DNA from: Pseudofrankia coriaricola
GTDB lineage: Bacteria; Actinomycetota; Actinomycetes; Frankiales; Frankiaceae
Reading direction: 5' to 3'
Assembly (NCBI RefSeq): GCF_001854805.1
Contig: NZ_MBLO01000242.1
Location: 1 to 54,701 of the forward strand
Length of the DNA stretch: 54,701 bases
Shown: positions 1-54,701 of the stretch, piece after piece
How positions within the stretch are numbered: position 1 is the stretch's first letter
Layout: the number at the start of each line of letters is the position of its first letter
Program-made: the position numbers and the translations under genes
The notes under the pieces: model-generated
Databases searched by the model: none
Seen by the model: the letters and a program-made list of their open reading frames with translations, nothing else
Told to the model about the DNA's origin: nothing

Positions 1-846
1 CTCCACCTCCTCGCGGCGCAGCGTCACCCAGGCGAACACGCCGGGCAGGGTCACCGGGACGGAGGCCTCGTCGTCGGCGGCCAGCGTCTCCTTGGCGGCG
101 ACGACCTCGTGGCGCAGCCGGCCGAGAGCGGTGACCGTCGCCGGGTCGGACCGGTCCAGCCCCGCCGCGGCCGGGCCGGCGGCGGACAGCACGTGCTCGA
201 GCAGGAGCGTGTCCAGGTCGACGCCGCCGGTGTGGGCGAGCCCGGTCGGCGAGCCGACGACCTCGGCGCCGTAGTCGGTGACGGACAGCACCGCCGTCTC
301 GCACGTGCCCGCGCCGAAGTCGTAGACGGCGACCAGGTCGGTGGACCGGCCAGGCGTCCTGCTCGCGGCGCGTCGCGCCAGCACGGCGCCGCGAGCCTCC
401 GCCGCCGGCGCCGCGGACACCCGGATGTCGCGCACGTTGAGCCGTTCCAGCGCCTCGCTGAACAACTCCCGGCGCCGCGCGTTCCAGCTCGTCGGAAACG
501 TGACGACAACCTGGTCGGGATCCGACCCGCGTGTCTCCGCCGCCACCGTGATGACCCGTTCCAGGAAACGGGTGACCAGCCCCTCCGGCGCATATGCGCC
601 GCCACCGATCATGATGGGGGAGGAGTCGCCGACGCGGCGCGCGAATCCTTCTGTCGCGCGCGCCGGATCGGTCAGTGCGCGCCGTGAGGCGGCGCGGCCG
701 AACGAGAGCGTTCCGGTCGGCGGGAAATAGAGCACCGTCGGTATGGACGGGCCGCCCGCGACCGTGAGGACCTGTGGCCAGTCTCCGTCCGAAATGGCGA
801 CGACGGTGTTGGCTGTGCCGATGTCGATGCCGAGCTGGTAGCCCAT
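1..846 (-). CDS. Hsp70-family (DnaK-like) protein, 3' part cut by window edge
   Basis: The ATG at 846 opens a frame that runs without a stop to base 1 (282 codons), so the C-terminal half is missing. The N-terminus shows the actin-like ATPase phosphate-1 motif (GIDIGTANTVVAI) and, near residue 165, a second phosphate-type motif (VYDFGAGTCETAVL), as in Hsp70 nucleotide-binding domains. The substrate-binding domain is not visible, so a true chaperone cannot be told from the actinobacterial Hsp70-like proteins that often sit beside kinase and WD40 genes. It lies downstream of the WD40 kinase on the same strand, 250 bp away, and may share its transcript. Loss of the usual T-K context in the first loop argues against housekeeping DnaK. 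The family call is firm; the role is not. Confidence 0.85.
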   Translation of the reverse strand, partial: MGYQLGIDIGTANTVVAISDGDWPQVLTVAGGPSIPTVLYFPPTGTLSFGRAASRRALTDPARATEGFARRVGDSSPIMIGGGAYAPEGLVTRFLERVITVAAETRGSDPDQVVVTFPTSWNARRRELFSEALERLNVRDIRVSAAPAAEARGAVLARRAASRTPGRSTDLVAVYDFGAGTCETAVLSVTDYGAEVVGSPTGLAHTGGVDLDTLLLEHVLSAAGPAAAGLDRSDPATVTALGRLRHEVVAAKETLAADDEASVPVTLPGVFAWVTLRREEVE

Positions 847-1096
847 GGCTATCCCCTGTGCTTCCTGCCGCCTCACGCCGAGGCCGCGGTCATGGCGGCC
901 CCGGCAGTGTTCCCCGGTTGGCTGTTCTGATGGTGAGTCAACACGATCGAGTGCTTTCGGCGGTGGCCGGCCGTTTCCGACGGCTGGCCGCCGTCTGCTG
1001 TCCTGGAGATTTCCCCCTACCGCGTGCCCGCCGCCCTTCGGCGTCAGGCCCGCCGTTCCGCCGTTTCCGCCCTGTCCGTCGTTCAGCCATCAGCCA

Positions 1097-3919
1097 TCAG
1101 CCGGTGCAGGGATCCTGGTAGGCCAGGCCCTTGATGAGGCTGGCCCACTCGGTGGCGCTGATCCGGTTCGCCGGGTTTCCGCAGGCGACCGTCACGAGCC
1201 GGGCCGGGTCGGTCGAGCCGAGGGTCACCTCGCCGGCCGAGGCGGCCGGCGCGCTGAGCAGCCACTTCCCGCCGCCGTCGGCGGCCACGTCGCGGAGTAC
1301 CGCATGGCTGTCGAGCGACACGGGTGTCGGGCTGGGCGACCCGGCGCCGAGATCCCAGCCGAGCAACGCGCCACCCGAGTCCGTGCTCGCGACCAGGGTC
1401 CTCCCAACCGGTACGACGTCGAGGACGCGGGACTGGTGCCCGCGCCATTCCTGGCCCACAGACTTCGGGTTCGCCAGGTCCGTGATGTCCCACAGCCGTA
1501 CGGTCGCGTCATCGTTTCCGGTGACCAGGTGCTTGCCATCAGGCAGGAACGCGACCGCGTTGACCTGGCCCGCCACTCCCGACGTCTGGCCACGCTCGGC
1601 CGGGTTCTTCGGATCCCTGATGTCCAGGAGGCTGACCGTGCCGCCCGCCCCCGCGATCGCCAGGGTGCGCCCGTCGGGGCTGAGCGCGATGTCGGTCGTC
1701 AGCCCGGTGCTTCGCCACGACCGCAGGAAACGCGGGTTGGCCGGGTCGCTGACGTCCCACAGGCCGGTCACCTGGCTCAGGTCTGTCGTCGCGAGTAGCT
1801 TGCCGTCGCCCGAGAGCGCCAGCCGCGCCACCTGGCCCACCTCGTCAGGGGGGACCTGGGCGAGAGGCCTGGGCGCGCGCGGGTCGGTCAGCTCCCAGAG
1901 GTGGCCGGCCTCGCCACCTGTCACCAGGCCGCCGGCGGGCAGGAATCGCGGGCCGAGGGCGGTCGGCCCGGCGCCGACGCTGGACGTTGTGACGTCGGCG
2001 ACCTGCGTCGGGCTGCCCGGGTTCGACAGGTCCCACAGCCGCAGGTGACCGGCGTCATCGGTCGCGGCGGCGAGCCTGCCGTCGGCGGAGAGCGTGTCGC
2101 CGGTGTAGGCCGCGGCGGATCCCGGCAAGGTGGCCCAGGAGTCCGCGGTGAACGAGGCGACCATCGCCGCCGAGGCGGCCTCGGTCGGCGCGATCCGGTA
2201 GGCGGCAAGGCTGAGCCGTTTCGCCCTGGCCGGGTCGCCTGCCCGGGCGGCGGCGGCCTGTTGGGCAAGACTGGTGGAAAGCTCGGCTCGGTTCGCCGCG
2301 GAGCCGCCGCCGTTCGCGATCGCCAGCGGGATGGTGACGGCCGCGACCGCTAGTACCGCGAGCCCCGCGATGACAAGAAGCGCCTTGCGCCGGCCCGGAC
2401 GCCGGCTGGCGTAGTCGTGACCCTCGTCGGGCTGGCCGCCGGCCACTCCCGCGCCACCGGTCAGCGAGGTCGGCGGCGCCTGGCGGCTGACCGTCGGCGC
2501 GGGCCCGTCGCCCGAGCCGGGCCGGTCGCCCGAGCCGACTTCCGGGCCCCGGCTGGCGACGGGCGCCGGCGACCGGGGCGTACGCGGCGGGCCACCCGAC
2601 GTGGGCGCGGCGGGCGGCTGGGATCGCGGAGCACCGGGGCCGCGCGACGGCGGGCTCACCGGACCGCCCGACCGGGCGGCCGGGCCGGCCGCTCCCGGGC
2701 GGGCCGCTCCTGGCGGCCCGGGCAGCGGCGAGGCGGGTGTCGCTGTCCGGCCAGGCGTAGCCGTCGGGCCAGGCGTAGCTGTCGGAGCAGGCGCCGACGA
2801 TGCCCGGGACGTGGTCGCGGGCGGCCTGGACGTCGTCGCCGGCGGCGGAGGGGTGAGCAGGCCGGTCGCGGCGCCGGCCGATCCCGACTGCGGCGTCGCT
2901 CCCGGCGTGGCGGTCACGGGCGGCTCCTCGGCTCCCGGCCCCCGGCCCCCGCGGCTGAACAGGTGGCCGCGGCGCCGCCGCGAGCCTTCGCCCGCGTCGC
3001 CGCCCGCTTCCCGGCCCGAGGCCGGCGCCCCCGCCTGGCCGGCAGCCGAGGCGGCGGTGCCCGGCACAAGATCGCCGCCGCTCATCAGCGCGGCGCGCAG
3101 CGCCTCGGCCGTCGGGCGCCGTTCCGGCTCCTTCTGCAGGGCGGCGTCAACGAGCGGCGCGAGCTCGGCGGGAACACCGTCGATGTTCGCGGGCTCGTAG
3201 AGGATCCGGTAGAGCAACGCCTCGATCCGGCCCTCGCCGAACGGCGCCCGGCCGGTCGCGGCGAAGATTGTGATGGCGCCCCAGGCGAAGATGTCCGCCG
3301 CGGAGGTCACCGGGGAGTCCAGGATCTGCTCGGGCGCCATGTAGCCAGGAGTGCCGATCGCGTGCCGCGCGGTGCGGCTGAACTCGCCGGACCCCTCGAA
3401 GTCACGCGCCAGGCCGAAGTCGATCACCTTTGGCCCGACCGGGGAGAGCAGCACGTTCGCCGGCGTGAGATCGCGGTGCACGATGCCGGCGGCATGGATG
3501 GCCGAGAGCGCGGTCGCGACCGACAGCGCCAGCTGTTCCAGGTCGGCCGGGCGCATCGGGCCCCGCCGGGCGACCATCTTCGACAGCGTCGGGCCTTCGA
3601 CGTACTCCGTCACCAGGTAGGGATTCGGCCCGTCGGGGTCGGCGTCCAGCACGGCGGCGGTGGTGAACCGTCGGACCCGGCGGGCGCTTTCCGCCTCGCG
3701 CCGAAACCGGCCGCGGAACTCCGGCGCCTCGGCCAGCTCTGGTTTGATGACCTTGATGGCGACGGGAGTACCCTCGGGGGACCGGCCGAGGAAGACGGTT
3801 CCCATGCCTCCCTGGCCCAGGCGGCCGATGATCTCGTACGGGCCCAGTCGCCGAGGGTCGGCGGCGCTTAGAGGGGTTGGGGCGTTCCCGGACACCGGGG
3901 GTGGAGTCGATCCCGCCAC
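1097..3919 (-). CDS. membrane Ser/Thr protein kinase with C-terminal WD40 repeats
   Basis: This is a Hanks-type (PknB-like) kinase of about 940 residues. The kinase domain spans about residues 28-285: glycine loop GQGGMG, ATP lysine in VAIK (about 56), catalytic HRDLTPAN (about 148) and DFG (about 167), followed by GTPGYMAPE. All catalytic residues are present. A Pro/Ala/Gly/Ser-rich linker of about 220 residues leads to one transmembrane helix (about 513-535). The extracytoplasmic part holds WD40-type units (repeated LWD and HxxxV motifs) and would act as sensor or scaffold. I chose the GTG at 3919 because GGGAGG lies 7 nt upstream; an ATG at 3952 in the same frame lacks a ribosome site. The kinase and WD40 calls are clear; substrates are unknown. 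The Hsp70-like gene follows downstream. Confidence 0.9.
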   Translation of the reverse strand: MAGSTPPPVSGNAPTPLSAADPRRLGPYEIIGRLGQGGMGTVFLGRSPEGTPVAIKVIKPELAEAPEFRGRFRREAESARRVRRFTTAAVLDADPDGPNPYLVTEYVEGPTLSKMVARRGPMRPADLEQLALSVATALSAIHAAGIVHRDLTPANVLLSPVGPKVIDFGLARDFEGSGEFSRTARHAIGTPGYMAPEQILDSPVTSAADIFAWGAITIFAATGRAPFGEGRIEALLYRILYEPANIDGVPAELAPLVDAALQKEPERRPTAEALRAALMSGGDLVPGTAASAAGQAGAPASGREAGGDAGEGSRRRRGHLFSRGGRGPGAEEPPVTATPGATPQSGSAGAATGLLTPPPPATTSRPPATTSRASSAPAPTATPGPTATPGRTATPASPLPGPPGAARPGAAGPAARSGGPVSPPSRGPGAPRSQPPAAPTSGGPPRTPRSPAPVASRGPEVGSGDRPGSGDGPAPTVSRQAPPTSLTGGAGVAGGQPDEGHDYASRRPGRRKALLVIAGLAVLAVAAVTIPLAIANGGGSAANRAELSTSLAQQAAAARAGDPARAKRLSLAAYRIAPTEAASAAMVASFTADSWATLPGSAAAYTGDTLSADGRLAAATDDAGHLRLWDLSNPGSPTQVADVTTSSVGAGPTALGPRFLPAGGLVTGGEAGHLWELTDPRAPRPLAQVPPDEVGQVARLALSGDGKLLATTDLSQVTGLWDVSDPANPRFLRSWRSTGLTTDIALSPDGRTLAIAGAGGTVSLLDIRDPKNPAERGQTSGVAGQVNAVAFLPDGKHLVTGNDDATVRLWDITDLANPKSVGQEWRGHQSRVLDVVPVGRTLVASTDSGGALLGWDLGAGSPSPTPVSLDSHAVLRDVAADGGGKWLLSAPAASAGEVTLGSTDPARLVTVACGNPANRISATEWASLIKGLAYQDPCTG

Positions 3920-4233
3920 CGGATTGCCTCCCGCCTGGACGCAGCGTCGCACTAGTCGTGTCGTCGGTGACGACGCCGACGTGCGACGACGCTCCCCCCC
4001 CAGCCTGGAAAGGCAGCCCCTGGATTGGGGTGTCCGACCTCGGTGGTTGTGCCGCCGACCTTCCCGGCACTGGTCGACACGCTACGCTGTGTCGAACCTG
4101 GCGAGTACCGCGATCGCACTGGGAACCGGCCGGTTGACGGCCATCCGACACCTCCGTGGTGGCGGGTGGGCGGCCCCGCCCGGCCGAGGTGACGCGGCGG
4201 TTCTGGTCAGCGGCTACCGGTGGTCGAGGGCCG
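3920..4233. other. intergenic, 5' region of kinase gene
   Basis: This 314-bp gap lies between the CBS membrane protein gene and the kinase gene, both on the minus strand, so it should carry the kinase promoter. I see no gene in it. The only structured element is a 7-bp inverted repeat at 4074-4095. Confidence 0.6.
4074..4095. promoter_or_regulatory. inverted repeat, possible operator upstream of kinase
   Basis: TCGACAC and GTGTCGA are separated by 8 nt, about 160 bp upstream of the kinase start. The form suits a dimeric regulator site. No -10/-35 pair could be fixed nearby. Confidence 0.3.
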
Positions 4234-5316
4234 TCACGCCGTGCGCTGAGACGCCGGCGCCGCCATCGATCGGACCGGCCGTCCGGCGGCCTCGTCGCGG
4301 ATCTCGCCGACGAGCTCCTCCAGGATGTCCTCCAGCGCGACCAGGCCGAGTGACTCGCCGTGCTCGTCGGTCACCTGGCCCAGGTGCGCGCCCGAGCGCT
4401 GCATGGTCGCCAGGGCGTGGCGCAGCGTCGCGTCCGCCGGCACGTGGACGAGCGGGCGCAGCCATTTGGCCGCGACCGGTGAGGCCCGCCGGTCCGGCCT
4501 GGTCTCGAGAATGTCCTTCAGATGCAGGTAGCCGATGAGGCGGCCGGTGAAGTCGAGCACCGGGAACCGGGTGTAGCCGGTGCTCGCCGCGAGGTCCTCG
4601 ATCTCCCGTGGCGTGACGGTCATCGGCACCGTGACCAGGCCCTCCCGGGGGAGCAGCACGTCGCGGGCGGTCCGCTCGTCGAACGCCAGCGCGCCGCTGA
4701 CCAGGTCGTGCTCGTCCTCCTGGAGCAGCCCCTCCCGGTGCGACTCGTCGACGAGCCCGGCCACCTCGTCGCGGGTGAACACGCTCGCGATCTCGTCCTT
4801 CGGCTCGATCCCGGCAAGCCGCAGGCTGGCGTTAGCGACCCAGTTCAGGGCGTAGATCACCGGGCGCAGCAGCCAGACGAAGCCGGCGAGCGGGGGGGTG
4901 AGCACGAGCGCCGCCCGGTCCGGCCCGGCGAGCGCGATGTTCTTCGGCACCATCTCGCCGATCACCACGTGCAGGAAGGTGACCAGCGCGAGCGCGAACA
5001 CGAACGCGACCGGGTGGACGGCCGCGCCTGGGATCCCCACCGCGTCGAACGGGTGCGCGATCAGGTGCGCGATCGTCGGCTCGGCGAGCGCGCCGAGGCC
5101 GAGGGTGCAGACCGTGACACCGAGCTGGGAGCCGGCGAGCATGATCGAGACACGCTCCATCGCCCGCAGCGTGATCCTGGCGGACCACGACCCGGCGGCC
5201 GCGCGCGGCTCGATCGTGGTCCGCCGCGCCGAGATGAGGGCGAACTCCGACCCGACGAACAGCGCGTTGCCGAGCAGGAGAAGCACGGTCAGCGCCAGCT
5301 TGAGCAGGTCGTTCAT
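4234..5316 (-). CDS. CorC/HlyC-type CBS-domain membrane protein (shorter paralogue)
   Basis: A 360-residue protein of the 'hemolysin family', related to CorC/CNNM divalent-cation (Mg/Co) efflux proteins. Residues 1-190 form the DUF21 membrane domain, starting MNDLLKLALTVLLLLGNALFVGSEFALISARR and keeping the family's GEMVPKNIALA motif. Residues about 200-330 form a CBS pair (TRFPVLDFTGRLIGYLHLKDIL and a second repeat ending GLVALEDILEELVGEI). It lacks the C-terminal CorC_HlyC domain of the upstream paralogue. The ATG at 5316 has GGAGGGG about 6 nt upstream and overlaps the stop of the upstream gene by 4 bp (ATGA), so the two are translationally coupled and may form a heteromer. The family call is secure; the transported ion is not shown. 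Confidence 0.92.
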   Translation of the reverse strand: MNDLLKLALTVLLLLGNALFVGSEFALISARRTTIEPRAAAGSWSARITLRAMERVSIMLAGSQLGVTVCTLGLGALAEPTIAHLIAHPFDAVGIPGAAVHPVAFVFALALVTFLHVVIGEMVPKNIALAGPDRAALVLTPPLAGFVWLLRPVIYALNWVANASLRLAGIEPKDEIASVFTRDEVAGLVDESHREGLLQEDEHDLVSGALAFDERTARDVLLPREGLVTVPMTVTPREIEDLAASTGYTRFPVLDFTGRLIGYLHLKDILETRPDRRASPVAAKWLRPLVHVPADATLRHALATMQRSGAHLGQVTDEHGESLGLVALEDILEELVGEIRDEAAGRPVRSMAAPASQRTA

Positions 5317-6956
5317 CGACGCCCCTCCGCCGTCGCGGTGTGGCCGCGCCGGCTGTGGGCGCGCGGCGGGTGCGTGGGTGGCAGCGCCCGGCGCGGGTCC
5401 ACCACCGTGTCACCCTCGGTGAGGCCGTCGCCGTCGCCGTCACCCGGCCTGGCCTGTTCCCTGGAGCCGGCCTGGCCCGCCGGATCGGCGGGATCGACAG
5501 GATCGGCGGAACCGGGACGGCCGTCGTCGCCGTCGTCCGGGCGCGGCTCGCCGGCCGGACGGGCGCCGCCTCGCCTGCGTTCCGCGCGGCCCGGGTCGGC
5601 CGTCTCGCCCTCGCGGTCCGCGCGGAAAGCGCGGTCCGCGTGGTCCCGGTGGGAGTGGCCGCCGGCCGGTGGCTCGAGGCGGACGCGGTCGACGCGGCGG
5701 CCGTCCATCCGCTCCACGGTGTAGCGGACGCCGGCGGTCTCGACCGTGTCCCCGGCAGCCGGGATGCGCCCGAGCGCGGCCGCCATCAGCCCGCCGAGCG
5801 TCTGGTAGGCGTCGTCCGTCGGCACCGGCACTCCGGTCAGCTCCTCGGCCTCCTCCGGGCGCAGCAGGCCGGACAGCGCCCAGCTGCCGTCGCGGTGACG
5901 GACCGCTCGTGGGCTCACCCGGTCGTGCTCGTCGACGACGTCGCCGACGATCTCCTCGATCAGGTCCTCGGCGGTGACCAGGCCGTCGGTGCCGCCGAAC
6001 TCGTCGACGACGATCGCCATCTGCAGGCCGCCGGCGCGCAGCTGCTCCAGCAGCGGCTCCAGCGGCATGCCCGATGTGACGGTGACGGCGGGGGCCATCA
6101 CGGACCGGACGGGCGTGATCGTCCGGGCGTCCTCCGGCACGGCCACCGCGTGCTTGATGTGGACCAGGCCGACGACGTCGTCGCTGTCCTCGCCCAGCAC
6201 GGGGAAGCGGGAGTGCCCGGTGCGCCTGGTCAGCGCGATCACCGCGGAGACCGGCTCGTCGGCGCTGATCGAGCGCATCCGCACCCGTGGGGTCATCACG
6301 TCCTGCGCCGTGCGGTCGCCGAACAGCAGCGAGCGCTGCACGAGCGTCGCGGTCTCCCTCGGCAGCGCGCCGTGCTCGGCCGACCGGCCGACCAGCGAGA
6401 ACAGCTCCTGGGCCGAGCGGGCCGAGGCGAGCTCTTCGCGAGGGGTGATCCCGAGCCGGCTCAGCAGCAGGTTCGCCGCCCCGTTGAGAAACCTGATCAC
6501 CGGGTGGGTGGCCCTGGTGAAGCCGCGTTGGAAGCGCTGGGTCGCCTTCGCCGTGCCCAGCGGGCGCGCGAGCGCCACGTTTTTCGGCACCAGCTCGCCG
6601 AAGACCATCGTCAGCGCGGTGGCGATGACCAGCGCCAGCGTCACCGACAGCGTGCCCGCCAGCTTCTCGGACGCGCCGAGCGTGGCGAGCGGGCTGTCGA
6701 GGAGCTCCGCGATGGCCGGCTGGGCGAGGTAGCCGATGCCGAGGTTGGTCAGCGTGATGCCGAGCTGGGCGCCGGAGAGCTGGGTCGACAGGGTGCGCAG
6801 CGCGGTCAGGGTGCCGCGGGCGGTGCGGTCGCCGCGCTGCGCGGCGCGCTCGACGCTCGACCGGTCGACCGTGACGAGCGCGAACTCGGCGGCCACGAAC
6901 AGCCCGCAGCCAGCGAGCAGCAGAACGCCGAGAGCGAGAAGGAGCGCCTGGATCAA
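5313..6956 (-). CDS. CorC/HlyC-type CBS-domain membrane protein (longer paralogue)
   Basis: A 547-residue protein with the order DUF21 membrane domain (about 1-195, with GELVPKNVALA), CBS pair (about 205-330), CorC_HlyC domain (about 345-430) and a long charged Asp/Arg/Gly/Pro tail that is probably disordered. It starts with TTG at 6956, supported by GGAGG 7 nt upstream; no ATG fits as well. It is the first gene of a two-gene coupled operon. The tail overlaps the start of the partner gene and is poor in hydrophobic residues. Family members are linked to divalent-cation efflux and membrane-stress tolerance; the substrate here is inferred only. Confidence 0.92.
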   Translation of the reverse strand: MIQALLLALGVLLLAGCGLFVAAEFALVTVDRSSVERAAQRGDRTARGTLTALRTLSTQLSGAQLGITLTNLGIGYLAQPAIAELLDSPLATLGASEKLAGTLSVTLALVIATALTMVFGELVPKNVALARPLGTAKATQRFQRGFTRATHPVIRFLNGAANLLLSRLGITPREELASARSAQELFSLVGRSAEHGALPRETATLVQRSLLFGDRTAQDVMTPRVRMRSISADEPVSAVIALTRRTGHSRFPVLGEDSDDVVGLVHIKHAVAVPEDARTITPVRSVMAPAVTVTSGMPLEPLLEQLRAGGLQMAIVVDEFGGTDGLVTAEDLIEEIVGDVVDEHDRVSPRAVRHRDGSWALSGLLRPEEAEELTGVPVPTDDAYQTLGGLMAAALGRIPAAGDTVETAGVRYTVERMDGRRVDRVRLEPPAGGHSHRDHADRAFRADREGETADPGRAERRRGGARPAGEPRPDDGDDGRPGSADPVDPADPAGQAGSREQARPGDGDGDGLTEGDTVVDPRRALPPTHPPRAHSRRGHTATAEGRR

Positions 6957-7524
6957 GGCTCGACCTCCGCGGGCGCTCCCATACGCGAGGGTCGGTTCGG
7001 ACTACAGCCGGTATCGCCGGAGCCGCTCATGATCCCTTCCGTCGTCGGGGGTCCGGAAACGTCTCCCGGACGGACCTCGTGGGCCTCCAGGACGGCACCC
7101 GTAGGTGGTTCCCCAGCCGGCCCGCCGAAGCGGGCGGCCGGCGCCGGCGCGGGAAGGCCCACGTGTGCCACGCCGGCCGGCGGCCAGGCACCCGGCCGCC
7201 CGTACGGATGTCTCCGTTACCGGGTGTTTCCGGGCCTGGCCGTCGGTACCTGCTCTAGGTACCCAGCTGACGTGGTGCGATGCGGCGCCCGGCCCGGGCG
7301 CGCCTCGCGGGTCCATACCCGATCGTAAGTGGTCCGGCGACTCTTGGGGATCCCTCGTGTCGTCCTGGCGGCCCGTGCCGTCTTCCGCTGTCCTTTGTCG
7401 CTGTCCTTTGTCGCTGTCCTTTGCCGCCAAGGCACGAGGTCCACCGCCCGGGTAGGGCACGTCGATCTCGCGGAATGTTACTGTCTGCAACTGAGGTGTA
7501 ACTGATTGTTCGGAAGGGGTGGGC
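6957..7524. other. divergent intergenic region
   Basis: The 568 bp between the CBS operon (leftward) and the glycosyltransferase gene (rightward) hold no convincing gene. Seen here: a 6-bp GC hairpin with CGAA loop at 7120-7135, two GGTACC palindromes 7 nt apart (7245-7263), three 13-bp tandem repeats (7386-7424), and a GTTAC/GTAAC inverted repeat just before the glycosyltransferase ribosome site. Confidence 0.6.
7386..7424. repeat. three tandem 13-bp repeats
   Basis: The unit CGCTGTCCTTTGT occurs three times in a row, the last copy ending in C. It lies about 100 bp upstream of the glycosyltransferase start in a divergent promoter region and is less GC-rich than its surroundings. It may be a regulator-binding array or a slipped-strand repeat. 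Confidence 0.8.
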
Positions 7525-9852
7525 ATGGCTGGCCAAGGTGCAGATCGCGATGCCGCTCGCCGCGCTGCCGCCCGCCGCGCGAGGGCCCAGGCCGCCATTC
7601 CCACACCGCGCGACGGGGAGCCGGACGCGGCCGGCGGAGCCGCCCCGTCGACCGCCAAGGCCACCAGGACCCTCAAATACCTCAAGCCAGCCAAGCTCAC
7701 GGAACTCGCCGAGGATGTCGAGTCCGGCGGTCCCGCCGGGCCTGTCGAGCCCGTCAAGCCCAAGTCCGTCAAGCCCAGGAATGCCGCCGGGCCAGCCAAG
7801 GCGGCCGGGCCCTCGGCGGCCGCGCCGCCGACGGTTCCCGCCGGGATCGAGGTGGCGCGGCCGGCGGTGCCGGCCGCACCCGCGGCGCGGGCCGCCGTGC
7901 CTGGCAGGAGCGACAGGCGGTCGGGCCCCGGGACACGGACGACCGGCGAGCGACGCGGGCAAGGCGAGCCGCCGGACTCGACCCTGCCGGTCGACCGGTC
8001 GCCGGCGTCGGCCGTGCGGGCGGGCTGGCACCTGGCACCGGGCGGGCTGGACCTCGCGGCGGCGGTGCCCGCGGCCGCGGGCGGCGTGGTCGTCCTCGCC
8101 GGCGTGGCCTACCTGGGGTGGCGGGCCGGCCACCTCGGCGGCACCGGGCTCACGGGCGCGGTGTGCTTCGTCGCGGAGGTGGCTGTCTACCTGGCGCTGG
8201 CCGTGCTGGCCGTGCATGCCGCCCGGGTGAACCGGCGCTTCGTCCGCCGCGCGCCCGGACCGGCCGGATCGCTGGACGTGCTCGTCGTGGCGCGGGGGGA
8301 GCCGCTCGCCGAGGTCGACCACGCCCTGCGCTCGGCCCGCGACCTCGCCTACCCGCACCGGACCTACCTGGTCGCCGACTCCCGGGTCGACGGCGCCGCG
8401 CCGCTCGAGGCACTCGCCGAGCGGCTCGACGTCACCTGCCTGTGGCGCGCCGACGGGCCGACGGGCCGGCCAGGACTGCTCAACATGGCACTCGCCCGCA
8501 CCGGCGGTGACGCGGTCCTGCTGCTCGACGCGGGCGACGTCCTCACCCCGAACGCCGCCCACCAGATGCTTGGCTACCTGCGCGACCCGCACGTCGGGCT
8601 GGTCGTCCCAGGGTGGCGGGCCGCCGCCCACCCCGGCCCTCTGCCGGACAGGTCCGAGCCGGCGCTGGCGCGCCTGCTCGCCGCCGCGAGGGACCGCGAC
8701 GGCGCCGCCGCCGGCGCCGGCAGCGGCACTCTCTACCGCCGGGCCGCGCTCGAGACCGTCGACGGGTTCAGTGAGCGCGGCGGCACGGAGGAGCCCCGCA
8801 CCTCCTACGAGCTGCACGCGGCCGGCTGGGCGAGCGTCCACGATCCGGCCGTCCTGGTCGCCCGCGCCACCCGGCCGCCGGCGACGGCCGCCCGGCTCCT
8901 GGTCGTCCGGGCCGTCGACCGGCTGCGCATCCTGCTGTTCGACAACCCGCTGCGCAAACCCGGCCTCGATCGCCGGCAGCGGGCGCACTACCTGTGGGAC
9001 GCAGCGGCGCCGCTGCTGGCCGCCGCGCAGGCCGGGGTATGGCTCGGCCCGGCGCTGGTGGTCCTCGGCGGCGGCCGGCTCGCGGCCGGCGCCGGCGCGG
9101 TTGGCTGGCTCGGCTTCGGGCTGCCCTACCTGGCCGCCGCCGCGCTGTTCGGCCTCGCGGTGACCAGCACCGGCGGCACCGGCGCGAAGGGCACCGCGGT
9201 GGCGCTCGCGGGCTGGCTGGCCTCGATTCCTCTTTCGCTGCTGGCCGTGGCCCGAGTCGCCCTCCTCGGCGGCCGGACGGGCGCCGGCACCGCCCCGGAC
9301 GTAGCGCCGTCCGTCCTGCGCCGCGCTCCCGCGTCGCCCGCGTCGCCCGCGTCGCCCGCGTCGCCCGCGTCAACGACAGCATCAGCGTCGTCGAAGGCGT
9401 CGGTGTCGGTGTCCTCGACCAGCGCGGCGACGGTGCCCGTGCCCGCGGCCGGGCGCGCGGCGATCGCCACCAGGGTCCCCTCGACCGGGCCGACGGGCGC
9501 GGGGAAGGGCCGGATCCCCGCGCCGCGCCCGTTCGGGTGGGTCTCCCGGTTGCGGTGGGCCGAGTGGCGTGAGGCGGTGGCGCGGCTGGCCTCGGAGGCA
9601 TGGACGCCGCTGCTGCCCGTGCCATGCGCCGCCGCCGTGCTCGCCGTCGTGGTCGTCACCGCCGGGGTGCGGCCGGAACGCGCTGTGCTGGGCGTGGTCA
9701 TGTGGGCGGCCGCGGTCCTGCTCGCCATCGCGAAGCCCGTGGCCGCGGGCTGCGGGATCCCCTGGGCCACCCCGAACGACCGCCGCCGCCTGCACGCCAC
9801 CATCGCGGCGGTGGCGCTCCTCGCGGTGTTCGTCACCCTCGTCTTCGGCTGA
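7525..9852 (+). CDS. membrane protein with degenerate glycosyltransferase-2 domain
   Basis: A 775-residue protein. Residues 1-165 are Ala/Pro/Lys/Arg-rich and probably cytoplasmic and disordered. Two membrane helices (about 180-235) precede a GT-A fold similar to cellulose-synthase-like GT2 enzymes: DVLVVARGE, then LLLDAGDVLTP at the DxD position, then a 'GSGTLYRRAALETVDGF' acceptor-loop segment. Further membrane helices follow, then a Ser/Thr/Pro linker and two terminal helices. The usual QxxRW motif is not clear (RRQRAHYLWD stands there), so activity may be altered. GGAAGGGG ending about 6 nt before the ATG at 7525 decides the start over a GTG at 7519. It would make or export a surface polysaccharide. 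The family call is moderate to good; product unknown. Confidence 0.75.
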   Translation: MAGQGADRDAARRAAARRARAQAAIPTPRDGEPDAAGGAAPSTAKATRTLKYLKPAKLTELAEDVESGGPAGPVEPVKPKSVKPRNAAGPAKAAGPSAAAPPTVPAGIEVARPAVPAAPAARAAVPGRSDRRSGPGTRTTGERRGQGEPPDSTLPVDRSPASAVRAGWHLAPGGLDLAAAVPAAAGGVVVLAGVAYLGWRAGHLGGTGLTGAVCFVAEVAVYLALAVLAVHAARVNRRFVRRAPGPAGSLDVLVVARGEPLAEVDHALRSARDLAYPHRTYLVADSRVDGAAPLEALAERLDVTCLWRADGPTGRPGLLNMALARTGGDAVLLLDAGDVLTPNAAHQMLGYLRDPHVGLVVPGWRAAAHPGPLPDRSEPALARLLAAARDRDGAAAGAGSGTLYRRAALETVDGFSERGGTEEPRTSYELHAAGWASVHDPAVLVARATRPPATAARLLVVRAVDRLRILLFDNPLRKPGLDRRQRAHYLWDAAAPLLAAAQAGVWLGPALVVLGGGRLAAGAGAVGWLGFGLPYLAAAALFGLAVTSTGGTGAKGTAVALAGWLASIPLSLLAVARVALLGGRTGAGTAPDVAPSVLRRAPASPASPASPASPASTTASASSKASVSVSSTSAATVPVPAAGRAAIATRVPSTGPTGAGKGRIPAPRPFGWVSRLRWAEWREAVARLASEAWTPLLPVPCAAAVLAVVVVTAGVRPERAVLGVVMWAAAVLLAIAKPVAAGCGIPWATPNDRRRLHATIAAVALLAVFVTLVFG
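9331..9366 (+). repeat. four 9-bp repeats coding an (ASP)n linker
   Basis: The unit GCGTCGCCC occurs four times in frame and encodes a repeating Ala-Ser-Pro stretch in the linker of the glycosyltransferase-2 protein. It is a length-variable microsatellite-like coding repeat. Confidence 0.85.
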
Positions 9853-9934
9853 GGCGCACCGCGGCGGGACAGGCCGGTGTGAGTCGTCGGCCGGGCCCCA
9901 GGGGGATGCTTTCGCCACGGTGGGCGGCGACCGG

Positions 9935-10123
9935 ACGACAGTGGCCTTCGTCACCCACAGCGCCGGGGAGGCCAGGTATCTCGGTACTCGGGTGATGGCC
10001 TTCAACGCCAGGCCCGGGCGCGTCGTCTTCGACGAACACGGCGGTTTTGGCGCGCGGCGTGACCGGGAACACCTCCGCTCGGAACGGAATTCATCACATT
10101 CCGTGACCGTGTTCAGCGGGTGA
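9935..10123 (+). pseudogene. C-terminal remnant of nitrate/sulfonate/taurine-type ABC ATPase
   Basis: The reading frame ending at the TGA of 10121-10123 encodes TTVAFVTHSAGEARYLGTRV, then MAFNARPGRVVFDE and a short tail with a 'REHLRSERN' motif. This matches the end of SsuB/TauB/NrtD-type ATPases: switch histidine in VTH, EA..L..RV, and ARPGR. The Walker A, signature and Walker B parts are missing, and upstream the frame runs into the overlapping glycosyltransferase gene. No permease or binding-protein gene is nearby. I read it as a gene-decay remnant, about 60 codons long, followed two bases later by a large palindrome. It could instead be an expressed short ORF, but it has no clear start. 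Confidence 0.6.
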
Positions 10124-10125
10124 TC

Positions 10126-10151
10126 CAGGTCAGCCGCCGGCGGCTGACCTG
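10126..10151. terminator. 26-bp perfect palindrome, probable terminator of decayed gene
   Basis: CAGGTCAGCCGCC is followed directly by its exact reverse complement, with no spacer, beginning two bases after the remnant's stop codon. As RNA it would fold into a long GC hairpin. No U-tract follows, as is usual in this GC range. It may also be a dyad protein-binding site. Confidence 0.6.
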
Positions 10152-10537
10152 CTGCGCGGGCGGCGCCGGCCGCGTGACCGGTCCCGTGTGCCGGCGGCAT
10201 TCGTTCGTCGACAGTGCGTGGCGGGGCGGACCCGTGCGTTTCGCCGTTCTGTCGGCCGGTTACAGTGTGCGCGAAGCGGATAACCCCATCCGCTTCTCTC
10301 CCCCAGTCCCCGCGATCCCTGGAACTCGAAGCGGAGTCAACGATGCGTGAGCGGCTCGCCCTCTCCGGGGCGATACGCCCCCACCGCTGGCATGCTGCGC
10401 ACGCCGCGAGGGACACTGCCGTCGGTTCCGATACGCTGAGTGACCATTGGTGGGTCTCTCCGGCGCGCGCGGGTGCACCGGCGGCGCGACCTGCGTCGTC
10501 GCCCTCGTCATACACCCCAAGGAACGGCTGAGTCTTG
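10152..10537. other. intergenic, 5' region of FAD oxidoreductase gene
   Basis: This stretch should contain the promoter of the oxidoreductase gene. It holds a 9-bp hairpin at 10273-10296 and a possible 62-codon ORF at 10343-10531 with a GGAG site but weak codon bias, which I do not call as a gene. I see no clear -10/-35 pair. Confidence 0.5.
10273..10296 (+). promoter_or_regulatory. 9-bp hairpin in leader of oxidoreductase gene
   Basis: GAAGCGGAT and ATCCGCTTC flank a 6-nt loop (AACCCC), followed by a pyrimidine-rich run. It lies about 240 bp before the oxidoreductase start. It could be an attenuator, terminator or operator; the sequence does not decide. Confidence 0.35.
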
Positions 10538-12073
10538 ATGTCGGAAAACGTAGACGTCGTCGTCATCGGCGCCGGACCGGCGGGCCTCACCGCCTCCTAC
10601 GAGCTGCACCGGTACGGGATCCCCTCGACCATCCTCGAGGCCGACACCCAAGTGGGTGGCATCTCCCGCACCGTTGAGCGTGACGGCTGGCGGTTCGACA
10701 TCGGTGGCCACCGGTTCTTCTCGAAGGTCCAACGAGTCGAGGACTTCTGGCACGAGATCCTGCCGCAGGAGGATTTCCTGCTGCGGCCGCGCAAGAGCCG
10801 GATCTTCTACCAGGGCAAGTACTACGACTACCCGATCAAGGCCGTGAACGCGCTGCAGAACCTCGGCCCCAAGGAGGCCGCGATCTGCATCGCGTCCTAC
10901 CTGCGTGCCCGGGTCAGCCCGCCGAAGGACCAGACGGACTACGAGAGCTGGCTGGTCGCCCGCTTCGGCTGGCGGCTCTACCGGACGTTCTTCAAGACCT
11001 ACACCGAGAAGGTCTGGGGCGTCCCGGTCAGCGAGATGCCGGCCGACTGGGCCGCGCAGCGCATCAAGAGCCTCAACCTCGGCAACGCGATCCTCAACGC
11101 GGTCAAGCCGAAGACGAACCAGAAAGAGATCACCTCCCTCATCGAGGAGTTCGAGTACCCGAAGTACGGCCCCGGGATGATGTGGGAGGTCTGCCGCGAG
11201 AAGGTCGTCGCCCAGGGCTCCAAGGTCGTCCTGGAGACCAAGGTGACCAAGATCCGGCATGAGAACGGCAAGGCCTACGAGGTCGTCGCCGAGCACGTCG
11301 ACGGTGGCGCGGAGGTCCTCCCGGCGACCGAGCTCATCTCCTCGATGCCGATCTCCCAGCTGATCGAGATCATGGATCCGCCGGTGCCGCCGCGAGTGCT
11401 CAAGGCCGCGCAGGACCTGCGCTTCCGCGACTTCCTCACGGTCGCCCTCGTCGTGCCGTCCAGCGCCGTCTCCTGGACGGACAACTGGATCTACATCCAC
11501 GACTCGAGCGTCCGCACCATGCGGATCCAGAACTTCGCGTCCTGGTCGCCGTACCTGGTGAAGGACGGCCGCAACGTCCTCGGCCTCGAGTACACGGTGT
11601 TCGAGAACGACGCCGACTGGACGGCCAGCGACGAGAAGCTGATCGAGCAGGGCAAGCAGGAGCTCGACCGGCTCGGCCTGGTCAAGTACCGCGACGTCGA
11701 GGCGGGCTACGTCGTGCGCCAGCCGAAGGCGTACCCGATCTACGACGAGCACTACCAGGCGAACGTCGACGTGATCCGCGGCTGGCTGACCGACTACGCC
11801 AGCAACGTGCACCCGGTCGGCCGCAACGGCATGTTCCGCTACAACAACGCCGACCACTCGATGTACACCGCCATGCTGACGGTGGAGAACATCGCGAAGG
11901 GCACGGACCACGACGTCTGGTCGGTCAACGTCGAGGAGGAGTACCACGAGCAGAAGGCCTCCTCGTCCGATGCTCCGAAGCCGGCGGGCTCGCACGGCAC
12001 CGGGCGCGACGCCCCGGTCCTGTCCCGCAAGGTCCTCGACGCCGCCCGTTCCCGTGTCAGCGGCTCGCGTTAG
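10538..12073 (+). CDS. FAD-dependent oxidoreductase, UDP-galactopyranose mutase/protoporphyrinogen oxidase-like
   Basis: A 511-residue flavoprotein. The N-terminal dinucleotide fold is intact: [17 protein letters not shown] with Glu at the strand-2 end (ILEAD), then GGISRT and a GGHRFF motif typical of the amine-oxidase/UDP-galactopyranose mutase superfamily. The C-terminal FAD-contact region reads [18 protein letters not shown]. Members with this pattern are often found in cell-surface sugar clusters, but the substrate cannot be read from the sequence. ATG at 10538 is preferred; a TTG one codon upstream is equally spaced from AAGGAA (10519-10524). The Ser/Pro-rich last 45 residues are probably unstructured. 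The gene stands alone, ending in a strong convergent terminator. Confidence 0.88.
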
Positions 12074-12098
12074 CAGGTAGCCAGCAGGCAGTACGCCT

Positions 12099-12129
12099 CG
12101 GCCCCGGCACGCACCGCGTGCCGGGGCCG
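12099..12129. terminator. bidirectional intrinsic hairpin
   Basis: A 14-bp perfect GC stem (CGGCCCCGGCACGC and its complement) with a 3-nt ACC loop lies between the convergent oxidoreductase and thioesterase genes. It can serve both strands. Confidence 0.8.
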
Positions 12130-12193
12130 TCGCCGTTCTGGCCCAGGGCAGTCAGCCGGGGTCGGGGTGGCCGTCAGCCGGAGCCAGCTGTCG

Positions 12194-13156
12194 TCAGCCG
12201 GAGTGGCGGCGGGCGGGGCGGACCAGGGCCTCCTGGACGACGGTGGCGACGAGGGTGCCGGCCGCGTCGAAGAACTCACCGACGGCCAGCCCCCTGGCGC
12301 TCGCCGCGGTCGGGCTCTCCTGGTCGAACAGCAGCCACTCGTCGGCCCGGAACGGGCGGTGGAACCAGACCGCGTGGTCGAGCGAGGTCAGCTGCATGCC
12401 ATGGCCCACCCCGCCGTGCGGGCTCAGGATGGAGTGCGACAGCGTCAGGTCCGACATGTAGACCAGTGCGCAGGCGTGCGTGTGCTGGTCGTCCGGCAGC
12501 TTCTCGGTCACCCGCAGCCAGGCGCGCATCCGGGCCGGCGCCGGCTGTGAGCCGCCGATGGGCGTAACGGCCCGCTCGCCTGCCTCGCCAGTCGCCGCGG
12601 GCTGGTCCGCCGGTGAGACGACCCGCACCTCGAAGCCGCGCCGAGCCCAGGCGTTGCGCCGCTCGTCGGCCCACTCCTTGGTGTCGTCCGGCGGGGCGTA
12701 GGCATCTGCCTGCTCGGAGCTGCTCGGCGCCCGGCCGTCGAACAGCGGGTGGCCGTCCGGGGGCGGCGGGACGCGCGGCGCCGGGCGCTGATGGTCGACC
12801 GGGCTGTCCTCGTGGCGGTGGAACGACGCGGAAAGGACGAAGATCGCCTCGTCGTGCTGGACGGCGGTGATCCGCCGGGTGGTGAACGACTTCCCGTCGC
12901 GGATCCGCTCGACGTGGTAGTCGATCGGGCGGGTGGTGTCGCCGCCGCGGATGAAGTAGCTGTGCAGCGAGTGCACCGGCCGGTCCGGGTCGACGGTCGA
13001 CGTCGCCGCCACCAGAGCATGCGCCGCGACCTGGCCGCCGAACGCCCGCAGCGGCGCGCCCTCGTGGCTGAGCCCGCGGAACAGGTCCGGCTCGGGCTGC
13101 TCGAGCGTCAGCAGGTCCAGGAAGGAGCCGGCCCCGTCGGTAACCGCCGTGCCCAC
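12194..13156 (-). CDS. tesB: acyl-CoA thioesterase II (TesB family)
   Basis: About 320 residues with the double-hotdog TesB layout. The N-terminal half reads FRGLSHEG, RAFGGQVAAHAL, VHSLHSYFIRGGD and the IERIRDGKSFTTRRITAVQ-like segment (here YHVERIRDGKSFTTRR). The C-terminal half has LVYMSDLTLSHS (catalytic Asp region), TSLDHAVWFHRPF and a QEALVR end, placing the Asp/Thr-or-Ser/Gln triad of TesB. It hydrolyses acyl-CoA to free fatty acid and CoA in the cytoplasm. GTG at 13156 has GGAGG 5 nt upstream; ATGs at 13285 and 13279 in the same frame would add an Arg/Gly-rich extension without a ribosome site. A Pro-rich insertion between the halves makes it slightly longer than usual. Confidence 0.92.
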   Translation of the reverse strand: MGTAVTDGAGSFLDLLTLEQPEPDLFRGLSHEGAPLRAFGGQVAAHALVAATSTVDPDRPVHSLHSYFIRGGDTTRPIDYHVERIRDGKSFTTRRITAVQHDEAIFVLSASFHRHEDSPVDHQRPAPRVPPPPDGHPLFDGRAPSSSEQADAYAPPDDTKEWADERRNAWARRGFEVRVVSPADQPAATGEAGERAVTPIGGSQPAPARMRAWLRVTEKLPDDQHTHACALVYMSDLTLSHSILSPHGGVGHGMQLTSLDHAVWFHRPFRADEWLLFDQESPTAASARGLAVGEFFDAAGTLVATVVQEALVRPARRHSG

Positions 13157-13331
13157 ATCGACCTCCGCGCTGTCTGTCCCACGGCCTCCGGCCGTGCGGC
13201 GCCGCTCAGCGCCGCGGCCGTGATCCGGTGACCGCTCCCCGACGGTACCCGCCCGCCCGGCGCGCCGGCCTATGGTCATGGTCATAGCCGCCCGCGTCCG
13301 GCCTCGTGCTCGCCGGGCCGGACGGCCGCTC

Positions 13332-14534
13332 TCACCCGTCGGGTGGCTGCTCGGCCGCGAGCCGTCTGGCCTCGCGCTCGAAGTGCTCGGCCTCGGCGAC
13401 GCGCTGGGCGCCCGCCGGATAGCGGGCCCGCCGCGCCTCGACGGCGGCCCTGGCCTGACGCAGGGCGTCGTCGAGGCTGTCGCCCTCCTCGCTGAGGACG
13501 GCCGCCAGCAGCGCCCTCGCCAGCAGCAGCTCGGGCCAGCCGGGGTCGAGGTTCGCGCCGACGCGGCGGTTGGTCGCCAGCACATAGCGGATCTCCGCGG
13601 CCGCCCGGGACGGCTCGCCGGCGAGCAGCAGCGCGTGCGCGTGCACCAGCTGGGTGCGCAGCGTCGCGTCCGACGTCGCGCCGAACCGCTCCTGGCGCGC
13701 CGTCAGCACCGCCGCGGCCACCACGCGCCCCTCCTCGATGAGCTCGTCGCGCGGGCGCGCCAGGTCGTCCTCGGACACCGGGGGATAGCGGTCGTGCTCG
13801 GACCTCCAGGCGTCCGGGTCGACCGGCTCGGAGCCGGGTCCGGGGATCGCGGCGGAGCCGTCAGCGGGGCCAAGGGCTGGAGGGCCCGCGTCGTGCCCGG
13901 GTGGGTCCGCCCGCTCGGCGACCTTGAGGAGCGTCTGGGCGAGGATCAGCTGCGCGATCCAGGTGAACGAGTGATCCGCTCCCCAGACGGCGTGGCGGAC
14001 CGTCACCTCCTCGCGCGCGATCTGGCAGGCGCGGCGCAGGTCGTCGCGCCCGCCACGGTCACGCAGCGCAATGGCGAGGTTGGCGTGCGCCGTGCTGGTG
14101 CGGTCCGCCTTCGCGCCGAGGATCGCCAGGCGACGCCGCCACTCGACCTCGTAGGTCTGCGCGGCCGTGTCCAGGTCGGCCGGGCCGCCGGACAGCCGGG
14201 CGTACCGGGCGTGCAGCGCCTTGATGCCCATCAGCGTGGTGTCGTGCCGGTCGAGCGCGAGTTCGGCGCGGGCGTGCAGCTGCGCCCAGACCCGCGCGGA
14301 CTCGGCCACCGACCGGGTGCGGCTGTACAGCTCCTCGGCGTGGTACTCGACCAGCAGCGCGAGCGTGCTCGTGGCACCGAGCACGCGGCGGACCTCCTCG
14401 TACAGCCCGACGAGCGGCCGCGGGTCGGCGGTCGCGTCGGTGTATGTCAGCACCGTCTGGGTTCGGCCGCGCAGCCGGCGCTCCAGCTCGTCGTCGCGCT
14501 CCGGCTCACCGGCCGGCGGCGGGGACGGCGTCAT
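13332..14534 (-). CDS. unknown protein, TPR-like helical
   Basis: A 400-residue soluble protein that I cannot assign. It is rich in Ala/Arg/Leu helices with recurrent 30-40-residue blocks (ARVWAQLHARAELAL, TSTAHANLAIALRDRG, TLRTQLVHAHALLLAGEP, WPELLLARALLAAVLSEEGD) in the style of tetratricopeptide repeats, interrupted by a Pro/Gly/Asp loop around residues 205-240. No catalytic motif or membrane helix is seen. Its ATG overlaps the stop of the upstream gene by 4 bp, so the two products are probably made together. TPR proteins commonly scaffold protein complexes. Function unknown. Confidence 0.8.
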   Translation of the reverse strand: MTPSPPPAGEPERDDELERRLRGRTQTVLTYTDATADPRPLVGLYEEVRRVLGATSTLALLVEYHAEELYSRTRSVAESARVWAQLHARAELALDRHDTTLMGIKALHARYARLSGGPADLDTAAQTYEVEWRRRLAILGAKADRTSTAHANLAIALRDRGGRDDLRRACQIAREEVTVRHAVWGADHSFTWIAQLILAQTLLKVAERADPPGHDAGPPALGPADGSAAIPGPGSEPVDPDAWRSEHDRYPPVSEDDLARPRDELIEEGRVVAAAVLTARQERFGATSDATLRTQLVHAHALLLAGEPSRAAAEIRYVLATNRRVGANLDPGWPELLLARALLAAVLSEEGDSLDDALRQARAAVEARRARYPAGAQRVAEAEHFEREARRLAAEQPPDG

Positions 14535-15526
14535 CGCCCCTCCCCGTCGGCCCGCTCGCCCGGACCATCCTGTTCGTCATCGCCCGGTGGTCCTGGCGGT
14601 AGGCCCTCGGGCCCTGGCGGGTCGGGCGGGCCTGGCCGTGCCAGCTGGTCGAGGACCGCGCGCAGCCGGGGGGCGAGCTCGTCGGACATCCGGTGCCGCT
14701 CCTCGGCGGGCAGCCCCGGCAGCAGGTGCTCCAGCTGGGTCAGCAGGTCGACGGCGTCGGTGGTGATCTTCTCGGAGTGGGCCGGGGCCCGGGTGACCAG
14801 CGCCGCGAGGCGGCGGTGCACCGCGCCGAGCACGAAGCCGGGTCCTATTCCGCTCGCGCCGAGCGCGGTGCGCGCCACGGTCGTCAGCAGGCAGGTGACC
14901 TCGGCGAGCCGTGCGTCGCCGCCCGAACCGTCACCGTCCGGCCCGGTGGGGCGCTCACCCCCGGGGCCGGCGAGCGTGAGCAGATCCTCGACCGCGGCCA
15001 GCGGTGGGGCGAACCCGGACACGATCGCCAGCGGGCGCGAGTACACCGCCCAGTCCGCCACGACCCGCACGAGGCTCGCCGCGGCGAGCCAGCGGTCGAC
15101 GACCGCCAGGTCGTCGAGCGCCTCCAGCCAGCCTTCGCGGTGGGGCCAGTAGCTCCACACCTTCGTCTCCGTCACCAGCAGGTCGAGCACGCGCTCCCCG
15201 TGGCGCCGTTCGTACAGGCGCGCCGCCGCCGTCGCTCGCAGCGTGCCCGCGAGCGACCCCGGGCTTCTCGGGCTCACCAGGTAGTACAGGGTCGAAGGCC
15301 GGCGCTGCCCCGCCGCGGCGGCCAGCGCGTCGCGCGCCAGGCCGTCGATCGACCCGTCGCTGGCGTCGAGAAACTCCACCAGCGTCTCGTAGTACCTGAT
15401 CCTCGTCTGCCAGTTCAGCCGCTGCAGCGTCCCGCCGGTCTCCCGCCGCGCGGGATCGGGCCGGAAACGCGCGGCCCTATACCACCGGGCCACCGCGGTG
15501 CCCTCAAGTTCCGCCGTCAGTCGCAC
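14531..15526 (-). CDS. unknown soluble protein, coupled to TPR-like gene
   Basis: About 331 residues, not recognised. It is mostly helical, with conserved-looking Trp/Tyr/Arg segments (LNWQTRIRYYETLVEFLD, TETKVWSYWPHREGW, VVADWAVYSRP) and a Pro/Gly/Asp-rich C-terminal tail. There is no signal peptide or membrane helix. GTG at 15526 follows GGGGGA; an ATG at 15565 in frame would add 13 residues. It is first in a two-gene operon with the TPR-like protein and divergent from another unknown gene at 15864. The shared intergenic promoter region suggests the three may act together, but this is inference. Confidence 0.78.
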   Translation of the reverse strand: MRLTAELEGTAVARWYRAARFRPDPARRETGGTLQRLNWQTRIRYYETLVEFLDASDGSIDGLARDALAAAAGQRRPSTLYYLVSPRSPGSLAGTLRATAAARLYERRHGERVLDLLVTETKVWSYWPHREGWLEALDDLAVVDRWLAAASLVRVVADWAVYSRPLAIVSGFAPPLAAVEDLLTLAGPGGERPTGPDGDGSGGDARLAEVTCLLTTVARTALGASGIGPGFVLGAVHRRLAALVTRAPAHSEKITTDAVDLLTQLEHLLPGLPAEERHRMSDELAPRLRAVLDQLARPGPPDPPGPEGLPPGPPGDDEQDGPGERADGEGR

Positions 15527-15863
15527 GATGGTTCCCCCGTCAGTCCCACCATGGCCCCATGTCACCGGTCAGCGTGCGGACAATGACGCCCGCGGTCGTC
15601 GGCGCAACCGGGCACGCAATGTTTGTCATGCCCCAGATAATGCGCATATATGCCAAAACCTGGACGGACGGACGTGCGATGACGGACAGCCGCGCAGGCC
15701 GCCCGCCGTACGTGCGCGGTGACGGGCGGAAAGTCAGCATAATGAAACCCGGCCAATGGCGGGCGCGACGTCGGCGGACGCACGCCGTGGCCGTCGGCGG
15801 CCGCCTTCCCGCAGGCCCCCGGGCCTGGCCCACACGGCGGGTCCGGCCGTGCGTCCGTCAGAG
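15527..15863. other. divergent promoter region
   Basis: This 337-bp region between two divergent unknown genes is notably AT-richer around 15600-15660 than anything near it and includes a GCATATATGC palindrome. It probably contains promoters for both sides. No gene seen. Confidence 0.6.
15623..15652 (+). promoter_or_regulatory. candidate sigma-70-type promoter
   Basis: TTGTCA (15623-15628) and TATATG (15647-15652) are 18 bp apart in an AT-rich pocket upstream of the gene at 15864. The match to actinobacterial -35/-10 elements is fair. The leader would be about 200 nt. Confidence 0.4.
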
Positions 15864-16880
15864 ATGACCATGAACGGTACTGATCTCGCGGCCATGCACG
15901 CTGAGCTGCGCTCGCTCGCTCGCGGGCGTGGCCTGCGGTCCGCGAACCTCGACGCCAGGACCGGGCCATTGCTGCGCCGCTATGCCGCCCTCGGTGACCT
16001 GTCCGGCGGCCCGTTGCGGTCCCGGATGGTGAGCTGGCTCGGTGAGTGGCTGGGGGCACTTCCGGAGGATCTGCGCCTGGTCGCCGGCGTGTCCCTCGGG
16101 GTGGACCCGCGAGCCGGCCACCGGCTGCTGACGGAGCGGCTCAGCTGGCTCGCCGTCGAGTTCGAGCGGGATCCGCGTACCTTGCGCCGCCGCGGCCAGG
16201 AGGCCTTCCGGCTGCTGGCGGAGATGATTATCGCCGGCGGCGGCCAGAACGGTGGCGGCCAGGTGCGCGGCGGGCAGGAGGCGCGCCGCCGGGAGGCGGC
16301 CGCGGCGCCGGACCCGGCCGGCGGGACGGCCGGCTGGTACGTGGAGCGGGTGTGGGCGCTGATGCGGCTCGACGCGCCCACGCCCGAGCTGCTGGAGTCG
16401 AGGCGGATCGTCGCCGTCGAGGACGGGCTGAGAGAGGTGGCCCTGTCGATGAGCCTGCCTCGCCCGCCCGACGCGCCTCCGAGCCCTCGCGACCTCGGCG
16501 TGGACGTGATGTTCGGCGGCCGGATCGTCCGGGTCGACCGGCGGGGCGACACGCTCTTCTCCCCGGTGCTGCGGCTGCCTCACCCACTGGGCGCCGAGGA
16601 GCGGCACGAGTTCGGGTGCGTGTGGCGGGTGCCGCCGGGGCAGCCGATGGTGCCGCACTACGCGATGAACCCGACGATCCGCTGCGACGCGCTGGACCTG
16701 CGGGTACGGTTCCCCGAAGGCGCCGAGCCCAAGGTGCATCGCCTGGACGGCCTGCCGCTGCGCGCGGTCGAGGATCTCGCCATCGATCTTCCGGTCGTGC
16801 CGCTGGACGGGGCGGGGGAGGTGTCGGCGCGCTTCGGCCACCTCGGCCTCGGCCTGAGCTACGGCCTGCGCTGGACCTGA
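15864..16880 (+). CDS. unknown actinobacterial protein with RTLRRR-type helical domain
   Basis: 338 residues, not assigned to a named family. Residues about 25-120 form a helical block with LPEDLRLVAGVSLGVDP, LTERLSWLAVEFERDPRTLRRRGQEAFRLLAE, a pattern I associate with uncharacterised actinobacterial proteins. After a Gly/Ala linker, residues about 145-338 look like a beta-rich domain (LDVMFGGRIVRVDRRGDTLFSP-type strands, VHRLDGLPLRAVEDLAIDLPVVPLD). There is no membrane helix. ATG at 15864 is used; ATG 15870 is possible. The frame extends upstream to 15756 without a better start. It is divergent from the coupled pair at 13332-15526. Role unknown. Confidence 0.78.
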   Translation: MTMNGTDLAAMHAELRSLARGRGLRSANLDARTGPLLRRYAALGDLSGGPLRSRMVSWLGEWLGALPEDLRLVAGVSLGVDPRAGHRLLTERLSWLAVEFERDPRTLRRRGQEAFRLLAEMIIAGGGQNGGGQVRGGQEARRREAAAAPDPAGGTAGWYVERVWALMRLDAPTPELLESRRIVAVEDGLREVALSMSLPRPPDAPPSPRDLGVDVMFGGRIVRVDRRGDTLFSPVLRLPHPLGAEERHEFGCVWRVPPGQPMVPHYAMNPTIRCDALDLRVRFPEGAEPKVHRLDGLPLRAVEDLAIDLPVVPLDGAGEVSARFGHLGLGLSYGLRWT

Positions 16881-16921
16881 ACGCCGTCCACCCAGGTGCC
16901 CCCCGCCCCCCGCCGCCGCCC

Positions 16922-16943
16922 GGCGAGCCCGGGTGGGCTCGCC
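16922..16943. terminator. bidirectional hairpin
   Basis: GGCGAGCCC and GGGCTCGCC form a 9-bp perfect stem with loop GGGT, 41 bp after the plus-strand gene and about 70 bp after the minus-strand small ORF. It fits a shared terminator. Confidence 0.7.
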
Positions 16944-17011
16944 AGACGGCCCGCGCGGTGACCGGCAGCGCCGACGTGTCGTTCCGCGCGGGCCGTGTCC
17001 GCGGGCCGGCG

Positions 17012-17185
17012 TCAGGAGGCCCGCGCCCGTCCCACGCCGGTCTGGTTCGCGTTCTTCGGCTCCTCGTTCTCGCCGCCGCTGCCGCTGCCGTCACAGCCGG
17101 CCCCGCCGCCGGCGGTGCTGACGCTGGCCGTGCCGATGCTGGCGGTCTCGGCGGTTCTCCCTGCTCCGCGCATGCTGCTGCCCAT
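17012..17185 (-). CDS. small ORF, 57 residues, unknown
   Basis: ATG at 17185 is preceded by GGGGGAG with 5-nt spacing, one of the best ribosome sites in the window. The 57 codons have G or C at the third position in about nine of ten cases and a normal lower-GC second position, as in real genes here. The product is Gly/Ser/Thr/Ala-rich in its first two thirds, with one Cys (AGGGAGCDGSGSGG), and ends in a charged tail (ENEEPKNANQTGVGRARAS). There is no signal peptide or membrane helix. I do not recognise it. A Ser/Thr/Cys-rich core recalls ribosomally made peptide precursors, but no modifying enzyme is adjacent, so that is only a possibility. Confidence 0.5.
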   Translation of the reverse strand: MGSSMRGAGRTAETASIGTASVSTAGGGAGCDGSGSGGENEEPKNANQTGVGRARAS

Positions 17186-17821
17186 CTCATCTCCCCCGTT
17201 CGCGTGCCCGGCCGGCTGTCGCGCCGGCCGGCCCGCCGCGAGCGACGGACCACGGCCGACGCCTCCCCGTACCAGGCGTCGACCGCCCCGCGCCGCGGCG
17301 TTCTCCGAAGATCCGTCGGTATGGATCTCGCCCCACCGGCGGATCTGCCGGAAGGGATCCGGAGACCCCGGCGGCGACGGCGAAGCCGTGCGGCCGGGGC
17401 ACCCGGCTGACTGGTCGTGGTGACCAGAATGCGCCCTTGGCATCGAGATGCGTGAGACAGAAATTGGACAACTCGCCACGGAAGTTGACAACTTGCCTCG
17501 GCGGGTCGCCCGGATGACGGCGACTCATCTCGACTGGACAAAAGCCGGCCACATTTCGGACAAGGTGTGTCCTGGGTGGACCGGATTAGACAAGCCGCCA
17601 TGCCCGCCCGTCGCGGCGGGCCGGCCGGCTCGCTCTACCGGTTGCTCGGTTCCATCGCATCCCCCGATCGGTTGGCGCCATCTCCGCCGTCTCCGGCGAC
17701 GCCAGTAGACCAGTCCCGCATGCCGCGGAAATGGTCGAAATACGGGGAGCGGTCAGATTCGTCCCGGGCCGTCGGCCCCGGCCGGCGGCCGGTCAGCGCG
17801 CCTGAGCCAGTACGCGTCCGG
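17186..17821. other. gene-poor region with repeat array
   Basis: These 636 bp upstream of the small minus-strand ORF and downstream of the SpoIIE gene hold no convincing gene. The segment 17440-17600 is AT-richer and carries repeated GACAA motifs. The rest shows no structure that I can support. Confidence 0.5.
17461..17593. promoter_or_regulatory. operator-like array of GACAA repeats
   Basis: Two adjacent 20-bp units (17461-17480 and 17481-17500) match at 15 of 20 positions, each with a TTG(G)ACAACT core exactly two helical turns apart. Further GGACAA or AGACAA copies lie at 17536, 17558 and 17588. The spacing and the lower GC suit a regulator-binding region, most plausibly for the small minus-strand ORF about 280 bp away. 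Confidence 0.45.
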
Positions 17822-19321
17822 TCAGCAGATCCGGGCGGCCAGGAGGCAGGCGTCGCCGTCTTGCCGGGAGCCCGCCGCGGGCTCCCGGCCCTGGGGCGGA
17901 CGGCCGCCGGACAGCTCGGCGAGCAGCGCGTCGCAGGCGGCTGTGAGCGGCGGGCCGCTGGCACCCCCCAGGTGCCCGGCACCGTTCGCGCCGGCATCCG
18001 CCAGGCGGGTGGCGAACGCCCTGGAAACGGCGGCCGCGAGAGCGTCGAGGCGCTCGGCCAGCGGCGTACCCGACCCGTCGACCAGGCCGGCCGAGTAGAA
18101 GAGGACGGTCGCGCCGACCGGCATCGTGACAGTGCTCTGCGCGTATTCGGTGCCGGCCCGCGTATCCAGGCCCCCGCCGACGCTGACACCGGGGCCGGCG
18201 CCCGGCACGGCGCCGAGCAGCGGGCCGTGCATGTCGCCGAGGAACGACACCGCGCCGTCGGGGCCGACGAGCACCGGCGGCGGATGGCCGGCGTTGCACC
18301 AGGTCAGGTGCCCGGTCGGGACGTCGAGCCGGGCCGTCACGGCCGAGGTGATCGCGCGGTGGCCGCCCGCGAACAGCACGTCCGCCAGCCGGGTGGTGAT
18401 CTCGGACGGCGGCAGGTCGAGCAGGGCATAGGCGCGGGTCGCGTGGCACAGCTCGGCCATGAGCGCGGCGGCGCCGGGGCCATGCCCGCCGACGTCGCCG
18501 ACGTCGAGGACGGCGGTGTCCGCCGAGAACGCCGTGACGTCGTACCAGTCCCCGCCGACGCGTTCGGGATCGCTCGCCGCCGCCCGCCGGGCGGCCAAGT
18601 CCAGGCCAGGCAGGACCGGGAGCCGCCTGGGCGGCAGGGACTCCCACACCGACCGCGCCGCGGCCAGCGCCACCGTGTGCTCACCCGCGGCGGACGGCGC
18701 CGGGAAGACTGCCGACAAGTCGGCATCGCCAGGCGTGGCCGCGGCCGTCCTGGGCGGAGACGGCGCGGCCGAGCCAGGCGCGCCGTCCGGGTGGTGGGCG
18801 CGGGCGTCGGCGGCGGCGGCGGCGAGCGCGCCGGGCAGCTCGTGTGCCACCGCCGCCGAGACGGTCTGGGCGAGGGCCTGCTCCAGCGCGGAGGCCAGCC
18901 CGCCCGCCATCATCTCGGTGAACGACTCGTTGATCGACTCGGTGAGCGTGTCCGTGAGCGACTCCGCCACCGCCTCACCCAGCGCCGCCGCGATGATCGC
19001 GTCCACCACGGCGCCGGAGGCTCCGACCGCCGCGCCGGTTCCGCCCGCCATGCCGCTGCCGCTCGCCGTGGCGGGATCGGTCGGCGCGGCGGCGGTCGCC
19101 CGGCCTGGCCCGCCCCCGCCCGCGGCCGAGGTGGCGCCCGCCGCCGCGGCGGCCGCCCGCTTGCCGGCCTTCTTGCCGATCTTGCCGGCGTGCTTGCCGC
19201 CGTGCCTGGCGCCGCGCGGCTTCTTCGCCGGGCCGGGCGGCGTCGCCGCCGGCCAGTCCAGGTCCGCGTTCGGGCCTCCATGGCCGGCCTTATGGGCGTT
19301 CTTGGTCGCTGCTCGTCCCAC
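17822..19321 (-). CDS. SpoIIE/PP2C-type serine phosphatase
   Basis: A 499-residue protein. The C-terminal half (about 230-495) is a SpoIIE-type PP2C domain with the metal-binding motifs GGDWYDV (about 255), LDVGDVGGHGPGAAALMAEL and TWCNAGHPPPVLV, all Asp/Gly positions kept. It would dephosphorylate an anti-anti-sigma-type serine phosphoprotein in partner-switching. The first ~220 residues are unusual: a Lys/Gly/Ala basic stretch (residues 30-60), then a predicted amphipathic helical region with regular Thr/Glu/Ser (EAVAESLTDTLTESINESF). No PAS or GAF sensor is seen. No anti-sigma kinase is in the neighbourhood. It is divergent from the DsbA-like gene, 171 bp apart. Confidence 0.9.
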   Translation of the reverse strand: MGRAATKNAHKAGHGGPNADLDWPAATPPGPAKKPRGARHGGKHAGKIGKKAGKRAAAAAAGATSAAGGGGPGRATAAAPTDPATASGSGMAGGTGAAVGASGAVVDAIIAAALGEAVAESLTDTLTESINESFTEMMAGGLASALEQALAQTVSAAVAHELPGALAAAAADARAHHPDGAPGSAAPSPPRTAAATPGDADLSAVFPAPSAAGEHTVALAAARSVWESLPPRRLPVLPGLDLAARRAAASDPERVGGDWYDVTAFSADTAVLDVGDVGGHGPGAAALMAELCHATRAYALLDLPPSEITTRLADVLFAGGHRAITSAVTARLDVPTGHLTWCNAGHPPPVLVGPDGAVSFLGDMHGPLLGAVPGAGPGVSVGGGLDTRAGTEYAQSTVTMPVGATVLFYSAGLVDGSGTPLAERLDALAAAVSRAFATRLADAGANGAGHLGGASGPPLTAACDALLAELSGGRPPQGREPAAGSRQDGDACLLAARIC

Positions 19322-19492
19322 TGCCCACTCCGGTTAAGTCGGTTTCCCGCCGACTGCCGGGATACCCGGCCCGTCCGGAGAAAACCGCGCCGCCCAGACC
19401 GGGGCGCCCCGCGCCGGGGCGTGATCGTGAGCTCCGCCCCGATCTCTCGCGGCGACGGGATTAGTTCGGGGCGCGGGCGCGATACTTCAGGC

Positions 19493-20383
19493 ATGGAACG
19501 CGTGTCGGCGGACCGGCCGGACAGCTCGTCGGCCTCTCGTTCGAACGGGGCGGCGGACTTCGCGACGGCGCTGCGCCCGGCCGTCACGCCCGAGACCTGC
19601 GCCGTGCCCACTGGCAAGGGCACCGTGCCCGGGACGGCCGCGCCGGCGGGTCCGCGGGCGCCGGATGGCGGGCTGGTGCCGTCGGCCGCGCCGGTCCGGG
19701 CGGACGAACGGCCGTCGCGGGGCGACCCGGACGCGCCGGTGGTGCTGGTCGAGTACGGGGACTTCCAGTGCCCGTACTGCGCGCAGGCGGCGCCGGTGCT
19801 GCATGAGCTGGTGGAGTCGGACGGGACGCTGGTACGGCACGAGTTCCGGCACTTCCCGGTGTTCGAGATCCATCCGTACGCGCTGACGGCGGCGCTCGCC
19901 GCCGAGGCGGCGCACGCGTATGGCCAGTTCTGGCAGATGCACGACCTGCTGTTCGCCCACCAGGACCGGCTCAAGGACATCGACCTGCGGATCCGCGCCG
20001 AGCGCCTCGGGCTCGACCCCGACCTCGTCGTCGGCGACGCGGCCCAGCCCTACGGCGACGCCGTCGAGGCGGACTACGAGCGGGGCGTAGCCGAGGGCGT
20101 GCGCGGCACCCCGACACTGTTCGTCAACGGCCAGCTGTTCCGCGGCCGCCCGGAGCTGCCGGCGCTGCGCCGCGCCGTCCGGGTGGCCGCGACGTCCGCC
20201 CTGGTGACGGCACCGCGGCCCGTGCTCTCGCCGGTGCCCGCGCTCGCGGGCCCCGCCGGGGCGCTGTTCGCGGCCGACGCCGACCCGGCGGATTCCGGGG
20301 ATTCCGGGGATCCCGCGGGCCCGGCCGCGCCGCCTGCTCCTCACCGGGTCCGCTGGCGGGCGCCCTGGGCCGCCCGCCGCTGA
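19493..20383 (+). CDS. DsbA-like thioredoxin-fold protein (CPYC)
   Basis: A 296-residue protein with a DSBA-like thioredoxin domain at about residues 70-225: VVLVEYGDFQCPYCAQAAPVL carries the CPYC redox pair (about 93-96), FRHFPVFEIHPYALTAALAAEAA follows, and GTPTLFVNGQLFRG supplies the cis-Pro loop. There is no signal peptide or membrane anchor; the first 70 residues are Pro/Ala-rich and the tail is disordered, so it probably acts in the cytoplasm. In many actinobacteria this very domain is the C-terminal extension of NhaA. Here NhaA is the next gene, convergent and 44 bp away, and lacks the domain. ATG at 19493 is used; GTG 19502 is possible, and no strong ribosome site decides. Confidence 0.88.
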   Translation: MERVSADRPDSSSASRSNGAADFATALRPAVTPETCAVPTGKGTVPGTAAPAGPRAPDGGLVPSAAPVRADERPSRGDPDAPVVLVEYGDFQCPYCAQAAPVLHELVESDGTLVRHEFRHFPVFEIHPYALTAALAAEAAHAYGQFWQMHDLLFAHQDRLKDIDLRIRAERLGLDPDLVVGDAAQPYGDAVEADYERGVAEGVRGTPTLFVNGQLFRGRPELPALRRAVRVAATSALVTAPRPVLSPVPALAGPAGALFAADADPADSGDSGDPAGPAAPPAPHRVRWRAPWAARR

Positions 20384-20427
20384 CCGCGCCGCGGCGGCTG
20401 GGGCCCTTGGCCAGCCTTTCCGGGGCG

Positions 20428-21819
20428 TCAGCTCCAGCGCGCGGGGACCGCGGGCGGGCGCCAGGGGCGGGGCGGGAGCGGCGGCGGGAGGCCTTCGCTG
20501 TTCGGGGAGCAGAGCGGCATGCGCTCGCCGAGGAAGCGCAACAGGACGCTGCCGAGGGTCGCGGCGACCAGCGAGCCGACCAGGATGCCGATCTTGGCCT
20601 GGTCGCGCAGCGCCTCGTCGTCGAACGCGAGCTGGGTGATGAACAGCGAGATCGTGAAGCCGATCCCGGCGAGCACCGACGCGCCCAGCACATGCCCATA
20701 GCGGACCTGGCCTGGCAGAACGCCCAGGCCGGTGCGCACAGCGCAGGTCGCGGCGAGCGTGATGCCGACCGCGTTGCCGAGCAGCAGCGCCACCACGACG
20801 CCGTGCGTCACCGGTGAGCTCGCCGCCGTCCGCAGCGTCTCACCGTTCAGGTGCACCCCCGCGTTCGCCAGCCCGAACAGCGGGACGACGACGAACGCGC
20901 TGACCGGGTGCAGCAGGTGCTGCAGCCGCTCGTTCGGCGCGACCGCCGCCCGCGCCGCCGACACCGCCAGCGCCGAACGCGACGCCGTCGAGTCCTCCTG
21001 CAGCGCCCGCACGAACACCGGCACGTTCTCGATCTGCTCCCGCCGGGGCGGGAACGCCGGCACCAGCAGCCCGATGAGCACCCCGGCCAGGGTCGCGTGC
21101 ACCCCCGAGGCGTGCACGGCGAGCCACAGCAGCGCCGCGGCGATCAGGTAGGGCGAGAGCTGCCAGACCCCCATCCAGCGCAGCGCGAGAATCGCCGCGA
21201 CCGCGGCGGCGGCCAGCATCAACGCCATGACATTGACATGCTTGGAGTAGAAGACGGCGACGACGGTGATCGCGCCGATGTCGTCGACGACGGCCAGGGT
21301 CAGCATGAACAGCCGCAGCCGGTCCGGGCAGCGCGGCCCGAACAGCGCGAGGATCCCGAGGACGAACGCCGTGTCGGTCGACATCGCGATGCCCCATCCG
21401 GGGCCGCCGGCGCCGGACCGGTTGAACAGCCAATACACCAGCGCCGGGGCGGCGAGCCCGCCGACCGCGCCCAGCGCCGGCACCGCCACCGACCGTCGGT
21501 CGCGCAGCTCTCCGGTCGTCGCCTCCCGGCTGATCTCCAGGCCGACGACCATGAAGAAGATCGCCATCGCGCCGTCGTTCACCCAGTCGTGCACGGTGAG
21601 CCGCAACGAGGCGCCGCCGACGGTCAGCGCCGTCGACGTCTCCCAGAAGTGCTCGTAGCTCGACGACCAGGGAGAGTTCGCCCAGAGCAGCGCGAGGACT
21701 GTGGTGCCGAGCAGCAGCACCGCGCTGCCCGCCTCGGTCGCGAGGAACTCCCGCACCGCCGGCGCCGGCCCAGGAATGCTCACCCGCAGCGCCGGCCCCG
21801 GCCGCGGCGGCGACGTCAC
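20428..21819 (-). CDS. nhaA: Na+/H+ antiporter NhaA
   Basis: About 463 residues with the NhaA fold of about twelve membrane helices. Key motifs are kept: FFMVVGLEISRE, STDTAFVLGILALFG and LAVVDDIGAITVVAVFY with the paired ion-binding Asp residues (about 177-178, equivalent to E. coli D163/D164). PLFGLANAGV and GIGFTISLFITQLAF follow near the end. It exchanges internal Na+ for external H+ for pH and salt homeostasis. The frame is open to 21969, but the GTG at 21819 gives a normal N-terminus; the extra upstream residues are Arg/Gly-rich and unlike coding sequence. No thioredoxin extension is present, unlike many actinobacterial NhaA. Confidence 0.95.
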   Translation of the reverse strand: MTSPPRPGPALRVSIPGPAPAVREFLATEAGSAVLLLGTTVLALLWANSPWSSSYEHFWETSTALTVGGASLRLTVHDWVNDGAMAIFFMVVGLEISREATTGELRDRRSVAVPALGAVGGLAAPALVYWLFNRSGAGGPGWGIAMSTDTAFVLGILALFGPRCPDRLRLFMLTLAVVDDIGAITVVAVFYSKHVNVMALMLAAAAVAAILALRWMGVWQLSPYLIAAALLWLAVHASGVHATLAGVLIGLLVPAFPPRREQIENVPVFVRALQEDSTASRSALAVSAARAAVAPNERLQHLLHPVSAFVVVPLFGLANAGVHLNGETLRTAASSPVTHGVVVALLLGNAVGITLAATCAVRTGLGVLPGQVRYGHVLGASVLAGIGFTISLFITQLAFDDEALRDQAKIGILVGSLVAATLGSVLLRFLGERMPLCSPNSEGLPPPLPPRPWRPPAVPARWS

Positions 21820-22325
21820 CGCCCACCGTCCGTAAGCCGCACCCACCGCTGCCCGAGGATCACTGCCCTCCCACCGGCAAAGCACCTCACACCGCGAACC
21901 GCCCGCTCGCTGTCGTCCACTCCCGCCCTGAGCGTATCGACTCCGCCCCAACCGGGTAGACACGTCCACCGCAGGTCATCAGCGCGAGCCCAGCCGCCGA
22001 GCACCTCGGCGAGGATCGCCGATCAGGTGTGCGGATCGGGCTTCTCTGCCTGGCTGGCGAGGATCCACGCGAGATGGAATAGGAGGCGGGGCTTAGGCGG
22101 CGGCCAGGAGGGCGGAGAAGACCGTCGACCCCCAGGCAACATCGTCACAGCGGCGAGGCTGCTCCATGGGGTGGTGGCCGGCTGTAGGTGTCCGCTGTGT
22201 TGGACCATGCGTCCGCCCCGAAAGGAGGTCGCGCGTAGCGCGACACCGGGGGTCCGGGGGTCGCCCCCCGGGGCAATATCGCGACATCGGCGAAGCCGCC
22301 CAAAGGCGGCGAGCAGGATCGGCGG
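21820..22325. other. intergenic, NhaA upstream and tRNA downstream
   Basis: 506 bp without a supported gene. It should hold the nhaA promoter near 21820-21960. The part next to the tRNA contains a cluster of hairpins (22228-22310). A short frame reading GSNPTRAT here is a tRNA shadow. Confidence 0.6.
22228..22310 (-). terminator. hairpin cluster downstream of tRNA
   Basis: Three perfect stems lie in a row: GCCGCC/GGCGGC with loop CAAA (22295-22310), CCGGGGG/CCCCCGG with a 4-nt loop (22254-22271), and GTCGCGC/GCGCGAC with loop GTA (22228-22244). The first begins 16 bp after the tRNA 3' end. They probably end the tRNA transcript. Confidence 0.6.
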
Positions 22326-22398
22326 TAGCCCGGGTGGGATTCGAACCCACACTGTCGGTGGTTTGAGCACCGTCTCTCTGCCGTTGGAGTACCGGGCC
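22326..22398 (-). tRNA. tRNA-Leu(CAA), 73 nt, short variable loop
   Basis: The minus strand folds as a cloverleaf: a 7-bp acceptor stem (GGCCCGG with CCGGGCT, one G-U at the end), a 3-bp D stem with GG in the loop, anticodon stem CGGTG/CACCG with loop CTCAAAC (anticodon CAA, reading UUG), a 5-nt variable loop ACAGT, T arm GTGGG-TTCGAAT-CCCAC and discriminator A. CCA is not encoded. Leucine tRNAs normally have a long variable arm; this one does not, although the 3-bp D stem and A73 suit a leucine tRNA. The anticodon assignment is direct; the amino acid charged is inferred. Confidence 0.85.
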
Positions 22399-22825
22399 TG
22401 GCTGGGGGAGGTACGTGGGAGGTCGCCGGGGTGAACGCGGCGTGCCGGTCGTGCGTTGATGTGCCTCGGGAGGTGCTCCCCTTGATGACTCTAGCCGGGT
22501 AGGGTGCGTTTCGACCTCTCGCCCCGCCCGTCGGGGCTCGGGCGGTATCCCGGGATCGGGCCGCGGTGTCGGTGTCAGGCACTGGCCGCGGTGGATGTGC
22601 TCCCGGCTCCGCCGTCGCCACGTCGGGTGGAGCGTGACGTCGCCGCGTGCCAGGCGGTGGCTGGCGCCCGGTGGGACCTACCCGGTTCCCGGGGCGTCGC
22701 CGCCAAACCATGACGGTGAGCTGCCGCCAACCGGACGCTGGGTGCATCCACGTGCGCCCGGTGCCGGCAGAATGGTGACGACGCCGACCGATCCCCATCG
22801 ACGCCGACCTCAGGAGAACGTCTCG
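22399..22825. other. divergent region between tRNA and ANTAR regulator
   Basis: 427 bp with no supported gene. It must hold the tRNA promoter (leftward) and the regulator promoter (rightward). A TAGAGT hexamer on the minus strand near 22490 could be the tRNA -10, but the -35 is poor, so I do not call it. Confidence 0.5.
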
Positions 22826-23428
22826 ATGAGCAGCCAGCCATCCTCGACGCCGCGCCGGGTGCTGATCGCCGAAGACGAGGCGCTGATTCGTCTCGACCTG
22901 CGCGAGATGCTGCAGGAGGAGGGCTACGAGGTCGTCGGCGAGGCCGGTGACGGCGAGATGGCCGTCGCCCTGGCCGGCAAGCTGCGCCCGGACCTGTGCA
23001 TCCTCGATGTGAAGATGCCGAAGATGGACGGCATCGAGGCCGGCGCGAAGATCGCCAAGGAGCGGATCGCCCCGGTTGTCATCCTCACCGCGTTCAGCCA
23101 GCGGGAGCTGGTCGAACGGGCGCGGGAGGCTGGCGCGATGGCGTACGTCGTGAAGCCGTTCCAGAAGAAGGACCTGCTGCCGACGATCGAGATGGCGATG
23201 AGCCGGTTCACGGAGATCGTGAGCCTGGAGGCCGAGGTCGAGGACCTGCAGGGCCGGCTGGAGGCCCGGAAGATCATCGAGCGGGCCAAGGGTGTGCTGC
23301 AGACCGAGCACAAGATGACCGAGCCGGACGCGTTCCGCTGGATTCAGCGGACCTCGATGAACCAGCGCCGCACGATGCGCGCGGTCGCCGAGGCGGTCCT
23401 TTCCGGGGAGGCCCTTCCCGGCCAGTGA
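22826..23428 (+). CDS. pdtaR: ANTAR-domain response regulator (PdtaR-like antiterminator)
   Basis: A 200-residue protein. Residues 10-125 are a receiver domain with acidic pair E16/D17, phospho-acceptor D61 (LCILDVKMPKMDG), the Thr in VVILTAF and Lys in YVVKPFQKKD. Residues about 130-190 form an ANTAR RNA-binding domain (RKIIERAKGVLQTEHKMTEPDAFRWIQRTSMNQRRTM), which binds paired hairpins in nascent RNA to prevent termination. A coiled linker (SLEAEVEDLQGRLEARK) joins them. ATG 22826 has AGGAG at 22812-22816. Its stop overlaps the GTG of the next gene, coupling it to the branched-chain amino-acid transporter genes. The sensor kinase is not in this window. The family and mechanism are well established; the target is not known. 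Confidence 0.95.
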   Translation: MSSQPSSTPRRVLIAEDEALIRLDLREMLQEEGYEVVGEAGDGEMAVALAGKLRPDLCILDVKMPKMDGIEAGAKIAKERIAPVVILTAFSQRELVERAREAGAMAYVVKPFQKKDLLPTIEMAMSRFTEIVSLEAEVEDLQGRLEARKIIERAKGVLQTEHKMTEPDAFRWIQRTSMNQRRTMRAVAEAVLSGEALPGQ

Positions 23429-25233
23429 CCCGCGAAGACAGGCCTGGCGACGCGGACGACGGCGACCGCGACGGCGATGGCCGGGACGCCGCGCGCGCGG
23501 GCGGGGCCGGGTCGCCGCTGCGACGGCTGGTGCGGTGGCTAGCCGGGAGCGCGCGGGGGAGCGAGATAGTCGCCACCGACCCGGTGGTCGGCGGCGGGGT
23601 CGATCCGGACGGGCCGCTGGTACCGGGCTGGCAGGTCGCCAAGGTGTGGCTCGTGGTGGCGGCCCGGTGGATACGGCACTCGGCCCGGACGACGGCGGCC
23701 TGGGCGGGGCGGCGGCGCCGGACGCGGCGCGGGCGGGCGCTGCTGGCGGGGCTGCTCGCCCTGCTGGTCGCGCTCCCGACGGGCCTGACGCTCGGCCTGC
23801 TCACGCTGCGCGACGGGCGGGCCGGCGGCGGGCCGGGTGGCTCGCGAGGGCCGCAGGTGATGCGGATCGGGGTGATGGCTCCGCTGTCCGGCGACCTCGG
23901 CAACATCGGCGGGTCGGTGCGCGACGCGGTGGCGCTCGCCGTCGACGAGTCCAACAAGTCCGAGGCGATTCCCGGCTGGAAGGCCGAGCTGGTCGCCAAG
24001 GACGACCTTTCCCGGCCCGACGGGGGAGCCGCCGCCGCCGAGGCGTTCGCCGAGGACTCGGCGCTGGTGGGGGTCGTCGGGCCGCTCAGCTCCAACGTCG
24101 CCCGGATCGCGGTGCCGGTGCTGGACGCCGGCGGCATCCCGGTCGTCTCGCCGTCCAACGGCGAGCCAGAGCTCACCGCGCAGGATGAGCCGCCCTACAT
24201 CCGCAAGCGCCCCTACGACCGCTACTTCCGGCTCAGCGGCAGCGACGCGGTGCAGGCCAAGGCGGGCGCCGACTATGCCGTGCACGTCCGGCACCGGACG
24301 AAGATCATCGTCGTCGACGGCGGGCCCTTCTACGGAGACACGCTCGCCGGGCGCTTCGCCAGCTACGCCATCGCGGCCGGCGCCGAGGTGCTGACCACCT
24401 ACCAGGTGAAGGGCGACGGCGCCGACGGGAAAGAGGTCCAGGAGGTCGCCGAGGGCATCCAGGAGTTCAACCCGGACCTCGTGTACACCTCCACCGGCTA
24501 CCTGTTCGCCAGCGCGCTGCGCCAGCGGATGGCCGACGAGGCGATCTCGGTCCAGATTCTCGGAACCGACGCCATGCTCAGCGCCCGCTACCTCGACTCC
24601 GCCGGCGAGGCGGCCGAGGGTGACCTGGCCACCGACCTCGCCGTGCCGCTGTCCCGCCTGCCCGCCGCCGGCGCCTTTGCCGACGAGTACCTGAAGCGCT
24701 GGGGACCGGTCGTCGGCGGCCCGGAGCAGCCCGCCGTTCCCGACAAGAAGACCGGCTCGCCGACGCCGACGCCGTCGGCCGGCGCGGCTGGTTCGGCGGC
24801 CCCGCCGGGCGCCGGTTCCGCTCGCCCGGGCGGGAGCGACGGCCAGGACCGGGACGGGCAGGGCATGAACACGCCCGGCGGGTCCGGATCGAGTGCGCCG
24901 GGCGCGAGGGTCTCGGGTGAGGATGGCTCGGGCCGCGGCGACGAGCCGCTGGCGGTGACTGGGCAGGAGGCGGACATGATCCCCGCGCTGGCCGCCTACG
25001 CCTATGACTCCGCTCGGGCCCTGCTGCGCGCCGCCGCCGTCGTGCTCCCCGGCCGGGTGGCGGTCGACGACGCGACCAGGGCGGCGATCGCCGCCCAGAT
25101 CGCCCGGGGCTCGTTCGCCGGCGTCACCGGCCAGGTCGCGTTCGACGCCTTCGGTGACCGTCGAGACCCAGCCGCCGTGATCTACGCCATCGTCAACGGC
25201 CGCTTTGTCCCCACGGTCATTCCGGCCAGGTAG
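23425..25233 (+). CDS. membrane-anchored branched-chain amino-acid-type binding protein
   Basis: A 602-residue protein. Residues 1-104 are a charged, Arg-rich cytoplasmic region; about 105-130 are one membrane helix (LLAGLLALLVALPTGLTLGLL). From about 140 a type-I periplasmic-binding fold begins (MRIGVMAPLSGDLGNIGGSV, VVGPLSSNVARIAVPVLDAGGIPVVSPSN), as in LivJ/LivK proteins. A Gly/Ser/Pro insertion of about 90 residues interrupts the C-terminal lobe. It is anchored by a helix rather than a lipobox. GTG at 23425 overlaps the regulator stop (GTGA). The fold also occurs in sensory receptors, so ligand sensing rather than uptake is possible. It is unusually long for the family (about 400). Confidence 0.85.
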   Translation: MTREDRPGDADDGDRDGDGRDAARAGGAGSPLRRLVRWLAGSARGSEIVATDPVVGGGVDPDGPLVPGWQVAKVWLVVAARWIRHSARTTAAWAGRRRRTRRGRALLAGLLALLVALPTGLTLGLLTLRDGRAGGGPGGSRGPQVMRIGVMAPLSGDLGNIGGSVRDAVALAVDESNKSEAIPGWKAELVAKDDLSRPDGGAAAAEAFAEDSALVGVVGPLSSNVARIAVPVLDAGGIPVVSPSNGEPELTAQDEPPYIRKRPYDRYFRLSGSDAVQAKAGADYAVHVRHRTKIIVVDGGPFYGDTLAGRFASYAIAAGAEVLTTYQVKGDGADGKEVQEVAEGIQEFNPDLVYTSTGYLFASALRQRMADEAISVQILGTDAMLSARYLDSAGEAAEGDLATDLAVPLSRLPAAGAFADEYLKRWGPVVGGPEQPAVPDKKTGSPTPTPSAGAAGSAAPPGAGSARPGGSDGQDRDGQGMNTPGGSGSSAPGARVSGEDGSGRGDEPLAVTGQEADMIPALAAYAYDSARALLRAAAVVLPGRVAVDDATRAAIAAQIARGSFAGVTGQVAFDAFGDRRDPAAVIYAIVNGRFVPTVIPAR

Positions 25234-25560
25234 TCCGCCGCTCCTGGATCCTCGCCGGCCGCGCCGGCCGCGCCGGCCGCGCCGGCCGCAGCGGCCGCCG
25301 CGACCTCGGCTGCGCGCGCCCGATTGGTGATCTTCTGTCTGGCCGGACACGGTGCTGGCCCGGCGAGACTACAAAAAGTGACGACACGCTTACATTTAGC
25401 TTTTGGTTTGGCCTGATCGGCCGTTAGTTTGCCGGCCGTCCGGCGATCGTCGGGCCCGCGTGGGCGCCTCCCGGGTGCCGGGCCCCCACCGGTCCGCGCG
25501 AGCGGGTCGGTGGGGATGCAACGCCCACACGGTCGGCATGGCTGGGCGAAGGGACAGACC
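25234..25560. other. intergenic with tandem repeat and AT-rich promoter region
   Basis: 327 bp between the two binding-protein genes. It contains four 9-bp GC repeats (25252-25287) that may end the upstream transcript, and an AT-rich segment (about 25368-25420) that is the likely promoter of the second binding-protein gene, giving a leader of about 140 nt. Such a long leader is a candidate target for the ANTAR regulator, though I could not draw two clear ANTAR hairpins. Confidence 0.5.
25252..25287. repeat. four tandem 9-bp GC repeats
   Basis: Units of GCGCCGGCC (the first starting with T) stand in a row 19 bp after the stop of the first binding-protein gene. Each unit contains a GGCC/GCCGGC self-complementary core, so the region can fold. 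Confidence 0.8.
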
Positions 25561-26739
25561 ATGGATGGTCTGGGTCGGCGGCTTCGGCTGCTGGGAGCTG
25601 TCGCGGCGGTGGCCGCGGTAGCGGTGGCGGCGGCCGGATGCGGCGGGGGCGACGACAAGGCCGAGGCGAAGAAGGAGTTCGCGATCGGCTTCCAGGGTCC
25701 GCTGTCCGGCGAGAACCAGCAGCTGGGCATCAACGCGTACAACGGCATGCTGACGGCCGTCGACTCGGCCAACCGGAGCGGTACGCTGCCGTTCACGCTG
25801 CGTATCGTCGCCTCCGACGACCAGGGCTCCCCCGAGCAGGGCCCGACCGCCGCGCAGAAGCTCGTCGACAACTCGCGGGTCATCGCCGTCGTCGGCCCGA
25901 TCTTCTCCGGCGCGACAAAGTCCAGCGAGCCGCTGTACAGCCAGGCCGACCTGCTGTCGGTGAGCCCGTCCGCGACCAACCCCCAGCTCACCAGCCTCGG
26001 GTTCGGCAGCTTCTTCCGGGTGATCGCGCCGGACACCATCCAGGGTGCCGCCGCCGCGGACTACATCGCCAAGGCGCTGAAGGCCAAGCGGGTGTTCTCG
26101 CTCGATGACCGCAGCGACTACGGCGCCGGCCTCTCCACCGCGCTCGAGAAGGCGCTGAAGGCCCACAACGTCACCGTCACCCATGACAGCGTCAACCCGA
26201 CCAAGGACTACACCTCCGAGGCGACGAAGATCACCGCGGCCGGTCCCGACGCGGTCTACTACTCGGGGTACTACGCCGAGTTCGCGCTGCTGGTGAAGGC
26301 GCTGCGCGGCAAGGGCTACGAGGGCAGGATCCTCGCGGGCGACGGCTCCAACGACGACCAGCTCATCGAGCAGGCCGGCGCCGACACGGCCGAGGGCGCG
26401 CTGCTCACCTGCGCCTGCGGCGACGCGAACTCCGACCCGAAGGCGGCGTCCTTCGTCGCCGAGTTCAAGCGGGTGAACAGCGGCACCAAGCCCGGTACCT
26501 ACTCCGGCGAGGCCTACGACGCCACCCAGGCGATCATCTCGGTGCTCACCAAGGAGGGCACGGGCGCCACCCGCGCCTCGGTCCTCAGCGGCTTCCGCGC
26601 CGTCGACATGCCTGGCGTCACCAAGCAGATCAAGTTCGACGGCCACGGCGAGGTCCAGGGCTCGACGGTGTACGTGTACGAGGTCCGGGGCGGCAAGCGG
26701 GTCGTCCTCGGCCCGACGACCGCGCTGCTCAAGCCGTGA
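25561..26739 (+). CDS. livK: branched-chain amino-acid ABC transporter binding lipoprotein
   Basis: A 392-residue LivJ/LivK-type protein. The signal peptide has a basic n-region, an Ala/Val core and lipobox AAAGC with lipid-bearing Cys27. The mature part shows IGFQGPLSGENQQLGINAYNGM, AVVGPIFSGATKSSEPLYSQADLLSVSPSATNP and YYSGYYAEFALLVKALR, the usual two-lobe pattern. It would bind leucine, isoleucine, valine or a related small molecule outside the membrane and deliver it to LivH/LivM. ATG 25561 is fixed by the signal peptide. The stop overlaps a GTG (GTGA) that opens an 84-codon ORF before livH. Ligand specificity is not readable. Confidence 0.93.
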   Translation: MDGLGRRLRLLGAVAAVAAVAVAAAGCGGGDDKAEAKKEFAIGFQGPLSGENQQLGINAYNGMLTAVDSANRSGTLPFTLRIVASDDQGSPEQGPTAAQKLVDNSRVIAVVGPIFSGATKSSEPLYSQADLLSVSPSATNPQLTSLGFGSFFRVIAPDTIQGAAAADYIAKALKAKRVFSLDDRSDYGAGLSTALEKALKAHNVTVTHDSVNPTKDYTSEATKITAAGPDAVYYSGYYAEFALLVKALRGKGYEGRILAGDGSNDDQLIEQAGADTAEGALLTCACGDANSDPKAASFVAEFKRVNSGTKPGTYSGEAYDATQAIISVLTKEGTGATRASVLSGFRAVDMPGVTKQIKFDGHGEVQGSTVYVYEVRGGKRVVLGPTTALLKP

Positions 26740-26990
26740 CCCCTGCCGACGACGCCGCGCCGGTCAGGCCGGCTGGCGACGCCGCTGGCGCCCCCGCATC
26801 GCTGGCGGCGCCAGCCGCGTCCGCGGTCGAGGCTGAGTCCGCGTCAGAGCCCGCCGCGCCGCCACCCGCCGGGTCGCCTGCCGGGTCGACGGCCGCCGCG
26901 GGGGACGGCACCCGCCTGACCGATCTTGCGGGCACCTGGGACCGCCGGGTGCGCACGGCGAAATGGGGAGCGCGATCCGCGCGTGGCTAG
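26736..26990 (+). CDS. small coupled ORF between livK and livH
   Basis: An 84-codon frame starts at a GTG that overlaps the livK stop by 4 bp and ends 8 bp inside livH, so it exactly fills the gap. The product is Ala/Pro/Ser-rich with a more ordered end (RLTDLAGTWDRRVRTAKWG). No membrane helix or known motif is seen. Codon bias is fair. It may be a real small protein, or a bridge that carries ribosomes to livH. Alternatively the gap is simply non-coding, or part of a longer livH from the TTG at 26926. Confidence 0.4.
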   Translation: MTPADDAAPVRPAGDAAGAPASLAAPAASAVEAESASEPAAPPPAGSPAGSTAAAGDGTRLTDLAGTWDRRVRTAKWGARSARG

Positions 26991-27924
26991 CGGGGGGCAG
27001 ATCGCGCGGCTGGCCATCGACGGGCTCGCGGCCGGTGCGGTCTACGCGCTGATCGCGCTCGGCTACACCCTCGTCTACGGCGTGCTGCGGCTGGTCAGCC
27101 TCGCGCATGGCGAGGTGTTCATGCTCGGCGCGTTCGGCGGCCTCTACGCGGCTCGCGCCGCGCTGCCCGCCGGGGCTGCCGGCGCCGGCCCCGGCGTCCT
27201 GGCCTGCATCGGGCTGGTGGCGGCCGGGACCGTCGCCGGCGGCCTCGCCGGCGCGGTGGCCGCGCTCGGCCTCGAGCGGGCCGCCTACCGGCCGCTGCGA
27301 CGCCGGGGCGCGCCGCGGCTCGCGTACCTGGTCAGCGCCGTCGGCGCGTCGATGTTCGCCGTGAGCCTCGCAGGCAAGGAGTTCGGCCGGCGCGACGTTC
27401 CCGTGCCGGGCCTGTTCACCGACCAGACCGTGCTACGCGTCGCCGGCGCCCCCGTCTCCGCGGAGACGCTGGCGGTCGTCACCGCCGCGCTCGGCCTGCT
27501 GCTCGCCGCCGACCGCCTGGTCGCCTGGTCCAGGCTCGGCCGGTCGATCCGGGCGGTGGCGCAGGACGCCGAATGCGCGGTCCTGCTGGGAGTCAGCCTG
27601 GAACGGGTGATCGTCGCGACGTTCGTGCTAGGCGGGGTGCTCGCCGGCGCCGGCGGCTTCCTCTACGCGATGACCTTCCACGCGTCCTACACCATGGGCT
27701 ACGTCCCCGGGATCAAGGCGTTCACGGCCGCCGTCCTCGGTGGCCTCGGCAATGTGCGTGGGGCGCTGGCCGGCGGCCTGCTGCTGGGCCTGGTCGAGAG
27801 CTTCGGCGGCTACTACCTGCTCGACGCGGGCTATCAGGACGTCATCGCCTTCGCCGTGCTGATCGCTGTCCTCCTCCTGCGCCCGTCGGGCCTGCTCGGC
27901 GCCCGCCTCGGACGCCCGGCATGA
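26983..27924 (+). CDS. livH: branched-chain amino-acid ABC transporter permease LivH
   Basis: About 313 residues, a LivH-type inner-membrane permease with eight or so helices. Typical segments: IDGLAAGAVYALIALGYTLVYGVLRLVSLAHGEVFMLGAF at the N-terminus, then AVAQDAECAVLLGVSLERVI (the EAA-like loop contacting the ATPase), GIKAFTAAVLGGLGNVRGALAGGLLLGLVE and a hydrophobic end. GTG 26983 has GGGGAG about 12 nt upstream; a TTG at 26926 is an alternative. Its stop overlaps the livM start (ATGA). It forms the channel with LivM. Confidence 0.93.
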   Translation: MASGGQIARLAIDGLAAGAVYALIALGYTLVYGVLRLVSLAHGEVFMLGAFGGLYAARAALPAGAAGAGPGVLACIGLVAAGTVAGGLAGAVAALGLERAAYRPLRRRGAPRLAYLVSAVGASMFAVSLAGKEFGRRDVPVPGLFTDQTVLRVAGAPVSAETLAVVTAALGLLLAADRLVAWSRLGRSIRAVAQDAECAVLLGVSLERVIVATFVLGGVLAGAGGFLYAMTFHASYTMGYVPGIKAFTAAVLGGLGNVRGALAGGLLLGLVESFGGYYLLDAGYQDVIAFAVLIAVLLLRPSGLLGARLGRPA

Positions 27925-29714
27925 GCGGCGGTCCGGACGAGCCGGCGAGCCCGCCGGCGGGAATGCCGTCTGTCGCCGAGCGGATGGCCCAGCTGCGCGC
28001 CGCGGGCCGGCCGCCGGACGGCTGGGCGGGCGCCGCGGCGACGACGGGCACGGCGGCTGCCGTGGCTGCCGCGGATACCGGGAACGCCGGACATGGCGGG
28101 GATGCCGAGGGTGTCGGGGACGAGGCCGGGCCGGGCCGGTGGTGGCGCCGGCTCGGCGGGTGCCTGGTGCTCGCGGCGCTCGCCGCGCTCGTGACCGGGC
28201 CGTCCGGGAACGCGGACCGGCCGCTCGCCGGGGCCAGCGGGTCGCTCGCGGGGGAGCGCGGCGTCCTCTTCCTCGCCGCCGGGCTGCTGGCCTGGGCGGG
28301 GCTGACCGGCTGGCCGCGGCTGCGCGGCCTGCTCGGGCGCCCGGCCGCGTACCTGACGGGCGTCGCCGCCGAATGGGCGGAGGACGTCCGGGACCGGTCG
28401 GGATCACGCGGCCGGCGGCGCCCGTCGCTGGATGACGCGGCCTCGCGGCGCAGCCGGATGATCGCCGAGGCTCAGCCCCAGCCGGCGGCCCGCGTCGGGC
28501 CGAGGCCGCCGGGCCAGCGCGGGGAAAGCGCCCACCTCGTGCCACCCACGGACCGGACCTGGGCGGTCCGGTCGAACTGGGTGATCTGGCCGGCACCGCC
28601 GGTGCCCACCGAGCCGTCGGTACCCACCGAGCCGCCGGCGCCCACCTCCGGCCGGCTCGCGGCCGGGCTTGCCATGGGCGCGGCGGCGGGAGAGACGGGG
28701 ACGCCGGGCCGGCGGCGCTGGTACCGGCGCCCCTGGGCGCGGGGCGCGGGATACGCGCTGGCGCTGGGGGCCGCGGCGGGCGCGCCGCTGGTCGTCTCGA
28801 CCACGGTGCGGCAGGTGATGGTCAACGACATCGGGCTGTACGCGCTGCTCTCGCTGGGGCTGAGCATCGTCGTCGGGCGTGCCGGCATGCTCGATCTCGG
28901 CTGCGTCGCCTTCTGCGCGATCGGTGCCTACACAGCGGCATATCTGTGCGCCCCGGGGGCGATGCCCTGGCACGCGCCGGTCACCGTCTCGCCGCTGGTC
29001 GCGATGCCAGCGGCGATGGCCGCGGCGGCACTCGTCGGCCTCGCGCTGGGGGCGCCGCTCCTGCGACGGCACGCCGACCTTCTGGCGATCGTAACCCTTG
29101 CCTTCGGAGGGGTCGTCCAACTGGTCGCGAACAACGCCGACGGGATCACCGGCGGCGCCGGCGGCGTGTTCGGGGTGCCGCCGCCGTCGGTGCGGATCGG
29201 TGGCTTCCACTACGCCTTCGGGCTGGACCCGCTGCCGTACTACTACCTGCTGCTCGGCCTGGTCGTGCTGGTCATGGCCGCGCTCGCCGGCTGGGACCGG
29301 TCACGCGCCGCGCGGGCCTGCGCCGCGCTGCGCCAGGACGAGGTGGCCGCCGGGGTCCTCGGTGTCCGCGCCGCGAGGATGAGGCTGCTGGCCTTCACGG
29401 CCGGCGCGGCGGTCGCCGGCCTCGCCGGCGCGGTGCTCGCGACCAAGCAGTTCTTCAACCCGCAGACGTTCAGCCCACAGGCCTCGATGCTCGTGCTCAC
29501 AGTCGTCGTCGCCGGTGGGGCGGGCTCACGCCTCGGCGCCGTCCTCGGCGCCGTCGTCCTGCAGGGCCTGGCCTTCCTCCTGCGCGACCACGTGCCGGCC
29601 GCGGACCGGTTCCTCTACTTCGGCGCCCTGGTCATGATCATGACGGCACTTCGCCCGCGGCGCCTGCTGCCCGCGCGCCTCCGGCTCGGCGGCCCCAGCG
29701 AGGGAGGGCCATGA
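27921..29714 (+). CDS. livM: branched-chain amino-acid ABC transporter permease LivM with large N-terminal extension
   Basis: A 597-residue protein; the usual LivM is about 320-400. The permease core spans about residues 283-590: VNDIGLYALLSLGLSIVVGRAGMLDLGCVAFCAIGAYTAA, LAIVTLAFGGVVQLVANNADGITGGAGGVFGVP, LRQDEVAAGVLGVRAARMRLLAF and the end GAGSRLGAVLGAVVLQGLAFLLRD. The first ~280 residues are extra: an Ala/Gly-rich start, two hydrophobic segments (about 75-95 and 112-130) and an Arg/Pro/Glu linker with PVPTEP-type repeats. ATG 27921 overlaps livH, and its stop overlaps livG. The extension has no function I can name. Confidence 0.92.
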   Translation: MSGGPDEPASPPAGMPSVAERMAQLRAAGRPPDGWAGAAATTGTAAAVAAADTGNAGHGGDAEGVGDEAGPGRWWRRLGGCLVLAALAALVTGPSGNADRPLAGASGSLAGERGVLFLAAGLLAWAGLTGWPRLRGLLGRPAAYLTGVAAEWAEDVRDRSGSRGRRRPSLDDAASRRSRMIAEAQPQPAARVGPRPPGQRGESAHLVPPTDRTWAVRSNWVIWPAPPVPTEPSVPTEPPAPTSGRLAAGLAMGAAAGETGTPGRRRWYRRPWARGAGYALALGAAAGAPLVVSTTVRQVMVNDIGLYALLSLGLSIVVGRAGMLDLGCVAFCAIGAYTAAYLCAPGAMPWHAPVTVSPLVAMPAAMAAAALVGLALGAPLLRRHADLLAIVTLAFGGVVQLVANNADGITGGAGGVFGVPPPSVRIGGFHYAFGLDPLPYYYLLLGLVVLVMAALAGWDRSRAARACAALRQDEVAAGVLGVRAARMRLLAFTAGAAVAGLAGAVLATKQFFNPQTFSPQASMLVLTVVVAGGAGSRLGAVLGAVVLQGLAFLLRDHVPAADRFLYFGALVMIMTALRPRRLLPARLRLGGPSEGGP

Positions 29715-30793
29715 TCCTACCCGAGCCGCGCCGCCGGCCCCCGGCGGTGGTGCCGGCGCGCCCGGGCCCGCGCGTCGGCTGGAAGCCGGACGCGCCGACG
29801 GTGCCCGCGCCGAGCGCGGCGCCGCCGCCGCGGCCGATTCTGGACCTCGCGGGGCTGACGCTGCGCCTAGGCGGCCTGACGAGCCTCGCGGACGTCTCGC
29901 TGCGGCAGCAGCGGGGCACGGTGCTGGCCGTGGTCGGCCCGAACGGCGCGGGCAAGACGTCGCTGCTCGACTGCCTGACCGGAATCCGGCGGCCGAGCCG
30001 CGGCAGCGCCCACTTCTGGCCGACCCGCGGAGACGACGGGCTGGACCGGACGCCGTGGTCCGCCCCTCCGGCGCCCGGGCAGCAGCCCGCCGAGCCGCCG
30101 GCCCACGAGCCGCCGGCCCACGAGCCGCCGGCCCACGAGCCGCCGGCCAGGGCGCGGGCGTCCGCGGGAGCGGGCGGGGCGGAGGGCCCCGGCGTCGAGG
30201 CGGCGCGCAGGCCGGTCGAGCTGTTCGGGCGCTCGGCGCCGGCGGTGGCCCGGCTGGGTATAGCCCGTACGTTCCAGGAGACCAGGCTGTTCGACCAGCT
30301 CACCGCGCTGGACAACATCCGGGTCGGCGTCGAGGCGAAGGCCCGCGGCGACACCTGGCGGGTGCTGCTCCCGAGGTCGCGCGGGCGCCGGGAGATCCGC
30401 GCGGCCAGGTCCGCGGCGTGGGACCTGCTGGAGTTCGTCGGGCTCGCCGACCGGGCGGGCGAACGGGCGGCCAGCCTGCCGCACGGCGCACGGCGGCGGC
30501 TGGAGGTCGCCAGGGCGCTGGGCACCCGCCCGTCCCTGCTGCTGCTGGACGAGCCGGCCGCCGGCGTCACCGCCGCCGACCGGGCCTGGTTCGCCGAGCT
30601 GGTCGGCCGGCTCCAGGCCCGCGGCGTGAGCGTCCTGCTCGCCGAGCACGACCCGCGCCTGGCCCTGGCGGTCGCCGACGCGGTCGTCGTCCTCGAGGCC
30701 GGCGCGGTGGTCGCGACCGGCACGCCCGCCGAGGTCGGCGCCAGCCTCGCCGCCATGGGCGCCTACCGCCCGCCAGGCACGGTGGAGACCTGA
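29711..30793 (+). CDS. livG: branched-chain amino-acid ABC transporter ATPase LivG
   Basis: A 360-residue ATPase of the LivG type. Walker A is GPNGAGKTS (about residue 75), the Q-loop FQETRLFDQLT, the signature region LPHGARRRLEVARAL (LivG proteins usually have LPYG here), Walker B LLLLDEPAAG and switch His in LLAEHD. All catalytic positions are present. A Pro/Ala/His/Glu insertion of about 60 residues follows Walker A and contains a 15-bp coding repeat, so the domain is longer than the usual 250-260. It energises import with LivH and LivM. LivG normally pairs with LivF, but no livF follows; a strong hairpin and polA come next. Confidence 0.92.
   Translation: MILPEPRRRPPAVVPARPGPRVGWKPDAPTVPAPSAAPPPRPILDLAGLTLRLGGLTSLADVSLRQQRGTVLAVVGPNGAGKTSLLDCLTGIRRPSRGSAHFWPTRGDDGLDRTPWSAPPAPGQQPAEPPAHEPPAHEPPAHEPPARARASAGAGGAEGPGVEAARRPVELFGRSAPAVARLGIARTFQETRLFDQLTALDNIRVGVEAKARGDTWRVLLPRSRGRREIRAARSAAWDLLEFVGLADRAGERAASLPHGARRRLEVARALGTRPSLLLLDEPAAGVTAADRAWFAELVGRLQARGVSVLLAEHDPRLALAVADAVVVLEAGAVVATGTPAEVGASLAAMGAYRPPGTVET
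30092..30136 (+). repeat. three 15-bp coding repeats in livG
   Basis: GAGCCGCCGGCCCAC occurs three times in frame, plus a partial fourth copy to 30150, encoding Glu-Pro-Pro-Ala-His units within the LivG insertion. It looks like slippage expansion in a surface loop. Confidence 0.85.
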
Positions 30794-31257
30794 ACCCACT
30801 GATTGGCGCCGAGATGTCAGCTGGCCAATCGGTGGAGGAGGCGGTGAGCGTGGCAAACAGGGAGATGAGTTGGCGGATACGGCGTGCCCGCGTCCGGGAA
30901 CGCACAACAGCCGGCCGCCGCGCGGGCCACGTTGACGCGGTTACCGAACGCTCCTAGCGTCTCACCCGCAGTGTGGGGACCGGGGGCGGGCGAGTAGAAA
31001 ACGTCCTGGCTTGGGGAAGGCCCGGACGGCGCCAAAGCTCGCCCCCGGATCGCCGCTCGTCGCGTCCGCGCGCGCCGGGGAACCGCGCGGCTAGGCCAAA
31101 GTCGCTCCCCCGGAAGATCGGCTGGCGCCGATCTTCCGGGGACCCCTGCGGCGATGATGGCGGAGCCTCGCGTGGCCGGAGGCCGTCAGATACGGCCAGG
31201 CCAAAGGCCACGCGATGATGGCGGAGCCTCGCGTGGCCGGAGGCCGTCAGATACGGC
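30794..31257. other. convergent intergenic region between livG and polA
   Basis: 464 bp. It contains a short plus-strand frame at 30813-30957 that I do not accept as a gene, a strong hairpin (31108-31141) and two copies of a 61-bp repeat (31151-31258) that reach the polA stop codon. No livF is present here. Confidence 0.6.
31108..31141. terminator. 14-15-bp perfect hairpin between livG and polA
   Basis: CCCCGGAAGATCGG and its exact complement flank a 6-nt spacer (a 15th C-G pair leaves loop TGGC). It can terminate both the liv operon and polA. It splits what looks like a further copy of the 61-bp repeat, so it may be an inserted element. Confidence 0.8.
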
Positions 31258-31258
31258 C
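31151..31258 (-). repeat. 61-bp tandem repeat array (copy set A)
   Basis: A 47-bp sequence at 31151-31197 recurs without change at 31212-31258, a 61-bp period. Read on the minus strand, each unit contains the hairpin arms GGCCACGCGA and TCGCGTGGCC (the outer copy is cut short). The array begins at the polA stop codon. Its 33-nt core differs from that of the array at 50851-51007 at only three positions. Confidence 0.85.
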
Positions 31259-34164
31259 TAGTGTCCCGCGTCGTCCCAGGTGCGGCCCGCGCCGACGGAG
31301 ACGTCGAGCGGGACGGACATGGTGTACGCGCCGCTCATCTCGGAGCGGACGAGTGCCTCGACGTCCTCGCGCTCGCCGGGGGCGATCTCGAGGACGAGTT
31401 CGTCGTGGACCTGCAGGAGCAGGCGGGAGCGCAGGCCGCGCTCGCGCAGGCCGCGCTCCACCCCCAGCATGGCGATCTTGATGATGTCGGCGGCGGAGCC
31501 CTGGATCGGGGCGTTGAGGGCCATCCGCTCCGCCATCTGCCGGCGCTGGGAGTTGTCGCTGGTCAGGTCGGGCAGGTAGCGGCGGCGGCCGAGGATGGTC
31601 TCGGTGTAGCCGTCCGTGCGGGCGCGGTCGACGACGCCGCGCAGGAAGTCCCGCACCCCGCCGAAACGGGCGAAGTAGGCCTCCATCTGCTCGCGGGCCT
31701 CGTCCGGGGCGATGCCGAGCTGGGAAGCCAGCCCGTAGGCCGACAGGCCGTAGGCAAGGCCGTAGGACATCGCCTTGATCCGCCGCCGCAGCTCCGGGTC
31801 GACGTCGGCGACCGGGAGGTTGAACGCCTGCGCGGCGACGAACGAGTGCAGGTCCTCGCCGGAGGAGAACGCCTCGATCAGTCCCGCGTCGCCGGACAGA
31901 TGCGCCATGATCCGCATCTCGATCTGCGAGTAGTCCGCGGTCAGCAGCGTCTCGTAGCCCGGGCCGACGACGAAGGCGCGGCGGATCTGGCGGCCCTCGG
32001 CGGTGCGGATCGGGATGTTCTGCAGGTTCGGGTCGGTCGACGACAGCCGGCCGGTCGCGGCGATCATCTGGTTGAACGTGGTGTGGATGCGGCCGGCGTC
32101 GTCGATCATCGGCAGCAGCGACTCGACGACGGTCTTGAGCCGGGCCACGTCGCGGTGGCGCAGCAGCGTCGGGATCAGCGGGTGGTCGGTCTGGACGGCC
32201 AGCCACGTGAGCGCGTCCGCGTCCGTGGTGTAGCCCGTCTTGATCTTCTTGGTCTTCGGCAGGTTCAGCTCGTCGAACAGGATCTGCTGCAGCTGCTTGG
32301 GCGAGCCGAGGTTGAACGGCCGGCCGACGATCTGGTGGGCGGCCTCGACGACCTTGGTGACCTCGGCGCCGTACTGGGACTGCAGGTCGGTCAGGTAGTC
32401 GGCGTCGGCGGCGATGCCGGCTCGTTCCATCCCGGCGAGCACGGTCAGCAGCGGCAGCTCGATCTCGTGCAGCAGGCGCGCGGCCGAGCGGCGCTCCAGA
32501 TCGCCGTCGAGGGCGTCGGCGAGCTCGGCGACCGCGCGGGCGCGCACGGCGTCCACCTCGGCCTCGTCCGCCTCGGCGATGCCCTCGACCTCGACCTCGA
32601 GGGTCAACTGGCCGTCCGACGGGCCCTCCTCGGCCTTCAGCTCTCGGTGCAGGTAGCGCAGCACCAGGTCGGCGAGGTCGAACGAGCGCTGGCCCGGCAG
32701 GGCGAGATAGGCGGCGAGCGCGGTGTCGCTGGTGACGCCGTCCAGGGTGAGACCCAGCTCGGCGAGCGCGAGCATCGGGCCCTTGGCGTCGTGTACGGCC
32801 TTCGGTCGAGTCTCGTCGGCGAGCCAGGCGGCCAGCGCGTTCTCGTCGGCGGGGACGAGCTGGGACGGGTCGATCCAGGCGGCGGTGTCGTCGGTGGCGG
32901 CCAGCGCGATCCCGGCGACCGTCCCGGTGCCGCGGCCCCAGGTGCCGCGCAGGTGCAGGCCCGTGCGGGCGCCGCCGACCGTGTGCTCGCCGAGCCACTC
33001 GGTGACGTCACCCGGGCCGAGGATCGTGTACTCGACCGCGAAGCCGCCGTCGCCCGCCGCCGGCTCCACGATCGCGAGCGCCTGGTAGAGCCGCTCCCGC
33101 AGCACCCGGAACTGCAGGGTGTCGAACAGGGTGTGCACCGCCTCCCGGTCCCACGGGACCAGGCGAAGGTCGGCGGGGCCGCGCTCCAGCGGCACGTCGC
33201 GGGCGAGCTCGGTGAGCGCCCGGTTGCGGATCACGTTGGCCAGGTTCTCCCGCAGCGCCGCGCCGGCCTTCCCGGTGACCTCGTCGGCCCGGTCGACCAG
33301 GTCCGCCAGGCCGCCGAACTGCTGGATCCACTTGGTCGCGGTCTTCTCGCCGACGCCGGGGATCGAGGGCAGGTTGTCCGACGGGTCGCCGCGCAGCGCG
33401 GCGAAGTCCGGGTACTGCGTCGGGGTGAGGCCGTACTTGGCCTCCACCTCCGCCGGCGTGTAGCGGATCATGTCGCTGATGCCCTTGCGGGTCATCAGCA
33501 CGGTGATCCGGTCGGTGACGAGCTGCAGCGCGTCGCGGTCGCCGGTGACGATGAGGACGTCCATACCGACGGCCTCGCCCTGGGTGGCCAGCGTCGCGAT
33601 GATGTCGTCCGCCTCGTAGCTGGCGGCGGACATGCTCGGCACGGCGAGCGCGTCGCAGACCTGGTGGATCAGGCTGATCTGGCCGACGAAGTCCGACGGG
33701 GTCTCGGACCTGCCGGCCTTGTACTCGGCGTACTGGGCGTGCCGGAAGGTCGGCGCCGGCAGGTCCCAGGCGACGGCGACGTGCGTCGGCTTCTCGTCGC
33801 GCAGTGCGTTGATCAGCATGGACGTGAAGCCGTAGACGGCGTTCGTCGGCTGCCCGGTGGTGGTGGAGAAGTTCTCCACCGGCAGCGCGAAGAACGCCCG
33901 GTAGGCCAGCGAGTTCCCGTCCAGCAGCAGCAGCCGCCCCGTTCCGGGAGCGGGCGCGCCGCGCGCCGCGGCCGGCGCCGCGGACCTCCCGGCCGCCTTG
34001 GCCGGTGCCTTGGCCGATGACCCGCCGCCGGCGGATCTTGAGGCACGTCTGGCCGGCGCCTTCGCGGGAGCGTCGCCGGGGGCGTCCTGGGCGGCCGGTG
34101 GGGCGGCGTCCGCCGGGACGTCGGACGGGCTACTCAGGTCGGGCTGCGTCGTCGAACCGGGCAC
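31258..34164 (-). CDS. polA: DNA polymerase I
   Basis: About 968 residues. After an 80-residue Lys/Ala/Pro-rich start comes the 5'-3' exonuclease domain (LLLLDGNSLAYRAFFALP, YEADDIIATLA, VTGDRDALQLV, GDPSDNLPSIPGVGEKTA). The middle domain lacks the proofreading DEDD residues. The polymerase domain has motif A LTADYSQIEMRIMAHLSGD (about 740), motif B RRRIKAMSYGLAYG (about 795) and motif C QVHDELVLE (about 919). Motif B has Tyr where E. coli has Phe762, as in T7 polymerase and mycobacterial Pol I. It fills gaps in repair and removes primers. GTG 34164 is the preferred start because the frame's earlier part (to 34260) overlaps the divergent thioesterase promoter; no strong ribosome site decides. 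Confidence 0.97.
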   Translation of the reverse strand: MPGSTTQPDLSSPSDVPADAAPPAAQDAPGDAPAKAPARRASRSAGGGSSAKAPAKAAGRSAAPAAARGAPAPGTGRLLLLDGNSLAYRAFFALPVENFSTTTGQPTNAVYGFTSMLINALRDEKPTHVAVAWDLPAPTFRHAQYAEYKAGRSETPSDFVGQISLIHQVCDALAVPSMSAASYEADDIIATLATQGEAVGMDVLIVTGDRDALQLVTDRITVLMTRKGISDMIRYTPAEVEAKYGLTPTQYPDFAALRGDPSDNLPSIPGVGEKTATKWIQQFGGLADLVDRADEVTGKAGAALRENLANVIRNRALTELARDVPLERGPADLRLVPWDREAVHTLFDTLQFRVLRERLYQALAIVEPAAGDGGFAVEYTILGPGDVTEWLGEHTVGGARTGLHLRGTWGRGTGTVAGIALAATDDTAAWIDPSQLVPADENALAAWLADETRPKAVHDAKGPMLALAELGLTLDGVTSDTALAAYLALPGQRSFDLADLVLRYLHRELKAEEGPSDGQLTLEVEVEGIAEADEAEVDAVRARAVAELADALDGDLERRSAARLLHEIELPLLTVLAGMERAGIAADADYLTDLQSQYGAEVTKVVEAAHQIVGRPFNLGSPKQLQQILFDELNLPKTKKIKTGYTTDADALTWLAVQTDHPLIPTLLRHRDVARLKTVVESLLPMIDDAGRIHTTFNQMIAATGRLSSTDPNLQNIPIRTAEGRQIRRAFVVGPGYETLLTADYSQIEMRIMAHLSGDAGLIEAFSSGEDLHSFVAAQAFNLPVADVDPELRRRIKAMSYGLAYGLSAYGLASQLGIAPDEAREQMEAYFARFGGVRDFLRGVVDRARTDGYTETILGRRRYLPDLTSDNSQRRQMAERMALNAPIQGSAADIIKIAMLGVERGLRERGLRSRLLLQVHDELVLEIAPGEREDVEALVRSEMSGAYTMSVPLDVSVGAGRTWDDAGH

Positions 34165-34271
34165 CCGGCGAAGTCTAGGCCGCCGGTATGACAGTCCACC
34201 GACCGCGCCGGCCGTCCGGCCGGTGCCACCGTGGTCCCGTAGGTGCCCGGCGGGCGCCATATTGTCGGCTG

Positions 34272-34790
34272 GTGACTGCCGAGACGGGCGTGGACGGTGC
34301 CATCCGGGGCGGGCAGCCGGCTGACGAGGCCGAGCTGGTCGCCGCCCTCAACCTGAACCGCGGTGAGCTGAACGAGCGCATGGGCGTCGAGCTGCTAGAG
34401 GCCACGCCGGAGCGGGTGGTCGGCCGGATGCCGGTGGAGGGCAACCGGCAGCCGTACGGGCTGCTGCACGGCGGTGCGTCGGTGGTGCTGGCGGAGACGG
34501 TCGGCTCGATGGCGGCGATGCTCACCGCGGGCCCCGAGAACGCGGCCGTCGGCCTGGAGATCAGCGCCTCCCACCACCGGGCGGTCACCTCCGGCTCGGT
34601 CACGGCGGTCGCGACCCGCCTGCACGCCGGCCGTTCGGTGGCGACGTTCGAGATCAGGATTGCGGATGACGAGGGCCGGCCGGTCTGCACCTGCCGGCTG
34701 ACCTGCATGCTCCGGTCCAAGCCGCCCGCTGGCGGGGTCATCCCCGGCCGCGGGCAGCCCGTGGCCACGCCGGATGACCCCGGTCGCTAG
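34272..34790 (+). CDS. PaaI-type hotdog-fold thioesterase
   Basis: About 172 residues with a single hotdog domain: ERMGVELLEATPERVVGRMPVEGNRQPYGLLHGGASVVLAETVGS holds the HGG motif and the catalytic acid region, followed by AVGLEISASHHRAVTSGSVTAVATRLHAGRSVATFEIRI. This is the PaaI/EntH-like family that hydrolyses aromatic or aryl-acyl-CoA esters. GTG 34272 is used; an ATG at 34188 in frame would add an Arg-rich stretch. It is divergent from polA and its end overlaps the c-di-GMP gene on the other strand by 4 bp. Confidence 0.9.
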   Translation: MTAETGVDGAIRGGQPADEAELVAALNLNRGELNERMGVELLEATPERVVGRMPVEGNRQPYGLLHGGASVVLAETVGSMAAMLTAGPENAAVGLEISASHHRAVTSGSVTAVATRLHAGRSVATFEIRIADDEGRPVCTCRLTCMLRSKPPAGGVIPGRGQPVATPDDPGR

Positions 34791-37700
34791 TAGCGGCTGG
34801 TCGCCGGGCGGGACCGGCGCCGGCCCAAGGAGTCGGCCTGGGCCGCCGCTTGGCCCTCCGGGCCGCCGCCTGGCGCGCCGCCGCCCGCCGGGGGGCTGTT
34901 CGGGACCCCGCCGGCGCGGCCGCCCGCGCCGGGGGCGCCCCAGCCGGACATGGCCCTGCCGGGCACATCGCCGGCGGCGCACCCGGCCTCGTCGTGAGAA
35001 CCGAGGCCGGGGACGGCCACTTGGCCCTGCGCGGCGCGCAGCTTGGCGAGGGTGAAGCGGGCCTGGCCGCAGAACAGCGTTACCGCGCACCGCACCGCCG
35101 GGTCGAGCCGGGCCAGGTGCTGGGTCCAGCGGACGGTGATCATTCCCTGGACTCCTCCCTCGCCATGCAGCGGCATCATCAGCGCGGACGCGATCCCCAG
35201 CCGGCGCACCATCTCGTTCGGGATCAGCGGGTGCGCCGCCGCGTCCGGGATGAACACCGGCCCGGTCGCGGCCGCAAGCTCGCTGATCGCCTTCTGGTCG
35301 TCGCTGGTCGTGCGCACTCCGAGCTCCGTCAGCGGTGGCACCCCCTCGACGACGGACACGCCGGCGGCCCGGAAGACGGTCGAGCCGGGCAGCTCGGGCA
35401 GCATCACGGCGACGGCGTCGGCATGGGTCAGCCCGCGCACGACGTCCGCGCACAGTGTGGCCGCGGCTGGCAGGTCATGGCGGTGCCAGAATGTCTCGAG
35501 CCGTTCCAGGCCGGCGGTGGCCTCCGCGAGCAGCAGCCGGTGCAGCCGGGCGTCGAGCAGGCGTACGGCGTGGCTGGCAAGGGTGTCGAGCGCGGTCCGT
35601 TGGCCGGTGGTGAGCCGCCGCGGCACCCGGTCGGAGACACACAGCGCGCCGAGCACGTGGCCTTCGGCCGTGCGCAGCGGGGCGCCGGCGAAGAAGATCA
35701 CATGTTTCGGCTCCGCCCTGGTCAGGTGCGCGTAGCGCAGGTCGCGGGAGCAGTCCTGGATCTCCAGATAGTGGCCGTCGGCGACGATGAACGACCCGGG
35801 GCCGACCCAGGCCCGAAGCTCCGACGCCTGGACGCCATGGCAGGCCTTAGGCCACTCCCGGTTACTATTGATGAACACCAGGTGGCTGAAGTCGCAATCG
35901 GTGATCTGGGCGGCGAGAGTGGCAAGGGCGTCGAACTCCGGCTCGGGCGGGGTGTCGAGGATCCGGTACTGGCGCAGCGCGGCGAGCCGGCTCGACTCGT
36001 CGGGCGGCTCGGGCGCGACCACCCCGGTCCGCTCCGAGGTCCTGATCGTCTCCTCCGGGACCGTCGGCCGCGGCCCGTGTGTGCCCGCTTCCCGTGCCCG
36101 GCCCGCGCGCCCGAGGTCCTCGCCGGCCCCACCGCGCCTGGAAGGCGTGGTGGGCCCCGTGGGGCCCGTGGGCCCGGCGGGGTCGGAAGACCGGGCGGCC
36201 CCCGCGGGCGAAGCCTGCTCGCCGGCCCGGTGCCCGTTGCTGGACGGGGTCACGCCGGCCTTCGCGAGCCCCGCCAGGCGTGCCGTGTCCGCCCGCCCCG
36301 TGTCCGCCCTGGCCGTGTCCGGGCGGGTCGGGCTGGGCTCGCCCGAGGCGGCGGACTGCGGGCCCGAGCCGCTCGTCCGCCAGGCGCCGACGCAGGCCTG
36401 GCGGACGGCCAGCAACGCCTCCAGCTCCTCGGGCGGCAACGGGGGCGAGAGCACGTTGCCCTGCAGGAGGTCGCACCCGAGCTCGGTGAGCATCCTGGCC
36501 GACTGCTCGTCCTCGACGCCCTCCCCGACGACCCGCAGGCCCAGCCGGTGGCCGAGGTCGACCACCGACCGCACGATCGCGACGTCCGGCAGGCTGCCGC
36601 GGGCGTCCGCGACGAAGCTTTTGTCGATCTTCATCTCGTCGAACGGGAGTGCCTTGAGGTTCTCCATCGAGCTGTAGCCGGTGCCGAAGTCGTCGAGCGA
36701 GAGCTTCACGCCGGCGGCCCGCAGCTCGCCGAGCATGGCGGCGGCGCGCGCCGGCTGGGACACCAACGCGCTCTCGGTGATCTCCAGAGTGAGCATCTCC
36801 GGCGGCAGGCCGTGGTGTTCCAGCCGGCGGGCGACCTTGCCGGGCAGGTCGTCGATGACGAGCATCCGCGCGGACAGATTGGCCGAGACCGGCAGGTGCA
36901 GACCGGCCCTGGTCCACCGGGCACTCTGGGCGAGAACCTCCTCCAGCTCCCACCAGGTCAGGCCGATGATCAGCGAGGAGCGCTCGGCCATCGGCAGGAA
37001 CGAGCTGGGCGGAAGCAGCCCGCGCTCGGGGTGACACCAGCGCATCAACGCCTCGGCGCCGGCGATCCGGCCCGTCGCAGCCTCCTGCACCGGCTGGTAG
37101 TACAGCACGAGCTCGCCCTTCGCGATCGCGGTGCGTAGCTGGGCATGCAGGGCCAGCTCCCAGGAGCGCACCCCGACCGTCCCCGCCATCCCGGCGTTCC
37201 AGACCCCGACGCGCGCGCCGTCGCGCTTGGCGTTCGCCAGCGCCGCGTCCGCGCACGGCAGCACCCTTGACAGCCGGTCGCCGTCGCGCGGCGCCGAGGC
37301 GATGCCCGCCGTCGACTCCAGCTCGATGTTGATGCCGCGGATGCGCACCGGCCCGTCGAGCTGCTCGAGGACCTTCTCGCCGAGCCGCGCGAGCCATTCG
37401 CCGTGCGGGTCGGCCCGGTCGCTGACCTGGTCCTCACCGGGCAGCACGAGGACGAACTCGTCGCCGCCGAGCCGGCCGGCGAACGCCGGCCTCGGGTGCA
37501 CCTCGCGCAGCAGGTCGGCATACTCGCGCAGCGCCTCGTCGCCGGCCTGGTGCCCGAGCGCCGAGTTGATCTCCCGGAACCGGCTGATGTCCAGCACCAT
37601 CACCGCCTGGGCGCGGCCGGCGACCAGCGCCTCGGTGATGGCCGGCTCGCCGGCGTGCATGAGCCCCGCCCGGTTGGTCAACCCGGTCAGCGGGTCGGCG

Positions 37701-38203
37701 AACGCCCGGCCGCGGCCCCAGCTGAAGAACCCGTAGGTGAGCATCGCCGACGCGACGATGCTGAGCAGGGCGGCCACGTAGGTCAGCGGAAAGACGTCCA
37801 GGTCGCCGCGCGCGATCAGCGCGCCCGTGAAGGTGAGGCAGACCGCGCCGGTCAGGGCGGCCACCCGGCCGACGTGGCGCGACACCAGACCGGCATAGCC
37901 GCCAGCCCATGGGTACCAGGCCAGGAAGGCGAGCGGCGTGCGGGACGGACTGCCGAGCACCGCCGTCGTCATCGCGGCGGTCATCGCGACCGTGACGACC
38001 AGTGCCCTGCGCCCGGGGTGGCCGCGGCCGGCGCGCAGGATGTAGCAGAGTGTGGCCAGGGAGATCAGGAAGGCCGCGAAGGTCTCCGGGCGCAGGTACG
38101 ACTGCGACATGGGCAGAACGAGCATGAGCAGCAGGAACAGCGTGCCGACCAGCGGGAGCACGGCGAGGAACCCGCGCTCCCGGACCGGGCCACTCCCAAG
38201 CAT
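34787..38203 (-). CDS. c-di-GMP turnover protein: membrane-GGDEF-EAL-GAF-GAF
   Basis: A 1138-residue protein. Five or six N-terminal helices (about 10-185) are followed by a GGDEF domain with intact GRLGGDEF (about 246-250) but no RxxD inhibitory site (Pro and Ala stand there). The EAL domain (about 360-615) keeps EALMRW, NLSARML, LEITESAL, LDDFGTGYSS, KIDKSFV and a GEGVEDE variant, so both synthesis and breakdown of c-di-GMP look possible. After a Pro/Thr/Gly linker come two GAF-like domains (about 770-925 and 950-1080), placed C-terminally, which is uncommon. ATG 38203 has GAGGAGGG 8 nt upstream and places the first helix correctly, ruling out the longer frame to 38362. Confidence 0.93.
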   Translation of the reverse strand: MLGSGPVRERGFLAVLPLVGTLFLLLMLVLPMSQSYLRPETFAAFLISLATLCYILRAGRGHPGRRALVVTVAMTAAMTTAVLGSPSRTPLAFLAWYPWAGGYAGLVSRHVGRVAALTGAVCLTFTGALIARGDLDVFPLTYVAALLSIVASAMLTYGFFSWGRGRAFADPLTGLTNRAGLMHAGEPAITEALVAGRAQAVMVLDISRFREINSALGHQAGDEALREYADLLREVHPRPAFAGRLGGDEFVLVLPGEDQVSDRADPHGEWLARLGEKVLEQLDGPVRIRGINIELESTAGIASAPRDGDRLSRVLPCADAALANAKRDGARVGVWNAGMAGTVGVRSWELALHAQLRTAIAKGELVLYYQPVQEAATGRIAGAEALMRWCHPERGLLPPSSFLPMAERSSLIIGLTWWELEEVLAQSARWTRAGLHLPVSANLSARMLVIDDLPGKVARRLEHHGLPPEMLTLEITESALVSQPARAAAMLGELRAAGVKLSLDDFGTGYSSMENLKALPFDEMKIDKSFVADARGSLPDVAIVRSVVDLGHRLGLRVVGEGVEDEQSARMLTELGCDLLQGNVLSPPLPPEELEALLAVRQACVGAWRTSGSGPQSAASGEPSPTRPDTARADTGRADTARLAGLAKAGVTPSSNGHRAGEQASPAGAARSSDPAGPTGPTGPTTPSRRGGAGEDLGRAGRAREAGTHGPRPTVPEETIRTSERTGVVAPEPPDESSRLAALRQYRILDTPPEPEFDALATLAAQITDCDFSHLVFINSNREWPKACHGVQASELRAWVGPGSFIVADGHYLEIQDCSRDLRYAHLTRAEPKHVIFFAGAPLRTAEGHVLGALCVSDRVPRRLTTGQRTALDTLASHAVRLLDARLHRLLLAEATAGLERLETFWHRHDLPAAATLCADVVRGLTHADAVAVMLPELPGSTVFRAAGVSVVEGVPPLTELGVRTTSDDQKAISELAAATGPVFIPDAAAHPLIPNEMVRRLGIASALMMPLHGEGGVQGMITVRWTQHLARLDPAVRCAVTLFCGQARFTLAKLRAAQGQVAVPGLGSHDEAGCAAGDVPGRAMSGWGAPGAGGRAGGVPNSPPAGGGAPGGGPEGQAAAQADSLGRRRSRPATSRY

Positions 38204-38643
38204 CCGACTAGCCCTCCTCGTCCCGGGACGCCTCGGACAGCGCGGAGGATGGGTGTCTGCGCGCCGCCTTCGGCGTGGTGCCGGCCTAAGGACGTGCCCG
38301 TGCGACGGCAGGAGCGAACGGCCCGACCGGGTCGGCTGGGCGGGACCGCCCCCCGGCAGCACGGCCCGTTCTCAGTCAGTCACACCATGTCCAGCGCGCG
38401 GCACAGGGTAACCCGGCCTGCTCCCTTTCCCGGCCGCGAGCAGCATGATCTGCCCACGCATCGTGTGCGGGTGATGACGCTCCGTGCTGACTCAAGGGCA
38501 AACCCGGCGTCATCGGTCGCCATCGGTTAGCACGGGAGTGTGATGGCATGGCCCGCATCGCCCGCCATGACCCGGGCGGGCTCGTCAGGGCCGAGCCGCC
38601 TCGGTGCGCCGGACCGGCGGTCCGGCGCACCGAGGCGGCTGGC
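38204..38643. other. intergenic between c-di-GMP gene and AftD-like gene
   Basis: 440 bp on the 5' side of the c-di-GMP gene. It holds that gene's promoter and a 47-bp palindrome at 38594-38640 next to the AftD stop. No gene is supported. Confidence 0.6.
38594..38640. terminator. 47-bp near-perfect palindrome
   Basis: Two exactly complementary 23-bp arms (38594-38616 and 38618-38640) flank a single central G, ending 3 bp from the AftD stop codon. It is a very strong potential terminator for the long surface-glycan operon. Confidence 0.85.
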
Positions 38644-41600
38644 CTACCTGGCAGAGGGCTCAGTCTCGGCGCCGGCCGCCGCGTCCGGTGGCGGCACGGT
38701 CCCGCCGGCCTCGTCCTCGTCCTCGTCCTGGGCCCCGTCCCTGCCCTCGGCCTCGGCCGCTCGCCGGCTGGCGTGGCCATGCAGGAGCGCGAGCGCGGCG
38801 TCGGCGCCGAGGAAGAGCACTGCGAGCCACGACACGGTCGCGACCTTGTCGAACTCCGACACCCACGAGCCGTTGACTGACAGGTTGTAGCGGACCTGCA
38901 CCTCGATGACATAGGCCGCGGCCGCGGCGAGCGCGGCCACCGAGCCGGCCCGCAGCAGCACCCGCCCGCGAGGCGCCAACGCCGCCACCAGCGTCACCGC
39001 GGCCGTGGCCGCGCCGGCGGCCGGACTGACGATGAACGCCCCGATGGCCGCCGTCCCCAGGACCAGCGGCGCCACTTGGCGCAGCGGCAGCCGCGGCGTG
39101 GCGGCGAACGGCCGGTCCAGTCTCGGCAGGTCGCGGACGGGCGCGGCCGGCCAGCCGGCCTTGCGCCGCCGCCGGCCCGTCACACCGAGCAGGGCCAGGC
39201 ACAGCACCACCGTCACGACGGAGACGGTCAACGCGGCGAAGACCACCCGCTGCGGCGTCCAGGTGAGCTGGACCTTGAAGGTCTCCGACTCCGGGTCGAT
39301 CCGCCAGCCGTCGGCATAGCCGTCGACGAGCTGGGGCGAGCCGATGTCGGTGTTCTCGTCGATCTTGCCGTGCCAGCCGGGGGAGAGGCTCTGCCCCAGC
39401 ACCAGCCAGAACGGCGTGCCCGGCTTGGCCCCGGTGACCGTGAGGACGAACGTCGTCGGCCCCGCGACGTCCACCTTGACGGTCGGCGTGGCTGGCGTGG
39501 TGGCGGCGGTGCCGGCCACGTTCCCGGACTGGGCCGCGAGGTCGGCCGTCCGCTGCTCGCGGGAGGTGTCCAGGGCGTTGATCGACGTCGCGTCCGGCCA
39601 GGTCGTGCCGCCCGCGTCCGAGGCGAAGACCAGCCGGTCCAGGTCGATCCCGGTCTTCGCCCCGTTCGCGGTGCGTACTAGGTGGTCACCGGCCGAGAGC
39701 CGCACCGGAGTGCCGCAGGTGCGTACATCCAGGCCGAGCCGGCCGGACGCGTCCTTGGTCGTGCCGTTGATCCGCACGCCGACCGGCAGGCCGTCGACGG
39801 TCAGGAGGTCGGTCCGGCAGCCCACGGAGAGGTCGGCCGGCGGCTGCGCCGTCGACGCCGTCTGGCCGGTGCCCTTCACGCCCGGCAGCTCGATCTCCGC
39901 GATGCCGACCGGCGTCGTCATGATCGCGCCGGAGATCGTGTCCTTCGTCGTCACCGGGCGGACCGCGTCGACGACGAAGCGGATCTGGTGTCCGCTGCCC
40001 ACCGGCAGCGGCACCGTCACCGTGGTGGTGGCTCCCCGCTTGCCCGCCGCGTCGGCGAGCGGCGGCACGTCGACCGTGCCGGCCCGCTGGCCGTCGACCT
40101 CGACGCCGAGCTTCGTCGGCACCGAGTGCCGCCCGTCGGTCACCAGGGTGAGCTTCGCCGTCGACAGAGTGACGTCGTCCAGCGACGTCAGCTGCAGCCA
40201 GTTGCCGCTCTGGTCGCCGAAGCCGGGCGACCATGCCGTGGCGGTGTCGCCGTCGAAGGCGGCCGAGCCGCGGGCGTCGATGTCACCGGGCAGCCGGCCC
40301 GAGGACACCACCAGCGGCGGGCCGTCCGGCCGGCCGAGCAGCTTGTCGATCACGTCGTCCGACGCGTAGGAGGAGAGCCTCGCGGTGCCGGTCAGGCTGA
40401 ACGCGCGGTCGGTCGGCAGCGAGAACACACGGGCGATCGTCGACTCGGTGTCCTCCTTGAACGGCTCGGCCGGGTTCGCCCGGTCCCGCGTCATCGTCAG
40501 CACCAGCGGATGGTCAAGCGAGCCCTGGCCGGCGGTGGCGAGCAGGTCGGTCGGCATCCGCAGCAGGTCCTGCGCGACGGCCGGCTTGGCATCCGCCTTC
40601 GGGATCTCCACCTCGGCCAGCCCCACCGCGGAAAGGCCGTCGTAGCTCTTCTGCTTGCCGTAGTTGGTCGTGTCGACGCGGATCGTCAGGGTCTTGAAGG
40701 TCCGCTCCGGGAAGGTGATGACCTGGCCCTGGCCGGTCCTGGAACCGTCGATGAGGTCGGCCGTCACCGGCGAGCCGCCGTCGAACGTCAGCGTGACCTT
40801 CGTGATCCACCGGTTGCGCGGGCCGGTGAGGGGCTGCACCAGCCGGATGTGGTCGGTGGTGGTGGGCGCGGCGAGCGTCGTCTGCCAGCGCTCGCCCGCC
40901 GGGTCGGTGAACGCGCCGACCCGCCACGCCGTCGTCGGGTCGGCGTCGATGGCGTGCACCGGCCGGTCGGCCGGGCCGTAGGCGAACGTGTTGCCATAGC
41001 TCGACGCGGTCACCGCCGCGACCTGGGCCTGCTCACCCGGGGCGGTGAGCACGGCGACCGTCTGGTCCGACGTGTCCTGCGCCGGGAACAGCGGCAGCCG
41101 GTTGTCGTCCGGGTCCTTCGCCAGCGGCGTGACGCCGGGCTGCTCGACGTAGCCGAAGTTCTCCCGGATGCCGGTCCAGCGCTCCGCCCGCAGCCGGTTC
41201 GAGTCGCTCAGGAGCAGCTCGGCGCCGTCGGCGAGGGCCTGGAGCATCCCGTCCCGGTCGCCCGCGAGCGCCCCCGTGTAGAGCACGGTCCGGTTGTTGT
41301 CCACGACGTCGGTCAGCAGGCCGGAGGCCGCCGCGTCGACCAGCGCCTCGCCGTTGCCGCTGACGAGCAGCGGGCGGCCGGTGGTGGCGGTGCGGACGAT
41401 CGGCGTCGGGTCCTTGACCGCGAAGTCGGCGAGCGTCGGCGGGTCGGGCACGGCCGGGTCGGTGCCGAGAGTGATCTCGTCGAGGTAGGGGATCGTCGTC
41501 GTCTCGCTCACCAGCGGGCCGTACACCGTCGGCTTCTCCAGGCCGTTCGGCGGCCGCGAGGTGAACAGGTCCCAGTCGGCCCGCGGCCGCGGGCCGCGGA

Positions 41601-43533
41601 AGCGCTCATACTGGTTGTTGCCGCGCAGCACGACGTCGCCGACGCCCATCAGCCGGGCGACGTCGTAGAGCGAGGACGTCTCGAAGACGCCCTCCTGCAG
41701 CCGGCGGTCTAGGGAACGGACGAGGTCGGTGCTGCCGGCCTCGCCGTAGGGGATGAGCTCGCGCTGGACGGTCGGGCGGTCCATCAGACCGTAGGTCACG
41801 GTGTCGAGCGTCGAGCCCCACCGATAGTGGGCGAAGTCGGCGCCGGGCAGCTCCAGCACCCGGGTGGCGTTGCCCTTGGCGTTCAGCGCGTCCGCGAGCG
41901 CCAGCTCGTAGTCCGGGACGTCCTCGGGCCGCTGCAGGCCCGGCTCCAGGAACTGGCCGCGGAACAGCGGTGCCATGTCCAGCGCGAGCAGCGCCAGCAC
42001 GACCACCGTCACGGCGGTCGGCAGCACGGAGCCGGGGCGCGCCCGGAAGACCATCCGCCGCCGGCGCCGACGGCCTCGCGCGGCGCGGCCCGCCCCGCCG
42101 GCCGACGATCGGCGGGCGGCGGCCTGTGCCATCGACCGCTCGGTGAACGCGGCGATCGCGCCCGCCAGCAGCACCGACAGGCCCAGCACGACCAGTGGCG
42201 CCGCGCGCGGCAGCGAGCGCAGCGCGAGCCCCGCCGTCGACCCCTCGGCGAAGTCGCGGAAGAACCGGCCGAGCGGCGACGGGTTGTCGTACGGGTACAC
42301 GCCGACGGCGACCGTCGTGCCCAGCACGACCAGGCCGACGAAGTAGGCGCGGTGGCCCCAGCGGATCAGCGAAGCGGCCGCGAGCCCCAGCAGCGGCACG
42401 GCGAAGCTCACCATCAGCAGCCACAGCGCCTGGGTGTAGCCGACCGCGGGGGTGACCCAGGGGCCGAGCGCGTCCTCGCCGTAGAAGAACCAGTTGCCCA
42501 GGCCCCGCAGCACCTCGGAGGCCTGCGAGCTGCTGGCCACCGTCTTGACCGTCTCGGTGAACGCGAGCACGTTCAGGCCGTAGCCGGCCTGCGTGTAGAG
42601 CCCGGCCACCCACCAGGCGTTCGCCAGGATCGTCATGATGACGGCGCGGCTGATCAGGCCGCCGGTGGCGCGGAGCGTCGCCTCCCGGGTGCCCCACACC
42701 GCGAACGGCAGCCAGAGCAGCGGCGCGAGCATGATCAGGATCAGGCTGGAGGCGTTGATGCTGCCGACCGAGGTGACCACCAGCGCGAACGCGGCCGGCC
42801 AGCGCCACGCGTCCGCGCCGCGCCAGCTGCCCTTGCCCTCGCGGGCCTCGCGCAGGCCGCGCACCGTGATCCCGATGAACCAGCCAAGACCGGCGTAGGG
42901 CAGCAGGATCGCCGAGATCCGCGCCTCGTACTCCAGCGAGTACGGCGTGAGCATGTAGCCGAACGCGGCGACGACCGAGTACCGGTCGGGCCAGCCGAAC
43001 GAGCGCAGCAGGAACAGCACGCCGGCGCCGGCGACGAACAGGATGGTGCCGGTCCACAGCCGCTGGGCGACCCAGTCCGGCAGGCCGACGAGGTCCAGCA
43101 CGTAGTACCAGAGGCCCTGCGGGAACAGGTACCCGATGTTCTGGTGGGTGACGGTGCCCATGCCGACGTCCGGGTCCCACATCGACACCGCGCGGCGCAG
43201 CAGCCGGCCCGGGTCGAGGTAGAGGTACGCCTTCGTGTCGGCGCCGATCCGGCCGGGCGACGTGCGCAGCAGCGGCAGGTAGGCGACGGCGGCGAGCAGC
43301 AGCGTCGCCCAGGACGGCCGTGGTGGCCGCCAGGCGCGCCACCCGCGGCGGTCGTCCGTACCGGGCGCGTCGGCGCCGGCCGGCTCCGCCGCCGGCTCGG
43401 CGGCGTCATCGGCCGTGACGGTCGCGGTGCCAGCGGTCGCCGTGGTACCGGCGCTATCGCCGGCACCGGCCGCGTCACCGCCGGGGCCGCTGGGCCCGGG
43501 GAGGCCGCCCGGGTCCTGCGCTGTCAAGGTCAC
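38644..43533 (-). CDS. AftD-like alpha-(1->3)-arabinofuranosyltransferase family protein
   Basis: A 1629-residue membrane protein. After a Pro/Gly/Ala start, residues about 60-500 contain a GT-C type domain of ten or more helices: PLLRTSPGRIGADTKAYLYLDPGRLL and SMWDPDVGMGTVTHQNIGYLFPQG place the acidic loop. Residues about 560-1430 are a large extracytoplasmic region with F5/8-type carbohydrate-binding folds (e.g. TTAWRVGAFTDPAG and TATAWSPGFGDQSGNWLQL). Further helices follow near 1440 and 1500-1600. This matches actinobacterial AftD in order and size. AftD adds arabinofuranose branches in mycobacterial arabinan; the donor here is unproven. ATG 43533 overlaps the GT4 stop by 4 bp. Confidence 0.9.
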   Translation of the reverse strand: MTLTAQDPGGLPGPSGPGGDAAGAGDSAGTTATAGTATVTADDAAEPAAEPAGADAPGTDDRRGWRAWRPPRPSWATLLLAAVAYLPLLRTSPGRIGADTKAYLYLDPGRLLRRAVSMWDPDVGMGTVTHQNIGYLFPQGLWYYVLDLVGLPDWVAQRLWTGTILFVAGAGVLFLLRSFGWPDRYSVVAAFGYMLTPYSLEYEARISAILLPYAGLGWFIGITVRGLREAREGKGSWRGADAWRWPAAFALVVTSVGSINASSLILIMLAPLLWLPFAVWGTREATLRATGGLISRAVIMTILANAWWVAGLYTQAGYGLNVLAFTETVKTVASSSQASEVLRGLGNWFFYGEDALGPWVTPAVGYTQALWLLMVSFAVPLLGLAAASLIRWGHRAYFVGLVVLGTTVAVGVYPYDNPSPLGRFFRDFAEGSTAGLALRSLPRAAPLVVLGLSVLLAGAIAAFTERSMAQAAARRSSAGGAGRAARGRRRRRRMVFRARPGSVLPTAVTVVVLALLALDMAPLFRGQFLEPGLQRPEDVPDYELALADALNAKGNATRVLELPGADFAHYRWGSTLDTVTYGLMDRPTVQRELIPYGEAGSTDLVRSLDRRLQEGVFETSSLYDVARLMGVGDVVLRGNNQYERFRGPRPRADWDLFTSRPPNGLEKPTVYGPLVSETTTIPYLDEITLGTDPAVPDPPTLADFAVKDPTPIVRTATTGRPLLVSGNGEALVDAAASGLLTDVVDNNRTVLYTGALAGDRDGMLQALADGAELLLSDSNRLRAERWTGIRENFGYVEQPGVTPLAKDPDDNRLPLFPAQDTSDQTVAVLTAPGEQAQVAAVTASSYGNTFAYGPADRPVHAIDADPTTAWRVGAFTDPAGERWQTTLAAPTTTDHIRLVQPLTGPRNRWITKVTLTFDGGSPVTADLIDGSRTGQGQVITFPERTFKTLTIRVDTTNYGKQKSYDGLSAVGLAEVEIPKADAKPAVAQDLLRMPTDLLATAGQGSLDHPLVLTMTRDRANPAEPFKEDTESTIARVFSLPTDRAFSLTGTARLSSYASDDVIDKLLGRPDGPPLVVSSGRLPGDIDARGSAAFDGDTATAWSPGFGDQSGNWLQLTSLDDVTLSTAKLTLVTDGRHSVPTKLGVEVDGQRAGTVDVPPLADAAGKRGATTTVTVPLPVGSGHQIRFVVDAVRPVTTKDTISGAIMTTPVGIAEIELPGVKGTGQTASTAQPPADLSVGCRTDLLTVDGLPVGVRINGTTKDASGRLGLDVRTCGTPVRLSAGDHLVRTANGAKTGIDLDRLVFASDAGGTTWPDATSINALDTSREQRTADLAAQSGNVAGTAATTPATPTVKVDVAGPTTFVLTVTGAKPGTPFWLVLGQSLSPGWHGKIDENTDIGSPQLVDGYADGWRIDPESETFKVQLTWTPQRVVFAALTVSVVTVVLCLALLGVTGRRRRKAGWPAAPVRDLPRLDRPFAATPRLPLRQVAPLVLGTAAIGAFIVSPAAGAATAAVTLVAALAPRGRVLLRAGSVAALAAAAAYVIEVQVRYNLSVNGSWVSEFDKVATVSWLAVLFLGADAALALLHGHASRRAAEAEGRDGAQDEDEDEAGGTVPPPDAAAGAETEPSAR

Positions 43534-44960
43534 CGCAGCGGCCCGTGCAGCCGGTCGAGACCGCCGGGTCGGGGCGCGCGGCGGCTGTGCTTGGCGGCCT
43601 CCTGGACGAGCGCCGCGTACGTCTGGCGGGCGGTGTTGGCCCAGGTGAACGTCGCGGCGTGCGCCAGCGCGCCCGCGACGAGCCGGTCGCGCAGCCCCTG
43701 GTCGCCCAGCACCCGGCCGAGCGCGCCGGCGAGGTCACGCGGCTCGACCAGCAGGCCGGACAGCCCGTCGGCGACGGCGTCGGTGTGGCCGGCGATGTTG
43801 GTCGCGACGGACGGGGTCCCGCAGGCCGCCGCCTCGGTGATCGTCATGCCCCAGCCCTCGCGGGCCGAGGCGCTGGTTAGCACCCAGGCCCGCCGGTAGA
43901 GCGCGAGCAGGCCGTCGTCGTCGACCCGGCCCGGCAGCTTCAGCCAGTCGGCGGCGCGCGCGGCGCGGATCTGGGCCTCCAGCGCCGGGCGCTCGTAGCC
44001 CTCGCCGACGATGATCGCCTCCATCGTCGGGTGCTGCTGGCGCAGCCGGACCAGCGCGTCGACGAGGATGTCGAACCGCTTCACCGGCACCAGCCGGCCG
44101 ACCGCCAGGACCAGCGGGTGCGGCGAGCGTTCTCCGAGCGGGGCGTAGCGCTCGTCGATGCCCGGCGGGATGACGGAGATGTTCGCCGGTGGCAGCCCGA
44201 GCATTTCGATGATCTCGTGGCGGGACGACTCGGACAGCGTCAGCATCCGGGTGCGCCGGTACAGCGGCGGCGCGATGGTGCTCTCCAGCGTCTCGCCGAT
44301 CTTCGCCAGCGGCGGCTTCAGCACCATCCGCCACATCTCGCCATGGACATGGTGCAGGAACACGACCCGGGGGCAGGGCGCCCACACCGGGGAGAAGAAC
44401 GGCATGCCGTTCCAGATCTCCACCAGGCCGTCCCAGGGGCCGCCGTGGCCGAGCGCGCCGGAGATCGCCGAGCGCGGGAACACCATGTACCGGCCGGCCT
44501 TGCGCACGACGGAGTAGCCGTTGCGGGTCGCCGTCTCCAGGTGGCCAGGGGCGTGCGCGGTGCGCATGCTCACGTCGACGCCGGCCGCGGCCCAGGCCGC
44601 GGCGACCTGGTCGGCGTGCAGCTCGGAGCCGCCGGCCTCCGGGTCGTCCAGGTCGCGCCAGGCGAGCATGTGCACGCGGCGCACGCCCGAGCGCTCGACC
44701 AGCTCCGCGAGGGTGGGCTCGCGCGCCTCGATCCACGGCGCCTGGCGCGGCTCGGCGAGCCGCACGGCCGAGCCCGGCCGCCCGCCGCGCGCCGGCTGCT
44801 GACCGGGGATGGCCCTGCCGAGGCCCGCGGGGCTGCCCAGCCTCTCAGCGCCGCTCAGCCTCTCAGCGCCGCTCAGCCTCTCAGCGCCGCTCAGCCTCTC
44901 AGCGCCACCCGGCCGCGCGGCGGCGCTCGGACGGCCAGCGCCCTCGTCGAGCGTGCTCAT
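43530..44960 (-). CDS. glycosyltransferase family 4 protein
   Basis: A 476-residue GT-B enzyme. The N-terminal domain carries the GGSELHADQVAAAWAAAGVDV motif; the C-terminal domain has VLAVGRLVPVKRFDILVDALV, IIVGEGYERPALEAQI and SAREGWGMTITEAAACGTPSVATNIAGHTDAV, the EGWGM..EA..CG nucleotide-sugar site of family 4. It would transfer a sugar from a nucleotide donor during surface-glycan assembly in the cytoplasm. The first ~60 residues include a 6-residue repeat (RLSGAE) from an 18-bp DNA repeat. ATG 44960 overlaps the upstream gene's stop; its own stop overlaps the AftD start. Confidence 0.92.
   Translation of the reverse strand: MSTLDEGAGRPSAAARPGGAERLSGAERLSGAERLSGAERLGSPAGLGRAIPGQQPARGGRPGSAVRLAEPRQAPWIEAREPTLAELVERSGVRRVHMLAWRDLDDPEAGGSELHADQVAAAWAAAGVDVSMRTAHAPGHLETATRNGYSVVRKAGRYMVFPRSAISGALGHGGPWDGLVEIWNGMPFFSPVWAPCPRVVFLHHVHGEMWRMVLKPPLAKIGETLESTIAPPLYRRTRMLTLSESSRHEIIEMLGLPPANISVIPPGIDERYAPLGERSPHPLVLAVGRLVPVKRFDILVDALVRLRQQHPTMEAIIVGEGYERPALEAQIRAARAADWLKLPGRVDDDGLLALYRRAWVLTSASAREGWGMTITEAAACGTPSVATNIAGHTDAVADGLSGLLVEPRDLAGALGRVLGDQGLRDRLVAGALAHAATFTWANTARQTYAALVQEAAKHSRRAPRPGGLDRLHGPLR
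44838..44909 (-). repeat. four 18-bp coding repeats in GT4 gene
   Basis: CAGCCTCTCAGCGCCGCT is repeated four times (the last copy ends ACC), in frame, in the disordered N-terminal part of the glycosyltransferase. Copy number is likely to vary between strains. Confidence 0.85.
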
Positions 44961-46732
44961 GCGTGCGCCACCTTCGTGGCGGCGCGGCCCGCGCCAGGGG
45001 CGGACATCGTCCGGCGGGCCGCGCGGGCGACGAGCAGCCCGGTGACCGCCGCCAGCACGGCCTGGACCGCGAGGTCCATCCGGGCGGTGGTGACCGGCGA
45101 GCCGCCGGCCAGGGCGATCAGCCCGGCGGCGGCCGCGGCCGTGAGCCCGAGCGCGACCAGCACGGCGCGCGAGCCCAGGGCCAGCAGGTAGTGGGTGAAC
45201 AGCACAGTTGCTCCGAGACAGGTCATCGCTGCGGCCAGGGGGAGGAGAGCGCCGGAGGCGTCGGTGAAACGTGGCCCGAAGGCCAGGGACAGAAGGGCCG
45301 CGGGCGCGGCGGACGCGGCCACGAGGAGTACGGCGGCTGGCAGCGCGAGGATCGCCAGCGTCGCGCCGAGCTGGTGGAGGGCATGCTCGCCCAGGTGGCG
45401 GCGGTCGGCCGCCTCCGGCAGCAGGAAGCCGGCGAGCACCACGGCCCCGAACATCAGCACCTTGCAGGTGACGGACACGGCCGCGTACTGGCCCGACTCG
45501 CCGGGGGACAGCCGGCCCTGGATCAGGACGTCGACGTTCTGCAACAGGGCGAGGAATGCCAGCGCCGTAAGCGCGGTGCCCAGCTCCGCCGCCAGCCGGC
45601 GCTCCCGCCCGCCGGCCGCGGCCGCGGCCCCCCAGGCCGGCGCGGGGAGTGTCTCGGCGGCCTCGGCTCCTTCGGCGGCCTGGGCCGAGCCGGCGCGGGC
45701 CGTCGGTCCGAGAGAGCGGCGGGCGTGTGCGAGCGCGGCCAGCACGCCCAGGAGCACCGCCGTGGCGGCGCCCGTCTGCGCCAGCCCCGCGAGCACCAGG
45801 CCGGCCGTCGCCGCGCCCTTCACCGCCGCGTCGACCAGCAGGTTCGCGGCGAGCTCGCGGTAGCGGTGGGCCGCCTGGAGCAGCCCGCGGTCGACGCACA
45901 GCAGGCACCAGGCCGCGCCGGCGGTGAGTGTCTCGGCGACCCCGCCCGGCCCCGGCAGCGACAGCTCGTGGGCGAGTGGCCCGCGGGCCACCAGCGCGAG
46001 CACCGCGACCGCGACCACGCCCCGCAGCCCCGCACGCCGCACCCGCGCCGCCCAGCCGGCGACCAGGTCGGCCCGGCCGGTGCGGGTCCAGGTGGTCACC
46101 CGGCGGACGACGCCGACCAGCAGCGCGCTGCCCGGCATGGAAACGATCATGAAGAGGGCGAACAGCTGGGCGGTCGCTCCGTAGGAGCGGGTGCTCATCG
46201 CGCGAGCGATGACGAGGGTGACGCCCAGGTTCGCGACGTTGGCGAGCAGACCGGCGAGCGCCAGCGGCGTCGCCCCGCGCACCGCGCCGCGCAGCCGGCC
46301 GCCACCGGCCGCGGGCCTGGCGGCCGCGGGCGTCGCGGTCGCGGGCACGACGACTGGGGGAGCGGTGCCCAGAGGGGCGGTGGCCGGGGCTGGGGCGCAC
46401 CTGGGTTCGGCGCCCGGCACGGCCGGGCCCTCGGCCGGTCCGGCCGGGCCGGGCGCATCCGTTGCCGGCTTGGCCCAGTCCACTGGGCCCCCCGCGGCCC
46501 GGACGGCCGCGAACAGGCCGCCGGGGTTGCCGCCCCGGTTCGCCGGTGTCGCGCGCGGGGGGACGTAGGGGCGCCGTGACATACTGTTACTGTCACGCGG
46601 TGTAGCCGGCCGCGCTCCCGGTGTCGCCGGTGGCGTGGCCGGCGCTGCCGCCGATGCTGCCGTCGGTGCACGGCGTCCCACCCAGGCACTGCCGCGGGCC
46701 GGGGTGGTCGCGCCGAACCGAGGACCGGTCAC
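44957..46732 (-). CDS. polysaccharide flippase-like (MOP/Wzx) membrane protein
   Basis: A 591-residue protein. A Pro/Ala-rich start of about 150 residues is followed by about twelve to fourteen helices. The core begins [57 protein letters not shown], the entry pattern of Wzx/MurJ-like exporters (RxxS..YG). A cytoplasmic loop near the middle is Ala/Glu-rich. It would flip a lipid-linked glycan. GTG 46732 overlaps the upstream dehydratase stop (GTGA), supporting the long form; an ATG at 46582 is the alternative. Coupled on both sides within the operon. Confidence 0.85.
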
Positions 46733-47730
46733 CGAATCGTCAGCGCCTGTCCCGCGGCCTCCCGCTCCAGCGCGAGGTCCGCGTCCACCATCATGTCGAT
46801 GAGGGCGGTGAAGGTGACCGTCGGCTTCCAGCCCAGCTTGTCCATGGCCTTCGACGGGTCACCGACCAGCAGGTCGACCTCGGCCGGGCGGAAGAACCGC
46901 GGGTCCTGCTTGACGTAGGGCTCCCAGTCGTCGATGCCGACCCGGGCGAACGAGGCCTGCAGCAGCTCGCGGATGGAGTGCGTCTCCCCGGTGGCGATGA
47001 CGTAGTCGTCCGGCTCGTCCTGCTGGAGCATCCGCCACATCGCGTCGACGTAGTCGCCGGCGAAACCCCAGTCCCGGCGGGACTCCAGGTTACCCAGGGT
47101 GATCGAGTCCTGCAGCCCGAGCGCGATCCGGGCGACGGCGCGGGTGACCTTCCGGGTGACGAACTCGATTCCGCGGCGCGGCGACTCGTGGTTGAACAGC
47201 ATCCCGGAGCAGGCGAACATGTCGTACGACTCGCGGTAGTTAACCGTGAGGTAATGCCCGAAGGTCTTCGCGACACCATAGGGCGAACGCGGGTGGAACG
47301 GCGTCGTCTCCCGCTGCGGCGTCTCTCGGACCTTGCCGAACATCTCGGACGAGCTCGCCTGGTAGAAGCGCATCCGGGAGACATCGCTGCCGGCGGTGAT
47401 CCGCAGCGCCTCAAGGATACGCAACACACCCATCCCGGTCGTCTCGCCCGTCAGCTCGGCCTGTTTCCAGGACAGTCCGACGAAGGAGATGGCGCCGAGG
47501 TTGTACACCTCGTCCGGCTGTGAGATCTCCACAGCGCCGATCAGTGAGGACAGGTCGGTAAGGTCGCCCTCCAGTAGCTGGACGCCTGGGATGATCCGCT
47601 CGACGGTGGCCACCTTGGGGTTGGACTGGCCCCTGACCAGTCCAAACACCTCGTAGCCCTTGGCCGTGAGCAGCTCTCCCAGGTACAGACCATCCTGGCC
47701 GGTGATCCCTGTAATGAGCGCGCGAGGCAC
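46729..47730 (-). CDS. gmd: GDP-mannose 4,6-dehydratase
   Basis: A 333-residue extended short-chain dehydrogenase. It has the NADP-binding [18 protein letters not shown], the family segment [21 protein letters not shown], the catalytic [19 protein letters not shown] with Tyr and Lys, and [10 protein letters not shown] for GDP-mannose. It makes GDP-4-keto-6-deoxymannose, precursor of GDP-fucose, rhamnose or related sugars. GTG 47730 has AGGAGG 6 nt upstream; another GTG two codons earlier is too close. The frame to 47889 overlaps the acyltransferase and is not used. It is followed by coupled flippase, GT4 and AftD genes, so the sugar probably enters that glycan. Confidence 0.95.
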
Positions 47731-47797
47731 GATCACCCTCCTGTCTGAGTGCGGCACGCTGCCGTCGAAAAGGTTAGCGTTCGGTAAAGCACGCAGG

Positions 47798-50071
47798 TCA
47801 GCCGGGGGACGTGGTCGTCCCCACGGAGGGACGATCCGCATCTGTCGGACGAACCAGCCCAACAATCGCGGGAAGCAACGCCTGGCCAACTATGCGCCCA
47901 CCAGGGGCAGTAATATGCACGCCGTCGTCCCGGGTGAGGATGCCGTTCACGTGGTCCATGTACCGGTTGCCCGGCGTGAGTACCCCGTTGAGATCCGCGA
48001 TGGTCGCCACGTCCCGGTGCCGGCCGGCCGCCGCTCGCAGCAGCTGGTTGAACCGCGCCACCCGCTCTGACTTCGTCTCCGGGTACTGCGTCCCGTCCGG
48101 CCCCTCGCGGGCGGCGACCGCGGGTGTGGTGAACAACACTACCTTCGCCCCGCGCGCGGACAGCGTCGTGATCGCCAGGTCCAGCTGGGACGCGAGGTAG
48201 GTGTCGAACTTCGGCTCGCCGACATGGGTCCATTCGCCGTCCATCAGCTGGTCGGTGACCTCCCAGCGGCCGACCAGCAGCGCCGCGATGTCCGGATTGA
48301 CCTCGTTCACACGTTTGGTGAACCGCGCCGGCCACTGGTCGCAGCCGATCGTCGTCAGCCCGGGCTTGCCGTCCAGTTTCCTGGCCGGCAGCCGCGCCAC
48401 CCCGCAGCCGAGCATGGAGGCGTCCGCGAGCTGCACGTTCATCGACGCGGCCACGTCGCCGAACTGGCTGCCGATCAGCGTCGTCGCCAGCGAGTCCCCG
48501 GCGATGAGCATCCGCAGCGGCCGGTTGCCCTGCGCGTCCGGCGCCGCCGTGGGCAGGGCCCCACCCGCCTGGACCCTCGCCGCGAGCTTCTCCAGGTCCG
48601 CGGGGCTGCGGGCGCTGGACGCCTGGGTGCTCGTCGCCAACACGGCCACCGCGACGACGCCGGCCATCACCGCCGGCGTGGTGACCACCGGCATCGGGAT
48701 GCGGATCGACCGGCGCCGGATCGGGTTCTCGATCAGGTAGAACGACAGGAGCGTGCAGGCCATGGTCGCGGCGATCCTGGCGCCCAGCAGGGCGGGGCCG
48801 TGCAGGCCCGTCCGCCCCGCGGTGAGCGTCAGCAGGACCGGCCAGTGCCACAGGTACAGGCCGTAGGAGATCTTTCCGATGTAGGTCAGCGGCGGGATCG
48901 ACAGCACCTTCGCGACGGCCGAGCCCGGCACCTCGACGATCGACGCGACCAGCACCGCGACGATGATCGCGACGCCGAGGAACCCGCCGGCGTACAGCCC
49001 GCGCGACTGGCCATCGACCGTCGCCCACAGCGCCACCAGTGCCACCAGCGCCACTCCGCCGGCGTACCCGAGCACCTTCTTGCCACGTGCCGTGAAGCCG
49101 GCCCGGCGCTGCGCCCGCCACACCGCCAGCGCCGCGCCGATCAGCAGCGCCTGGACACGAACCTCGGTGCCGTAGTAGATCCGCGACGCGTCGACGCCGA
49201 CGAGCAGCAGCACGATGCCGATCAGTGCGCTCATCTCGGCGCCCAGCACCGCGACCGCCAGCGCCGCCGACTGCGCCTTGCGCCGCTGGCCCTTCCACTT
49301 GTCGACCGTGCGCGCGCTGTGCCGCATCAGCAGGAACACGATCAGCGGCCAGAGCACGTAGAACTGCTCCTCGACCGCCAGCGACCAGGTGTGCAGCAGC
49401 GGCGACGGCGCCGAGAAGTGGTCGAAGTAGCTCTGGTTCGACAGCGCGAACCGCCAGTTGGCGACGTAGAACAGCGACGCCAGCATGTCCAGGCGGATCT
49501 TCGTGATGTCACCCGGCGCGGCGAAGAACCGCGCATAGGCGGAGATCGCCAGCAGCAGGAGCAGGAAGGCGGGTAGCAGCCGGCGGGCCCGCCGCGTCCA
49601 GAAGTCCTTGAGGTCGATGCGCCGGGTGGCCCGGTACTCGGCGATCAGCAGGCCAGTGATCAGGAACCCGGAAAGCACGAAGAACGTGTCCACGCCCAGC
49701 AGTCCGCCGGGAACCCAGGACAGTCCCGCGTGATAGCAGATCACCGCGAGTACCGCGAGCGCGCGCAGCCCGTCCAGCCCGGGGGAGTGGACGATCGGCG
49801 CGAGGAAGGTCCCGGTGGTGTCGGAGTCCCCCGGGCCGATCGCGGTGCTCGCCGGCGCGGCCGTCGGGTCCAGGAGCATCAGCCCTGTGGTCTTGGGCTC
49901 CTCCGGGTCGAACTCGTCGTCGCCATCGTCAGCGCGCCGCCCCGGCGGGCGCCGGGTGTAGGTCGGGTCCGGCGCGCGCGTGGGAGCTGGGCCGCGCCCG
50001 CGGGCGCCGCGCTCGATGGCGCCGCGTGCGAGCGCGATGGTGTGCTGGCCGGCGTCCTCATCATCGCGCAC
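47798..50071 (-). CDS. acyltransferase-3 with C-terminal SGNH domain (OafA/YrhL-like)
   Basis: About 757 residues from GTG 50071. Residues about 95-430 are an acyltransferase-3 domain with ten helices ([48 protein letters not shown]). Residues about 515-750 are SGNH-like: IAGDSLATT carries the Ser and [11 protein letters not shown] the Asp/His. It would O-acetylate a surface glycan outside the membrane. The true start is uncertain. ATG 49879 gives a minimal 693-residue protein. The same frame stays open far upstream with strong codon bias and an Arg/Asp/Gly-rich composition, up to a CTG at 50734 that has AGGAGG 6 nt upstream. It is the first minus-strand gene before gmd. Confidence 0.85.
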
Positions 50072-50850
50072 GCGCCGGCCGTCCGGACGCGCCCCCTGAC
50101 GGCGCGTGTCCCCGCGCGCGGCGTCATCGCGCCGCGCGTCGCCGGGGCGTCCGCCGCCGACGCGCGTGGGCCGGTCGCCGCCGCGGGGGCTCCTGTCGGG
50201 TCGGCGAAGCCCGGGATCCCTGTCGGATCCGGGGTCCCTGCCCGATTGGCGAAGCCGATCTGCTGGGAGGTCTGTCGGGGGCTCTGTCGGGGGGTCCGGG
50301 TCGCCCGCGGCGCCGCGTCCTCGCGCGGCGCGCTCGCCGGTGACCCCGCGGTATGGGCCTGCGGGCGCGCGCGTCGCGTCGCGCCCGCCGTGGTCGCGCC
50401 CGGAGCCGTCCAGGCCGGCGGCATCGCGGCCGCGGCCATCGCGTCGGCCGCCCTCGCGCCCGTCGCCGTACGAGCCGACCCGGTGCCAGTGGTCCCCTCG
50501 GCCCGCTCCCGCGCGGGAGCCGTCGCCGCGGCCGGCGCCCGCGTCGCCGCGTTCGTCGTCGTAGCCGTCGTCCCGGTGCTCGTCGCCACCATGGGCGTCA
50601 CCGCCGCGGCTGTCGTCCTCGCGTCCGCGACCGTCGTGCTGGTCGTCGTCGGGGCGGCCGGCTCGGGCGGGCGAATGATCGCGGAAGCGGGCGGTGTCGG
50701 AGATCCGGACGGTGTCAGCGTCTTTGCCGCTCAGCCGGGGCCTCCTCCCGCTCGTCCGCCAGTCGTGATCGGCGGCCCGCCTCCAGCTGACCGCTCTGCG
50801 AAGTATGCGGTAGCCCCGGCGTGGTCCCGCGCGCGCGTCCTCGGCTATAT

Positions 50851-51007
50851 CGCACGGTGAACCGCCGGCCGCGCGAGGCTTCGCCATCGTCGCGCGGCCT
50901 TTGGCTGGTATCGCATGGTGAACCGCCGGCCGCGCGAGGCTTCGCCATCGTCGCGCGGCCTTTGGCTGGTACCGCACGGTGAACCTCCGGCCGCGCGAGG
51001 CCTCGCC
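50851..51007 (+). repeat. 61-bp tandem repeat array (copy set B)
   Basis: Units at 50851-50911 and 50912-50972 are identical except at two positions; a third, partial copy runs 50973-51007. Each full unit has hairpin arms GGCCGCGCGA and TCGCGCGGCC separated by 13 nt. It lies in the region between the acyltransferase (minus) and GT39 (plus) genes. Confidence 0.88.
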
Positions 51008-51055
51008 CCGAGGCCAATCGTCACACCTATCGCGCTCAGATGACTGGAGGCGCCT

Positions 51056-51064
51056 TGGTACTTT
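51056..51064 (+). promoter_or_regulatory. TGGTAC-type -10 element, possible leaderless start
   Basis: TGGTACTTT stands 15 bp before the GTG at 51071 (first base to first base). The same element (TGGTACCTT) stands at the same distance before the GTG at 52666. No ribosome site lies between, which suggests that transcription starts at or near the start codon. Confidence 0.45.
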
Positions 51065-51070
51065 CCGGCC

Positions 51071-52561
51071 GTGACCAAGACCGCTATCGCGCCGGTTCCG
51101 GCGGAGATGCCCGAGACCGGCGGCCCAGGGCCGCGGAACCGGCGCTGGTGGCTGCTGTTGGTCCTGATCATGGCTGTCGGTCTCGGTGTCCGGCTGTGGT
51201 ATCTGTTCGGCTGGATGCACCCGGCGGTTGTGCAGGGCGACCCGCTCTACTACCACGATGCGGCCAACCTGTTCGCCGACGGGCGAGGCTGGCCCGACCC
51301 GTACGAGCTCAGACTGAACCACCGGTATGTGCCGGACGCGCAGCACCCGCCGCTGACCAGCGCGCTGCTCGCGCTGCCGTCCCTCGTCGGCCTCACCACG
51401 TTCCTCGAGCACCAGGTGTTCGACTGCCTGCTCGGAACGCTGACCATCCTGGTCGTCGCGCTGACCGGGAGGCGCGCCGCCGGGCCCACGGCCGGGCTGG
51501 TCGCGGCCGGGCTCGCCGCCGTCTACCCCGGCATGTGGATCAATGACCCGCTGCTGATGTCGGAGACGACCGGGATCCTGGCCTGCTCGGCGGTGCTCTG
51601 GCTCGCCTACCGGTTCTGGGACCGGCGCGGCTACCTGGACGCCGCCCTGCTGGGGCTCGCCACCGCCGCGGCGGCGCTGGCGCGGGCCGAACTGCTCCTG
51701 CTCTCGGTCTTCCTGGTGACGCCGCTGGTTCTGCTGGCCCGCGCGCCTGGAGGGCCAAAGGAGGTGCGAAAATGGGCCTCCTTCGCACCTCCGGCGGCCC
51801 CTCATCCTCGGAACACCGAAGCGCTCCCGGCGGCCAGGGCGTCATGGGCGCGCAGGGCGGGGATGCTCGCGGCCGCCGGGGCGGCCTGCGTCCTGGCGAT
51901 CGCGCCGTGGGCCGGCTACAACCTGAGCCGGTTCAACGAGCCCGAGTACCTGTCCACGGGGCTCGGCACGACGCTCGCGGTCACGCACTGCGACACGACC
52001 TACCACGGCACATTCCTCGGCTGGTGGGACTTCAAGTGCATCCTGAAGATCCAGAACGAGCCGACCGAACGCTCCGAGCGCGATGTCTTCTATCGCGACG
52101 CCGCCTACCGGTACATCGGCGACCACAAGGCCGAACTGCCGAAGGTCGCGCTGGCCAGGGCCGGGCGGACCTGGGGGGTGTTCCGGCCGTTCCAGCAGGT
52201 CCGGTTCGACACGATCGAGTCACGGCCGGCGGGGCTCAGCAAGGCGGCGCTGTTCTCGCTGTGGGTGCTGCTGGCCGCGGGCGCCGTCGGCGCGGTGCTG
52301 CTGCGCCGACGCCGCGCGTTGCTGCTGCCGCTGCTCGCGCTGCCGGGGGCGCTGACCGTCGCCTCGACGATGGTCTACGGGACCAGCCGTTTCCGCGCCG
52401 TCGCGGAGCCGGCGGTGGTGCTGCTCGCCGCCGTCGCGTTCGCCTCCATCCGCGCCCGCTTCGTCCCCCGCGGCCGCCACAGCGACTCGCGGGTGACGGC
52501 GCGCGCCGGGCAGGCGGGCCAGGCTCCGACCCGGCCACGGGCCGAGACCCCGGCCGTGTGA
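51071..52561 (+). CDS. GT39/ArnT-like membrane glycosyltransferase
   Basis: A 496-residue GT-C family protein with about eleven helices. The first loop has the acidic motif QGDPLYYHDAANLFADG, matching the catalytic Asp region of PMT/ArnT-like enzymes that use polyprenyl-phosphate sugars outside the membrane. LAAVYPGMWINDPLLMSETTG and RAELLLLSVFLV follow. A segment around residues 228-262 (PKEVRKWASFAPPAAPHP...) is encoded by a DNA palindrome and does not look like normal family sequence. GTG 51071 has no ribosome site; a leaderless start is likely. The acceptor is unknown; it may serve the neighbouring glycan genes. Confidence 0.85.
   Translation: MTKTAIAPVPAEMPETGGPGPRNRRWWLLLVLIMAVGLGVRLWYLFGWMHPAVVQGDPLYYHDAANLFADGRGWPDPYELRLNHRYVPDAQHPPLTSALLALPSLVGLTTFLEHQVFDCLLGTLTILVVALTGRRAAGPTAGLVAAGLAAVYPGMWINDPLLMSETTGILACSAVLWLAYRFWDRRGYLDAALLGLATAAAALARAELLLLSVFLVTPLVLLARAPGGPKEVRKWASFAPPAAPHPRNTEALPAARASWARRAGMLAAAGAACVLAIAPWAGYNLSRFNEPEYLSTGLGTTLAVTHCDTTYHGTFLGWWDFKCILKIQNEPTERSERDVFYRDAAYRYIGDHKAELPKVALARAGRTWGVFRPFQQVRFDTIESRPAGLSKAALFSLWVLLAAGAVGAVLLRRRRALLLPLLALPGALTVASTMVYGTSRFRAVAEPAVVLLAAVAFASIRARFVPRGRHSDSRVTARAGQAGQAPTRPRAETPAV
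51760..51792 (+). repeat. palindrome with perfect Shine-Dalgarno inside GT39 gene
   Basis: GGAGGTGCGAA and TTCGCACCTCC (11 bp, perfect) flank an 11-nt loop. The left arm forms AAAGGAGGT (51757-51765), a full match to the 16S anti-SD, and an ATG follows at 51772. It lies within the reading frame and probably arrived as a small inserted element. Confidence 0.7.
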
Positions 52562-52650
52562 GCCCGGCCGATCCGCTGATCACCGTCGGTCCACCCGTGG
52601 TCCTGAGTGGTTATCCACGCCGCCGCCCGCGAGGCAAGGACGGAGCCGGC

Positions 52651-52659
52651 TGGTACCTT
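52651..52659 (+). promoter_or_regulatory. TGGTAC-type -10 element before leader ORF
   Basis: TGGTACCTT lies 15 bp before GTG 52666, mirroring the element at 51056. It is the likely promoter of the acyltransferase at 52698. Confidence 0.45.
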
Positions 52660-52665
52660 GCGACC

Positions 52666-52701
52666 GTGCCGGACCGCAGCCACCCCCGGCCCGCGCCATG
52701 A
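52666..52701 (+). CDS. 11-residue leader ORF coupled to acyltransferase
   Basis: GTG 52666 opens a frame of 11 codons (VPDRSHPRPAP) whose TGA overlaps the ATG of the acyltransferase gene (ATGA). The acyltransferase lacks a good ribosome site of its own, so ribosomes arriving from this mini-ORF could start it. Too short to judge codon use; the call rests on position. Confidence 0.4.
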   Translation: MPDRSHPRPAP

Positions 52702-54305
52702 CCGGGGCCGGGCTTCGCCAGCTCGGGCGCCCGGACGACCCGACGACGGTCGCGGTCGACGCCGGCACCACCATCGTGTCCGAGGCGCCGCTGGCTCCCG
52801 CGGACGCGGCCCCGGCCACCGCGGCGGCCGCCCCGCGCCGGGACGCGACGATCTTTCCCGGGTTCGACGGGCTGCGGGCCATCGCGGCGCTGCTCGTGAT
52901 CGTCGTCCACGCCGGTTTCGTGACCAACCTGACGCTGCGGACCTCGCTCGGGCCGTACGCCGCGCGGGCCGAGATCGGCGTCGCGGTCTTCTTCCTGATC
53001 TCCGGCTTCCTGCTCTACCGGCCGTTCGTGGCGCGCCACCTCGCGCTGGCCGACCAGGGCGGCGGCCGGGACGTCCCCGACGCCGGGGGCTTCCTGCTGC
53101 GCCGGTTCATGCGGATCGTCCCGCTGTACTGGCTGGTGTTCGTGATCAGCCTGGTCGTCATCACCGACAAGATGATCGTCGCGAACATCTGGGGCCTGAT
53201 CGAGTGCCTGCTGTTCGTGCAGGGCTACCGGCAGTCATGGGCGCTGCAGGGCCTCACCCAGGCCTGGACGCTCGACATCGAGGTCGCGTTCTACCTGTTC
53301 GTCCCGCTCTACGCGTGGCTGCTCGGCCGGCGGGTGCGCACGCCGCGTACCCAGCTGTGGCTCGAGCTGACCGGCGTCGCCGCGCTCTATCTGGTGGGCA
53401 CCCTGGTGCACTGGCGGATGATCGGCACCGACATCGGGCCGGCCGACGGCTGGTCGGTGTGGCTGCCGGTGTGGTGGGACCTGTTCTCCATGGGCATGTT
53501 CCTCGCGGTCGTCTCGGCCTGGTACGGCCGGCAGGGGCGTCATCCGCGCTGGTCGACGCTGCCGTTCTCCGGCACGGTCTGCTGGCTGCTCGCGGCCGTC
53601 TGCTACTGGGTGGCCAGCAGGAAGATCGGGCTGCCGCTGTGGCCGATCTACGACGTCACCGCCCGGACGGACATGGGCAAGCACCTGTTCTACGGGCTGT
53701 TCGGCTTCTTCCTGCTGCTGCCGGCGGTGTTCGGCCCGCAGCGGCGCGGGTTCGTGCGCCGGTTCCTGTCCAGCCGGGTGATGACCTTCCTCGGCTCGAT
53801 CTCCTACGGCATCTACCTGTGGCACCAGACCGTCATCGACGTGGTGATGGTGCGCGGCGGCTGGAAGATGTGGCAGGTCTCGTTCGCCCCGTTCTTCGCG
53901 GTGGTCCTGGTGATCACCGTGGCGCTGGCGACGCTGACCTACTACCTGGTCGAACGGCCATGCCAGAACCTCGCTCGCGACTGGGCCCGGCGCTGGAAGA
54001 ACCGCCCCCGCCGCGGCCGCGCGTTGAGCGCGGCCGGCTCCTCGGCCAGGCACGGCCCCACGGCGGCCGGCCGCCCGGCCGCGGCCGGCGCGCTGGGGAC
54101 GGCCGCGCCGGCTCTCCCGGTGCCCGCCTTCCCGGCGTCGGCGGCGCCGGCACCCGCGGTGGCCCCGGTGGTGGGGCCGGCGGGTGATGTCGCGGTCGCG
54201 AGCGTGCCGGACGAGACAACCATCCCTCCCCTCCCCGAGCCGCACCAACCGGATAGAGTCGGGTGGCGGGAGGACACGGGCGGCCATTTCGCCTCGAGCG
54301 ACTGA
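52698..54305 (+). CDS. acyltransferase-3 family membrane protein
   Basis: A 535-residue protein. After a 50-residue Pro/Ala start, GFDGLRAIAALLVIVVHAGF carries the family's catalytic-type His (about 71), then AEIGVAVFFLISGFLLYRPFV, FLLRRFMRIVPLYWLV and, near the end, SISYGIYLWHQTVIDVV. Ten helices are expected. A Pro/Ala-rich tail of about 100 residues follows; there is no SGNH domain, unlike the first acyltransferase in this window. It would transfer acyl groups to an extracellular glycan or peptide. ATG 52698 overlaps a leader ORF. Confidence 0.92.
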   Translation: MTGAGLRQLGRPDDPTTVAVDAGTTIVSEAPLAPADAAPATAAAAPRRDATIFPGFDGLRAIAALLVIVVHAGFVTNLTLRTSLGPYAARAEIGVAVFFLISGFLLYRPFVARHLALADQGGGRDVPDAGGFLLRRFMRIVPLYWLVFVISLVVITDKMIVANIWGLIECLLFVQGYRQSWALQGLTQAWTLDIEVAFYLFVPLYAWLLGRRVRTPRTQLWLELTGVAALYLVGTLVHWRMIGTDIGPADGWSVWLPVWWDLFSMGMFLAVVSAWYGRQGRHPRWSTLPFSGTVCWLLAAVCYWVASRKIGLPLWPIYDVTARTDMGKHLFYGLFGFFLLLPAVFGPQRRGFVRRFLSSRVMTFLGSISYGIYLWHQTVIDVVMVRGGWKMWQVSFAPFFAVVLVITVALATLTYYLVERPCQNLARDWARRWKNRPRRGRALSAAGSSARHGPTAAGRPAAAGALGTAAPALPVPAFPASAAPAPAVAPVVGPAGDVAVASVPDETTIPPLPEPHQPDRVGWREDTGGHFASSD

Positions 54306-54354
54306 CCGTCGCCGCCGCCCTGTGGCCGCGTTTCCCAGGGCCGTGATGCCGCCT

Positions 54355-54371
54355 CGGAGGGTCGTCCTCCG
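54355..54371 (+). terminator. short hairpin after acyltransferase
   Basis: CGGAGG and CCTCCG flank loop GTCGT, 50 bp after the acyltransferase stop. It is a modest stem without a U-tract. Confidence 0.45.
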
Positions 54372-54446
54372 GGCCCCCGATGTCGGGCTTCGCCCGGCCT
54401 GCGAAGTCGCGGGGTTCGTCCGACGTGGGCCTGCGACAGCCTCCCG

Positions 54447-54476
54447 TTGACCTCGCCGGAGAGGCTTCCCTAGACT
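54447..54476 (+). promoter_or_regulatory. sigma-70-type promoter
   Basis: TTGACC (54447-54452) and TAGACT (54471-54476) are 18 bp apart, close to the actinobacterial housekeeping consensus. It should drive the gene starting at the right edge with a leader of about 170 nt. Confidence 0.6.
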
Positions 54477-54542
54477 GGGAGTCAGCGCGAGGGTCTGTGG
54501 GTCTCGGACCGAGCAGATCCACTCGAGCAGTCGTTATCGGTT

Positions 54543-54561
54543 CTGACAGTGTCGTTGTCAG
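54543..54561. promoter_or_regulatory. CTGACA/TGTCAG dyad, possible operator
   Basis: A 6-bp inverted repeat with 7-nt spacer lies in the leader about 70 bp after the proposed -10, among three GTCGTT motifs. It could be a repressor site or an RNA hairpin. Confidence 0.35.
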
Positions 54562-54654
54562 CGCAATGTCGTTGTAGCGCGTTCTCTGTCCCTCCGTCCC
54601 GGCGGTTCGACCCGGCTCTCGCGCTGACGTCAACCCCTAGTCGGAGCCGACCCC

Positions 54655-54701
54655 TTGACGAGCACCACCGACGTTCGACCCGTGGAGACCGTGACCAGCC
54701 C
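54655..54701 (+). CDS. start of an unidentified gene, cut by window edge
   Basis: TTG 54655 is preceded by GGAG with 8-nt spacing and opens a frame (MTSTTDVRPVETVTS...) that remains open to the end. In-frame GTGs at 54682 and 54691 are alternatives. It lies downstream of the promoter at 54447-54476. Too little is visible to name a product. Confidence 0.45.
   Translation, partial: MTSTTDVRPVETVTS

Follow-up and report, generated by a model that had tools for sequence, protein, structure and literature searches.

The DNA polymerase I gene of Pseudofrankia coriaricola ends inside a repetitive element. We studied positions 1 to 54,701 of contig NZ_MBLO01000242.1 (assembly GCF_001854805.1; this stretch is the window), from a genome of 11.2 Mb in 280 contigs (G000). 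On the minus strand, the polA open reading frame (31258..34260, counted from the longest start; Pfam DNA_pol_A, E = 1.1e-147) has its TAG stop within a CTAG (31258-31261), and this CTAG is also the left end of an insertion that runs from CTAG to CTAG (31091..31261, minus strand). The original prediction had placed a tandem repeat with a covarying hairpin at 31151..31258: an array is present there, but the insertion extends beyond these limits. It consists of a short unit followed by a long-form unit. The short unit has an intact 10-bp hairpin and is matched by our covariance model at 31198..31246 (minus strand; 33-nt core at 31206-31238, 5' end of the match at 31246). The second core is matched at 31140..31185 (minus strand, 5' end at 31185), and its 3' arm is replaced, after ATCGC, by a 34-nt hairpin at 31108..31141 (minus strand; 15-bp stem and GCCA loop, from a pattern search and folding). 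The resulting composite, or long form, ends in TTTGGCCTAG.

A second array lies on the plus strand at 50848..51007, where Tandem Repeats Finder reports 2.6 units of 61 bp; the polA array is absent from that program's output. The covariance model matches two units here (50859..50907 and 50920..50968, with 5' ends at 50859 and 50920), so both arrays and their common 61-bp period and hairpin core are real, as had been proposed. A third copy, which belongs to a second loop family (the C-loop family, described below), lies on the minus strand at 51752..51800, antisense to and open in frame within an open reading frame on the plus strand (51071..52561) that has a PMT_2 domain by Pfam; it accounts for residues 228-244. 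Allowing up to 3 mismatches, we find a 23-nt inner core 4 times in the window, as compared to a mean of 0.02 in 100 shuffles. The window also contains an 18-bp tandem repeat (44836-44942; 3.8 copies, 100% matches, nested in 36- and 54-bp periods) and, on the minus strand at 22326-22398, a tRNA gene; nothing else in the window matches Rfam at the gathering score.

Each unit has a foot of GGCC(T/G)CC, a 10-bp stem, a loop (13 nt in both of the main families that we describe), and a second foot of TTYGGCC, as read from alignments A1 and A5. The stem sequence varies between units, largely by paired changes. The 33-nt cores of the two arrays were thought to differ at three positions; there are four differences (5, 15, 23, and 29), and two of these form the compensating pair that had been noticed, A-T at polA and G-C at 50848. 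Similarly, the claim of a perfect 10-bp hairpin in each array holds for one of the two units at polA but not for the other, whose 3' arm was replaced. The original prediction did not mention the second loop family, nor that elements can end in CTAG, are associated with stop codons, and are inserted in frame within genes.

Both arrays belong to a large family. If we search G000 for the core with up to 3 mismatches, leaving free the covarying pair of the original prediction and two loop positions, then we find 45 occurrences (27 + 18), and the reversed control gives 0 + 0, so the genome does hold the further copies that had been expected. A covariance model built from 26 copies has at least 122 matches in G000 at E ≤ 0.01; this is a lower bound, as 150 of the 43,772 first-look candidates were scored. 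DNA was available for 120 of the 122 matches listed, and these have the A loop (104), the C loop (3), or another loop (13). The 120 located matches group into at least 94 arrays: 74 single, 15 double, 4 triple, and 1 quadruple, so that 20 of 94 arrays among the matches listed are head-to-tail arrays of two or more units. The C-loop family has the same feet and stem and a loop consensus of AGGAAGATCATT. A model of this second family found 11 copies with at least 49 bits, at nine places, in twenty 20-kb stretches (400 kb) that were picked by hand and do not cover the known A sites. Because the stretches were hand-picked, the corresponding estimate for the whole genome, about 250 places, is very approximate. 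The long form is dispersed as well, with 8 places in G000 by pattern search (including the window; reversed control 0), and C125:186670, C114:95956, and C249:49631 of G000 carry further variants of it.

In a search of 58 genomes under stricter filters, matches at E ≤ 0.001 are present in 15: 15 of the 35 from the family Frankiaceae, to which the window belongs, and 0 of the 23 from outside it. All eight genomes of the window's genus carry matches in this search, with 88 copies in G000, 62 in G006, 48 in G005, 30 in G004, 2 each in G002 and G003, and 1 each in G001 and G007. Named hosts are P. asymbiotica (Frankiaceae) and F. nepalensis. At the few loci that we read from other genera of Frankiaceae, the feet are conserved and the loop frequently terminates in CATGATCGCG. 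Of 17 stretches with exact matches to the core, 7 come from other bacteria (Novosphingobium, Dechloromonas, Chloroflexaceae, Bradyrhizobium, two Ancylobacter, and one gammaproteobacterium). Given to the covariance model, six of the seven match over 21-29 of its 49 positions and one does not match, and we treat them as chance or coding likeness.

Comparison with sister genomes suggests that these elements move. Of 13 sites that we compared, 8 have no element in at least one sister and 1 differs in the number of units. P. asymbiotica has no element at the polA site and a single CTAG there, as compared to two in P. coriaricola. It also lacks the element at 51752, and its stretch at that place is shorter and poorly alignable. 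The element at C125:25297 is absent from G005 and G006, which have about 22 unrelated bases in its place; the one at C125:193355 is absent from G004, G005, and G006; and those at C249:52571, C249:63303, and C249:49631 are all absent from both G005 and G006. At C273:13358, the element is absent from G004 and G005 and present in G006, and G001 and G003 have other inserts. The array at 50848 has 2.6 units here vs. about 1.6 at the same place in P. asymbiotica. For the remaining sites, the flank (C125:19650) or the site (C249:55326 and C249:57915) gave no alignment with the sisters, or the site falls within a larger stretch that is missing in the sister (C125:186670).

A duplication that resembles a target duplication is visible at few of these sites: CTAG at polA and about 9 bp at C125:193355, with none seen at C249:52571. 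The flanks at polA and at C125:25297 differ from the sisters beyond a clean insertion, and the absences could in principle reflect loss in the sisters, as an alternative to insertion. Still, given the dispersal, the covariation, and the unoccupied sites, it seems that the original prediction was correct in rejecting chance and in proposing a REP-like mobile palindrome. We think that these are probably mobile palindromes, dispersed and non-autonomous, with a length of about 55-110 bp. As a separate observation, L160:55-215 and L090 (in G003), which come from two genomes, have different kinds of these hairpins just before one and the same coding stretch (ADASVVKVYYSEL, by eye), which suggests a recurrent insertion site.

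How are the ends of these elements defined? Candidate end motifs are CTAGGCC/GGCCTAG or CTAGTGATCC/CCCTCTAG. CTAG is rare in G000, with 330 occurrences in 928,889 bases, or 0.36 per kb vs. the 2.52 expected from base composition (a seven-fold depletion), and as a control, 911 of 200,000 random 16-mers contain it. Among the matches listed, CTAG is found at the ends of 16 of 94 A-loop (R1) arrays (10 on both sides, 4 on the left only, and 2 on the right only), and the other 78 of the 94 have it at neither end. For the C-loop family, where we scored either CTAG or TTAG as a left end, 15 of 30 places have such an end (6 on both sides, 7 on the right only, and 2 on the left only). As most A arrays do without it, we rejected the idea that CTAG delimits the family in general.

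The CTAG ends raise the possibility of a MITE that is moved by the DDE transposase of an insertion sequence. Some IS5-type elements target YTAR/CTAG, and it would fit that a subset of our elements has CTAG at both ends and that the unoccupied polA site has one CTAG. On the other hand, by eye there is no terminal inverted repeat beyond CTAGGCC/GGCCTAG, and most A arrays do not have CTAG ends at all. Also, we found no autonomous partner or longer element with these ends in 929 kb of G000; there, 13 of 14 occurrences of one left-end motif and 8 of 9 of the other come with the short right end. We consider a DDE-type MITE to be unlikely, if well worth keeping in mind.

Many of the elements lie at or near stop codons. 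In six A arrays, including the one at polA, the TAG stop of the upstream gene is at the identical offset, 11 nt before the start of the model. Using gene calls from our own script, in which stops are more reliable than starts, element ends that face a stop codon lie within 25 nt of it in 29 of 59 cases, as compared to 13 of 64 for ends that face a start codon (p = 0.001; 81 arrays, omitting matches below 35 bits except for long forms near 30). If we consider upstream ends only, then the contrast is 19 of 32 vs. 5 of 30 (p = 0.0007); for downstream ends only, it is 10 of 27 vs. 8 of 34, and the excess at stops is not significant (p = 0.27).

Some of the elements are inside genes. Among the matches listed, 10 of 94 arrays lie inside a coding sequence whose frame continues unchanged through the element without a stop; a further 3 of 94 have a stop within the element; and in 9 of 94, one strand has coding potential to either side of the element, but the frames differ. 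Judged by our gene calls, 17 of 81 clusters lie within genes, with 13 in antisense and 4 in sense orientation; this count omits C125:193355, which was missed because the start of its gene was called too late. The A cores are open in all six frames in 64 of 104 cases among the matches listed, in five frames in 35, and in four frames in 5. Of ten host proteins, 7 matched a Pfam family. Relative to homologues in the PDB, an extra peptide is found in a phosphoketolase, an acyl-CoA dehydrogenase, and the Rieske domain of a ring-hydroxylating oxygenase, and a hydrogenase maturation protease has the extra peptide twice in tandem. These are natural peptide insertions in catalytic enzymes.

The pairing in the stems is real. 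Both partners of the pair are changed in 16 of 391 stem cells of the A alignment and in 25 of 266 of the C alignment, and 0 of 500 shuffles reached such values; the covariation score beats 500 of 500 shuffles in both alignments. Some other measures do not exceed their controls. The number of pairs changed on both sides was reached by 13 (A) and 51 (C) of 500 shuffles, and the number of further pair types was reached by 124 (A) and 500 (C) of 500. In the A alignment, a slide of -3 columns scores 0.123 vs. 0.116. Also, 71 of 770 stem cells are not Watson-Crick pairs (counted over 77 of the 87 distinct 49-mers). Arm changes without compensation, one of the two conditions that would count against the original prediction, do occur in some copies.

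Covariation by itself is no proof of RNA. The original prediction had offered a folded RNA as one reading, and a structured RNA in 3' untranslated regions (a terminator, stabiliser, or regulator under selection at the RNA level) could account for the covariation, for the many upstream stops on the same strand within 25 nt (the 19 of 32 mentioned above, with copies in the sense direction), and for the stable folds: z-scores for five folded elements range from -1.6 to -4.0, although the unit at 50848, at -1.6, is not unusual. Selection on RNA from this strand would favour G·U pairs over A·C mismatches, which is not what we see. In the two curated alignments (A and C), no pair has a one-sided G·U state. 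In a count that used 60 A and 25 C copies out of 95, the A stems have 13 G·U vs. 20 A·C (p = 0.30) and the C stems have 1 vs. 10 (p = 0.012); these p values are soft because the copies are related. A first, mixed set had 15 G·U vs. 31 A·C. Outside the stem, C>T and G>A changes are balanced (62:53 in A and 10:11 in C). The stem data rather point to folding at the DNA level, to the other strand, or to correction of the arms in step.

Other evidence also speaks against an RNA. We rejected a known RNA family as the identity of the element: Rfam finds nothing but the tRNA in the window and, at four element loci with E ≤ 1, a single sub-threshold match (19.2 bits vs. a gathering score of 46.7). We rejected an intrinsic terminator at polA as well, as a simple scan finds no terminator-like site there. 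Furthermore, orthologous sites in the sisters do without the element, and 13 of the 17 intragenic clusters are antisense to their genes. So a function as RNA is not supported, and we consider it quite improbable that selection on a 3' RNA accounts for the family.

A fixed-foot hairpin that is dispersed, is found at the ends of genes, and is sometimes intragenic resembles the REPs as they are described in PMC3733652. This makes it natural to ask whether an IS200-type Y1 transposase (RAYT) moves our elements too. A search for Y1_Tnp (PF01797, E ≤ 0.001) found none in G000 or in G001-G006, which include the four most copy-rich genomes of the genus. Of 18 relatives searched, 8 have the domain. These include G007 and, in favour of a RAYT, three genomes of another genus that carry copies (G015, G021, and G024). 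However, other genomes with the domain have few or no copies (1 in G007, 3 in G016, and none in G008, G014, or G022), and neither GTAG nor CGTC marks the foot in alignments A1 and A5. A REP family that is moved by a RAYT seems very unlikely. A more divergent HUH protein may be the mobiliser.

Finally, that we are looking at local tandem duplication alone or at chance likeness can hardly be true: among the matches listed, 20 of 94 arrays do have two or more units, but the family occupies at least 94 separate places, the reversed control finds 0 copies, and sister genomes have unoccupied sites. We also rejected a CRISPR array, as there are no unique spacers; at 50848, the entire 61-bp unit repeats with 94% matches.

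Returning to mobile palindromic elements, how might they move? An enzyme encoded elsewhere would recognise a folded single strand by its fixed feet and by the CAT in the loop, with the stem free to vary. It would insert the element, for one subset at CTAG, a sequence that may be rare outside of stop codons in this genome or selected there. Tandem copies could arise by slippage or unequal exchange. The arms might be kept complementary by the need to fold for moving, or by template-switch correction, rather than by a function as RNA.

A bolder version of this proposal, which we offer tentatively and think is rather unlikely to be correct as a whole, is that the Frankiaceae have a mobile system in which an enzyme other than Y1 reads the feet and the loop, one branch has turned to CTAG stop codons, and the stems are rewritten by template switching at each locus. 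Placement at CTAG stop codons would leave the upstream protein intact, and if so, a genome densely packed with genes could be colonised by selfish DNA without much harm. At C273:13358, the differences from G006 affect the three copies of the flanking repeat and one of the two facing arms jointly, and such joint differences would explain covariation with few intermediates. We also considered whether the arm was copied from the target at all TATCGGCTG-type copies, in the order D - TATCGGCTG - reverse complement of D - loop - D. Judged by eye, this pattern fits C273 and C240, fits C254 in part, and does not fit C219 or C262. We dropped it as a rule because it has few matches (5 in G000, 2 in G006, and 0 in six others) and because the arm GGGTCCGCGG is common to several loci.

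Among known systems, REPs of the GTAG and CGTC superfamilies share several traits with these elements. According to PMC3733652, a REP is a small, dispersed palindrome whose end motifs are fixed and whose stem varies; most REPs lie close to the ends of genes and some lie within them; they are described mainly in proteobacteria; and GTAG REPs are tied to RAYT transposases while CGTC REPs have no dedicated transposase. Compensatory changes in the stem of a dispersed palindrome, another trait of REPs, are seen here too. In contrast to REPs, our elements have neither foot tag, are longer (a 49-nt core), form head-to-tail arrays, have CTAG ends in a subset, and come from actinobacteria; the words "Actinobacteria" and "Frankia" are absent from the text of PMC3733652.

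The RPEs of Rickettsia are palindromes inserted in frame in unrelated protein genes, as some of ours are, and at about 150 bp (both from PMC10969869) they differ from our mostly intergenic elements, which are often beside stops; this comparison is by description. Also by description, the MIRUs are short actinobacterial units that lie at gene junctions in tandem arrays, with a variable number of units per array, and here too the number of units varies between relatives, in the one array that we compared (50848). MIRUs insert at DTGA stop/start overlaps. What sets our elements apart from MIRUs is the covarying hairpin, together with the CTAG ends of a subset. Bacterial MITEs are similar in being small, non-autonomous, and dispersed, perhaps also in short target-like duplications at some sites, but here we saw no long terminal inverted repeats by eye and found no parent insertion sequence in 929 kb of G000.

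In the open-access literature that we sampled, we did not recognise a paper on this family or find a description of this combination of REP-, RPE-, and MIRU-like traits. In a survey of Frankia insertion sequences (PMC2770080), a word search found none of "MITE", "palindrom", "CTAG", "repetitive", or "hairpin". In PMC4447401, both palindromes and tandem repeats were counted for four strains of Frankia, so the family may have been detected earlier without being named.

Here, then, is an abundant actinobacterial family, with at least 122 matches in one genome, where no Y1 transposase was found, and it combines a bias toward stop codons with ends that, in a subset, consist of a rare tetranucleotide. 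This makes it testable how palindromes move without a RAYT.

These genomes contain other repeats as well. At L105:3906-4487 (about 20555-21136 of C125 in G000), there is a stretch of about 580 bp that is rich in inverted repeats and represents another abundant repeat family; there are 11 matching places in 929 kb of G000, and many on both strands in G004-G006. Another repeat (L115:994-1152), about 150 bp long, is found at 24 places in 929 kb of G000 and also in sister genomes. A dispersed motif of about 41 nt that contains AGATCGGCTTCGCCGATC (L106:4063-4106) occurs at 29 places in 929 kb of G000, and similar sequence directly adjoins two C-loop cores (L302:3926 and L298:1309).
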